DNA from: Clostridiaceae bacterium
Lineage (GTDB): Bacteria; Bacillota; Clostridia; DSM-8532
DNA: 41,338 bases
Assembly (NCBI GenBank): GCA_012520615.1
Contig: JAAYNX010000113.1
Coordinates: forward strand, 1-41,338
Direction: 5' to 3'
The notes below the pieces were generated by a model. The model did not search any database. It had not been told where the DNA came from and saw nothing but the letters and a program-made list of their open reading frames with translations. Below are positions 1 through 41,338 of this stretch, one piece after another (position 1 is the first letter of the stretch; each line of letters opens with the position of its first letter). A program made the position numbers and the translations under genes.

Positions 1-31
1 CTGTAACCTATTTGATTTATCACATGAATAC

Positions 32-60
32 TTGACAAAGGTAAAGTACAATGATATTTT
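32..60 (+). promoter_or_regulatory. hrcA operon promoter (sigma-A type)
   Basis: TTGACA at 32-37 and TATTTT at 55-60 are separated by 17 bp. The CIRCE operator begins five bases after the -10 box, so bound HrcA would cover the start of transcription. This is the only strong promoter seen for the heat-shock operon. Confidence 0.8.
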
Positions 61-64
61 AGTA

Positions 65-91
65 TTAGCACTCAATGGGTGAGAGTGCTAA
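65..91 (+). promoter_or_regulatory. CIRCE operator
   Basis: A perfect inverted repeat TTAGCACTC-N9-GAGTGCTAA lies between the promoter and hrcA. This is the canonical CIRCE element bound by HrcA, so the operon is autorepressed and induced on heat shock. The ATG used by the ORF track at 75 lies inside the element and is not the likely start. I saw no second copy before dnaK. Confidence 0.97.
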
Positions 92-113
92 CAATAAGAT
101 GGGGGTGAAGGTC

Positions 114-1169
114 ATGGTCTGGGAAAAAGAGCTAAATGAAAGAAAACGTGCTATATTAAAATCAATAATTGACGACTATATCCAATCAGCTCAGCCGGTT
201 GGTTCTAGAACAATTGCCAGAAAACATGAGCTTGGCCTTGGTTCTGCGACTATACGAAATGAAATGGCCGATTTAGAAGAGTTAGGATATATTTCGCAGC
301 CCCATACATCTGCTGGAAGAATACCTTCTGATAAAGGTTATCGCTTCTATGTAGAAAATTTAATGCAAATTCAAAGCCTTGCCAAAAACGAAATGGCTAT
401 AATTAGAAAGGCAATGGATGAAAAAATTGAGGAAATCAATGAGCTTATAAAAAGAGCAAGTACGATTATCTCAAATATAACAGGCTACACTGCGGTGGTA
501 ATGGCTCCGCAGCTCACAAGGTCACTGATAAAGTCTGTTCAGTTGCTAAATATTGATGAAAGGCGATTGCTGGTGGTAGTAGTTGCGGGAGGCGGAATTG
601 TTCACAACAGGCTTGTAAACCATTGTGGAACAATTGACAACACACATATTGCAAAGCTGAATCAGGCATTTAATATAATTACATCAGGAAAGACTTTAGA
701 TCAGATTTCTATGCCCATGGTAAGAGATCTACAGAAAGATATTAATGTGCCAGCAGATGTAATACTGTCAGTTTTTGAAGCAATTGAGGACTGTGTAAGG
801 AAAATTGAGACAGCTGATGTTTATTTAGATGGTATAACTAATATATTGAACTATCCGGAGTTTAATGATCTTATTAAAGCACGGGAAGTATTGGACATAC
901 TGAAGGAAAAAGATATAATAAACCAATTGGTGTTTGATGCATCATCGAAAAAGCAGCTTGAATTTAAGATAGGCAGTGAAAATGAAATTAATGAAATGAA
1001 GGATTTAAGTATAATTACTACTGTCTATGGGAGAGAAGGTAAAGATATCGGAACCATCGGCGTCATAGGTCCGACACGCATGACCTACGGCAAGGTAGTT
1101 TCGTCAATAAAATACATCAGGGAACTTCTTAATAGAGAAATGCTTAGAATGTTTGGAGATGATTCCTGA
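114..1169 (+). CDS. hrcA: Heat-inducible transcription repressor HrcA
   Basis: HrcA represses class I heat-shock genes by binding CIRCE; its folding depends on GroEL, which couples repression to chaperone load. The N-terminus is a winged helix (ERKRAILKSIIDDYIQSAQPVGS) and the rest is the GAF-like HrcA domain. I place the start at ATG 114 (MVWEKELNERKR), giving 351 aa, the usual size. A GGGGGTG ribosome site lies just upstream, and the track's ATG at 75 is inside the operator. It is the first gene of hrcA-grpE-dnaK-dnaJ, followed by grpE after 21 bp. Assignment is firm; only the start is inferred. Confidence 0.96.
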   Translation: MVWEKELNERKRAILKSIIDDYIQSAQPVGSRTIARKHELGLGSATIRNEMADLEELGYISQPHTSAGRIPSDKGYRFYVENLMQIQSLAKNEMAIIRKAMDEKIEEINELIKRASTIISNITGYTAVVMAPQLTRSLIKSVQLLNIDERRLLVVVVAGGGIVHNRLVNHCGTIDNTHIAKLNQAFNIITSGKTLDQISMPMVRDLQKDINVPADVILSVFEAIEDCVRKIETADVYLDGITNILNYPEFNDLIKAREVLDILKEKDIINQLVFDASSKKQLEFKIGSENEINEMKDLSIITTVYGREGKDIGTIGVIGPTRMTYGKVVSSIKYIRELLNREMLRMFGDDS

Positions 1170-1190
1170 TAGTACGAAAGGAAGCAAAAG

Positions 1191-1781
1191 ATGGCAAAGA
1201 AAAGTGATGTTGATCCAAAGAAGATAGTAATAACTGACGAAGATTCTGACAGCTTAAAAAAAGACGTGCAAGAATCATCGGAATCGAGTCAAGGTGAAGA
1301 TTTGGATAAAAAAAATGAGGACATTGACCTCAACGAGATAATTAAACAGAAGGATGCTGAGTTAAAGGAAACAGTAGACAGAATACAACGTTTGGCTGCG
1401 GAGTTTGATAACTTCAGGAAAAGAACTCAGAAGGAGAAAGAAAGACTATATGTAGATGCTGTTGTTGATGTTGTAGGGCAATTCCTTCCGGTTGTAGACA
1501 ATTTGGAGAGAGCTGTAACAGCAGCTGGGCAGGAGGAAAGTCAGGGCTTGCAAGAAGGTGTGAACTTAATTCTCAAACAAATAATAGGTGTACTTGAAAA
1601 AATGGGAGTAAAGCCTATTGAAGCAGTTGGCACGTGTTTTGACCCGGAAATTCATAATGCTGTTATGCATATTGAGGATGACACCCTTGACTGCAACATA
1701 GTAACAGAAGAATTCCAAAAGGGTTACATTTACAAAGACGAAGTGGTAATACGGCATTCTATGGTAAAAGTAGCAAACTAA
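1191..1781 (+). CDS. grpE: Nucleotide exchange factor GrpE
   Basis: GrpE releases ADP from DnaK and acts as a dimeric co-chaperone in the cytoplasm. The first ~55 residues are charged and low-complexity (runs of D, E, S and K). A long helix follows, with the conserved segment RLAAEFDNFRKRTQKEKE, and then the C-terminal beta domain with a GxxFDPxxHNAV motif (GTCFDPEIHNAV). The length, 196 aa, is typical. A GAAAGGAAG ribosome site precedes the ATG. It lies between hrcA and dnaK in the normal order. Confidence 0.97.
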   Translation: MAKKSDVDPKKIVITDEDSDSLKKDVQESSESSQGEDLDKKNEDIDLNEIIKQKDAELKETVDRIQRLAAEFDNFRKRTQKEKERLYVDAVVDVVGQFLPVVDNLERAVTAAGQEESQGLQEGVNLILKQIIGVLEKMGVKPIEAVGTCFDPEIHNAVMHIEDDTLDCNIVTEEFQKGYIYKDEVVIRHSMVKVAN

Positions 1782-1862
1782 CAAGAAACTTTACTAAAAG
1801 ATTTAACTAAAAATATTGTACTCTTTGACCTTAAATATATATTAACAGGAGAGTGTTTAAAA

Positions 1863-3710
1863 ATGGCAAAAGTTATAGGTATAGACCTTGGAACAACTAA
1901 TTCATGCGTTGCCGTTATGGAAGGCGGCGAGCCGGTAGTAATTGCAAATGCGGAAGGAAATCGTACAACACCGTCAGTTGTAGCTTTTTCAAAAACTGGG
2001 GAGAGGCTTGTAGGCCAGGTGGCAAAGCGTCAGGCTATCACGAACCCGGAAAGAACTGTTATGTCCATAAAAAGAGATATGGGCACCGATAGAAAGATAA
2101 AAATTGACGATAAGAATTACACCCCGCAAGAAATTTCAGCAATGGTTCTGCAAAAACTTAAGGCAGATGCTGAGGCATACTTAGGAGAAACAGTTACTCA
2201 GGCAGTTATTACAGTTCCTGCATATTTTTCTGATTCCCAGCGTCAGGCAACAAAAGATGCGGGCAAAATCGCGGGACTAGAAGTATTAAGAATAATAAAT
2301 GAGCCTACTGCTGCGGCATTAGCTTATGGTCTGGATAAAGAAAGCGACCAGAAGATTCTTGTGTTCGACCTAGGCGGGGGAACATTCGACGTATCCCTTC
2401 TCGAAATCGGAGATGGAGTTTTTGAAGTTCTTGCGACTAACGGTAATAACCGTTTGGGCGGAGACGATTTCGACCAGAGAATTATTGATTGGCTTGCAGA
2501 TGGATTTAAAAAAGACAACGGTATTGATTTAAGAAATGACAAAATGGCAATGCAGCGCCTTAAGGAAGCGGCCGAGAAAGCTAAAATCGAGCTTTCTGGT
2601 GTAGCTCAATCAAATATCAATCTGCCCTTTATTACTGCCGATGCAACAGGGCCTAAGCACTTGGATATGAATTTAACCCGTGCTAAGTTTGATGAACTAA
2701 CTTCTGACTTGGTAGAAAAGACAATGGAACCACTAAGAAAAGCTATTTCAGATGCAGGTATTTCTCCTAGTGATGTTGAGAGAGTATTATTAGTTGGTGG
2801 TTCAACTCGTATCCCAGCAGTTCAAGAAGCTGTTAAGAAATTCTTAGGAAAAGATCCTTTCAAGGGCATAAATCCTGATGAATGTGTTGCTGTTGGCGCT
2901 GCGATACAGGCTGGCGTACTATCTGGAGAGGTTAAGGATTTACTCCTTTTGGATGTTACTCCGCTATCTCTTGGAATTGAAACCCTTGGAGGCGTATTTA
3001 CAAAACTTATTGAAAGGAACACAACTATTCCTTCAAAGAAAAGTCAAGTATTTTCAACTGCCGCAGACGGACAAACCAGTGTTGATATCAAGGTTTACCA
3101 AGGCGAGAGAGAGATGGCCGCACATAATAAGCTTCTGGGTAACTTCCAGCTTACCGGTATACCACCGGCTCCTCGTGGAGTGCCTCAGATAGAGGTTACT
3201 TTTGACATTGATGCCAACGGTATAGTACATGTATCCGCAAAAGATATGGGCACAGGAAATGAGCAGAATATTACCATTACTGCCAGCAGTAACTTAAGCG
3301 ATGCCGATATAGAAAAGGCCGTTAAAGAGGCTGAAAAATTCGCAGCTGAAGACAAAAAGCAGAAAGAAAGTATTGAGACTCGTAATCAAGCCGACAGCGC
3401 GGTTTATCAAGCGGAAAAGACACTAAAAGAAGTGGGCGATAAAATAAGTGCTGATGATAAATCTGCAGTTGAAGCCGAGATCAATAAGGTTAAGGAAGCA
3501 CTTAAAGGTAGTGATAACGAGGCTATAAGACAAGCAACAGAAGGCTTGACCCAAGCATTCTATGGAATATCTCAAAAATTGTATCAACAGAATCCTCAGG
3601 GTCAAGGACCTAATCCAGGCGAAGGATTTAATCCCGGAGCCGAAGGCAACCCTCAAGACAATGTATACAATGCAGACTACAAAGTAGTTGACGAGGATGA
3701 TAAACAATAA
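1863..3710 (+). CDS. dnaK: Chaperone protein DnaK (Hsp70)
   Basis: ATP-dependent Hsp70 chaperone that binds exposed hydrophobic peptides with DnaJ and GrpE. The start [18 protein letters not shown] contains the phosphate-1 loop; [12 protein letters not shown] and [11 protein letters not shown] are the other ATPase signatures. The substrate-binding domain follows, and the end is a Gly/Pro/Asn-rich linker and the conserved acidic tail (VVDEDDKQ). The length of 615 aa is normal. An ACAGGAGAG ribosome site precedes the ATG. The 81-bp gap after grpE shows no convincing promoter or second CIRCE. Confidence 0.99.
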
Positions 3711-3768
3711 AATACTGATATAATGTTGATTGATAAAATCACATTTAAAATTCTTAGCCGAAAAAATT

Positions 3769-3805
3769 TGAAACGGTATTTGTCTGAATGACATCTACCG
3801 TTTCA
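3769..3805 (+). other. Hairpin between dnaK and dnaJ
   Basis: TGAAACGGTA (3769-3778) and TACCGTTTCA (3796-3805) form a 10-bp stem. Inside it TGTC and GACA add a further 4 bp around a 5-base loop. No T-run follows, so it is not a standard terminator. A role in mRNA processing or in lowering dnaJ relative to dnaK is an inference. Confidence 0.6.
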
Positions 3806-3840
3806 CGTTTGTATATCTAAAGCTATTTGGAGGGTTAATC

Positions 3841-4977
3841 TTGGCTGATAAAAGAGATTACTATGAGGTGCTTGGCCTATCAAAGCAGGCATCCTCTGAA
3901 GATATAAAAAAGGCTTACAGAAAGCTAGCCAAAAAGTATCACCCGGATATGAATCAGGGTGACAAGGAAGCTGAATCAAAGTTTAAAGAGGTAAACGAAG
4001 CCTACAGCGTATTAAGTGACGAACAAAAACGTTCCAACTATGACCGTTTCGGCCATGCTGCCTTTGATGGTACAGGTGGAGGGTTCAGCGGTTTCGATGG
4101 CTTTGGATTCGGAGGATTGGATGACCTTTTTGAGACTTTCATGGGCGGAGGCTTTGGCCGCAGTAGAAGAGGCGGAAATAACGGGCCGGCCCGAGGAAAA
4201 GATCTTCAATATTCAATAGAAATTACTTTTGAAGAAGCCGCGTTTGGTGTTACAAAGGATATTCCAGTGACTAGGATGCAAACCTGTACCACATGCAGTG
4301 GTTCTGGTGCAAAGCCGGGGACCTCGGTAGAAAATTGTAAGCATTGCCAAGGAACGGGGCAAGTGCGCTATTCCCAAGCAACCCCGTTTGGTCAATTTGT
4401 TAATGTAAAGACCTGTGATGTCTGTCGTGGTGAAGGTAAAATAATTACACAACCATGTGAAACATGCCGTGGTAAAGCCAGAGTATCAAAGAATTCACGT
4501 ATAAGCCTAAATATACCTGCTGGTATAGATGAGGGTCAAACCATGTCTCTGAAAGGTGAAGGTGAGTCAGGTTTAAGGGGAGGCCCTGCAGGTGATTTGT
4601 ATGTGACAATACATATCAAGCCCCATGTGATTTTCAAAAGGGAAGGCTATGATGTTGTTTGTGATATACCAATATCCTTTATACAAGCAGCGTTAGGAGC
4701 TGAAATTGATATTCCTACAATTGATGGTATGATAAAGCATACCATACCGGAGGGTACTCAGACTGCAACAGTATTCAAGATAAAAGGTAAAGGAATTAAG
4801 CGACTGAGAAGCAATTCTAGGGGTGACCAATATATTCGCGTAAATGTTGAAGTCCCTAAAAAGCTGTCTCAAAAGCAAAAAGACTTACTGCGTCAATTAG
4901 CCGAAATCAGCGGTGATGAAGGACTTGACCAGAAAAAAAGTTTTTTTGATAAGGTGAAAGATTTATTTAAAGAATGA
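3841..4977 (+). CDS. dnaJ: Chaperone protein DnaJ (Hsp40)
   Basis: Co-chaperone that delivers substrates to DnaK and stimulates its ATPase. The J domain covers about residues 1-70 with the HPD motif (KYHPDMNQ), followed by a Gly/Phe-rich region. Four zinc-binding repeats follow: [24 protein letters not shown] and CETCRGKA; the last departs slightly from CxxCxGxG. The C-terminal substrate-binding and dimerisation domains complete 378 aa. The start is TTG at 3841, supported by GGAGGG eight bases upstream and by [12 protein letters not shown], the family's normal N-terminus. Confidence 0.98.
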
Positions 4978-4990
4978 AAGCAGGTATCCT

Positions 4991-5923
4991 ATGAAATGGA
5001 TTGAAATCTCAGTCAGAACAAATCAACAAGCTTCGGAAGTAATAGCTGAGAAGCTTATGAATATGGGGGCTAATGGAACAGAAATGGTTGATCCGGCGGC
5101 TTTTCGCCAAGCTCTTGAAAATAACAAATATCTAGATTATGCCGATAATGGATTAATAGATAAGTATGGGACTGATGTTATAGTAAGAGCATACTTTTCT
5201 GAAAATCTTAACCCTATCAATATAACAGATGAACTTAAACTTGCACTAGACAGCATTTCAGCCTATATGGATATTGGTTCTGGAGATATAACGTATTTGC
5301 TACGAGATGATAGTGAATGGAAGGATACTTGGAAACAGTATTTTAAGCCATTTAAGTTTACCGAAAGAATTGTGATAAAACCAAGCTGGGAGGAATACAT
5401 CCAAAAAGATGATGAAATAGTTATTGAATTGGATCCTGGTATGGCTTTTGGAACAGGCACCCATGAGACAACAAAAATGTGCGCCCTACTGGGTGAAAAA
5501 TATGTAAAAGCAAACGATAGGGTGCTGGATCTGGGTTGCGGAACAGCAATTTTGGGATTAATGGCAGTTAAGCTTGGGGCATCATCTGCTCTTGCAGTGG
5601 ATATCGATGAAGCAGCAGTTAAGACAGCACATCAAAACATCGAAAATAATGGGGAAATAGAGAAAATTCGGGTAATGAGAGGTGCTATTTGTGATGTTCC
5701 CAAAGAAACTTTTGATTTGATATTTATCAATATCATCGCAGATGTTATTATAGAAATATCAAAGGAAATAAATGCATATGTGAAAAGCGGAACGAACATC
5801 ATTCTTTCGGGTATTATAAAGGAACGAAAAGCCGAAGTGAAAAGCAAGTTCTTAGATTTGGGCTTTGATTTTATAGATGAATTGAATATGGGAGAATGGG
5901 AGGCAATGGTTTTTCGTGCATAG
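4991..5923 (+). CDS. prmA: Ribosomal protein L11 methyltransferase PrmA
   Basis: SAM-dependent methyltransferase that trimethylates ribosomal protein L11. The N-terminal L11-recognition domain is followed by a class I methyltransferase fold with motif I VLDLGCGTAILGL, an acidic strand end ALAVDIDEAAV, and the preceding GMAFGTGTHETT segment typical of PrmA. The length, 310 aa, is normal. It starts 13 bp after dnaJ and overlaps rsmE by 8 bp. The dnaJ-prmA-rsmE order is conserved in many Firmicutes. Confidence 0.96.
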   Translation: MKWIEISVRTNQQASEVIAEKLMNMGANGTEMVDPAAFRQALENNKYLDYADNGLIDKYGTDVIVRAYFSENLNPINITDELKLALDSISAYMDIGSGDITYLLRDDSEWKDTWKQYFKPFKFTERIVIKPSWEEYIQKDDEIVIELDPGMAFGTGTHETTKMCALLGEKYVKANDRVLDLGCGTAILGLMAVKLGASSALAVDIDEAAVKTAHQNIENNGEIEKIRVMRGAICDVPKETFDLIFINIIADVIIEISKEINAYVKSGTNIILSGIIKERKAEVKSKFLDLGFDFIDELNMGEWEAMVFRA

Positions 5924-6665
5924 ATTTATGGTAGCTCCCGCCAATATTCAAAATGATAGAATTATACTGGAGGGGGATGATTTAAAGCATTTAAGACAGG
6001 TGTTGAGAATAGAACCCGGAGATACAGTATTTGTATTTGACGGGAGTGGCATCGAATATGAAGCAATTATTCTGTCTATGGACAAATTTAGAGCTATTGC
6101 CCAAATAAAGGCTACCTTTCAAAATGAAGCAGAACCGCAAACTCACGTCACTTTGTTTCAGGGAGTCCTAAAAGGTGAAAAAATGGACCTTATAATCCAA
6201 AAGGGAGTCGAATTGGGAGTTCATAGGATTGTTCCTGTTATTACAAACAGAACAGTTGTAAAGCTTAATAAAAAAGATAGTGAGAAAAAAGCGGAGCGAT
6301 GGTCTAAAATAGCAAGAGAAGCCGCTAAACAATGCCGTAGAGCTTATGTTCCAGAGGTTACCGAGCCTATTAGTTTCGATGAATCTTTGTTAAAAGCCAA
6401 AGAATTTGGAGCTACTCTATTTTTGTATGAAAATGAGGGAAAAAAATGTTTGAAAGAAACGCTGAAATGTTATACTATTAATAAGATTGAGGATATCTCG
6501 CTGTTTGTCGGGCCAGAGGGCGGTTTTACACTTCAAGAAGTTGAAAATTGCAAAGATTTAGGTTACGATATAGTGGGTTTGGGAAAACGAATATTAAGAG
6601 CAGAAACAGCAGCAATTTCGGTCCTTTCAATTATTATGTATGAGATGGGTGAAATTAGTATATGA
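5916..6665 (+). CDS. rsmE: 16S rRNA (uracil-1498-N3)-methyltransferase RsmE
   Basis: Methylates U1498 of 16S rRNA in the 30S subunit. It has an N-terminal PUA-like domain and a C-terminal SPOUT knot with LFVGPEGGFTLQEV and LGKRILRAETAAI, the family's SAM-binding knot motifs. The start is GTG at 5916 (MHRFMV, the usual N-terminus), with GGGAGG upstream inside prmA. The length of 249 aa is typical. It is translationally coupled to the genes on both sides (8-bp overlap before, ATGA overlap after). Confidence 0.95.
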   Translation: MHRFMVAPANIQNDRIILEGDDLKHLRQVLRIEPGDTVFVFDGSGIEYEAIILSMDKFRAIAQIKATFQNEAEPQTHVTLFQGVLKGEKMDLIIQKGVELGVHRIVPVITNRTVVKLNKKDSEKKAERWSKIAREAAKQCRRAYVPEVTEPISFDESLLKAKEFGATLFLYENEGKKCLKETLKCYTINKIEDISLFVGPEGGFTLQEVENCKDLGYDIVGLGKRILRAETAAISVLSIIMYEMGEISI

Positions 6666-7039
6666 AAAAGATCACTTTTGTTATTACTGATGATGCAATA
6701 TTTATGCGCACATTATTAAGGAAAATCATCGAGCAAACAGAAGAATATGAAGTTGTGGGAGAGGCATCCAATGGTCGTGAAGCTATTGAAGCGGCAGAAA
6801 GATATCAACCAAGCATCTTGACATTGGATATTACTATGCCTGAAATGGACGGTATTCAGGCAGTTAAAGAAATCCTTAAGGTCAGTCCCAAAACTCGTAT
6901 TATTATGGTTTCTGCGATGGGGCAACAATCAATGGTTATTGAAGCCATTAAACAAGGGGCTAAGGACTTTGTTGTCAAACCCTTTGATAAATCTAGAGTA
7001 TACCAGTCCATTAAAAATGTTCTTGCTATGGATAATTAA
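6662..7039 (+). CDS. Stand-alone CheY-like receiver protein
   Basis: A single receiver domain of 125 aa with no output domain. The acidic pair is D10/D11, the phospho-acceptor D56 (LTLDITMPEMDG), the switch Ser84 (MVSAMG) and the conserved Lys106 (VVKPFD). It resembles chemotaxis CheY-type receivers, but no che, fli or kinase gene lies nearby. Its ATG overlaps the rsmE stop (ATGA), so it is translated from the chaperone/modification operon. Its partner kinase and target cannot be told from here. Calling it a receiver is secure; calling it CheY itself is not. Confidence 0.9.
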   Translation: MKKITFVITDDAIFMRTLLRKIIEQTEEYEVVGEASNGREAIEAAERYQPSILTLDITMPEMDGIQAVKEILKVSPKTRIIMVSAMGQQSMVIEAIKQGAKDFVVKPFDKSRVYQSIKNVLAMDN

Positions 7040-7075
7040 AATTCATTCAAGAAATAATAAGGAGTACTTAATTTA

Positions 7076-7951
7076 ATGCTAAGAAGTATGACTGGCTTTG
7101 GCCACTGTGAATATACCGAAAACGATATTACTTTTACTGTTGAGATTAAGACTGTTAATCATCGGTACAGCGATATCTTTCTTAGAATGCCAAAACAGCT
7201 TTCTGTCTTTGAAGAAAAAATCCGTTCCCTTACATCGGCGAAAATACAAAGGGGAAAGATTGATATTTACATAACCTATGATAATAAATCTTCTAGTTTT
7301 CAAGAGGTAATGCTTGACGAGCGACTTGCCGAGGCATATTGTGAAACTCTTAGGAAAATTTCGGATAATCTTGGGCTTAGAGACGATATATCAGCCACAT
7401 CTTTGGCTAGATTTCCTGATATTTTGAAGGTTGAGAAACAGGATAATAACGAAGAAATTGGTAAAATTTTAGAGAAGGCTTTTAATCTTGCCCTCGAAGA
7501 GCTTTTGCATATGAGGATGCGAGAAGGAGAAAAGCTTAAAGAGGCCTTGTTAAACAATCTTTCTGTAGTTGAAAAATTTATCGAGAAAATACGGGAAAAA
7601 GCTCCTTTAGTTGTTAAAGAATATAAACTAAAGCTTGAGGCAAGATTATCAGAACTGATTGATTTGCAAAGAGTTGATCCTGCACGAATAGCGACTGAAG
7701 TTGCTCTGTATGCTGATAAATGCAGTATAGATGAAGAGCTTGTAAGATTACAAAGCCACATTATGCAGATGAGAGAAATGCTGAATGAGGGCAGTCCCGT
7801 CGGTAAAAAGGCTGATTTTTTAATTCAAGAAATGAATAGAGAAGTAAATACGATAGGATCAAAAGCTAGCGATCTTGATATTACGAGAAATGTTGTCGAG
7901 CTTAAAAGTGAAATAGAAAAGATTCGAGAGCAAATCCAAAATATTGAATAA
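7076..7951 (+). CDS. YicC/YloC family endoribonuclease
   Basis: YicC-family protein of 291 aa. It begins MLRSMTGFG and contains IKTVNHRYSDIFLRMP and ends with the DUF1732 region (LIQEMNREVNTIGSKA), both hallmarks of the family. Members have been reported as endoribonucleases. The ATG at 7076 has AAGGAG upstream. It leads the block yicC-remA-gmk-rpoZ, a common Firmicutes arrangement. Confidence 0.93.
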   Translation: MLRSMTGFGHCEYTENDITFTVEIKTVNHRYSDIFLRMPKQLSVFEEKIRSLTSAKIQRGKIDIYITYDNKSSSFQEVMLDERLAEAYCETLRKISDNLGLRDDISATSLARFPDILKVEKQDNNEEIGKILEKAFNLALEELLHMRMREGEKLKEALLNNLSVVEKFIEKIREKAPLVVKEYKLKLEARLSELIDLQRVDPARIATEVALYADKCSIDEELVRLQSHIMQMREMLNEGSPVGKKADFLIQEMNREVNTIGSKASDLDITRNVVELKSEIEKIREQIQNIE

Positions 7952-7972
7952 TTATTGATTACGGAGGAGCTA

Positions 7973-8269
7973 ATGAAGCTAATCAATGTTGGGTTCGGAA
8001 ATATGGTTTCCTCAAATAGAATAATAGCTATTGTAAGCCCTGAATCGGCTCCCATTAAGCGTATTATTCAAGAGGGGAGAGAACGGGGAGTTTTAATAGA
8101 TGCTACTTATGGCAGAAGAACTCGTGCGGTTATAATAACAGACAGTGATCATGTCATTCTTTCTGCTCTACAGCCTGAGACTGTTGCAAACAGGATACAA
8201 GACCTGGATGAAGAATCAGCGGTTGAGGTGTCAAAAAAGATAAAACCTGAACGGGGGGCAGATATATGA
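7973..8269 (+). CDS. remA: Extracellular matrix/biofilm regulator RemA (DUF370)
   Basis: Small DNA-binding protein of 98 aa. In Bacillus subtilis RemA activates biofilm matrix and osmoprotection genes and forms ring-shaped oligomers. The sequence [21 protein letters not shown] and [16 protein letters not shown] are diagnostic. The start is ATG 7973, not the track's TTG at 7955, because GGAGGAG (7963-7969) stands at the right distance. The stop overlaps the gmk start by 4 bp, so the two are coupled. What it regulates in this organism cannot be seen. Confidence 0.93.
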
Positions 8270-8871
8270 ATCCGGGTTTGCTTGTTGTTGTTTCGGGACC
8301 GGCAGGAGTGGGCAAGGGAACCATAGTCAGAAAAATGATGGAGAACGATCCAAAGTTCGTTTATTCAATTTCGGCAACATCCCGGCTACCCAGAGCAACA
8401 GAAACCGAAGGTAGGAACTACTACTTTAAAACGCGAGAACAATTCGAAGAAATGATAAAAAATGAAGAACTAATAGAATGGGTGGAGTACTGCGGGAATT
8501 ATTACGGAACTCCTAGAAGCCTCGTTTGTAGTGAGATAGAAAAAGGTAATGTAGTCATACTGGAAATTGAAGTTGATGGAGCACTTAATGTAAAACGCAT
8601 GTTTCCAGATTGTATACTTTGCTTCATAATACCGCCGGATTTTAGTGAGCTTGAGAAAAGGCTTAGAGGAAGAGGTACGGATACAGAGGAATCTATAACG
8701 AAAAGACTCTCAAGAGCAAAAGAAGAGTTTAAGCTGATAAAAGAGTATGACTATTTAATTTTAAATGATAGTATTGAAAACGCAGCGCAAAGGTTCTTTA
8801 GCATAGTACAGGCCGAGCAAATGCGAACAAATAGAAACAAAGAATTAATCAATAAATTCGAAAATATTTAG
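8266..8871 (+). CDS. gmk: Guanylate kinase
   Basis: Phosphorylates GMP to GDP with ATP. The P-loop is [29 protein letters not shown] is the GMP-binding segment and [15 protein letters not shown] follows as usual. The length is 201 aa. It is coupled to remA by ATGA overlap and followed 16 bp later by rpoZ; gmk-rpoZ adjacency is conserved across bacteria. Confidence 0.97.
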
Positions 8872-8887
8872 AGGAGTTGGATTTTTT

Positions 8888-9145
8888 ATGATTTATCCCC
8901 CGATGTCTTCTTTATTAAAGAAGGTAGACAGCCGATATACTTTAGTGATTTTAACCGCTAAACGTGCCCGTATGTTAACAAATGGAGCAAGGAAACAAAC
9001 CAGTTTCAATTCAGACAAAGATGTTACGGTTGCCATTCATGAAATTGATGAGGGCGCTATTCGTTACCACAAAGTAAAAAAACAGCAACCAACACATGAA
9101 AATATGGTCGAGGCCTCACTAAACAGCAGCGAGGATCAGGTTTAA
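8888..9145 (+). CDS. rpoZ: DNA-directed RNA polymerase omega subunit
   Basis: Omega stabilises the beta' subunit of RNA polymerase. The 85-aa product begins MIYPPMSSLLKKVDSRYTLV and carries the characteristic TAKRARMLTNGAR helix. A GAGGAG ribosome site precedes ATG 8888. It is the last gene of the yicC-remA-gmk-rpoZ block; glyS begins 35 bp later with its own ribosome site. Confidence 0.95.
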   Translation: MIYPPMSSLLKKVDSRYTLVILTAKRARMLTNGARKQTSFNSDKDVTVAIHEIDEGAIRYHKVKKQQPTHENMVEASLNSSEDQV

Positions 9146-9180
9146 CTATAAATTATAGAACGCTTCAGGAGGAAGAATAG

Positions 9181-10572
9181 ATGCAGTTTGAAAAAACCAT
9201 GGAGAAAGTTGTCGCGCTGTGCAAGAACCGTGGCTTCATTTTTCAGGGATCAGAAATATATGATGGACTTGCAAATACTTGGGATTATGGTCCATTAGGG
9301 GTTGAGTATAAAAACAATATTAAAAAAGCATGGTGGAAAAAATTTATCCAAGAAAGCCCTTACAATGTAGGGGTTGATTGCGCCATTCTAATGAATCCGC
9401 AGGTTTGGGTAGCATCAGGCCATGTAGCTGGATTTTCAGATCCTTTAATTGATTGTAAACAATGTAAAACAAGGCATAGAGCAGATAAGATTATTGAAGA
9501 TTTTAATATTGCCAATAATATAGACATGGTTGTTGACGGGTTACCCAACGAAGAAATGACAGCTTACTTAAAAGAAAAAAATATCCCATGTCCGAATTGC
9601 GGAGGACATGATTTCACTGACATAAGAAAATTCAATCTTATGTTCAAAACCTTCCAAGGTGTAACAGAGGATTCTAAATATGAAATATATCTTCGCCCTG
9701 AAACGGCTCAAGGTATATTTGTCAATTTCAAAAATGTTCAGAGATCAACTCGAAAAAAGATTCCTTTTGGTATAGGGCAAATAGGTAAATCATTTAGAAA
9801 CGAAATTACTCCTGGTAATTTTACGTTCAGAATAAGAGAATTTGAGCAAATGGAGCTTGAATTCTTCTGCGAACCGGGAACTGACTTGGACTGGTTCTAT
9901 TATTGGAAGGATTTTTGTAAAAACTGGTTGATTAATCTTGGCATGAAAGAAGAAAATATTAGAATGCGCGATCATTCCAAGGAAGAACTCTCCCATTACA
10001 GCAAGGCAACAACAGACATTGAGTTTAAATTCCCATTTGGATGGGGTGAGCTTTGGGGTATAGCCGATCGCACAGATTTTGACTTAAAGCAGCATATGGA
10101 GCACGCAAAAGAAGATTTATCATACTTTGATCCAGTCAAAAATGAAAAGTATATACCATATTGTGTGGAGCCCTCACTAGGCGCAGACCGTGTGGCATTA
10201 GCTTTCCTTTGCGATGCTTATGATGAAGAAGAAGTTGCTGAAGGCGATGTAAGAACTGTATTAAGATTACATCCTACTCTCGCTCCGATTAAAGCTGCAA
10301 TACTTCCTTTGTCAAAGAAACTCTCAGACGAAGCTTTTAAAATTCATGAAGCACTCAGTAAGGAGTTTGTATGTGAGTTTGATGAAGCAGGATCAATAGG
10401 AAAGCGCTACAGAAGGCAGGATGAGATAGGAACCCCATTCTGTATAACTTTTGACTTTGATTCTTTAGAAGATAATTGTGTCACCATTCGTGAGCGCGAT
10501 ACAATGCAACAGGTTAGGATTCCGATTAATGATTTAAATGGCTATTTAAAGGAAAGAATATTCTCATACTAA
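9181..10572 (+). CDS. glyS: Glycyl-tRNA synthetase (dimeric, single-chain)
   Basis: Class II synthetase that charges tRNA-Gly. The 463-aa single-chain alpha2 type is indicated by [34 protein letters not shown]. Motif 2 is [25 protein letters not shown] and motif 3 is [10 protein letters not shown]. An insertion carries paired cysteines (CKQC near residue 93, CPNCGGHD near 139) that probably bind zinc. The C-terminal anticodon-binding domain follows ([15 protein letters not shown]). A GGAGGAAG site sits just upstream of the ATG. Confidence 0.97.
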
Positions 10573-10706
10573 ATAGAGATGCCCCCCGCCTGTAGAGGTG
10601 AAGGTGCCCCTTATTATTTAGTTGAAATATATAATCATACAAAAACTGTTTTAATGACAAGAAAGCAAATAATTGCTTAAAAAATATTATCGGGAGGTAG
10701 AATTAC

Positions 10707-13337
10707 ATGGTTAAATACGTATATCTCTTCAACGAAGGAAACGCTTCGATGAGGAATTTACTCGGCGGAAAAGGTGCAAATCTTGCTGAGATGACAGGTC
10801 TAGGATTGCCTGTTCCAAGAGGCTTTACAATTACTACCGAAGCCTGCACCAGGTATTATCAAGATGGTAAAAAAATAGAGAAAGATATTGAAGAAGAAAT
10901 TTACCAGTACCTTACTAAAATGGAGCAGGTAGTTGAAAAGCAATTCGGTAATCCAGAGAACCCGCTGCTTGTATCAGTGCGTTCAGGTGCCAGAGCATCA
11001 ATGCCCGGCATGATGGATACCATATTAAATCTTGGACTTAACGACGTTGTTGTGGAAGGCTTGGCAAAGCTCACAAACAATCCTAGATTTGCTTATGACA
11101 GCTATAGAAGATTTATTCAAATGTTCAGCGATGTTGTCATGGAAGTTGAAAAAAGCAAGTTTGATCATCTATTAGAAACCATGAAAAATAATAAGGGTGT
11201 TACGCTGGATACAGATTTAGACGCAGATGATTTAAAGAAACTTGTTGGAGAGTATAAAGAACTTTATAAAAAAGAAAAGGGAGAAGAATTCCCACAGGAT
11301 CCTAAAACTCAGCTAATAGCAGCTGTTGAAGCTGTATTCCGTTCATGGGATAACCCTCGTGCTATTTACTATCGTCGTATGAATGATATACCAAGTGATT
11401 GGGGAACAGCAGTAAATGTACAGGAAATGGTTTACGGAAATATGGGCGAAGATTCAGGTACAGGTGTTGCCTTTACCCGTAATCCTTCAACGGGTGAGAA
11501 GAAACTCTATGGCGAATTCCTTATGAATGCCCAGGGTGAGGACGTTGTTGCAGGTATTCGTACTCCTCAAACCATAGACCATCTAAAGGAAATTAACCCT
11601 GAAGCTTACGACCAATTCGTAAATATTGCAAATACTCTTGAAAACCATTATCGCGATATGCAGGATATGGAGTTTACTATTGAACGCGGCAAGTTGTTCA
11701 TGCTTCAAACCAGAAATGGTAAGCGTACTGCACAAGCTGCATTGAAGATAGCTGTTGATCTGGTTAACGAAGGCATGCTATCAAAGGAAGAAGCGATTTT
11801 GAAGGTTGATCCAAAACAACTGGATTCACTTCTCCATCCAAATTTTGAAGCAAAAGCTTTGAAGGCTGCAAAACCTATTGCAAAGGGTCTTCCTGCGTCT
11901 CCTGGTGCGGCAACTGGTAAGGTATTCTTTACCGCTGAAGATGCAACAGCAGCTTTCGCTAACGGAGAAAAGATGATAGTACTTGTACGTGTTGAAACTT
12001 CTCCGGAAGATATCGAAGGTATGCACGTTTCTCAAGGATTCCTTACTGCTCGCGGCGGTATGACCTCCCACGCTGCTGTTGTAGCTCGTGGTATGGGTAG
12101 ATGCTGTGTGGCTGGTTGTGGTGAACTGAGAATTGATGAAGCTGGCAAGAAATTTACAGATGCAGCCGGAAATGTATATAAAGAAGGCGACTGGATTTCT
12201 CTTGATGGCTCTACAGGTAATGTTTATGCAGGTCAATTACCTACAGTTGCCCCTGAACTTACCGGAGATTTTGGTAAATTCATGGGCTGGGCAGATGAAA
12301 TCCGCGTATTGAAGGTTAGAACCAATGCAGATTCACCTGCTGATGCAGCTCAGGCCTTTAGCTTTGGCGCTGAAGGAATCGGTCTGTGCCGTACAGAGCA
12401 TATGTTCTTTGAAGGTGAGAGAATAAAGGTAATGCGTGAAATGATTGTTTCCCGCACAGAAGAGCAGAGAAGAAAGGCTCTTGATAAATTACTGCCGATG
12501 CAAAGAGGAGACTTTGAGGGATTATTCCGTGAAATGAAGGGCTTCCCTGTAACCATCCGTTACTTGGATCCACCGCTACATGAATTCTTACCTCAAGATG
12601 ACGACGATATCAATACTCTTGCTAAGGAAATGGGTATGGATTATGCCGATCTTAAGGCAATCGTAGATGGCTTACATGAATTTAATCCTATGATGGGTCA
12701 CCGTGGATGTCGTTTGGCAGTATCTTATCCTGAAATCGCAGAAATGCAGACTAGAGCTGTTATAGAGGCTGCTATAAATGTAAATAAAGAAGGCATGAGC
12801 GTTATTCCTGAAATCATGATTCCTCTTGTAGGCGATATCAAGGAATTGAAGTATGTAAAAGAAGTTGTAGTAAAAACTGCCGATGAAGTTATCAAAAATG
12901 CGGGTGTTGACCTTAAATACATGGTGGGAACCATGATTGAGATTCCAAGAGCTGCTTTAACCGCTGATGAAATCGCGACTGAAGCCGAATTCTTCTCCTT
13001 TGGAACCAATGACCTTACCCAAATGACATTCGGATTCTCCCGTGACGATGCCGGTAACTTCCTGGAAGACTACTATGCAAAGAAGATTTATGAATCAGAT
13101 CCCTTTGCAAAACTTGACCAGATAGGTGTTGGTAGACTGGTTGAAATGGCAGTTCAATTAGGGAAAAAGACACGCCCTGATATAAAACTAGGTATCTGCG
13201 GAGAGCATGGTGGAGAGCCTTCTTCAGTTGAATTCTGCCACAGAACGGGATTGAACTATGTATCCTGTTCACCATTCCGTGTGCCGATTGCTCGTCTTGC
13301 AGCAGCACAGGCTCAGGTTAACAATCCTAGAAAATAA
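10707..13337 (+). CDS. ppdK: Pyruvate, phosphate dikinase
   Basis: Interconverts pyruvate, ATP and phosphate with PEP, AMP and PPi. In cellulolytic clostridia the enzyme is a normal part of PPi-linked glycolysis. It has an ATP-grasp domain from VYLFNEGN onward, with LLGGKGANLAEMTGLGLPVP and VSVRSGARASMPGMMDT. The phosphohistidine domain carries the catalytic His in GGMTSHAAVVARG. A C-terminal PEP/pyruvate barrel contains GICGEHGGEP with the catalytic Cys. The length of 876 aa is standard. A GGGAGGT site precedes ATG, and a strong terminator follows. The 134-bp gap before it shows no clear promoter. Confidence 0.98.
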   Translation: MVKYVYLFNEGNASMRNLLGGKGANLAEMTGLGLPVPRGFTITTEACTRYYQDGKKIEKDIEEEIYQYLTKMEQVVEKQFGNPENPLLVSVRSGARASMPGMMDTILNLGLNDVVVEGLAKLTNNPRFAYDSYRRFIQMFSDVVMEVEKSKFDHLLETMKNNKGVTLDTDLDADDLKKLVGEYKELYKKEKGEEFPQDPKTQLIAAVEAVFRSWDNPRAIYYRRMNDIPSDWGTAVNVQEMVYGNMGEDSGTGVAFTRNPSTGEKKLYGEFLMNAQGEDVVAGIRTPQTIDHLKEINPEAYDQFVNIANTLENHYRDMQDMEFTIERGKLFMLQTRNGKRTAQAALKIAVDLVNEGMLSKEEAILKVDPKQLDSLLHPNFEAKALKAAKPIAKGLPASPGAATGKVFFTAEDATAAFANGEKMIVLVRVETSPEDIEGMHVSQGFLTARGGMTSHAAVVARGMGRCCVAGCGELRIDEAGKKFTDAAGNVYKEGDWISLDGSTGNVYAGQLPTVAPELTGDFGKFMGWADEIRVLKVRTNADSPADAAQAFSFGAEGIGLCRTEHMFFEGERIKVMREMIVSRTEEQRRKALDKLLPMQRGDFEGLFREMKGFPVTIRYLDPPLHEFLPQDDDDINTLAKEMGMDYADLKAIVDGLHEFNPMMGHRGCRLAVSYPEIAEMQTRAVIEAAINVNKEGMSVIPEIMIPLVGDIKELKYVKEVVVKTADEVIKNAGVDLKYMVGTMIEIPRAALTADEIATEAEFFSFGTNDLTQMTFGFSRDDAGNFLEDYYAKKIYESDPFAKLDQIGVGRLVEMAVQLGKKTRPDIKLGICGEHGGEPSSVEFCHRTGLNYVSCSPFRVPIARLAAAQAQVNNPRK

Positions 13338-13396
13338 GACTCTAAAGGTTCTACGTCAATTGTTTGGGTAGAACAAAGAAAAAATAGCTATATGTT

Positions 13397-13436
13397 ACTG
13401 GCAGATAATCTTTTAGATTGTCTGCCAGTTTTTTTT
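13397..13436 (+). terminator. ppdK Rho-independent terminator
   Basis: ACTGGCAGA and TCTGCCAGT form a 9-bp stem, extended by a T-G wobble and AATCT/AGATT around a TTT loop, followed by eight T residues. Confidence 0.93.
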
Positions 13437-13504
13437 GCCTTGCAAATACATTGATTGCGTATACTGAAATTAAGACTAGAGTATTAATGTAGCTAATAAG
13501 AATA

Positions 13505-13533
13505 TTGACGGGGATTTATTAAAATGATATAAT
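13505..13533 (+). promoter_or_regulatory. Promoter of the T-box/paaK unit
   Basis: TTGACG (13505-13510) and a perfect TATAAT (13528-13533) are 17 bp apart. Transcription should begin near 13540, directly before Stem I of the T-box. Confidence 0.88.
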
Positions 13534-13539
13534 TATTTT

Positions 13540-13852
13540 CAATACGCAATGGCTGTGATGGAGAAAAGTAGGAAGCTAGGATTTATTCAGGGAGAGATTG
13601 CCCAGACTGAAAGCAATCTTATGAGGAATACTTTTGAAGTTCGCTCCGGAGCTCGCTGGCTGAAGCTGATGTTGTAGGTTGGTGCGGAATACCCTACGTT
13701 ATAAGGGTGGAATATCGGATTAACACTATGTGCTAAACACTTAGTTTGAATGTCCTGTATTTTGTTAAGTGTACTGTAATAATGCAGTAAAAATGGGTGG
13801 TACCGCGGAAAGCATAATGCCTTTCGTCCCAAGAGGGATGAAGGCTTTTTTT
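13540..13852 (+). promoter_or_regulatory. T-box riboswitch, probably aromatic amino acid specific
   Basis: The leader ends in the near-invariant T-box sequence GGGTGGTACCGCG (13795-13807), followed by a terminator. Stem I starts with GATGGAGAAAAGTAGG, whose AGTA (13567-13570) is the usual S-turn element. The tRNA-end pairing bulge reads TGGT, which predicts a tRNA with discriminator base A. That fits tRNA-Tyr or tRNA-Phe and argues against Asn or Trp. The specifier is probably TAC (Tyr, 13629-13631); TTC (Phe, 13640-13642) is a close alternative. Uncharged tRNA would stabilise the antiterminator and turn paaK on. The class is certain; the amino acid is inferred. Confidence 0.95.
13819..13852 (+). 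terminator. T-box regulated terminator
   Basis: GCCTT-T-CGTCCC, loop AAGA and GGGATGAAGGC form an 11-bp stem with one bulged T, followed by seven T residues. It stands just after the T-box sequence, as expected for the terminator that competes with the antiterminator. Confidence 0.92.
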
Positions 13853-13900
13853 AATGCAAAAATATGTATAACAATATTTGATGGCTTGGAGGGTTTTAAA

Positions 13901-15205
13901 ATGCAGTATTGGGACGAAAAAGTAGAAACTATTGACAGAGAGAGTCTAAGGAAAATACAAAGTGAAAGGCTAAGAGACACAGTAAATAGGGTTTATGAGA
14001 ACGTTACCTATTATTCTGATAAAATGAAGCAAGCGGGGATTACTCCAGATGATATCAATACAATTGATGACCTTTCAAAACTGCCATTTACATATAAGAC
14101 CGATTTGAGGGACAATTACCCTTTCGGAACATTTGCCATTCCACTAAAAGATGTTGTGCGTGTACATGCATCCTCAGGGACAACAGGTAAACAGACCGTT
14201 GTGGGGTATACACAAAATGATATAGAAATATGGGCTGAATGTGTTGCTCGCTGCCTTACAAGTGCAGGGGTGAACAAGGATGACATTGTGCATGTAGCAT
14301 ATGGTTATGGTCTTTTTACAGGAGGCTTAGGGTTACATTACGGGGCAGAGCGTGTGGGAGCGACGGTGATTCCTGTATCGGGAGGCAACACCTCTAGGCA
14401 AATACAACTTCTTAAGGATTTTGAGGCAACTGTGCTCTGTTGCACCCCATCATATGCTCTGTATTTGGCAGATGAGATGAAAGCAGCCGGTTTAACTAAG
14501 GATGATTTAAAGCTAAGAATCGGAGTATTCGGAGCCGAACCATGGTCGGTTGAAATGCGGGCTCAAATAGAGAATCGTCTTGGAATAAAGGCTTATGATA
14601 TTTATGGATTAAGTGAGATTATGGGCCCGGGGGTGGCTATGAATTGTGATTGCCAAGAAGATCTTCATATCATATCAGACAGCTTTATTGCAGAAATAAT
14701 AGATCCAGAAACTGGAGAGGTATTGCCTGAAGGTTCCAAGGGCGAGCTGGTCTTTACATGTATAACAAAAGAAGCCTTGCCTCTAATAAGATACAGAACC
14801 AGAGATTTATCAGTATTGACCAATGAAACATGTGCTTGCGGCAGAACCAGTACCAGAATGAAAAAGGTCACCGGAAGATCTGATGATATGCTAATAATAC
14901 GAGGCGTAAATGTCTTCCCGTCTCAGATAGAATCTGTGCTTCTAAAATATAGCGAGGTAGAGCCCCACTATATGATTTATGTTGATCGTGTTGACAATTT
15001 GGACATAATGGAAATTCAAATAGAAATGAACTATAGTATATTTTCTGACCAGGTTAAAAAAATTGAGTCCATTGAACGCAAGTTACGCCATGAAATTGAA
15101 TCTACATTAGGTATAAGTGCAAAAATCAAGCTTGTTGAACCTAACAGTATACAAAGAAGCGAAGGCAAGGCAAAGCGTGTTGTAGACAAAAGAAAAATAT
15201 TTTAA
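13901..15205 (+). CDS. paaK: Phenylacetate-CoA ligase family protein
   Basis: AMP-forming acyl-CoA ligase that activates an aryl acid such as phenylacetate to its CoA ester. The nucleotide loop is [30 protein letters not shown], the D of YRTRDL and the C-terminal lysine region complete the family signature. The start is ATG 13901 ([11 protein letters not shown]) with GGAGGG upstream, giving 434 aa. The ORF-track start at 13769 lies inside the T-box leader. T-box control suggests a role in making aromatic amino acids from arylacetates via arylpyruvate ferredoxin oxidoreductases rather than in aerobic phenylacetate breakdown. That role is inference, and no ior gene is in the window. Confidence 0.93.
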
Positions 15206-15228
15206 GTATCTATAGTTCCGAATATATT

Positions 15229-15260
15229 AAAAGTATTGGTTTAGTGACCAATACTTTTTT
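15229..15260 (+). terminator. paaK Rho-independent terminator
   Basis: AAAAGTATTGGT and ACCAATACTTTT form a 12-bp stem around a 6-base loop, followed by T residues. Confidence 0.93.
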
Positions 15261-15341
15261 ACGCGAGCATTCTATGCTCCGGTTATGTCACTTTAACCTG
15301 CTATCACGCCTTATTTGTGTATATAATAAAAGTACCTTTGC

Positions 15342-15371
15342 TTGACAGTGGTTGTAACGGCAATCTATAAT
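15342..15371 (+). promoter_or_regulatory. Promoter of the two-component/sensor operon
   Basis: TTGACA (15342-15347) and TATAAT (15366-15371) are both perfect consensus hexamers with 18 bp between them, about 65 bp before the kinase gene. The rest of the 174-bp gap after the paaK terminator holds nothing else I can support. Confidence 0.85.
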
Positions 15372-15434
15372 TAACAATAACTGATAATTGATATATAACA
15401 AGAATAATTGTCAATCTGGAAGAAGTAGGCGATT

Positions 15435-16754
15435 ATGAATACTAAAAGAAATATGTCGTTAACAAGAACAGCTTTATTTGTCATTAACTTTACCGTTATT
15501 GTATTCTTTTCGGCAATTATTTATAAAACAACCGATCTTATTTGTTTTAGTGACCAAGCAAGAGATTTTCTCGAAAAGATTAAATATGTACCTATTACTC
15601 CTTGGAAAGTTCCCCTGTTTACAGTATCTCTTTTAATAATTCTTATTTTAGGTATATTTATTCGTGAAAAGTACTTTCTAAAAAAACCTTTCGTGCTATA
15701 TCTTTTTTGTGTTGCTGATGTAATAATCTGCATAGCAATTATGTATTACCTCAATTTGGGGTATAAAGGGATATTGTTTATTGCATTTACAAATATAATT
15801 ATTTATGTTGGAGGAAAAAAGAATAAATTATTTTTCTTATTAGGCGCAATTATTATTTATATGTTTTTTGATTATGATATTTTTTCTATCAAAATAAATA
15901 TGTTTTCAGCAAATGACTACATACAATACTATACAACAAGCCAAAGACTTTATTTGTTCGGATTTCGTAATATTCTTACATCATTAAATGAGGTTGTTTT
16001 TATATTATTTATGATTTTTACAATTCAAAATGAAATAGATGAAAACACCAAAATTAAAGAACTTTACTCTCGATTATTTAAGAATGCGGAAGAGCTTAAA
16101 GTAGTTAATATTCAACTGGAGGACTATGCAAAGAAATCTGAAGATATGGCCAAGACAAGAGAAAGAAATAGACTGGCCAGAGAAATACATGATACTATCG
16201 GGCACGCTCTTACCGGAATAGCAACCGGCTTGGAGGCCTGTACTGAACTTATTGATAATGATGTGTCTCAAACAAAGATACAGTTAAAAAAAATAACAGA
16301 GCTTGCCAGGAAAGGCTTAATTGATGTTAGAAGGTCTGTAAGTGAGCTTAGACCTGATTCGCTGGAAAGGTTTTCTCTAATTCCTGCGATAAACAAGCTA
16401 GCGGAGGATATTAACGCTTGCACAAAAACAAAAGTCTCCGTATTTATTGAAGGGGAACCTTTAAAAATGGGGGCAGATGAAGAAGAAACCATTTACAGGG
16501 TCGTTCAGGAGAGTATAACCAATTCGGTGCGGCATGGCAATGCGAATGAGATAAAAATACACTTGAAGTTTAATGATTTTATGACCTATCTGACTATTTC
16601 TGATGACGGTGTTGGAAGCACTGATTTACATAAAGGATTTGGCTTGAGACACATCAAAGAGCGAGTGGAGCTTTTAAATGGCAAGGTTAATTTTGAAAGC
16701 GAAGCGGGAAAAGGATTTATTACAAATGTTGAATTACCTATAAGGTGGGGGTAG
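15435..16754 (+). CDS. NarL/DesK-type sensor histidine kinase
   Basis: Membrane kinase of 439 aa. Residues ~12-200 hold several hydrophobic helices with only short loops, so there is no sizeable extracellular sensing domain of its own. The HisKA_3 dimerisation domain has the phospho-acceptor His252 (LAREIHDTIGHALTG). The ATPase domain shows the N box (ESITNSVRHGN) and G boxes (DDGVGS, GFGLRHIKERV). It partners the next gene, four bases downstream. The binding-protein genes that follow suggest the ligand is seen through them. A GGAAGAAG site precedes ATG 15435. Confidence 0.94.
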   Translation: MNTKRNMSLTRTALFVINFTVIVFFSAIIYKTTDLICFSDQARDFLEKIKYVPITPWKVPLFTVSLLIILILGIFIREKYFLKKPFVLYLFCVADVIICIAIMYYLNLGYKGILFIAFTNIIIYVGGKKNKLFFLLGAIIIYMFFDYDIFSIKINMFSANDYIQYYTTSQRLYLFGFRNILTSLNEVVFILFMIFTIQNEIDENTKIKELYSRLFKNAEELKVVNIQLEDYAKKSEDMAKTRERNRLAREIHDTIGHALTGIATGLEACTELIDNDVSQTKIQLKKITELARKGLIDVRRSVSELRPDSLERFSLIPAINKLAEDINACTKTKVSVFIEGEPLKMGADEEETIYRVVQESITNSVRHGNANEIKIHLKFNDFMTYLTISDDGVGSTDLHKGFGLRHIKERVELLNGKVNFESEAGKGFITNVELPIRWG

Positions 16755-16758
16755 CTAA

Positions 16759-17439
16759 ATGATTAGAGTATTAATTGCAGACGATCAAGAGCTTATAAGG
16801 CAGAGTTTAGAAATAATGCTGAAGAATAAGCCGGATATCGAAATAGTTGGTCTTGCAGAGAACGGAAGAGAAGCTGTGAGATTAACTAAAAAGTTGCTGC
16901 CCGATGTTATATTAATGGATATTCGGATGCCTGAAATGGACGGTGTACAATGCATTCAGATTATAAAAGAAAATTATGCCAATATAAAAATAATTGTACT
17001 TACAACATTCGATGATGATGAATATGTCTTTAACGCTTTAAAACATGGTGCCAGCGGATATCTGCTCAAGGGTATTTCTATTGATGAGCTTACCGAGGCA
17101 ATAAGAACCGTAGCAAGTGGGGGAGCCCTCATAAATCCTAATATTGCTATGAAAGTGTTTAAGCAGTTTTCACAGATGGCCAAAGCGGACTACACATTAA
17201 AGGTTGATGAAGCATCTTTGAACGAATTAAATAAAAACGAAATAAAGATTATCCAATTAGTTGGAATGGGTTTATCCAACAAGGAGATTACCGAAAAGCT
17301 GAAATTTAGCGAAGGCACAATAAGGAACTATATCAGTAGTATTTTAAATAAGCTGGATTTACGTGATAGAACCCAAATAGCAATATATTCTGTTCAGACG
17401 GGGTTAGCCATGAAAAATATTGAAGATTTCGGCGGGTGA
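16759..17439 (+). CDS. NarL/FixJ-family response regulator
   Basis: 226-aa regulator. The receiver has the acidic pair D8/D9, phospho-acceptor D54 (ILMDIRMPEMDG) and a conserved Lys in GYLLKG. The C-terminal LuxR-type helix-turn-helix reads GLSNKEITEKLKFSEGTIRNY with the usual LDLRDRTQ end. It lies four bases after the kinase and overlaps the next gene. Its likely targets are the TGACAWWTGTCA palindromes before the ABC transporter operon, by proximity and palindrome geometry; this is inference. Confidence 0.95.
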   Translation: MIRVLIADDQELIRQSLEIMLKNKPDIEIVGLAENGREAVRLTKKLLPDVILMDIRMPEMDGVQCIQIIKENYANIKIIVLTTFDDDEYVFNALKHGASGYLLKGISIDELTEAIRTVASGGALINPNIAMKVFKQFSQMAKADYTLKVDEASLNELNKNEIKIIQLVGMGLSNKEITEKLKFSEGTIRNYISSILNKLDLRDRTQIAIYSVQTGLAMKNIEDFGG

Positions 17440-18758
17440 AAAAATTGAAAAATAAATGGAGAAATATAGTTGGTATTATAGCATTTGTTGTTTTAACATC
17501 AGTAATTATTTTTACTGTTCAGGGGCGAAACAAAACCGTTACGCTCGAACTTGGGATTTTTGCTGGCAGTAATTGGGATGTTCCTAACCCCGAAAACTAT
17601 AAAATGTTTGATGAGATAATCAGCAAATTTGAGAAAGCCTATCCCGGTATTAAAGTGACATATAGAAGTGGAACTCTTAAGGAGGATTATTCAGAATGGC
17701 TGGCACAAAAAATTATTAATGGAAAGCAGCCTGATGTTTTTGTTGTTCTTTCTAGTGATTTTAATACGTTTTCATCAATTGGAGTAATGAAAGACCTTAA
17801 TAAGCTTATAGAAAACGATCAAGATTTTGATAGAGAAAAATTATATACAAATGCTTTAAAGTCAGGACAATTCAGAGGGCATCAATATGCACTGCCCTTG
17901 GAGGTTGTACCTGTTCTCATGTTCGCTAACCGGACATTGCTTAGAAATGAGGGAATAGAAGTTCCGAAGGGTGACTGGACATGGGAAGATTTCTATGACA
18001 TTTGTCAGAGGGTTACAAAAGACACCGACGGGGACGGGAAAATAGATCAATTCGGTACATACGGCTTTACATGGCAACATGCCGTATATACTAACGGTCA
18101 GAATTTATTTGATGCCAATGGGACTACAGCATACTTCGAACCATCGGAGGTACTTGAATCTATAAATTTTATAAAAAAGCTAAATGAACTAAACCAAAAT
18201 TTTAAGCCTACATCAGATGATTTTGATTTGGGAAAAGTAGCATTTCGTCCGTTTCCTTTCTCCACTTACAGGGCTTACAAACCTTATCCGTTAAGAGTTA
18301 AAAAATACTCATCCTTTGAATGGGAAGGAATAAAAATGCCAAAAGGTCCAAACGGCAATAATGCTGCTGAATTATACAGTTTTTTAATCGGAATGAGTTC
18401 GATAACAAATAATGAAAAAGAAGCCTGGGAGCTAATAAAATATCTCACCACAGATGAGTCGATACAATTGAGTATATTTGGATATTCCCATGGCGTTTCA
18501 GCATTGAAGAATGTTAATGAGTCAGATGAAGCAGGAGAGATATTGCTAAGGGATAATCCCGATGAGGAAACTGTAATTAACATGGATATGTTAGAAGAGG
18601 TAATAGAAAATTCAATAGTAATTCCTAGCTTTGAAAAATATGAAGAAGCTATGAGCATGGCTGATAAAGAGTTGTTTCAAGTAATAAACGGTGATAAAAA
18701 TGCAGAGACCTCGCTTTCAATTATACAACGGGAAATTGAAAAATTTCTTATTCAGTAA
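17436..18758 (+). CDS. Membrane-anchored extracellular solute-binding protein, family 1
   Basis: 440-aa ABC-type binding protein of the SBP_bac_1 (sugar/oligosaccharide) class. The N-terminus is a basic stretch and one hydrophobic helix (IVGIIAFVVLTSVIIF) with no lipobox cysteine, so it is probably held by an uncleaved anchor. The mature part starts VTLELGIFAGSNWDVPNPENYKMFDEII, typical of the family. It overlaps the response-regulator stop. GTG 17436 and TTG 17445 are both possible; GGGTGA fits the TTG better. No cognate permeases follow, so a sensory rather than transport role is likely. Confidence 0.85.
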   Translation: MKKLKNKWRNIVGIIAFVVLTSVIIFTVQGRNKTVTLELGIFAGSNWDVPNPENYKMFDEIISKFEKAYPGIKVTYRSGTLKEDYSEWLAQKIINGKQPDVFVVLSSDFNTFSSIGVMKDLNKLIENDQDFDREKLYTNALKSGQFRGHQYALPLEVVPVLMFANRTLLRNEGIEVPKGDWTWEDFYDICQRVTKDTDGDGKIDQFGTYGFTWQHAVYTNGQNLFDANGTTAYFEPSEVLESINFIKKLNELNQNFKPTSDDFDLGKVAFRPFPFSTYRAYKPYPLRVKKYSSFEWEGIKMPKGPNGNNAAELYSFLIGMSSITNNEKEAWELIKYLTTDESIQLSIFGYSHGVSALKNVNESDEAGEILLRDNPDEETVINMDMLEEVIENSIVIPSFEKYEEAMSMADKELFQVINGDKNAETSLSIIQREIEKFLIQ

Positions 18759-18788
18759 TAACTAAGGCGGCTTAAGGAGGCATTCCAA

Positions 18789-19757
18789 TTGTTATTCAAA
18801 AGGATAAAAGGTCTATTCATAATTTTAATAATAGGCGTATTATTTACTTCATGTACTATTAAGAGTGCAAATGTCATTGCTAATGACGGTAGTATTTCAA
18901 GAAAAAACAAGAGTTATAAATTCGGGGTTGTTTTTATGAATCTTCACAATCCATTCTTTAAAGCTCTTAATAGGGGCATAGAATCAGTTATCAGCGAAAA
19001 CGGTGATAAGCTTATAACTCTTGACCCGCAATCTGATGTTGAAAAGCAAATAATTTGTGTTGAGGAACTGATTTCACAAAAGGTAGATCTGATATTCTTA
19101 AATCCTATTGATTGGAAAACCATCAAACCAGCTTTGGAAGAGGCAAAAAAAGCTGATATACCGGTAATAATAGTGGATAATCCAGCCTTTGACGAGGATC
19201 TTGTTGAAAATACAATTGCCTCTGATAACTATAATGCAGGTGTACTTGTAGCAAAAGATATGATGAAAAGAAAAAGCGAAGGGAATATTGCGATATTGGA
19301 TTTTCCCCTTGCAAAGTCTGCAATTGACAGGGTAAACGGGTTTAAAGACACCATAGCTGGTAATGATAATTTTAAAATTGTTGCAATTGAATCTTCTGAC
19401 GGCATATTGGAAAAAGCTATGCCCGTTATGGAGAAGATAATAAATACATATGAAAATATTGATATTGTTTTTGGCCACAATGATCCTACCGCTATTGGTG
19501 CCATAGCAGCTTTAGAACACCTTGGTAAAAAGGAGGGTGTTCTTGTCTATGGTGTAGATGGTTCATCCGAGGCAATAGAATTAATAGAAGCCGGAATCAT
19601 GACCGCCACAGTAGCTCAGTTCCCTTTGGAAATCGGAATTATAGCAGCTCGCGATGCATATAGAATTCTTGAGGGGCAAATGGTGGAATCCAGTATAAAG
19701 GTTCCGGTTAAATTAGTTAACAGTGATAATGTTAAAGATTTTTCCTCAAGCTGGTAA
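18789..19757 (+). CDS. Ribose-type substrate-binding lipoprotein (probable sensor)
   Basis: 322-aa periplasmic-binding-protein-like I (Peripla_BP_4) lipoprotein. The signal peptide ends in the lipobox LFTSC (Cys22). The fold is recognisable from VFMNLHNPFFKALNRGIE, FLNPIDWKTIKPALEEA and GHNDPTAIGAIAAL. The start is TTG 18789 with AAGGAGG eight bases upstream. It is closely similar along its whole length to the transporter-linked protein at 20192, so the two are paralogues. As the last gene of the kinase operon, ending at a terminator, it is probably the ligand-sensing copy. Confidence 0.9.
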   Translation: MLFKRIKGLFIILIIGVLFTSCTIKSANVIANDGSISRKNKSYKFGVVFMNLHNPFFKALNRGIESVISENGDKLITLDPQSDVEKQIICVEELISQKVDLIFLNPIDWKTIKPALEEAKKADIPVIIVDNPAFDEDLVENTIASDNYNAGVLVAKDMMKRKSEGNIAILDFPLAKSAIDRVNGFKDTIAGNDNFKIVAIESSDGILEKAMPVMEKIINTYENIDIVFGHNDPTAIGAIAALEHLGKKEGVLVYGVDGSSEAIELIEAGIMTATVAQFPLEIGIIAARDAYRILEGQMVESSIKVPVKLVNSDNVKDFSSSW

Positions 19758-19837
19758 ATAAGCCCGGACCTACAACACGACCTGCTGTGCGTAAACTATC
19801 TGCAACATTGAGATTATGCAAGTTTAGCGGCTATAGC

Positions 19838-19849
19838 TGACATTTGTCA
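19838..19849. promoter_or_regulatory. TGACAWWTGTCA palindrome, copy 1
   Basis: TGACATTTGTCA is a perfect TGACA-N2-TGTCA inverted repeat, and the same 12-mer recurs at 20010. The flanking bases run into a sequence resembling a common dispersed repeat (see 19846), so this copy may be fortuitous. Confidence 0.45.
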
Positions 19850-19873
19850 TCATGAGCGCCAGCGAAGGATCTG
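19846..19873. repeat. Fragment resembling a GTCATCCTGAGCG-type dispersed repeat
   Basis: The bases GTCATCATGAGCGCCAGCG, followed by AAGGATCTG, resemble the GTCATyCTGAGCGnAGCGAAGrATCT motif that I recall as dispersed in many bacterial genomes. Only one arm is recognisable. The rest of 19758-19976 shows no gene and nothing else I can support. Confidence 0.45.
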
Positions 19874-19976
19874 TGCGATTTAGCGCTCTGGGTCAAAACA
19901 GTTTCGCATAGGCTGCACATACAAGTGAACTAAAAAATGGATCACAACAAACATATAAGCTTACCAATATGATTTT

Positions 19977-20010
19977 AAGCAGGGTGTTATAGTTTTAACC
20001 CCTGCTTTTT
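19977..20010 (+). terminator. Terminator of the kinase/sensor operon
   Basis: AAGCAGGG pairs with CCCTGCTT, extended by GTTA/TAAC after a bulged T, followed by a T-run. It separates the sensing operon from the transporter operon. Confidence 0.88.
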
Positions 20011-20042
20011 GACATTTGTCATCTTGGAGATGACAAATGTCA
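20010..20042. promoter_or_regulatory. Double palindrome, probable response-regulator operator
   Basis: Two 12-bp palindromes, TGACATTTGTCA (20010-20021) and TGACAAATGTCA (20031-20042), are themselves mirror images. Together they make 14-bp arms around TGG. Start-to-start spacing is 21 bp, two helical turns. A weaker copy follows at 20054. The location before an ABC operon with a poor -35 box suggests activator binding. It overlaps the end of the preceding T-run but has no T-run of its own. Confidence 0.7.
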
Positions 20043-20053
20043 TGGTCTTTTGG

Positions 20054-20065
20054 TGACATAGTTCA
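20054..20065. promoter_or_regulatory. Degenerate third operator copy
   Basis: TGACATAGTTCA matches TGACATTTGTCA at 9 of 12 positions. It lies 23 bp after the previous copy and directly before the -35 position. Confidence 0.4.
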
Positions 20066-20066
20066 G

Positions 20067-20095
20067 CTGATTCTTATCTTAACCAATTCTATAAT
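20067..20095 (+). promoter_or_regulatory. Candidate activator-dependent promoter of the ABC operon
   Basis: A perfect TATAAT (20090-20095) has only CTGATT at the -35 position, 17 bp upstream. A good -10 with a poor -35 next to palindromes fits activation by the neighbouring regulator; this is inference. Confidence 0.55.
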
Positions 20096-20191
20096 ATCAT
20101 TATAAGACATCAATCTGGCCTGTTGATGATATTTAATCTCATGAGAGCAAAAAGCCCTATTTAATTTTGAAAAATAAGGAGGTCATTACTA

Positions 20192-21199
20192 ATGTCTAAT
20201 AAAAAGATAATAGCACTTTTGCTGGTGGTAGCATTTGCGTTTTCTGTCGCCGCCTGCGGAACTTCTACAAAACCTGTTTCAACTCCCGATGGTGGAAATG
20301 CATCAAGTTCAGACTCTGCACAACCATCTGAACCTGCTAAGAAAGCCAGAAAGTTTGGTGCTACATACATGACCATGAACAATCCTTTTTTCGGAGCGCT
20401 AAATGATGGTATCAAATCAGTAGTAGAAGCAAACGGTGATTCTGTTGTAACTCTTGATCCTAACCTCGACCAAGCGAAACAGATTAGCCAGATTGAAGAT
20501 TTAATTGCTCAGAAGGTTGACGCAATTTTCGTAAACCCTGTTGACTGGAAGGGAATTAAGCCTGCTTTGGAAGCAGCCCAAAAGGCCGGTATTCCTATTA
20601 TTAATGTAGACGCTCCCGTTTATGACGAAGATTTGGTTGCTACCATTATTGCATCTGATAACTATAGTGCAGGAAAACTTGTTTTTGAAGATGCGGTAAA
20701 AAGACTTCCAAACGGCGGTAATGTAGTATTGCTTGAGCATCCCACCGCGAAATCAGCTATAGACAGAACCCAGGCTTTTAAGGATGCAATTAAGGATAAA
20801 CCTGAATGGGTAATCGTTGCAAATCAAACATCAGACGGACAGCTAGAAAAAGCTATGCCCGTTATGGAAAATATTCTTCAGGCACACAAAGATATTGACT
20901 TAGTATATGGACTGAACGATCCTACTGCAATGGGTGCATTTGCTGCACTTCAAGCAGCAAATAGAGATGAGGGAGTTCTGATATACGGAGTTGACGGTGC
21001 ACCAGATGCAAAGAAGGCTATCAAAGAAGGCAATATGACAGCTACTGCAGCTCAATCTCCAAAAGGAATCGGCGTTACTGCTGCTGAAACGGCATACAAG
21101 ATTCTCAATGGTGAGCAGGTTGAAAAGTTAATACTGGTTCCCGTTACCCTTATTGATGCTTCAAATGTAGACGAATTTGGACTAGATGGATGGCAATAA
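20192..21199 (+). CDS. Ribose-type ABC transporter substrate-binding lipoprotein
   Basis: 335-aa lipoprotein with lipobox SVAAC (Cys22), a Ser/Pro/Thr-rich linker, and a Peripla_BP_4 domain (YMTMNNPFFGALNDGIKSV, FVNPVDWKGIKPALEAAQ, GLNDPTAMGAFAAL). It captures a sugar-like ligand for the ATPase and permease encoded next. It is a paralogue of the product of 18789 with matching predicted ligand-pocket segments, so both may bind the same or a related sugar. The ligand is not determinable. An AAGGAGG site precedes ATG 20192. A MITE-like hairpin separates it from the ATPase gene. Confidence 0.94.
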   Translation: MSNKKIIALLLVVAFAFSVAACGTSTKPVSTPDGGNASSSDSAQPSEPAKKARKFGATYMTMNNPFFGALNDGIKSVVEANGDSVVTLDPNLDQAKQISQIEDLIAQKVDAIFVNPVDWKGIKPALEAAQKAGIPIINVDAPVYDEDLVATIIASDNYSAGKLVFEDAVKRLPNGGNVVLLEHPTAKSAIDRTQAFKDAIKDKPEWVIVANQTSDGQLEKAMPVMENILQAHKDIDLVYGLNDPTAMGAFAALQAANRDEGVLIYGVDGAPDAKKAIKEGNMTATAAQSPKGIGVTAAETAYKILNGEQVEKLILVPVTLIDASNVDEFGLDGWQ

Positions 21200-21229
21200 A
21201 TCCTTATACATATTGAGAGTAGCTTAAGC

Positions 21230-21329
21230 GTTAGGGCTGTCTTAAAAATATGAGATGTGTCATTCTGATGCCATAATATGGCTGAAGAATTATTGCTCAG
21301 GATGACCACCAGTTTTGAGCAGCCCTAAC
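21230..21329. repeat. MITE-like 100-bp inverted-repeat element
   Basis: GTTAGGGCTG (21230-21239) and CAGCCCTAAC (21320-21329) are perfect 10-bp terminal inverted repeats, and similarity continues inward in diverged form. A nested pair, GTCATTCTGA (21259-21268) and TCAGGATGAC (21297-21306), matches at 9 of 10. The middle carries GCTGAAGAAT, like the common GTCATTCTGAGC-GAAGAAT repeat. The ends resemble GGGCTGTCTCAAAA-type insertion sequence termini. No transposase is present. As RNA it would fold into one long hairpin inside the ABC operon. Confidence 0.78.
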
Positions 21330-21369
21330 TTTAACAAAATTTTGCTTTGACATAAAAGAAAGGTAATGA

Positions 21370-22875
21370 ATGTATATGGATAATGTAATTTTGGAAATGA
21401 AGGATATCCATAAAAGCTTTCCGGGTGTATATGCACTTAACGGTGTAAATTTAGATTTGATACAAGGAGAGGTTCATGCCTTGCTGGGAGAGAACGGGGC
21501 GGGCAAATCGACGCTTATTAAAGTTCTGGCGGGTATTCATTCTGTGGACAAAGGAGAAGTATTTATAAACGGCGCAAAGTGCCGGATAGATAATGTTCAG
21601 GATTCCCAAAAGCATGGTATCAGTGTTATACATCAGGAGCTTTGTTTGGTTCCTAATATGACGGTAACAGAAAACATATTTCTTGGCAGAGAAATATATA
21701 AAGCAGGATTTTTAGATAAAAGAAGCATGCATATTAAAGCCCAAAATCTCTTTGATTCACTTCAATTAAACATAAAAGTTGATGTTAAAGTATCAAGTCT
21801 GAGTGTAGCTCAGCAGCAAATGGTGGAAATAGCAAAGGCATTATTAGTGGATTCGGCAATTATAGTTATGGACGAACCTACATCATCATTAACTGAAAAA
21901 GAAGTCGAGATGCTTTTTAAAACAATAAGAGAATTAAAAGCTAAAAACATTTCGGTTATTTATATTTCTCATAAATTAGAAGAACTATTTCAGATTACCG
22001 ACAGGGTGACTGTTCTAAGAGATGGAAAGTATATTGGTACTAAAATAACAAAGAACACCACTAAAGATGAATTGATTTCAATGATGGTAGGCCGTGAATT
22101 AACTGAGTATTATACAAAAAGCAAGCATGACTTTGGTGATGTAATCCTTAAAGTTGAGAATCTTTCAAAAGCAAATGTATTGGATAATATAAGCTTTAAC
22201 CTTAGAAAAGGGGAAATCCTAGGAATTTCAGGGTTGGTAGGAGCAGGAAGAACCGAACTTGCAAGGGCTATTTTTGGCATTGACAGGTTTGATTCCGGGA
22301 CTGTAACCCTGGAAGGTAAAGTGATGAAGATTAAGTCGCCAAAAGAGGCAATGGATTCTGGTATTGCTCTTGTACCTGAAAATCGAAAAGAGCAGGGAAT
22401 GTTTTCTATCAAAAGTGTTAGTTATAATATTACCCTTCTTGTATTAGATAAATTTATTAAGATGGCAAAAGTCCACAATAATCTAGAAGAACAGATTACT
22501 GACGAGTATGTTCAGAAATTATCTATAAAAACCCCTTCAAATGAACAGCCTGTCGGAAACTTAAGCGGAGGAAACCAGCAGAAAACAGTTATAGCAAAAT
22601 GGCTTGCAACAATGCCAAAGGTCTTGATTCTTGACGAACCAACCAGAGGCGTAGATGTAGGGGCTAAGGCTGAAATATATTCTATTATGAGTATGCTGGC
22701 AGAGCAGGGCGTTGGAATTATTATGATTTCATCCGAACTTCCTGAGATTATCAATATGAGTGACAGGGTTTTGGTTATGAATAAGGGAAGAATAACAGGA
22801 ATTTTAGAAAGGGAAGAACTAAGCCAAGAGAGAATAATGCAATATGCAACAGGAGGTATAAAAGATGAGCACTAA
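21370..22875 (+). CDS. Sugar ABC transporter ATP-binding protein (RbsA/MglA type)
   Basis: Tandem two-domain ATPase of 501 aa that powers ribose/galactose-class import. The first domain has Walker A GENGAGKSTLIK, signature LSVAQQQMVEIAKAL and Walker B IIVMDEPTSS. The second has the degenerate Walker A GLVGAGRTELAR typical of this family, signature LSGGNQQKTVIAKWL and Walker B VLILDEPTRGVDVGA. The start is ATG 21370, with AGAAAGG upstream; ATG 21376 is an alternative. It overlaps the permease gene by 11 bp. Confidence 0.96.
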   Translation: MYMDNVILEMKDIHKSFPGVYALNGVNLDLIQGEVHALLGENGAGKSTLIKVLAGIHSVDKGEVFINGAKCRIDNVQDSQKHGISVIHQELCLVPNMTVTENIFLGREIYKAGFLDKRSMHIKAQNLFDSLQLNIKVDVKVSSLSVAQQQMVEIAKALLVDSAIIVMDEPTSSLTEKEVEMLFKTIRELKAKNISVIYISHKLEELFQITDRVTVLRDGKYIGTKITKNTTKDELISMMVGRELTEYYTKSKHDFGDVILKVENLSKANVLDNISFNLRKGEILGISGLVGAGRTELARAIFGIDRFDSGTVTLEGKVMKIKSPKEAMDSGIALVPENRKEQGMFSIKSVSYNITLLVLDKFIKMAKVHNNLEEQITDEYVQKLSIKTPSNEQPVGNLSGGNQQKTVIAKWLATMPKVLILDEPTRGVDVGAKAEIYSIMSMLAEQGVGIIMISSELPEIINMSDRVLVMNKGRITGILEREELSQERIMQYATGGIKDEH

Positions 22876-23866
22876 GGTTGAAAAAATCTGTTCAAATGAC
22901 TTGAGATATAGAAATGGAGTTTTAAATAGTGTTTACATATATTTTAAAGAGAATCTTGGGATACTGATTGGCCTATTGTCAATGTGTATAATACTTAGCG
23001 TGCTTTCTCCGGCATTTGCTACAACCGAAAATATTCTTAATGTATTAAGGCAGGTATCAACCAATGCAAACTTGGCATTTGGCATGACATTTGCCATTAT
23101 TATTACCGGAATTGATTTATCTGTTGGATCAATTCTTGCAGTTTCAGGGACTGTAGCAGCAGGTCTTATTGCAAGAAATGGATTACCCCTTTGGATGGCT
23201 GTAACAGTTGGTATCCTTGTGGGTACATTCTTAGGGTTTATTAATGGTTTTATCGTGGCTCGTACCGGTATGCCTTACTTTATTGCAACACTTGCTATGA
23301 TGCAGATAGCCAGAGGAGCGGCATACATTTATACTAACGGTATGCCCATAAGAACCGATAGCCCTGCGTTTACCGCTTTGGGTAATGGTTATTTAGGCCC
23401 GGTTCCTCTTCCAATAATATATTCAACAGTTTTTCTTATCGGAACGTCTATACTTTTAAACAAAACAAAGTTTGGAAGACATGTTTATGCCGTTGGAGGA
23501 AACAGAGATGCTGCAATTTTTTCTGGTATAAATATTAAAAAAATTGAGATTTTGGTGTTTACCTTAATAGGCTTTTTATGCGGAGTGAGCGGTGTAGTTC
23601 TTTGTGCGAGGATGTCATCGGGACAGCCAACGGTGGGTGTCGGATTTGAACTTGATGCCATTGCTGCGGTAATCTTGGGAGGAACAAGTTTTGCTGGTGG
23701 TATAGGTAAAATTGGCGGGACGATGATTGGCGTTCTGGTAATTGGCGTTTTGAATAATGGGCTAAACCTTTTAAATATTAATTCATTCTGGCAATTGGTG
23801 GCTAAAGGTCTAGTTATCTTGCTTGCAGTATATGTAGATATTCTGAAGAAAAAGAAAAAGAAATAG
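22865..23866 (+). CDS. Sugar ABC transporter permease (RbsC type)
   Basis: 333-aa integral membrane protein of the BPD_transp_2 family, with many hydrophobic helices and the family segments TGIDLSVGSILAVSG, ARTGMPYFIATLAM and AVILGGTSFAGG. It forms the channel of the importer. One product for both permease subunits is normal in the ribose class (homodimer). The start ATG 22865 has AGGAGG within the ATPase gene. The C-terminus is a short lysine tail (KKKKKK). Confidence 0.96.
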   Translation: MSTKVEKICSNDLRYRNGVLNSVYIYFKENLGILIGLLSMCIILSVLSPAFATTENILNVLRQVSTNANLAFGMTFAIIITGIDLSVGSILAVSGTVAAGLIARNGLPLWMAVTVGILVGTFLGFINGFIVARTGMPYFIATLAMMQIARGAAYIYTNGMPIRTDSPAFTALGNGYLGPVPLPIIYSTVFLIGTSILLNKTKFGRHVYAVGGNRDAAIFSGINIKKIEILVFTLIGFLCGVSGVVLCARMSSGQPTVGVGFELDAIAAVILGGTSFAGGIGKIGGTMIGVLVIGVLNNGLNLLNINSFWQLVAKGLVILLAVYVDILKKKKKK

Positions 23867-23880
23867 ATACTTCCTCCTTG

Positions 23881-23930
23881 AATCAAGACTTAGCCCTATA
23901 CTTATTAAACTATTGAGCTAAGTCTTGATT
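23881..23930. terminator. Hairpin between convergent genes
   Basis: AATCAAGACTTAGC and GCTAAGTCTTGATT are perfect 14-bp arms around a 22-base loop, placed between the permease and the convergent pseudouridine synthase. Neither side has a strong T-run, so efficient termination is likely but unproven. Confidence 0.7.
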
Positions 23931-24820
23931 TACCCCCCTAAATTCGACAGTACGTTTTGCATATCGGCTGGTATCGGAGCTGAAAGTTCAATTCTTTTCT
24001 CGCTTAATGGATGATTAAAGGCTAGAGCATGTGAATGAAGAGCTTGTCTTCCTATACGATTGGTTTTAATATCCGAATAGAGCCAATCTCCGAGAAGGGG
24101 ATGCCCCATAGCTTTTGCATGAACACGTATTTGATGGGTTCTGCCGGTTTCAAGTATGAATTGAACCAAGCTAAGATCGTTATGATGCTCTATAGTTTTA
24201 TATCTTGTTATTGATGGGGCGCCGGCAGGATCAATGACTCTCTCAATAATACTTTTGCTCTTGCGCGCTATAGGTAGGTTAATTATGCCTTCCAAAGGGT
24301 TAAAAACTCCATGAACAATTCCTAAATATGATTTGAAAACACGGTTTTCTTTCATCTGCTTTATTATATTGTCCTGGACATAGGAGTTTTTTGCGAATAA
24401 TACAATCCCGGAGGTATCTCTGTCCAGCCTGTTTATTGGACGCACCTTTATTGATAGCCCTTGACCAATAAAATGTGACAAAACTTGATGAGCCAAAGTT
24501 CCTGTAGGATGTCCGGCAGTTGGATGAACCGGCATGCCCGGTTCTTTATTAACAGCAAGTAAGCAATCGTCTTCAAATATAATTGACAGCTCTGAGGGTT
24601 CAGGCTGCATATATACTTCTTCATTAAAATCGATTACGACACTTACCAGATCACCCTTTTGAACCAAATCCACTGTGCGTATTGGTTTGCCATTTAATAA
24701 AAGGCCGTTGCTAGCTTTAAGCTTTTTAATTAAGCGGCTTGAAAGTTTCATTTCATTTTTTAGGATGCTCAAAACCTTTTTATTGGCATATTGCTCGGTC
24801 ACATTAAAGTCAATTTTCAT
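23930..24820 (-). CDS. RluA-family 23S rRNA/tRNA pseudouridine synthase
   Basis: Converts a specific uridine in RNA to pseudouridine. The N-terminus is an S4-like RNA-binding domain (SSRLIKKLKASNGLLLNGKP). The catalytic Asp lies in RPINRLDRDTSGIVLFAKN and the C-terminal motif is GRTHQIRVHAKAMGHPLLGD. I choose the ATG at 24820 (MKIDFNVTEQY), with AGGGGCGG upstream, giving 296 aa; the track start is 11 codons earlier. RluD is the closest well-known relative, but the target base cannot be told from sequence. Confidence 0.92.
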   Translation of the reverse strand: MKIDFNVTEQYANKKVLSILKNEMKLSSRLIKKLKASNGLLLNGKPIRTVDLVQKGDLVSVVIDFNEEVYMQPEPSELSIIFEDDCLLAVNKEPGMPVHPTAGHPTGTLAHQVLSHFIGQGLSIKVRPINRLDRDTSGIVLFAKNSYVQDNIIKQMKENRVFKSYLGIVHGVFNPLEGIINLPIARKSKSIIERVIDPAGAPSITRYKTIEHHNDLSLVQFILETGRTHQIRVHAKAMGHPLLGDWLYSDIKTNRIGRQALHSHALAFNHPLSEKRIELSAPIPADMQNVLSNLGG

Positions 24821-24929
24821 AAGCCGCCCCTTTTGACAGAAAAAAATAAACATCGTATTTCGATAATGTGTTTATACCATTATAATAGATATATAAATCA
24901 TTATAGCTTGTTTTACAAGGAGAGTACAA

Positions 24930-25220
24930 ATGTTTATCGGAGTTTTAAGTGTTAGATTATATTTAAGCGAACCCCAGTCATTGAAGGATAAAAGACGTAT
25001 AGTAAAAAGTTTAATAGAGAAGCTTAAAAATAAGTTCAATGTAGCTGTTGCCGAAACTGGGGATTTAGATTCATGGAATAATTCCCGCCTAGGTATAGTC
25101 TGTGCATCAAATGAAGCGGCTCATGCCGACAGCATGCTTGCAACAGTCGTAAACTTTATAGAAAGCCGGGGAACAGCTGACATTACATCTATACAGACTG
25201 AGATTATACCTTATTCATGA
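24930..25220 (+). CDS. DUF503 (YlxP-like) protein
   Basis: 96-aa protein starting MFIGVLSVRLYLSEPQSLKDKRRIVKS, which is diagnostic for DUF503. In B. subtilis the homologue lies in the nusA-infB-rbfA region, but here it stands alone. The biochemical function is not settled. A perfect TATAAT (24880-24885) lies upstream with no good -35. An AAGGAGAG ribosome site precedes the ATG. Confidence 0.9.
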   Translation: MFIGVLSVRLYLSEPQSLKDKRRIVKSLIEKLKNKFNVAVAETGDLDSWNNSRLGIVCASNEAAHADSMLATVVNFIESRGTADITSIQTEIIPYS

Positions 25221-25258
25221 AGTAATTATTTGCTATGTATTTACTCATTAGACTTATC

Positions 25259-25316
25259 AATATTGATATGGTGCGATAAAAGCCGATGCAAACCTTTGTA
25301 CGGCGCAATCAATATT
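25259..25316. other. Structured hairpin after the DUF503 gene
   Basis: AATATTGAT (25259-25267) pairs with ATCAATATT (25308-25316). Inside, TGCG (25272-25275) pairs with CGCA (25304-25307) after a 4-base bulge. There is no T-run. It could be a weak terminator or a leader structure for the MFS gene. Confidence 0.4.
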
Positions 25317-25461
25317 AAATTTAGTTTGCACAAAGATAATATATCTTTATTTCTAGCTGGGTGTTATGATAATATGAAGATTCAAACTGATTATGTATAA
25401 GGAATGGTTCTTTGCTGTTTGCTTTGAGCCTGACTTTTAATTTTTGCATTAGGGAGTATAT

Positions 25462-26742
25462 ATGAAGTTAAATATAGCAAAGACATTTACCATTAGTCTT
25501 GCATTTTTTACCATTAGTCTTGCATGGACAATTTACAACACCTTTGTTCCTGTATTCCTCATAGGAAACGAACATATTGCCGGGCTTATTAAGAGTTCTA
25601 CCGTACTTGGTGTTATTATGACATTAGATAACTTTTTTGGTTTGATATTTCAACCTTTTTTTGGCACATTAAGCGACAAGACTCATACAAAGTTCGGCAG
25701 GAGAATGCCTTTTATAATTGTGGGGATACCATTAGCGGCTTTGTTTTTTGCAATAATACCTTTTTACAATGAACTGGGAAGCCTGTTCCCGTTTGATATA
25801 CGTTTGATAATTCTTATGATATCAGTAATCGGAATGAACTTTTTTATGAGTGTGTACAGAGCGCCTGCGACAGCTTTAATGCCTGATGCAACACCCCCGC
25901 AATTCAGAAGCCGGGCAAACGGTATAATAACAGCAATGGGTGGTTTAGGAACAATTATTGCTTTTTCTTTGGGTGGTAAGCTATTTAACATTAATTACAG
26001 ATATCCTTTCATAATTGGCGGAGCTATCATGATAGCGGCGCTGATTGTTTTATTTACCTTCCATAAGGAGCCGGAAGAACCCTATTATGCTGATGATGAG
26101 CAAGACACAAAAGTAGTCGACACAGGATTTCTTTTTGGAAAGAATGGGCAAAAACCGGCTATTTCAAGAACACCATCATTATTATATATGCTTCTTACTG
26201 TTTTCTTTTGGTACTGCGGGTTTGAATGTATAAATGCTTTTTTTACGCTCTACTGTCAGGAGAAGTTCAACATACTTCCGGGTGATGCTACACAAATGCT
26301 CGCGCCAATGGCTGTAATTTTCATGCTTTGCGCATTCCCGGCAGGATATGTAGGGGGGAAGATAGGGAGAAAAAAATCAATGCTAATTGGTAACGCAGTT
26401 ATTGTGCTTGCTTTTGTAATTATCTTTTTGCTTAAAGAACGAACATTTCTTTCGGTACTTTTAGGAATAAGCGGTATGGGATGGTCCCTAATGACTACAA
26501 ATGCCTATCCAGCAGTGGCAGAAATGGCTCCCCGAGGGCATACCGGATTATATACGGGATATTACTATGTTTTTACCTTTGCCGCAAGTATCGTAAGTCC
26601 TATACTGTACGGATTAACCGTGGACATATTTAGAAGCCAGGCTTATTTATTCGTTTTTGGCAGTATTATGTTTATTTTAGGGCTATTGTTTTTATCAAAG
26701 GTTAATAAGCAAAGTATATACCACGTTATACAAAAAATGTGA
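25462..26742 (+). CDS. MFS transporter (SLC45/GPH-like sugar transporter)
   Basis: 426-aa major facilitator with about 12 hydrophobic helices. The loop 2-3 motif GTLSDKTHTKFGRRMPFIIVG resembles sucrose/SLC45 and related sugar transporters. The second half contains GYVGGKIGRKKSMLIGN, the matching loop. A disaccharide or other sugar is a reasonable guess, not shown. TM1 carries an in-frame 7-codon duplication (FTISLAF then FTISLAW). An AGGGAG ribosome site precedes ATG 25462. No regulator or glycosidase adjoins it. Confidence 0.88.
   Translation: MKLNIAKTFTISLAFFTISLAWTIYNTFVPVFLIGNEHIAGLIKSSTVLGVIMTLDNFFGLIFQPFFGTLSDKTHTKFGRRMPFIIVGIPLAALFFAIIPFYNELGSLFPFDIRLIILMISVIGMNFFMSVYRAPATALMPDATPPQFRSRANGIITAMGGLGTIIAFSLGGKLFNINYRYPFIIGGAIMIAALIVLFTFHKEPEEPYYADDEQDTKVVDTGFLFGKNGQKPAISRTPSLLYMLLTVFFWYCGFECINAFFTLYCQEKFNILPGDATQMLAPMAVIFMLCAFPAGYVGGKIGRKKSMLIGNAVIVLAFVIIFLLKERTFLSVLLGISGMGWSLMTTNAYPAVAEMAPRGHTGLYTGYYYVFTFAASIVSPILYGLTVDIFRSQAYLFVFGSIMFILGLLFLSKVNKQSIYHVIQKM
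25486..25525 (+). repeat. 21-bp tandem duplication inside the MFS gene
   Basis: TTTACCATTAGTCTTGCAT occurs at 25486-25504 and again at 25507-25525, identical and 21 bp apart. The repeat adds seven codons in frame within the first transmembrane helix. Confidence 0.9.
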
Positions 26743-26781
26743 TATAAATAATGAAGTAATAGTAGTCAATAAACAATCAAG

Positions 26782-26828
26782 TTTCCATAAGCTCTTGCAT
26801 ATGGTTAATAAGAGCTAAAATGTGGAAA
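26782..26828 (+). other. Interrupted inverted repeat over the holin-like start
   Basis: TTTCCA...AGCTCTT (26782-26796) can pair with AAGAGCT...TGGAAA (26810-26828). The GTG start at 26822 and its upstream region lie in the 3' arm, so a folded leader could hide the start. It may instead be a terminator for the MFS gene, though no T-run follows. Confidence 0.4.
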
Positions 26829-27169
26829 GTGTACTGGATATGTTTAAGGAATTATTATCACAAAATTGGCTGGTAATACTTATTTTAGTTAGCGTTGCAG
26901 CATATATTGTTTACTTGTCTATAACCAAGCAATGGACGAAAGTTCGAGAGTTTGCATATCAAGTGATGTTATTAGCAGAAAGAACATTTGTGGATCAGGA
27001 CGGCAAAATGAAATTTGATTTTGTTGTCAGAATGGTATATAAGTATTTGCCCTCGTGGATAAAAATCTTCTTTTCCGAAGAGCAATTACGAAGATTAATT
27101 CAAGAATGGTATGATATTGCCAAAGACTTTTTAGATGATGGAATTGTTAATGATTCACAGACACATTGA
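26822..27169 (+). CDS. Small membrane protein resembling phage holin-associated proteins
   Basis: 115 aa with one N-terminal hydrophobic helix (WLVILILVSVAAYIVYLSI) and a charged cytoplasmic part. The segment FDFVVRMVYKYLPSWIKIFFSEEQL, followed by a C-terminal KDFLDDGIVNDS, resembles small proteins next to phage lysis genes in clostridia; this is recognition from memory. No endolysin, portal or tail gene adjoins it, so it is an orphan. GTG 26822 is the track start; ATG 26840 (MFKELLSQNW) is possible. The ribosome site is weak for both. Confidence 0.55.
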   Translation: MESVLDMFKELLSQNWLVILILVSVAAYIVYLSITKQWTKVREFAYQVMLLAERTFVDQDGKMKFDFVVRMVYKYLPSWIKIFFSEEQLRRLIQEWYDIAKDFLDDGIVNDSQTH

Positions 27170-27207
27170 AATTGTAATCAAAGCTTGTACATGTTAGAAT
27201 GACTATA

Positions 27208-27233
27208 TTAACATACATAATTAACATACATAA
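27208..27233 (+). repeat. Perfect 13-bp tandem repeat
   Basis: TTAACATACATAA occurs twice back to back (27208-27220 and 27221-27233), immediately before the ribosome site of the DUF1796 gene. It is a potential slippage site. Confidence 0.85.
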
Positions 27234-27245
27234 CAGGTGAAAAAA

Positions 27246-27875
27246 ATGAAATTTGATGAAGTGACTAGCTTGGGGTACAATTGTGAAGTTGGTTTTAGAA
27301 TTCAAGATTATTTTGGATTGATGGATTCATATCCTTATTCTTGGGCGTATTGTCTGGATAGAAAATTGTTTTTAGAAAGCCTTGATAATCTGGATGATAT
27401 ATTAACTGGAGATATTACATTAATGCCTAGTGGAATGTTTAGGTGTGAGAAGTATCAAATTTCTTTTCATGCATCAAAAGAAAAGGATGCACTATTTGTT
27501 GATGGAAAACCCAATGAAGAAGTAGTAAGACTTGAATTAGCTAGCTTAAAGAAGAAAATAAAACACTTAGTTGAAAAGTTCTATTCTTTGTTTCAAAGTG
27601 ATAAGAAATCATTATTTGTTATTAAGGTCAAACATAGCGAATCTGATGAAAATATAAAGTTTGTAAAAGACTTGTTTAAAAAAATTGATGAATATTATAA
27701 GTCGAAAAATTTTGTATTATTGGTTGTGTTTGAAGAAAAATATATTTCAAATGAATTATTATCACTCGAGTCAGATCGTTTAAAAATAAGAGGGGTAAAA
27801 GAATTTGCTGACGATAAACACACGGATACAACCGGTGATTTAGAAGGTTGGAAGAAGATATTTAGTGAACTTTGA
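27246..27875 (+). CDS. DUF1796 putative papain-like cysteine peptidase
   Basis: 209-aa protein starting MKFDEVTSLGYNCEVGFRIQDYFG, the signature of DUF1796, a family annotated as papain-like cysteine peptidase from fold prediction. The Cys of YNCEVGF is the candidate nucleophile, with PYSWAYC nearby. There is no signal peptide. ATG 27246 is favoured because AGGTGA lies at the right distance; the track uses GTG 27237. Its stop is followed immediately by the AbiEi remnant, which suggests it sits at a recombination joint. Its role is unknown; the patch looks acquired. Confidence 0.7.
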   Translation: MKFDEVTSLGYNCEVGFRIQDYFGLMDSYPYSWAYCLDRKLFLESLDNLDDILTGDITLMPSGMFRCEKYQISFHASKEKDALFVDGKPNEEVVRLELASLKKKIKHLVEKFYSLFQSDKKSLFVIKVKHSESDENIKFVKDLFKKIDEYYKSKNFVLLVVFEEKYISNELLSLESDRLKIRGVKEFADDKHTDTTGDLEGWKKIFSEL

Positions 27876-28251
27876 CCTGAAACAGCTTTGTTTCTTCATA
27901 ATCTGACTGATCGGGAACCCATACAGTATTCTATTACTGTAAAAACAGGATATAACCCTTCTAGGCTAAAAGCCGACGGAATTAAAGTATATACTATTTA
28001 AAAAAGAGCTATATAATCTTGGCTTAGCAGAAGTCAAAACACCATTTAATCATACTGTCCGCACATTTAACGTGGAGCAATACAATTTTTGATATCATTC
28101 GTAGTAGAAATACGATTGAATTTCAGTCTTTTCAAGATTCCTTAAAGCAATATACAAAGAGAAAAGAAAAAAATCTGAGATTATTGATGCAGTACGCACA
28201 GCAATTCCGTTAGATAAAATTTTAAATCAATATTTGGGGGTGCTCCTTTAA
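27876..28251 (+). pseudogene. Decayed AbiEi-type antitoxin gene
   Basis: Read across three frames, the region encodes the C-terminal half of an AbiEi-family type IV antitoxin/regulator: PETALFLHNLTDREPIQYS, TGYNPSRLKADGIKVYTI, KKELYNLGLAEVKTPF, DIIRSRNTIEFQSFQDSLKQ and LDKILNQYLGVLL. Frame breaks occur near 27999 (TAA), 28090 (TGA) and 28211 (TAG). The N-terminal winged-helix half is missing because the DUF1796 stop directly abuts the remnant. The last codon overlaps the toxin ATG (TAATG), the normal AbiE gene order. The family call is from memory of AbiEi sequences. Confidence 0.82.
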
Positions 28252-28367
28252 TGATAAGAACATCTCGACAATTAAAAGATTTAATACGAAATCTATCAAA
28301 AAATAATATATCCGACGCACAAGTCCTAATGCGAAATTATTTGATGGAGCGGCTGTTAACAGGATAA
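28251..28367 (+). pseudogene. Truncated AbiEii-type nucleotidyltransferase toxin
   Basis: A 38-codon stub starts MIRTSRQLKDLIRNLSKNN and continues DAQVLMRNYLMER before TAA. This is the N-terminus of the AbiEii nucleotidyltransferase family. The catalytic region is absent and I could not find it in any frame up to the tRNA gene. It overlaps the antitoxin remnant by one base. It is too short for the ORF track. Confidence 0.78.
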
Positions 28368-28475
28368 ATCATAAATGCTATATTCGTATTACCAATCTCC
28401 ACATGTAGTTTAGCGATAATGGAGTAAAAGTGTGTTCGGGTGTACTTATAGGGTTTATCATCTTAAATCCCAAAG

Positions 28476-28505
28476 CAAAAGGATTTGAAAACTCAAATCC
28501 TTTTG
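28476..28505 (-). terminator. Terminator of the tRNA-Pro transcript
   Basis: CAAAAGGATTTGA and TCAAATCCTTTTG are perfect 13-bp arms around AAAC, just past the tRNA 3' end. On the minus strand the stem closes in a T-rich segment. Confidence 0.8.
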
Positions 28506-28512
28506 TTATAGG

Positions 28513-28588
28513 TGGTCGGAGTGAGAAGACTTGAACTTCCGGCCTCTTGGTCCCGAACCAAGCGCGCTACCAACTGCGCTACACCCCG
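28513..28588 (-). tRNA. tRNA-Pro(CGG)
   Basis: On the minus strand the sequence starts CGGGGTGTAGCGCAG. It has a complete cloverleaf: acceptor CGGGGTG/CACTCCG, anticodon stem CTTGG/CCAAG with loop TTCGGGA (anticodon CGG), and T-loop TTCAAGT. The discriminator is A and CCA is encoded (28513-28515). The gene is an obstacle to the 65-aa ORF the track draws across it. The ybaK-like gene for editing mischarged tRNA-Pro lies divergently nearby. Confidence 0.97.
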
Positions 28589-28854
28589 ACGAACAAAGAT
28601 TATTATAAATCAATTTTCTATAAAACACAAGTATAGAAGAACGTTATTTTCGCGGCAAGTCGCCGCTCACCGTTATAGCCATATTTTTTGCGTAGTGTTA
28701 TTTAGATGAGGATTATTTATGGCTATTATATAGTTCTCTTCATTTATTTAATTTGATTATTAGTTTTTTATTTTAGTCAGGACAGACAAACCTTAATGTG
28801 CTTGTAAATTACCGGAGAAAAAGCTAAAATTGTTTTAATAAGAGAGGAAGATAA

Positions 28855-29337
28855 TTGAAGATGAAAATTTGCAATAAAGAATATGAGGATAAATTGAAAC
28901 AGTATATTGATAGAAACGGTGTTTCGGCAAAGCATTATATATTTGATGAAACATGCCACTCCGTGCAGGAAGCAGCCTCAGCGGCAAATGCTTCTCCTGA
29001 AAAGTTTATAAAGAGTATATGTATGTTAAAACCTGATGGTGAACTTGTAGTTGCTATTGTAAAAGGAGAAGACAGAGCAAGCACATCCAGAGTAGCCAAA
29101 GCACTAGGTGTTGATGAAGCAAAAATAGCATCACCCGAAGAAATACTGGAGAAAACAGGCTATATATGCGGGGGCGTGCCAGCTTTTGGCTATGATGCAG
29201 TGTATTTGATTGATCCTAAAGTAATGGATATGGACATGATTTTTACTGGAGGTGGGTCACCCTATTCGCTTTTGGAGATATCCGCAAAGGAGATGTATCG
29301 GCTGAATAATGGGCAAGTGGTAAGGATAAGAAGATAA
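28855..29337 (+). CDS. YbaK/EbsC family aminoacyl-tRNA deacylase
   Basis: 160-aa trans-editing protein of the YbaK/ProRS-INS superfamily. Members hydrolyse mischarged tRNAs, notably Cys-tRNA-Pro or Ala-tRNA-Pro. The catalytic Lys context is KFIKSICML, and SRVAKALGVDEAKIASPEE and GYICGGVPAFGYD are family motifs. TTG 28855 is favoured over ATG 28861 by distance to AGAGGA. The tRNA-Pro gene 266 bp away on the other strand makes proline editing attractive, but substrate is not shown. The 28589-28854 gap holds nothing I can support. Confidence 0.9.
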   Translation: MKMKICNKEYEDKLKQYIDRNGVSAKHYIFDETCHSVQEAASAANASPEKFIKSICMLKPDGELVVAIVKGEDRASTSRVAKALGVDEAKIASPEEILEKTGYICGGVPAFGYDAVYLIDPKVMDMDMIFTGGGSPYSLLEISAKEMYRLNNGQVVRIRR

Positions 29338-29344
29338 ATATTTC

Positions 29345-29381
29345 TATGCTTCAGTAGAGCAATAACTCAAACTGAAGCATA
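29345..29381. terminator. Hairpin between convergent ybaK-like and lexA genes
   Basis: TATGCTTCAGT and ACTGAAGCATA are 11-bp arms around a 15-base loop, between converging genes. There is no good T-run on either strand. Confidence 0.5.
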
Positions 29382-29451
29382 AAAAATCTATTTATTAAAA
29401 AAACTTTTCTTTAGCACTAATATGGGGCTTCAAAAAGATTTTATGTACATA

Positions 29452-30078
29452 TTAATATTTTCTAAAAAGTCCTATAACCTTACCTAAAATATTTAGCTCA
29501 TTTACTATAATAGGCTCATAATCAGGATTTTCGGGCTGAAGACGATAGTATCCTTTTTCTTTGTAAAAGGTTTTCACAGTTGCTTCATCCTCGATTAGAG
29601 CCACAACCATGTCACCGTTATTTGCAGTACTTTGCTGCTTAACTAGAATATAATCACCTTCTAAAATACCGGCATTTATCATGCTGTCACCTTTTACTTT
29701 AAGCATGAAAGTAGTCGAGTTTTCTAAATATCGAACAGGTATTGGAAAAGTCTCTTCGATATTTTCAACGGCAAGTATAGGGGCACCAGCAGTTATTTTA
29801 CCTATAACGGGTATATTATCTATTTCCTGATTAGCCACATAACCTTCGAGATTTTTCCCTGATTCATCAAGAACTTTAAGTGCTCTGGGCTTCGTAGCAT
29901 CTTTAATTATTAAGCCTTCTTCCTCAAGCTTCTTAAGGTAAGCATGTACTGTTGAGGTTGATCTGAATCCAACTGCCTGGCAAATCTCTCGAACTGATGG
30001 GGGAAAGCCCTTTTCTACAAGGTAACGATTAACAAAGTCAAGTATCTTTTTTTGCTTATCAAGATTGCGATGTCTCAT
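29452..30078 (-). CDS. lexA: SOS repressor LexA
   Basis: Represses DNA-damage genes and cleaves itself when RecA is activated. The N-terminal winged helix has PPSVREICQAVGFRSTSTVHAYL. The Ala-Gly cleavage site is in KITAGAPI, the catalytic Ser in KGDSMINAGI and the catalytic Lys in EDEATVKTFY. The length is 208 aa. ACGGAGGAT precedes the ATG. A perfect minus-strand promoter and SOS boxes upstream show autoregulation. The divergent neighbour is a yneA-like gene, as in Bacillus. Confidence 0.98.
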   Translation of the reverse strand: MRHRNLDKQKKILDFVNRYLVEKGFPPSVREICQAVGFRSTSTVHAYLKKLEEEGLIIKDATKPRALKVLDESGKNLEGYVANQEIDNIPVIGKITAGAPILAVENIEETFPIPVRYLENSTTFMLKVKGDSMINAGILEGDYILVKQQSTANNGDMVVALIEDEATVKTFYKEKGYYRLQPENPDYEPIIVNELNILGKVIGLFRKY

Positions 30079-30145
30079 CTCAACATCCTCCGTGTGATTA
30101 CTTTACTTCCTAATTTCAATTAAGAAAAAAGCACTTTATAAAATA

Positions 30146-30174
30146 ATTATATCTTTATGAATAATAATTGTCAA
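30146..30174 (-). promoter_or_regulatory. lexA promoter
   Basis: On the minus strand TTGACA (30169-30174) and TATAAT (30146-30151) are perfect and 17 bp apart. SOS box A overlaps the -35 box. Confidence 0.9.
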
Positions 30175-30184
30175 ACAAATGTTC
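30173..30184. promoter_or_regulatory. SOS box A (lexA side)
   Basis: AAACAAATGTTC matches the Gram-positive LexA box GAAC-N4-GTTC except for the first base. It overlaps the lexA -35 box. Confidence 0.75.
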
Positions 30185-30192
30185 GATATTAC

Positions 30193-30221
30193 TTGACAGG
30201 AGAACACCTGTTCGCTATAAT
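30193..30221 (+). promoter_or_regulatory. yneA-like gene promoter
   Basis: TTGACA (30193-30198) and TATAAT (30216-30221) are perfect with a 17-bp spacer. SOS box B fills most of the spacer, so LexA binding should block polymerase completely. Confidence 0.93.
30202..30213. promoter_or_regulatory. SOS box B
   Basis: GAACACCTGTTC is a perfect GAAC-N4-GTTC LexA box inside the spacer of the yneA-like promoter. Confidence 0.93.
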
Positions 30222-30231
30222 TATTATAAGA

Positions 30232-30243
30232 GAACAAACGTTC
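30232..30243. promoter_or_regulatory. SOS box C
   Basis: GAACAAACGTTC is a perfect GAAC-N4-GTTC LexA box between the -10 and the ribosome site of the yneA-like gene. Confidence 0.93.
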
Positions 30244-30257
30244 TGGAGGTAGGTAAT

Positions 30258-30542
30258 ATGAAAAAAAGATATAGATTAAAAAATAAAAGACGTTTTGCCG
30301 CATTTTTAGTGATTTTTATTTCGATTTCTGTTTTTACCGGAATGATTGTTAGTGCTGGTGCTTCCTCACGTGTTAAGGATGAACACGAAATTATAAAAGT
30401 AAAAAGCGGTGATTCGCTTTGGGAAATAGCACTGGCTAATTCTGATAATAAGGATATTAGAGAGTATATTTATGATATTAAAGAGCTAAACCACCTTGAT
30501 TCAGATGTAATTTATGCGGGGCAAATACTTATGCTTCCATAG
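30258..30542 (+). CDS. yneA: YneA-like SOS-induced cell division inhibitor (LysM)
   Basis: 94-aa protein with a basic N-terminus, one membrane helix (FLVIFISISVFTGMIVSAG) and a C-terminal LysM domain (IIKVKSGDSLWEIA to VIYAGQILMLP). This matches YneA of Bacillus, which delays division after DNA damage. The start is ATG 30258 with GGAGGT upstream; the track start at 30168 lies upstream of the promoter, by lexA's -35. Divergence from lexA and three LexA boxes support the role. Without neighbours it would be only a small LysM protein. Confidence 0.9.
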   Translation: MKKRYRLKNKRRFAAFLVIFISISVFTGMIVSAGASSRVKDEHEIIKVKSGDSLWEIALANSDNKDIREYIYDIKELNHLDSDVIYAGQILMLP

Positions 30543-30645
30543 ATTCATTATATATGGCAAATATATATGATATATTATAGCGCAATATGTTTTTATACTG
30601 CTGCCTGTGGTAGAATTATAATATATAGAAAAACGAGGTGAGGGT

Positions 30646-31080
30646 ATGCAGGTAAAACAGGTATCGGTTTTTTTAGAAAACAAATCCGGAAGATTAGCCG
30701 AGGTAACAAGGGTTTTAGGTAGCAGGAATATTGATATTAATGCATTATCTATTGCAGATACAACGGAATTTGGTATATTAAGACTTATAGTCAATAATCC
30801 GGACACTGCTGTTGAAGTATTAAAAGAGCATGGTTTTACAGTGGGAATAACAGAAGTTATAGCCATTTGTGTAGATAATAAACCCGGAGGGCTTTCAATT
30901 GCTTTAAATCACCTTGAAGAGAATAATATCGGAATTGAATACATGTATTCTTATATAGGCAATACAGGGGACGGTAAGGCTATAATAATTATCAGAGTTG
31001 AAGAAACCCAAAAAGCTGTCGACGTCTTAAAGGGCAATAAAGTGGATATTATGCCTATTGATAAAATATACTGTCTATAA
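30646..31080 (+). CDS. Tandem ACT-domain protein
   Basis: 144 aa made of two ACT domains (VKQVSVFLENKSGRLAEVTRVLGSRNI; ICVDNKPGGLSIALNHLEENNI) with no enzyme domain. ACT domains bind amino acids and usually act allosterically. Proteins of this type often lie beside phenylacetate-CoA ligase and indolepyruvate oxidoreductase genes in anaerobes; here the paaK gene is 15 kb away. Ligand and partner are not known. A GAGGTGAGGG site precedes ATG 30646. TATAAT occurs at 30617-30622 without a good -35. Confidence 0.88.
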   Translation: MQVKQVSVFLENKSGRLAEVTRVLGSRNIDINALSIADTTEFGILRLIVNNPDTAVEVLKEHGFTVGITEVIAICVDNKPGGLSIALNHLEENNIGIEYMYSYIGNTGDGKAIIIIRVEETQKAVDVLKGNKVDIMPIDKIYCL

Positions 31081-31109
31081 ACAATAAAATATACTTTTAC
31101 AAAGAAGAA

Positions 31110-31141
31110 GCGGCGCAAGACCATATATGGCCATGTGCCGC
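31110..31141 (+). terminator. Hairpin after the ACT gene
   Basis: GCGGCGCA (31110-31117) pairs with TGTGCCGC (31134-31141), one wobble, enclosing the palindrome CCATATATGG. No T-run follows, so termination is only probable. Confidence 0.5.
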
Positions 31142-31336
31142 ATTGTCATGGACTAAAAGAATTATTAATTTAAATTCTATAAAGATCTTGGTTATTTATG
31201 CTTCATCTGTTGGTAATAAGGAATTATAAGGTTATAAAAAATCTTGTTATGCTATTTGGTGCAACGTTTATTTACAGCTAGGATGAAAGGAGAAAGTTGA
31301 CTTAGCATACATCTCGCAGGCAACTTAAAAAGAAGG

Positions 31337-32440
31337 ATGCGCAAGATTCCTATAGAATATGTCATACCAGGGCAAATATTGCATAAGCCTATATTTGATT
31401 TTTTAGGAAATACCGTAATAGAAAAGAATACGGTGCTAGACGAGAACACTATTCTTAAACTCAAGAAATTGGGCATCAGTACTGTTCATATATTGGACAG
31501 GTACTCGCATCAAGAGTTGCGAGATATCATTAAGCCTAAACTGGTGAAGAGATTCAAAGACACCGATTCAAAACTTATTAATATATCAACTAACAAAGAA
31601 ATCGCTACTGATAAAACAGGATATCGAAAATCTATACACCAATGTATAGAAAACTATGAGTCATTTATAAACGAAATAATAGATGACTCAATTCATAATA
31701 TTGACATCATAAATAATTTGATGACTGTATCTGCTTATGACGACAGCACTTTTATTCATAGTATTAATGTTATGCTTTTATCATTGGTTGTAGCAAATAG
31801 GCTTGATCTTAGTAAGTCAGAAATAAAGAAGATAGCCTTAAGCTGCTTATTGCATGATATCGGAAAAGTATATATTCCATTGAGTATTATAAATAAAACA
31901 GAAAAGCTCGAGGTTGAAGAATTTAATATTATTAAGAGCCATCCTCTTAAAGGCTATGAATTTTTAAGAGATTGTACAAATCTAGGCCCAACTGAAAGAA
32001 TTGCATGCTTAACCCACCATGAAAAATGGGATGGAACAGGTTATCCTTTTAATAAAAGAGGAGAAGAAATACCCTTATACGGCCGTATATGCTGCTTGTG
32101 CGACGTCTTTGATGCATTAACCTCTGACAGAGCTTATCGAAGGGGCGTCAAGCCTAATGAAGCCATGGAATACATTATGGGTAACGGTAACATTCTTTTT
32201 GACTATGAATTAGTTAAAATATTCACAGAAGCTGTTAACATTTACCCAATTGGTACCATGGTTCTTTTATCCAATGGATTTGAAGGAATAGTCGAAAGTT
32301 TAGGTGAGTATAATATGCGGCCAGCCATAACCATTTACTATGAAAACGGAGAAAAAGTAAAACCATATACATTGGATCTTCAAACATCACTAAATATAGT
32401 GATAAAAGATATTATTTATAAATTCTCCAGTGAAGAATAA
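31337..32440 (+). CDS. HD-GYP domain protein (putative c-di-GMP phosphodiesterase)
   Basis: 367-aa cytoplasmic protein. An N-terminal region (MRKIPIEYVIPGQILHKPIFD) of the kind that often precedes HD-GYP domains is followed by the HD-GYP itself: LLHDIGKVYIP, THHEKWDGTGYPFNKRGEEIP and DVFDALTSDRAYRRG. These are the metal-binding HD and GYP motifs that hydrolyse cyclic di-GMP. A ~70-residue C-terminal tail follows. No receiver or membrane helix is present. ATG 31337 is the only sensible start, but AGAAGG touches it, so initiation may be weak. The 256-bp gap upstream holds only the 31110 hairpin. Confidence 0.92.
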   Translation: MRKIPIEYVIPGQILHKPIFDFLGNTVIEKNTVLDENTILKLKKLGISTVHILDRYSHQELRDIIKPKLVKRFKDTDSKLINISTNKEIATDKTGYRKSIHQCIENYESFINEIIDDSIHNIDIINNLMTVSAYDDSTFIHSINVMLLSLVVANRLDLSKSEIKKIALSCLLHDIGKVYIPLSIINKTEKLEVEEFNIIKSHPLKGYEFLRDCTNLGPTERIACLTHHEKWDGTGYPFNKRGEEIPLYGRICCLCDVFDALTSDRAYRRGVKPNEAMEYIMGNGNILFDYELVKIFTEAVNIYPIGTMVLLSNGFEGIVESLGEYNMRPAITIYYENGEKVKPYTLDLQTSLNIVIKDIIYKFSSEE

Positions 32441-32495
32441 ATGTCTATGGCACCGCAGCGCTATCTTAGATAGCTTGAATGGTGATTTCCAATGG

Positions 32496-34100
32496 CTAGT
32501 CTTCAGATAAAATATCGCGGAGGGCAAGCCCTTTATTTCTATCCAAAGCCCACTGTATGGACCATTCATTTTCAAACAGCAACACAAAGTTGTCATGATT
32601 ATCTTTAACTATCATAGTTGTTGATGTAATGTTCAAATCATTGGGTTTACCCGAAATTTCTGCAATCCAGCGAGCATGTCGATGATTTAGGTATGTCAAT
32701 TTTATGTCAACGCCATATTCATTCTTTAGTCTATATTCTAAAACTTCAAATTGCAAAACGCCCACAGCGCCGATAATAAACTCCTCGACTCCGATGTCTG
32801 GCTGTTTATATACCTGTATAGCACCTTCCTCTGACAACTGAGTTATTCCCTTTAAAAACTGTTTTCTCTTCATTGTATCCTTAGCGGCTACTCTGGCAAA
32901 GTGTTCAGCGGGGAAGGCGGGTATTCCTTTGAATGTAAGATTGCTATTCGTGCTTAAAGCATCACCTATGCTAAATATTCCGGGATCAAAAAGCCCCACA
33001 ATGTCCCCGGGATAAGCAGAATCAATTACTTCCCGATCCTGCGCCATAAAATGCTGTGGCTGAGCAAGACGAATGGGTTTACCGGTTTTACTGTGAATAA
33101 CCTGCATGCCCCGTTCAAAAACACCTGAGCATACACGCATAAACGCTAATCTATCTCTATGGTTAGGGTTCATATTTGCTTGTATCTTAAAAATAAAACC
33201 AGTGAAATCATCTTTTAAAGGATCAATAATTTTGTCCCCAAATACTTGATCTCCGGGTGGAGGTGACATATTTAAGAATTCTTCCAAGAATAGCTCTACA
33301 CCAAAATTGGTCATTGCACTACCAAAAAAGATTGGTGTTAATTCTCCTTTTAATACCTTTTTTAGATCAAAGCTATCACCGGCAATATCCAAAAGTTCAA
33401 TATCATCAACTAGCTTGGAGTAGTAGGGTTCTCCTAAAAGCTCCTTGAAAATAGGGTCATCAACACTACCTTTATTTGAATTAATAATTGTCTGGCCATG
33501 TTTTTTATCATTGGTAAAAAGTGCGATTTGCCGAAGTACTCTGTTGTATACTCCTTTAAAATCACCATCTGTACCTATGGGCCAATTCATTGGATAAGAA
33601 CGTATACCAAGAACATCTTCAAGTTCCTGCATCAAACTAAATGTATCTTTACTTGCTCTGTCCATTTTATTAATGAAAGTAAAGATTGGTATTCCCCTCA
33701 TCTTACAGACTTGAAACAGTTTTATTGTCTGTGCTTCAACACCTTTTGCTCCATCAATGAGCATTACGGCGCTATCTGCGGCAACCAGTGTTCTATATGT
33801 GTCTTCACTAAAATCCTGGTGACCAGGAGTGTCTAGTATATTTATGCAGAAATTTTTATATTCAAACTGCATAACGCTGGAGGTTACAGAGATACCACGC
33901 TGCTTTTCTATTTCCATCCAGTCTGAAACAGCGTGACGGGATGCCTTTCTAGCCTTGACTGACCCTGCCATATGAATGGCTCCACCGTATAGCAAGAGCT
34001 TTTCTGTCAATGTGGTTTTTCCTGCGTCAGGGTGCGATATAATTGCAAAAGTTCTTCTACGTTCAATTTCATTATTTAATGCGTCTTTTCCTTTGCTCAC
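32496..34100 (-). CDS. prfC: Peptide chain release factor 3
   Basis: Translational GTPase that recycles RF1/RF2 from the ribosome. The G1 motif is SHPDAGKTTLTEKLL, G3 is DTPGHQDF and G4 NKMDR, followed by RF3-specific domains. The start is GTG at 34100 (MSKGKDALNNEIERRR), 534 aa, close to the family size. The track start at 34169 is the TTG of the promoter's -35 box. A GGGGA segment precedes the GTG. It is convergent with the HD-GYP gene, with 55 bp between. Confidence 0.96.
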   Translation of the reverse strand: MSKGKDALNNEIERRRTFAIISHPDAGKTTLTEKLLLYGGAIHMAGSVKARKASRHAVSDWMEIEKQRGISVTSSVMQFEYKNFCINILDTPGHQDFSEDTYRTLVAADSAVMLIDGAKGVEAQTIKLFQVCKMRGIPIFTFINKMDRASKDTFSLMQELEDVLGIRSYPMNWPIGTDGDFKGVYNRVLRQIALFTNDKKHGQTIINSNKGSVDDPIFKELLGEPYYSKLVDDIELLDIAGDSFDLKKVLKGELTPIFFGSAMTNFGVELFLEEFLNMSPPPGDQVFGDKIIDPLKDDFTGFIFKIQANMNPNHRDRLAFMRVCSGVFERGMQVIHSKTGKPIRLAQPQHFMAQDREVIDSAYPGDIVGLFDPGIFSIGDALSTNSNLTFKGIPAFPAEHFARVAAKDTMKRKQFLKGITQLSEEGAIQVYKQPDIGVEEFIIGAVGVLQFEVLEYRLKNEYGVDIKLTYLNHRHARWIAEISGKPNDLNITSTTMIVKDNHDNFVLLFENEWSIQWALDRNKGLALRDILSED

Positions 34101-34140
34101 TGTTGTTCCCCATTCCAAATAATTTAGAAATACAGAATAT

Positions 34141-34169
34141 ATAATATGGTTTTTGAAACCTTTAGTCAA
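34141..34169 (-). promoter_or_regulatory. prfC promoter
   Basis: On the minus strand TTGACT (34164-34169) and TATTAT (34141-34146) are 17 bp apart, about 40 bp before the chosen GTG start. Confidence 0.78.
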
Positions 34170-34250
34170 GGAATATAGTTGAAAAAGGTATTCATCGATA
34201 TTAATTCATGATATATTGAATATAATTACAAAAAAATAAGGGGTAATACT

Positions 34251-35531
34251 ATGGATATAAAGTTACTTGCAAAAAATGCGAAGAAGGCTTCAATAGCGTT
34301 TTCAGGTATATCAACGCAAAAAAAGAACGATGCTCTTATGAAGATAGCAGAAACGTTGTATTTAAATAAAGATAGAATTATTAAAGCAAATGCAGAAGAT
34401 ATAGAACGAAGTACAGCTGAGAATCTTCCCATGCCGCTTATTAAAAGGCTTCGCTTTGATGAGGATAAAATAAACGGTGTTATAGACGGTATAAAAAGTC
34501 TAATAGGTCTTGAAGACCCTGTTGGTAAAACTCTTTTATCTACCGAGCTGGATCAAGGTCTTGAACTTTCCAGAGTAAGCTGCCCCATAGGTTTGATAGG
34601 AATCATTTTTGAGTCTCGTCCAGATGCACTGGTTCAGATTTCTACACTTTGTCTGAAAAGTGGTAACGCAGTTATGCTCAAAGGTGGGAGAGAGGCCCTT
34701 TTGACCAATAGATGTCTATATGAAACCATAGCCTCGGCAACGCAAGAAGCGGGACTTCCTGATAATTGGATAAATCTCCTTGAGAATAGGGATGAGGTTT
34801 CGGAAATGCTTAAGCTAGATGATTACGTGGATCTTATTATTCCCAGAGGTTCTAATGAGTTTGTTCGATATATAATGGATAACTCCCGAATTCCGGTACT
34901 TGGTCATGCAGATGGAATATGTCATTGCTATATAGATAAAGGGGCGGATATTCAAAAGGCTATAAATATTGCCGTTGATTCTAAAACTCAATATGTGGCT
35001 GTTTGTAATGCATTGGAAACTTTATTAGTCCATAAAGACATTGCCGTAGATGTTTTGCCTTCTCTTAAAGACGCACTAATAAAGAAGAATGTCGAAATTA
35101 GAGGGTGTGAAGAAACTAGAAAAATAGTTGATTGTATTCCCGCCACAGAAGAGGACTGGAAAACCGAGTATTTGGATTATATTTTGTCAATTAAAGTTGT
35201 AGAAAGCATCGATGAAGCCATTGAACATATAAACACCTATGGTTCAGGTCACACCGATACAATAGTATCAAAGGATAAAGAGAGTATTGAAAAATTTCTT
35301 GAATATGTTGATTCGGGTGATGTATTTGCAAATTGCTCTACACGGTTTAGCGACGGCTTTAAATATGGATTTGGAGCAGAAGTAGGAATCAGCACCAATA
35401 AAATACATGCAAGAGGGCCAGTAGGTCTGGAGGGGCTTGTGACATATAAGTACAAGCTAATCGGAGATGGGCATATTGTTGCTGATTACGCCGAAAACAG
35501 GAAGAAATTTACTCATAGGCACCTAGGGTGA
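34251..35531 (+). CDS. proA: Gamma-glutamyl phosphate reductase
   Basis: Second step of proline synthesis: reduces gamma-glutamyl phosphate to glutamate semialdehyde with NADPH. The 426-aa aldehyde-dehydrogenase-fold protein shows IGIIFESRPDALVQIS, VMLKGGREA and the catalytic Cys in GDVFANCSTRFSDGF. The usual partner proB is not adjacent. AAGGGGTAA precedes ATG 34251. It is divergent from prfC. Confidence 0.97.
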   Translation: MDIKLLAKNAKKASIAFSGISTQKKNDALMKIAETLYLNKDRIIKANAEDIERSTAENLPMPLIKRLRFDEDKINGVIDGIKSLIGLEDPVGKTLLSTELDQGLELSRVSCPIGLIGIIFESRPDALVQISTLCLKSGNAVMLKGGREALLTNRCLYETIASATQEAGLPDNWINLLENRDEVSEMLKLDDYVDLIIPRGSNEFVRYIMDNSRIPVLGHADGICHCYIDKGADIQKAINIAVDSKTQYVAVCNALETLLVHKDIAVDVLPSLKDALIKKNVEIRGCEETRKIVDCIPATEEDWKTEYLDYILSIKVVESIDEAIEHINTYGSGHTDTIVSKDKESIEKFLEYVDSGDVFANCSTRFSDGFKYGFGAEVGISTNKIHARGPVGLEGLVTYKYKLIGDGHIVADYAENRKKFTHRHLG

Positions 35532-35550
35532 AAGCGGCCTTAATACTACT

Positions 35551-35664
35551 ATGGAACTTTTAGTCGATATCATGCGTGCCGCTCAGGAATTTCATCCGGA
35601 AATGATTCGCGGCCGCACACTTGATAACTTAAAAAAGCGGGTGCAAGGTTTCTCAATGAGATAA
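35551..35664 (+). other. Possible 37-aa remnant ORF of unknown origin
   Basis: An open frame after proA reads MELLVDIMRAAQEFHPEMIR and ends QGFSMR, with richer GC (GCGGCCGC) than its surroundings. I see no ribosome site and do not recognise it. A hairpin, AAGCGGG (35635-35641) with CCCGCTT (35669-35675), overlaps its end. It may be a fragment of a lost gene. Confidence 0.25.
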
Positions 35665-35726
35665 GCCGCCCGCTTCAGAGAGTTGCTGCCGCATAATAAC
35701 TATCCGGGTTCGCGCAGTTTGTCGCC

Positions 35727-36467
35727 CTATATGTTAATAATAAATCTTTCTCCTCGCCTTGAAATTGGTTTAACTTTATTAAAAGAAGAGTTTTCACCAG
35801 ATATTGTTTTAATGCGTTCCATAATTGTATAGTCATCGCCAAAATGCATCGGGAAAGCGATTTTAACATCAACTTCATTCAAAAACCATGACATTCCCAT
35901 TAATTCAGCGCTTTCCTGCCTAGGGTCTGCGGTAAGAAAGGCAATATCAACAGGGTGATTTTTAATTAAAGAAACTTCCCGTTTGAATCGAGCCGCCATA
36001 TCATTATTCCATGCTTTGGTCTCTTCGTTCCAATGCCACCAATTAAGGTCACCGGCATGATAAATATTTATACCGTCAACACTTATCAATAAGGCAATAC
36101 CTTCATCAGTGGATTTAAAAGTGTGAATTCTGGGATTATCTTCCTGATAAATCTCATTAGGCTTAAGAATCCTCGTCCATTCCCGATGGTTTTTCTTCGG
36201 AATATCATATGAAAGAAAGTAGCGGGCATTAGGAAGGTGTTCCTTCCAAGAAAGTATAATGGGATTGAAATGGTCGGGATGCCTGTGGGAAGCAAAAACA
36301 AATACTTCTTTGCTCTTGATTTCCGAAGTTTCTATCACTCCTGACGACAGGGAGCGTACGTGGTTCTCGCCCTCGTCTAAATAGTAATCGAATATTAAAA
36401 TTTTGTTTCCAATACCAACAGCGAAACCGCTATGGCCAAGATACCAGACTTCAATCTTCTTTTGCAC
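35727..36467 (-). CDS. Metallo-beta-lactamase fold hydrolase (UlaG-like)
   Basis: 246-aa protein with the HxHxDH metal motif at residues 61-66 (SHRHPDH), a later HAGDLN strand and a C-terminal His in FPMHFGDD. The start IEVWYLGHSGFAV is typical of the UlaG/L-ascorbate lactonase-like branch. The substrate is unknown. It is the last gene of the minus-strand redox operon, 13 bp after the small membrane protein, which could be coincidental. No signal peptide is seen, so it is cytoplasmic. Confidence 0.88.
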   Translation of the reverse strand: MQKKIEVWYLGHSGFAVGIGNKILIFDYYLDEGENHVRSLSSGVIETSEIKSKEVFVFASHRHPDHFNPIILSWKEHLPNARYFLSYDIPKKNHREWTRILKPNEIYQEDNPRIHTFKSTDEGIALLISVDGINIYHAGDLNWWHWNEETKAWNNDMAARFKREVSLIKNHPVDIAFLTADPRQESAELMGMSWFLNEVDVKIAFPMHFGDDYTIMERIKTISGENSSFNKVKPISRRGERFIINI

Positions 36468-36480
36468 AGTATTATCTCCT

Positions 36481-36825
36481 TTAAAAGCGCATAAAATTAA
36501 GCGGTTTTATAATTAAATAATTTATTTCAAACCAAAAGAAAGCAGCTATAGCAATGGTAATAATAATACAGAAAATTATATCAAAAAGGTCACGCTTTTT
36601 AATGGCATAAATAATTATTCCGAGATGATATACAAAACCTACTATGCCTATGTATGATGCGAAGTTTATTATAGGGCTAACAATGAATATCTCATATGCA
36701 TGAAAAAGCCCGGAAAGAAAGGGTATGTCTGTTAGTAAAGCAATTGCATACAGTATTGCAGGTACAATAATATCAAAATAAATGAGAAGCTTCCATCCTT
36801 TATCGAATTTAAAATTTTTCAGCAT
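36481..36825 (-). CDS. Small integral membrane protein of unknown function
   Basis: 114 aa starting MLKNFKFDKGWKLLIYF, with about three hydrophobic helices (IIVPAILYAIALL, ASYIGIVGFVYHLGIIIYAI, IIFCIIITIAIAAFFWFEI). I do not recognise a family. The start is the ATG at 36825 with GTGAGG upstream; the track start lies inside apbE. It begins 10 bp after the apbE stop, so translational coupling and a redox-related role are likely but unproven. Confidence 0.75.
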   Translation of the reverse strand: MLKNFKFDKGWKLLIYFDIIVPAILYAIALLTDIPFLSGLFHAYEIFIVSPIINFASYIGIVGFVYHLGIIIYAIKKRDLFDIIFCIIITIAIAAFFWFEINYLIIKPLNFMRF

Positions 36826-36835
36826 ATCATAAACC

Positions 36836-37924
36836 TCACTTATCTGTATTAGAAGCCCCACCCATATACTTCATAACGCTTTTAGCATTATCAGTGGCTT
36901 GGATTGTTCCGTCCTTCATTATCCAAATAGCTTCAACACCAATGCTCTCCGCAAGTTTTTTGCCTTCCTCAAAGGGAGTTAAAAATATTGTGGTGGACAT
37001 AAAATCGGCAACACCCGAATCTTTTGCTACTATTGAAACTGCTCTAAAATACTCCGCAGGCATCAGCGTTGTGGGATCTATTAAATGATGATACATTTTT
37101 CCGTCTACTTCATACTGTCTTTGATAATCGCCGCTCGTTACAAGAGATTGATCATTTATATATAGTATGTCAAGTGAGGGTTCGCTGGGATTATTGGGAT
37201 TGCCGTCAGGATCCTGAATACCGATACCCCATTTGTTTCTTGAGACGTCCTTTGGTTGACCGACAGTCCTAACATTACCTCCAGAGCTGATAATAAAACT
37301 TGTATAACCTTGTTCCGTCAGTTCATTTACTACTATCTCGGTTGCGAATCCTTTAGCAACAGCACCTACATCGAGGCGCATGTTTTTCTCCTCAAGATAT
37401 ACTGTTTTCTTATCTAAATCCACTATAACCTTGTCAATATCAGTGTAATTCATAGCATTTTGAAGCGTATCAAGTGGCGGTACTTTCGCTTCTTCGGGGT
37501 CTCCAGTTCCTTCCTCCCGATAATCGTGCCAGATTGAGAGAACTGAACCCAGCGCAATATTGCATTTTCCATTAGTTTTATTGTACCATTCTTTTGAAAA
37601 GACTATTAAATCTATAATTTCCTGCTGAACCTCAACAGGCTTAATTCCCGCATTATCATTAATTGTTTTAATATTATTGATACCTTCATAATCATTGTAT
37701 ATATCATAGAGCTTATTAAGCTCCATGAATCGTTCCTGACCTTTTTCAACCATAAGTTCAAATTCATCCGGACTATTGGCATAGCCCATGAATTGTATAA
37801 CAGTATCAAAAGCACCGAGAAATTCATAGGAATATTTATTGTATTCCGATGTATTTTTAGCTGAGCATGCGCTAAACATTAATGCAATTATGAGAATAAG
37901 TAGCAGCTTGGGTTTTATTTTCAT
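36836..37924 (-). CDS. apbE: FAD:protein FMN transferase (ApbE), lipoprotein
   Basis: Transfers FMN from FAD to Ser/Thr of extracytoplasmic proteins. The lipobox is LMFSAC, so it is anchored outside the membrane. Family motifs are RLDVGAVAKGFATEIV, SSGGNVRTVG, YHHLIDPTT and STTIFLTPFEEG. The start is ATG 37924, with GAGGTG upstream; the track used GTG 37930. The length is 362 aa. With the PplA-like lipoprotein, prenyl synthase and NDH-2 upstream it matches FmnB of the Listeria electron-transfer locus. Confidence 0.94.
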   Translation of the reverse strand: MKIKPKLLLILIIALMFSACSAKNTSEYNKYSYEFLGAFDTVIQFMGYANSPDEFELMVEKGQERFMELNKLYDIYNDYEGINNIKTINDNAGIKPVEVQQEIIDLIVFSKEWYNKTNGKCNIALGSVLSIWHDYREEGTGDPEEAKVPPLDTLQNAMNYTDIDKVIVDLDKKTVYLEEKNMRLDVGAVAKGFATEIVVNELTEQGYTSFIISSGGNVRTVGQPKDVSRNKWGIGIQDPDGNPNNPSEPSLDILYINDQSLVTSGDYQRQYEVDGKMYHHLIDPTTLMPAEYFRAVSIVAKDSGVADFMSTTIFLTPFEEGKKLAESIGVEAIWIMKDGTIQATDNAKSVMKYMGGASNTDK

Positions 37925-37949
37925 ATCCACCTCAGTTACACATAATTAA

Positions 37950-37980
37950 AGAGAACCCCTCCTTAAAGAAGGGGTTCTTT
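37950..37980 (-). terminator. Attenuating hairpin between lipoprotein and apbE
   Basis: GAACCCCT (37953-37960) pairs with AGGGGTTC (37970-37977), and flanking bases lengthen the stem. On the minus strand a short TCTTT segment follows. It probably lets the lipoprotein be made in excess of ApbE. Confidence 0.65.
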
Positions 37981-37998
37981 AGGATTATGTACCTAATA

Positions 37999-38502
37999 CT
38001 ATTTTGCGTTTGCAACAGCCTCGGCAACAGCGGCTTGATAATCACTAATAGAAACGGAAACCTTACTCTTAAGATCAGCATCTTCAGAGGCATCCTTAAT
38101 GGCTGTAATTTTATCAACTGTCTTTCCAACCATCCACTTTTCCAATTCAGCAATTTGCTCAAACCACTCTCTTGCAGATCCAGCTTTTTTCATACCATAG
38201 TCGTAACCAAGTTCGACTTTAGTTTTTTGTTCTGCATCTTTGTCTGAGGTGATTTTTCCAGTTGTATCAAAGTTTACTTTTGTCTGAGCAGTATCAATAA
38301 CTACACCCAGAATCTTATTTGATGAGTCAACAGTTACTGCTGCCATAACAGTATCAACCTGTGCTAGGCCCTCAGCTTCTGCTGTTGCATCCTTTGATTT
38401 TCCAATGGAAATGTTGTGTCCGAGTCCTGTTTTAACAGATGCCGCTGCACCGCAGCCTGCCAAAAGGACTGCTACTAATGTGAGTGCCAGTACTTTCTTC
38501 AT
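37999..38502 (-). CDS. PplA-like extracytoplasmic lipoprotein
   Basis: 167-aa lipoprotein with lipobox LLAGC (Cys17). The mature part has GLGHNISIGKSKDATAEAEGL, a segment VTVDSSNKILGVVIDTAQTK, YDYGMKKAGSAREWFEQIAEL and a C-terminal helix. The layout resembles FMN-binding-domain lipoproteins such as Listeria PplA. I find no SGAT-type flavinylation motif; the region where it might fall reads VSVSISDYQAAV. AGGAGG precedes the ATG. It is encoded between the prenyl synthase and apbE. Its being an ApbE substrate is inference, weakened by the missing motif. Confidence 0.75.
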   Translation of the reverse strand: MKKVLALTLVAVLLAGCGAAASVKTGLGHNISIGKSKDATAEAEGLAQVDTVMAAVTVDSSNKILGVVIDTAQTKVNFDTTGKITSDKDAEQKTKVELGYDYGMKKAGSAREWFEQIAELEKWMVGKTVDKITAIKDASEDADLKSKVSVSISDYQAAVAEAVANAK

Positions 38503-38559
38503 AATATCCTCCTAATATAAAAATGTATATATGCAAAGAGCGTTTTTGCGTTTTAGCCT

Positions 38560-39498
38560 TTACAGCCAGTTAACAATCTCACTCATAGCTTCAGTATATG
38601 GGGTATAGGGTATTTTTTCTATATAATGCATACACTTCTCTTTATAGCGGTTTTTAAGCTTCATTGTATCCTGAACACCACCCGATGTTCTGATACTATT
38701 TAATATACTATTTATATCACCATTGCCTTCAAAGAAAACATTAACTTGATTTATAAAATCAGGGTTATTCTTTACTGCCATTATTACCGGAAGGGTTGCT
38801 ATACCTTCTTTTAAATCATTCAGAACAGGTTTTCCTTCTTTTGATTGGTCAGAGAGAATATCAAGTAAGTCATCTCTTATTTGAAAAGCAGCACCGAAGC
38901 TTAGACCGAATCTGCCAAACTGCCTAGAAATATCATCAGAAAGATTGGCTGTTTTTGCTCCCAATACTAAGGATGCCGAAAATAAAACTCCTGTTTTACC
39001 CAGTATACGTTTTATATAATTATACACACTGGAAACAGAATATTTACTTATATATTGTTCTACTTCGCCCTCGCAAAGAAGGGAGATTGCTCTTGCTAAA
39101 ACATCAAGCTTTTCGGGTTTCAAACCTGTTTTTAATAGCAGCCTCAAAGATTTTGTAAGAAGATAATCTCCTGTATAAACCGCTAAATTGGTGTTATGCT
39201 TCTCAGCGAGGGTTATCTTTCCTCTTCGGGTTTTGGCATTGTCAATAATATCATCGTGTATTAGTGTAGCTGCATGCAGTACTTCAACAGATGCTGCGGC
39301 GGGGAATACTCTTTTTCTGTCATAGTCACCATGTAGTGCTGCTATGATAGTAAACGCAGGGCGTAATCTTTTTCCTCCTGATAGCACAGCATCTTTTGAA
39401 GCATTCATTAAAAATTTATTTCGGGAAGCCATTACTGTTTCAAGATAACTCTCAAAGGCAGCTAACTCTTCGTTAATAACAGGGAATTTGTTCCACAA
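38560..39498 (-). CDS. Polyprenyl (heptaprenyl-type) diphosphate synthase
   Basis: 312-aa trans-isoprenyl synthase. The first Asp-rich motif is LIHDDIIDNAKTRRG and the second FQIRDDLLDILSD; GGKRLRPAF is the substrate segment. It makes the quinone side chain. TTG 39498 is the start, with AGGAGG nine bases upstream. In the Listeria electron-transfer locus a similar enzyme (DmkB) makes a dedicated demethylmenaquinone tail. Position between NDH-2 and the lipoprotein supports that reading. Chain length cannot be read from sequence. Confidence 0.92.
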   Translation of the reverse strand: MWNKFPVINEELAAFESYLETVMASRNKFLMNASKDAVLSGGKRLRPAFTIIAALHGDYDRKRVFPAAASVEVLHAATLIHDDIIDNAKTRRGKITLAEKHNTNLAVYTGDYLLTKSLRLLLKTGLKPEKLDVLARAISLLCEGEVEQYISKYSVSSVYNYIKRILGKTGVLFSASLVLGAKTANLSDDISRQFGRFGLSFGAAFQIRDDLLDILSDQSKEGKPVLNDLKEGIATLPVIMAVKNNPDFINQVNVFFEGNGDINSILNSIRTSGGVQDTMKLKNRYKEKCMHYIEKIPYTPYTEAMSEIVNWL

Positions 39499-39553
39499 TG
39501 CGTTTTACCTCCTAGATAATATGTGCATATGGATATTATGGCATAGGGGAACA

Positions 39554-41224
39554 TTAATCAAACCGATCTAAACTACCCTTGAAGAATAATCTAAATTTCT
39601 TATTTTTCCAGAAGCTTTCCCAAACATTGTTAAGGTAAGGGATAAGGTAATAATCCAAACCAAAAGCTCTGCCCGCTCCGCCCATAATGGCAATAGATGC
39701 AAATAGCATCCACCAACTCTTTTCGTAAAGACCTGTGGAGGACATAAACATTACTATTAAACTCAAGGAAATAAATGAGCCAATAAAAGTTAATGCACCG
39801 CCAAGGAGCATAAGTCCTACAAGAATCTCAAGAACAACTACGAGAACCTGGAAGAACATTGCAACACCATCATTAGCCAATACAATATTACGTAAGAACC
39901 AAGGCACCAGATTGAAATCACCAAAATGGAAGAACTCAAGTCTGGAAAAATGTTGGGCAATAATGTCTTCGCCACCGGCTATACGAGTTTCGGTTTCTAT
40001 AAAGAAATTGATAATACCTGTTTTGATTCTGAAAACTTCATCAATTTTTGTTACAAAAGCTGCAGTAGGTGTGGCAGCACTTGTACCATCATTTGCCATG
40101 CCAAGGAAGGCCGCAAGTTTTGGTGAACTAAACCAGCCATCGGCAACTTTTACCAAGCCTTCATATAACCACATTCCACCTAAGAACAAACGCAGGGGAG
40201 TGAGCCACCATGCTTGTATGCGCGTTGACCAGTGCTTTTCAACCAGTATCTTTCTTTGTCTTCTCTCCAACACCTCATGATATAGGTATCTAGAAATACC
40301 CCTAAATCCAGTAATTTCCCAAAGGTAATGAATGTTGACAAGGAACTTCATTACGATTGAAAGCCAAACGGGAAGACTTTTACCCATGATTTCGGAAACG
40401 CAGAAATAATTACCTACACTAACCATTGTGCCATGGAATTTAACCGACACTTTTTTCTGCTCTTTTCCACGAATGTCGTTAAGTATATTTTCAGCAGCAC
40501 CATGGGCTGTTTGAATAGCATTCTCAACCATTGCAGCGTAGGGTCTGCCGTCTTCGCCAGCCAACCCCCCAAAGTCACCAACAGCATAAACGTTTTTATA
40601 TTCGGTTCTGCAGAATTCGTCAACCTTGGCTCTATTTTGCCTGTTTGCTCTTTCAATATCACATTTTTCAGCATCATCGCAAGCTTTTATCCCGGCACAC
40701 CAAATGACAGTTCTGGTTTGAATCTCGCCGCCTTCATACACTAAGCTATGGTCAGTTGCTGAAGTTATTCTAGTGTCGAGCATTACTTCAACTTTAAGTT
40801 TTTTCTCCAGATATTTGTGAGCCTTAGCGGCATTTTTCTCTCCTAAAGTGTTCAGAATACGGGAGAGCATGTCTACAATAATAAGCCGGACATCTTTACG
40901 AGGAATTTTGTGTTCCTTACAAAGGGACTTGACCCAAATTCCAAGCTCACCTATCATTTCAACCCCGGTGAATCCTGCTCCGGAAACAACGAATGTCAGA
41001 AGGCGCTTTCTTTCTGTTTCGTCTTTTTCTTGGCTAGCTAAAATGAAGCACTTCTTTATATGTTCACGTATTCTTACGGCATCATCAAAACTCCAAAGAG
41101 TAAAAGCATGCTCGTCAAGACCGGGAATATCGAAGTAATTTGGAGTACTCCCCATTGCTGTAACCAAGTAATCATAATCGTAAGTTTTATTCTCAGAGGA
41201 AACTTTATTATTATGATTAGAGTG
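39554..41224 (-). pseudogene. 5'-truncated type II NADH dehydrogenase with membrane C-terminus
   Basis: The open frame covers NDH-2 from about residue 100 on: YDYDYLVTAMGSTPNYFDIPG, the NADH-binding Rossmann loop VVSGAGFTGVEMIGELG and the FAD-contacting NVYAVGDFGG. A C-terminal extension with several hydrophobic helices (LFLGGMWLYEGLVKVA, FFQVLVVVLEILVGLMLLGGA) resembles the DoxX-like tail of Ndh2 from the Listeria locus. The N-terminal FAD GxGxxG region is absent. An in-frame TGA at 41225-41227 and unrelated sequence lie directly upstream. The first usable codons are TTG 41167 or ATG 41155, neither giving a complete enzyme. A damaged gene is the best reading. Confidence 0.85.
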
Positions 41225-41236
41225 TCAAAAGACACT
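41221..41236. repeat. 16-bp palindrome at the NDH-2 break point
   Basis: AGTGTC-AAAA-GACACT is a perfect inverted repeat exactly where NDH-2 homology ends. The remaining ~100 bases contain no recognisable gene in any frame. It could be the end of an insertion sequence whose body lies beyond the window; the family is not identified. Confidence 0.5.
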
Positions 41237-41338
41237 ACCAATAAATTATATTGTTAATTGCACCTTGAAAATTTAACACAATACCTTTTTTCCAGTCCTA
41301 TGATGAGTTTTGGAGCCAATTTAGGCCAATAATGAATA

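Follow-up and report, generated by a model that had tools for sequence, protein, structure and literature searches.

A probable clostridial variant of the flavin-based extracellular electron transfer operon, with a divergent lipoprotein and a distinct ApbE clade

What do six adjacent minus-strand genes at the end of a Clostridiaceae contig encode, and do they belong with the extracellular electron transfer (EET) locus of Listeria? The Listeria gene set exports electrons from the cell to external acceptors, and the locus in Listeria monocytogenes has as its members fmnA, dmkA, fmnB, pplA, ndh2, eetA, eetB, and dmkB. Here, we propose, with a probability of roughly 0.68, that the clostridial operon is a variant of flavin-based EET. 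We would place it as a known kind of system carrying a variant flavoprotein and enzyme pair; as judged from sequence comparison, what appears new relative to Listeria is the divergent lipoprotein, its altered site, and an ApbE clade of its own.

The window, by which we mean the whole stretch of DNA analysed, is contig C177 in its entirety (41,338 bases), from an assembly of 2.67 Mb that comprises 256 contigs and is 98% complete. Six consecutive frames with short gaps occupy positions 35727-41224 of its minus strand. They encode, in order, a type II NADH dehydrogenase (NDH-2) with a C-terminal membrane tail (39554-41224; Pfam Pyr_redox_2), a DmkB-like polyprenyl diphosphate synthase (38560-39498; polyprenyl_synt, 2.5e-56), a lipoprotein with an LAGC lipobox in the position of pplA (37999-38502), an FmnB-like lipoprotein of the ApbE type, that is, an FAD:protein FMN transferase (36836-37930; ApbE, 2.6e-63), a small membrane protein (36481-36825), and a putative hydrolase of the metallo-beta-lactamase fold (35727-36467). 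The ten window ORFs that were scanned are housekeeping and transport genes, and the window thus gives no support to the suggestion in the sequence-only reading that the host is cellulolytic; among the congeners, one is listed under the name Ruminiclostridium sp. UBA10951.

Relatives keep these genes together. Neighbourhood comparison found the order NDH-2, prenyl synthase, lipoprotein, ApbE, small membrane protein, hydrolase to be identical in 10 of 13 congeners, and in most of these ten the operon is followed by homologues of the next two genes of the window (ProA-type and RF3-type). Since the congeners share the gene order, the grouping is not due to chance, and the closely spaced six-gene run described from the sequence is real. 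All eight congeners whose contigs extend far enough carry EetA (a NusG_II protein) and EetB (PF07456) upstream. In other families of the class (L039, L115, L119, L121, and L122), a single run carries NDH-2, prenyl synthase, DmkA, EetA, EetB, a two-domain lipoprotein, and ApbE. The proposed check for eetA, eetB, and dmkA homologues beyond the contig end was borne out in part: the first two stand upstream in the eight congeners, and the genome has a MenA/DmkA-like gene (39% identity to Enterococcus raffinosus MenA) that is unlinked to the operon, but EetB is absent from the assembly. Two congeners (G003 and G011) have EetB, as a fragment in G003, but neither an ApbE nor the lipoprotein was found in them (L052 and L072 in G003), which reflects either loss or an assembly gap.

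How closely do the individual proteins match those of Listeria? The NDH-2 matches two entries from that genus that are catalogued as plasmids, and the reference locus was taken from one of them. Across 630 residues (1-630), the tail included, the intact NDH-2 of a congener and Listeria Ndh2 share 36% identity, similarity in the tail having been anticipated. The prenyl synthase of the window is 36% identical to DmkB (E=2e-61) and its ApbE 32% identical to FmnB (E=2e-44), FmnB also being its closest solved relative in the PDB, while the EetA and EetB of congeners reach 39% and 37% identity with their Listeria counterparts. Through these five homologous proteins, linked and at 32-39% identity, the last two lying upstream in the congeners, the core interpretation as a Listeria-type EET locus holds. 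The assignment of the first four genes to ndh2, dmkB, pplA, and fmnB stands for three of them at 32-36% identity; for pplA, which has no match at the level of sequence, it holds only by position and by remote profile homology. The operon further differs from the Listeria locus in that dmkA is unlinked, the small membrane protein and the hydrolase are added, and the ApbE falls in another clade than FmnB.

The description of the first gene as an NDH-2 with a membrane tail is correct as to domain and tail, but the window copy is incomplete at its 5' end, lacking about 105 N-terminal residues (the congener NDH-2 matches this genome only from residue 93 on). Homology to congener ndh2 ends near 41213 and gives way to a TGA in frame and then to roughly 113 bases without homology that extend to the contig end; positions 41225-41338 are either an assembly artefact or a disruption. 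The assembly contains a single copy of these bases and no plasmid record matches them; an insertion element is thus no more likely than an artefact, and we discarded it. No second copy of the ndh2 start was found in the assembly, nor was EetB; the contig stops before the eetA/eetB position, and eetA is likewise missing. One might conclude from the TGA and junction bases, from the absence of another ndh2 start and of EetB in a 98% complete assembly, and from the two congeners without ApbE (G003 and G011) that the operon is broken in this genome, with ndh2 disrupted at 41213-41225 and eetA and eetB lost. We consider this very unlikely, as the junction falls at the end of one contig among 256 and all frames downstream of it are intact and closely similar to those of congeners. 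In addition, the contigs of congeners G002 and G007 also break off within ndh2, with the EetB of G002 at the edge of another contig, which makes an assembly break the simplest reading of the window ndh2 and disruption the alternative.

The lipoprotein is the member that least resembles Listeria. PplA has two FMN_bind domains with the motif [ST]GA[ST], whereas the window lipoprotein has one domain, lacks the motif, and shows no direct similarity to PplA (BLAST E of about 0.1 and no usable HMM score). BLAST and a family HMM were both used to look for direct homology, to the PplA of Listeria and to that of Enterococcus, and it was rejected for want of a signal. Pfam returned no match for the window lipoprotein, FMN_bind (PF04205) included, and only weak FMN_bind matches for 7 of 97 relatives (best 0.0087); Listeria PplA itself matches FMN_bind at 1.8e-12. 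Profile searches assigned the NDH-2, the prenyl synthase, and the ApbE but left the lipoprotein and the small membrane protein unmatched, with the hydrolase at 23.8 bits against a cut-off of 24. The AlphaFold model of the lipoprotein is confident (pLDDT 91.6), and Foldseek against the PDB aligned it to IscU-like folds (E=0.03), with no FMN_bind entry among the matches listed; neither this model nor that of the small membrane protein gave an informative match. The missing PplA match, the missing Pfam FMN_bind match, and the absence of FMN_bind from the Foldseek matches listed would all weigh against the EET reading.

Profile comparison, in turn, points to a distant kinship. A profile of 97 family domains matched a single PDB chain, 2kzx (E=0.0022), with the family motif D-L-T-S-x-V-T falling on D-A-I-S-G-A-T. 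Comparison by hhalign with FMN-bind domains, Listeria and Enterococcus PplA among them, gave 97% probability (E of about 1e-10) in the same register as 2kzx, and an unrelated control gave 0.1%. As no direct PplA match exists, homology is drawn from this profile comparison through SGAT-bearing intermediates, and by these alignments the lipoprotein is a remote relative of FMN-binding domains. The 2kzx-type domain is thus a remote homologue with the site in exact register, although it keeps D-A-I-S-G-A-T, is shorter, and matches at an E of only 0.0022. Another point of comparison is FMN-bind2, a longer FMN-bind domain often found in even numbers of copies (PMC11334425). The lipoprotein family, mostly two-domain, resembles it in this respect; its site has V-[T/S] at the end where FMN-bind2 has GA-[T/S], and the window genus departs from FMN-bind2 in having a single domain, which perhaps forms a homodimer. 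Most other taxa have two tandem domains. The family is widespread in Clostridia, usually adjoining ApbE, and one scan of species genomes recovered 482 relatives, including those of Geosporobacter ferrireducens, Alkaliphilus, and Sedimentibacter. Calling the lipoprotein "PplA-like" is apt for its position and remote profile homology, but not for the site where PplA carries its flavin.

What, then, has become of that site? In place of [ST]GA[ST] the window lipoprotein has D-L-K-S-K-V-S (residues 143-149; 38056-38076, minus strand), which aligns to the D-x-x-[ST]-G-A-[ST] of SGAT-bearing domains and makes Ser149 the candidate flavinylated residue. Among 168 distinct family domains, the last residue is T in 166 and S in 2, the penultimate residue is V in 167 and C in 1, and none has GA; the general pattern of the proposed attachment site is [DE]-L-x-S-x-V-[T/S]. 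Related domains carry intermediate sites (SGAS, SGVS, AGVT, and ASVS), and other clostridial relatives of 2kzx (L251 and L252-L265), in one to three copies, have sites without GA, for example TVASVS and IVPGVT. Thr94 is as invariant as the proposed site across the 168 domains, so conservation alone is no proof of it. In one tested protein, changes of Gly to Ala and of Ala to Val in the motif weakened flavinylation (PMC12052999); given this, a dedicated ApbE branch fits a shifted code without proving it. From the alignment, we infer that the lipoprotein is probably flavinylated at Ser149.

The neighbouring ApbE supports this view. It aligns with the Asp, Ser, His, and Arg named as catalytic residues of FmnB (PMC12052999), the residue numbers having been matched to alignment columns by us. 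An ApbE adjoins 103 of 118 lipoprotein genes, a count in which some genomes are present twice, once from each collection, and about 9 of the 15 exceptions lie where a contig or locus ends. A tree of 107 dereplicated ApbEs, several of whose branches are long, places all 80 lipoprotein neighbours on one side of a branch with 100/100 support, and the other side holds 21 sequences, Listeria and Enterococcus FmnB among them. Six further ApbEs on the lipoprotein side are not adjacent to a lipoprotein gene in the stretch examined; at least some of their genomes carry the lipoprotein elsewhere. At two loci (L233 in G265 and L234 in G336), a second ApbE belonging to this clade lies close to a homologue of EetA, and the same stretch contains an open frame bearing TGAS. 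In G056, a complete genome in a single contig, the only ApbE adjoins the lipoprotein, and FMN_bind proteins, RnfG therefore included, are absent. The reasoning applied to orphan ApbEs in PMC8238504, when extended to G056, suggests that the lipoprotein is likely the substrate of its neighbouring ApbE.

The gap between the two genes also holds a strong 12-pair hairpin with a T-rich tail (37952-37978, minus strand) that resembles a terminator. Such hairpins occur in 56 of 70 lipoprotein-apbE gaps; the corresponding counts are 25 of 210 for shuffles and 4 of 73 for the remaining gaps of these operons. Plausibly, it would act as a partial terminator, by which the substrate comes to exceed the enzyme.

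The genome, however, offers its ApbE a second client. It has one ApbE and an Rnf operon on another contig (C56, L050), in which the sites of RnfG and RnfD read T-A-A-T and S-Y-A-T in place of SGAT. The sole ApbE must also serve this RnfG. The sites vary among the congeners (SGAT, TAAT, and SSAT), and the RnfG of G003, where no ApbE was found, has A-S-A-T. Pairs of pplA(cad) and apbE have been reported only in genomes without rnf (PMC7074142), a pattern from which the window genome, with both an EET-type operon and Rnf, departs. An ApbE needed by RnfG, together with the loss of GA from every family domain and the absence of FMN_bind from the fold-search matches listed, would suit a lipoprotein that has lost covalent flavinylation and binds flavin non-covalently or has another role, the ApbE mainly serving Rnf. 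We hold this to be unlikely: ApbE stands beside the lipoprotein across the class and in its own clade, the hydroxyl of the site is invariant, and G056 keeps both genes without any RnfG to serve.

The last two genes had been put forward as new components, and both are indeed conserved members of the operon, but neither could be given a function. The small membrane protein has four predicted helices with His42 and His67 and starts at the ATG at 36825, about 10 bases past the apbE stop, the start at 36861 being merely that of a longer open frame. It had no match in Pfam, the PDB, or the fold search, and it was found only in the window genus (219 genera sampled), with weaker relatives adjoining ApbE in four other lineages (L146, L151, L152, and L187). 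One histidine is invariant and the second is kept in 14 of 15 proteins, His67 being missing in L187. In its small size, membrane nature, conserved histidines, and place next to apbE, it resembles DUF4405 and FezC, cytochromes associated with flavinylation (PMC11334425), from which it differs in having four helices rather than six and no Pfam DUF4405 match. By this analogy a comparable cytochrome role is possible; because His67 is lost in L187 and DUF4405 is unmatched, heme binding is kept only as a lead. The hydrolase, seen only in the window genus, falls just below the Lactamase_B_3 cut-off in Pfam and has no match in the PDB; it carries HRHPDH, HAGD, and MHF(G/W) blocks, with the metal motif conserved. 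As a tentative extension, for which we would give somewhat less than even odds, clostridial surface flavoproteins across the class would use a second code, [DE]-L-x-S-x-V-[T/S], read by the dedicated ApbE clade, and in the window genus they would be partnered by the two-histidine membrane protein, which may pass electrons from quinol to flavoprotein.

How might such an operon work? By analogy with Listeria, NDH-2 would oxidise cytosolic NADH and reduce a membrane quinone, whose tail would be supplied by the prenyl synthase of the operon together with the unlinked MenA/DmkA-like prenyltransferase. EetB, upstream in congeners and described as an FAD exporter (PMC9973259), would supply ApbE with extracellular FAD for the transfer of FMN to the lipoprotein, and this membrane-anchored protein would then pass electrons from quinol to external acceptors. 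Each functional step of this electron flow is inferred from the counterpart system. Instead of reducing ferric iron or another external acceptor, the flavinylated lipoprotein might pass its electrons to a dedicated reductase outside the cytosol or to a redox reaction with a protective role, as flavinylated proteins serve many extracytosolic reductases (PMC8238504). Most family members outside EET operons stand with ApbE alone, and 65 of the 116 loci counted lack a recognised EET gene within the stretch examined. For the window genus, where the full ndh2-dmkB-eetA-eetB set is linked as in Listeria, we regard this alternative as somewhat unlikely and retain extracellular electron transfer as the probable role of the operon.

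Surveys of flavin-based electron transfer depend on FMN_bind and [ST]GA[ST], and the lipoprotein family escapes both. If its members are flavinylated, the family adds to the range of substrates known for ApbE and would provide a plausible route of electron export for many Clostridia.
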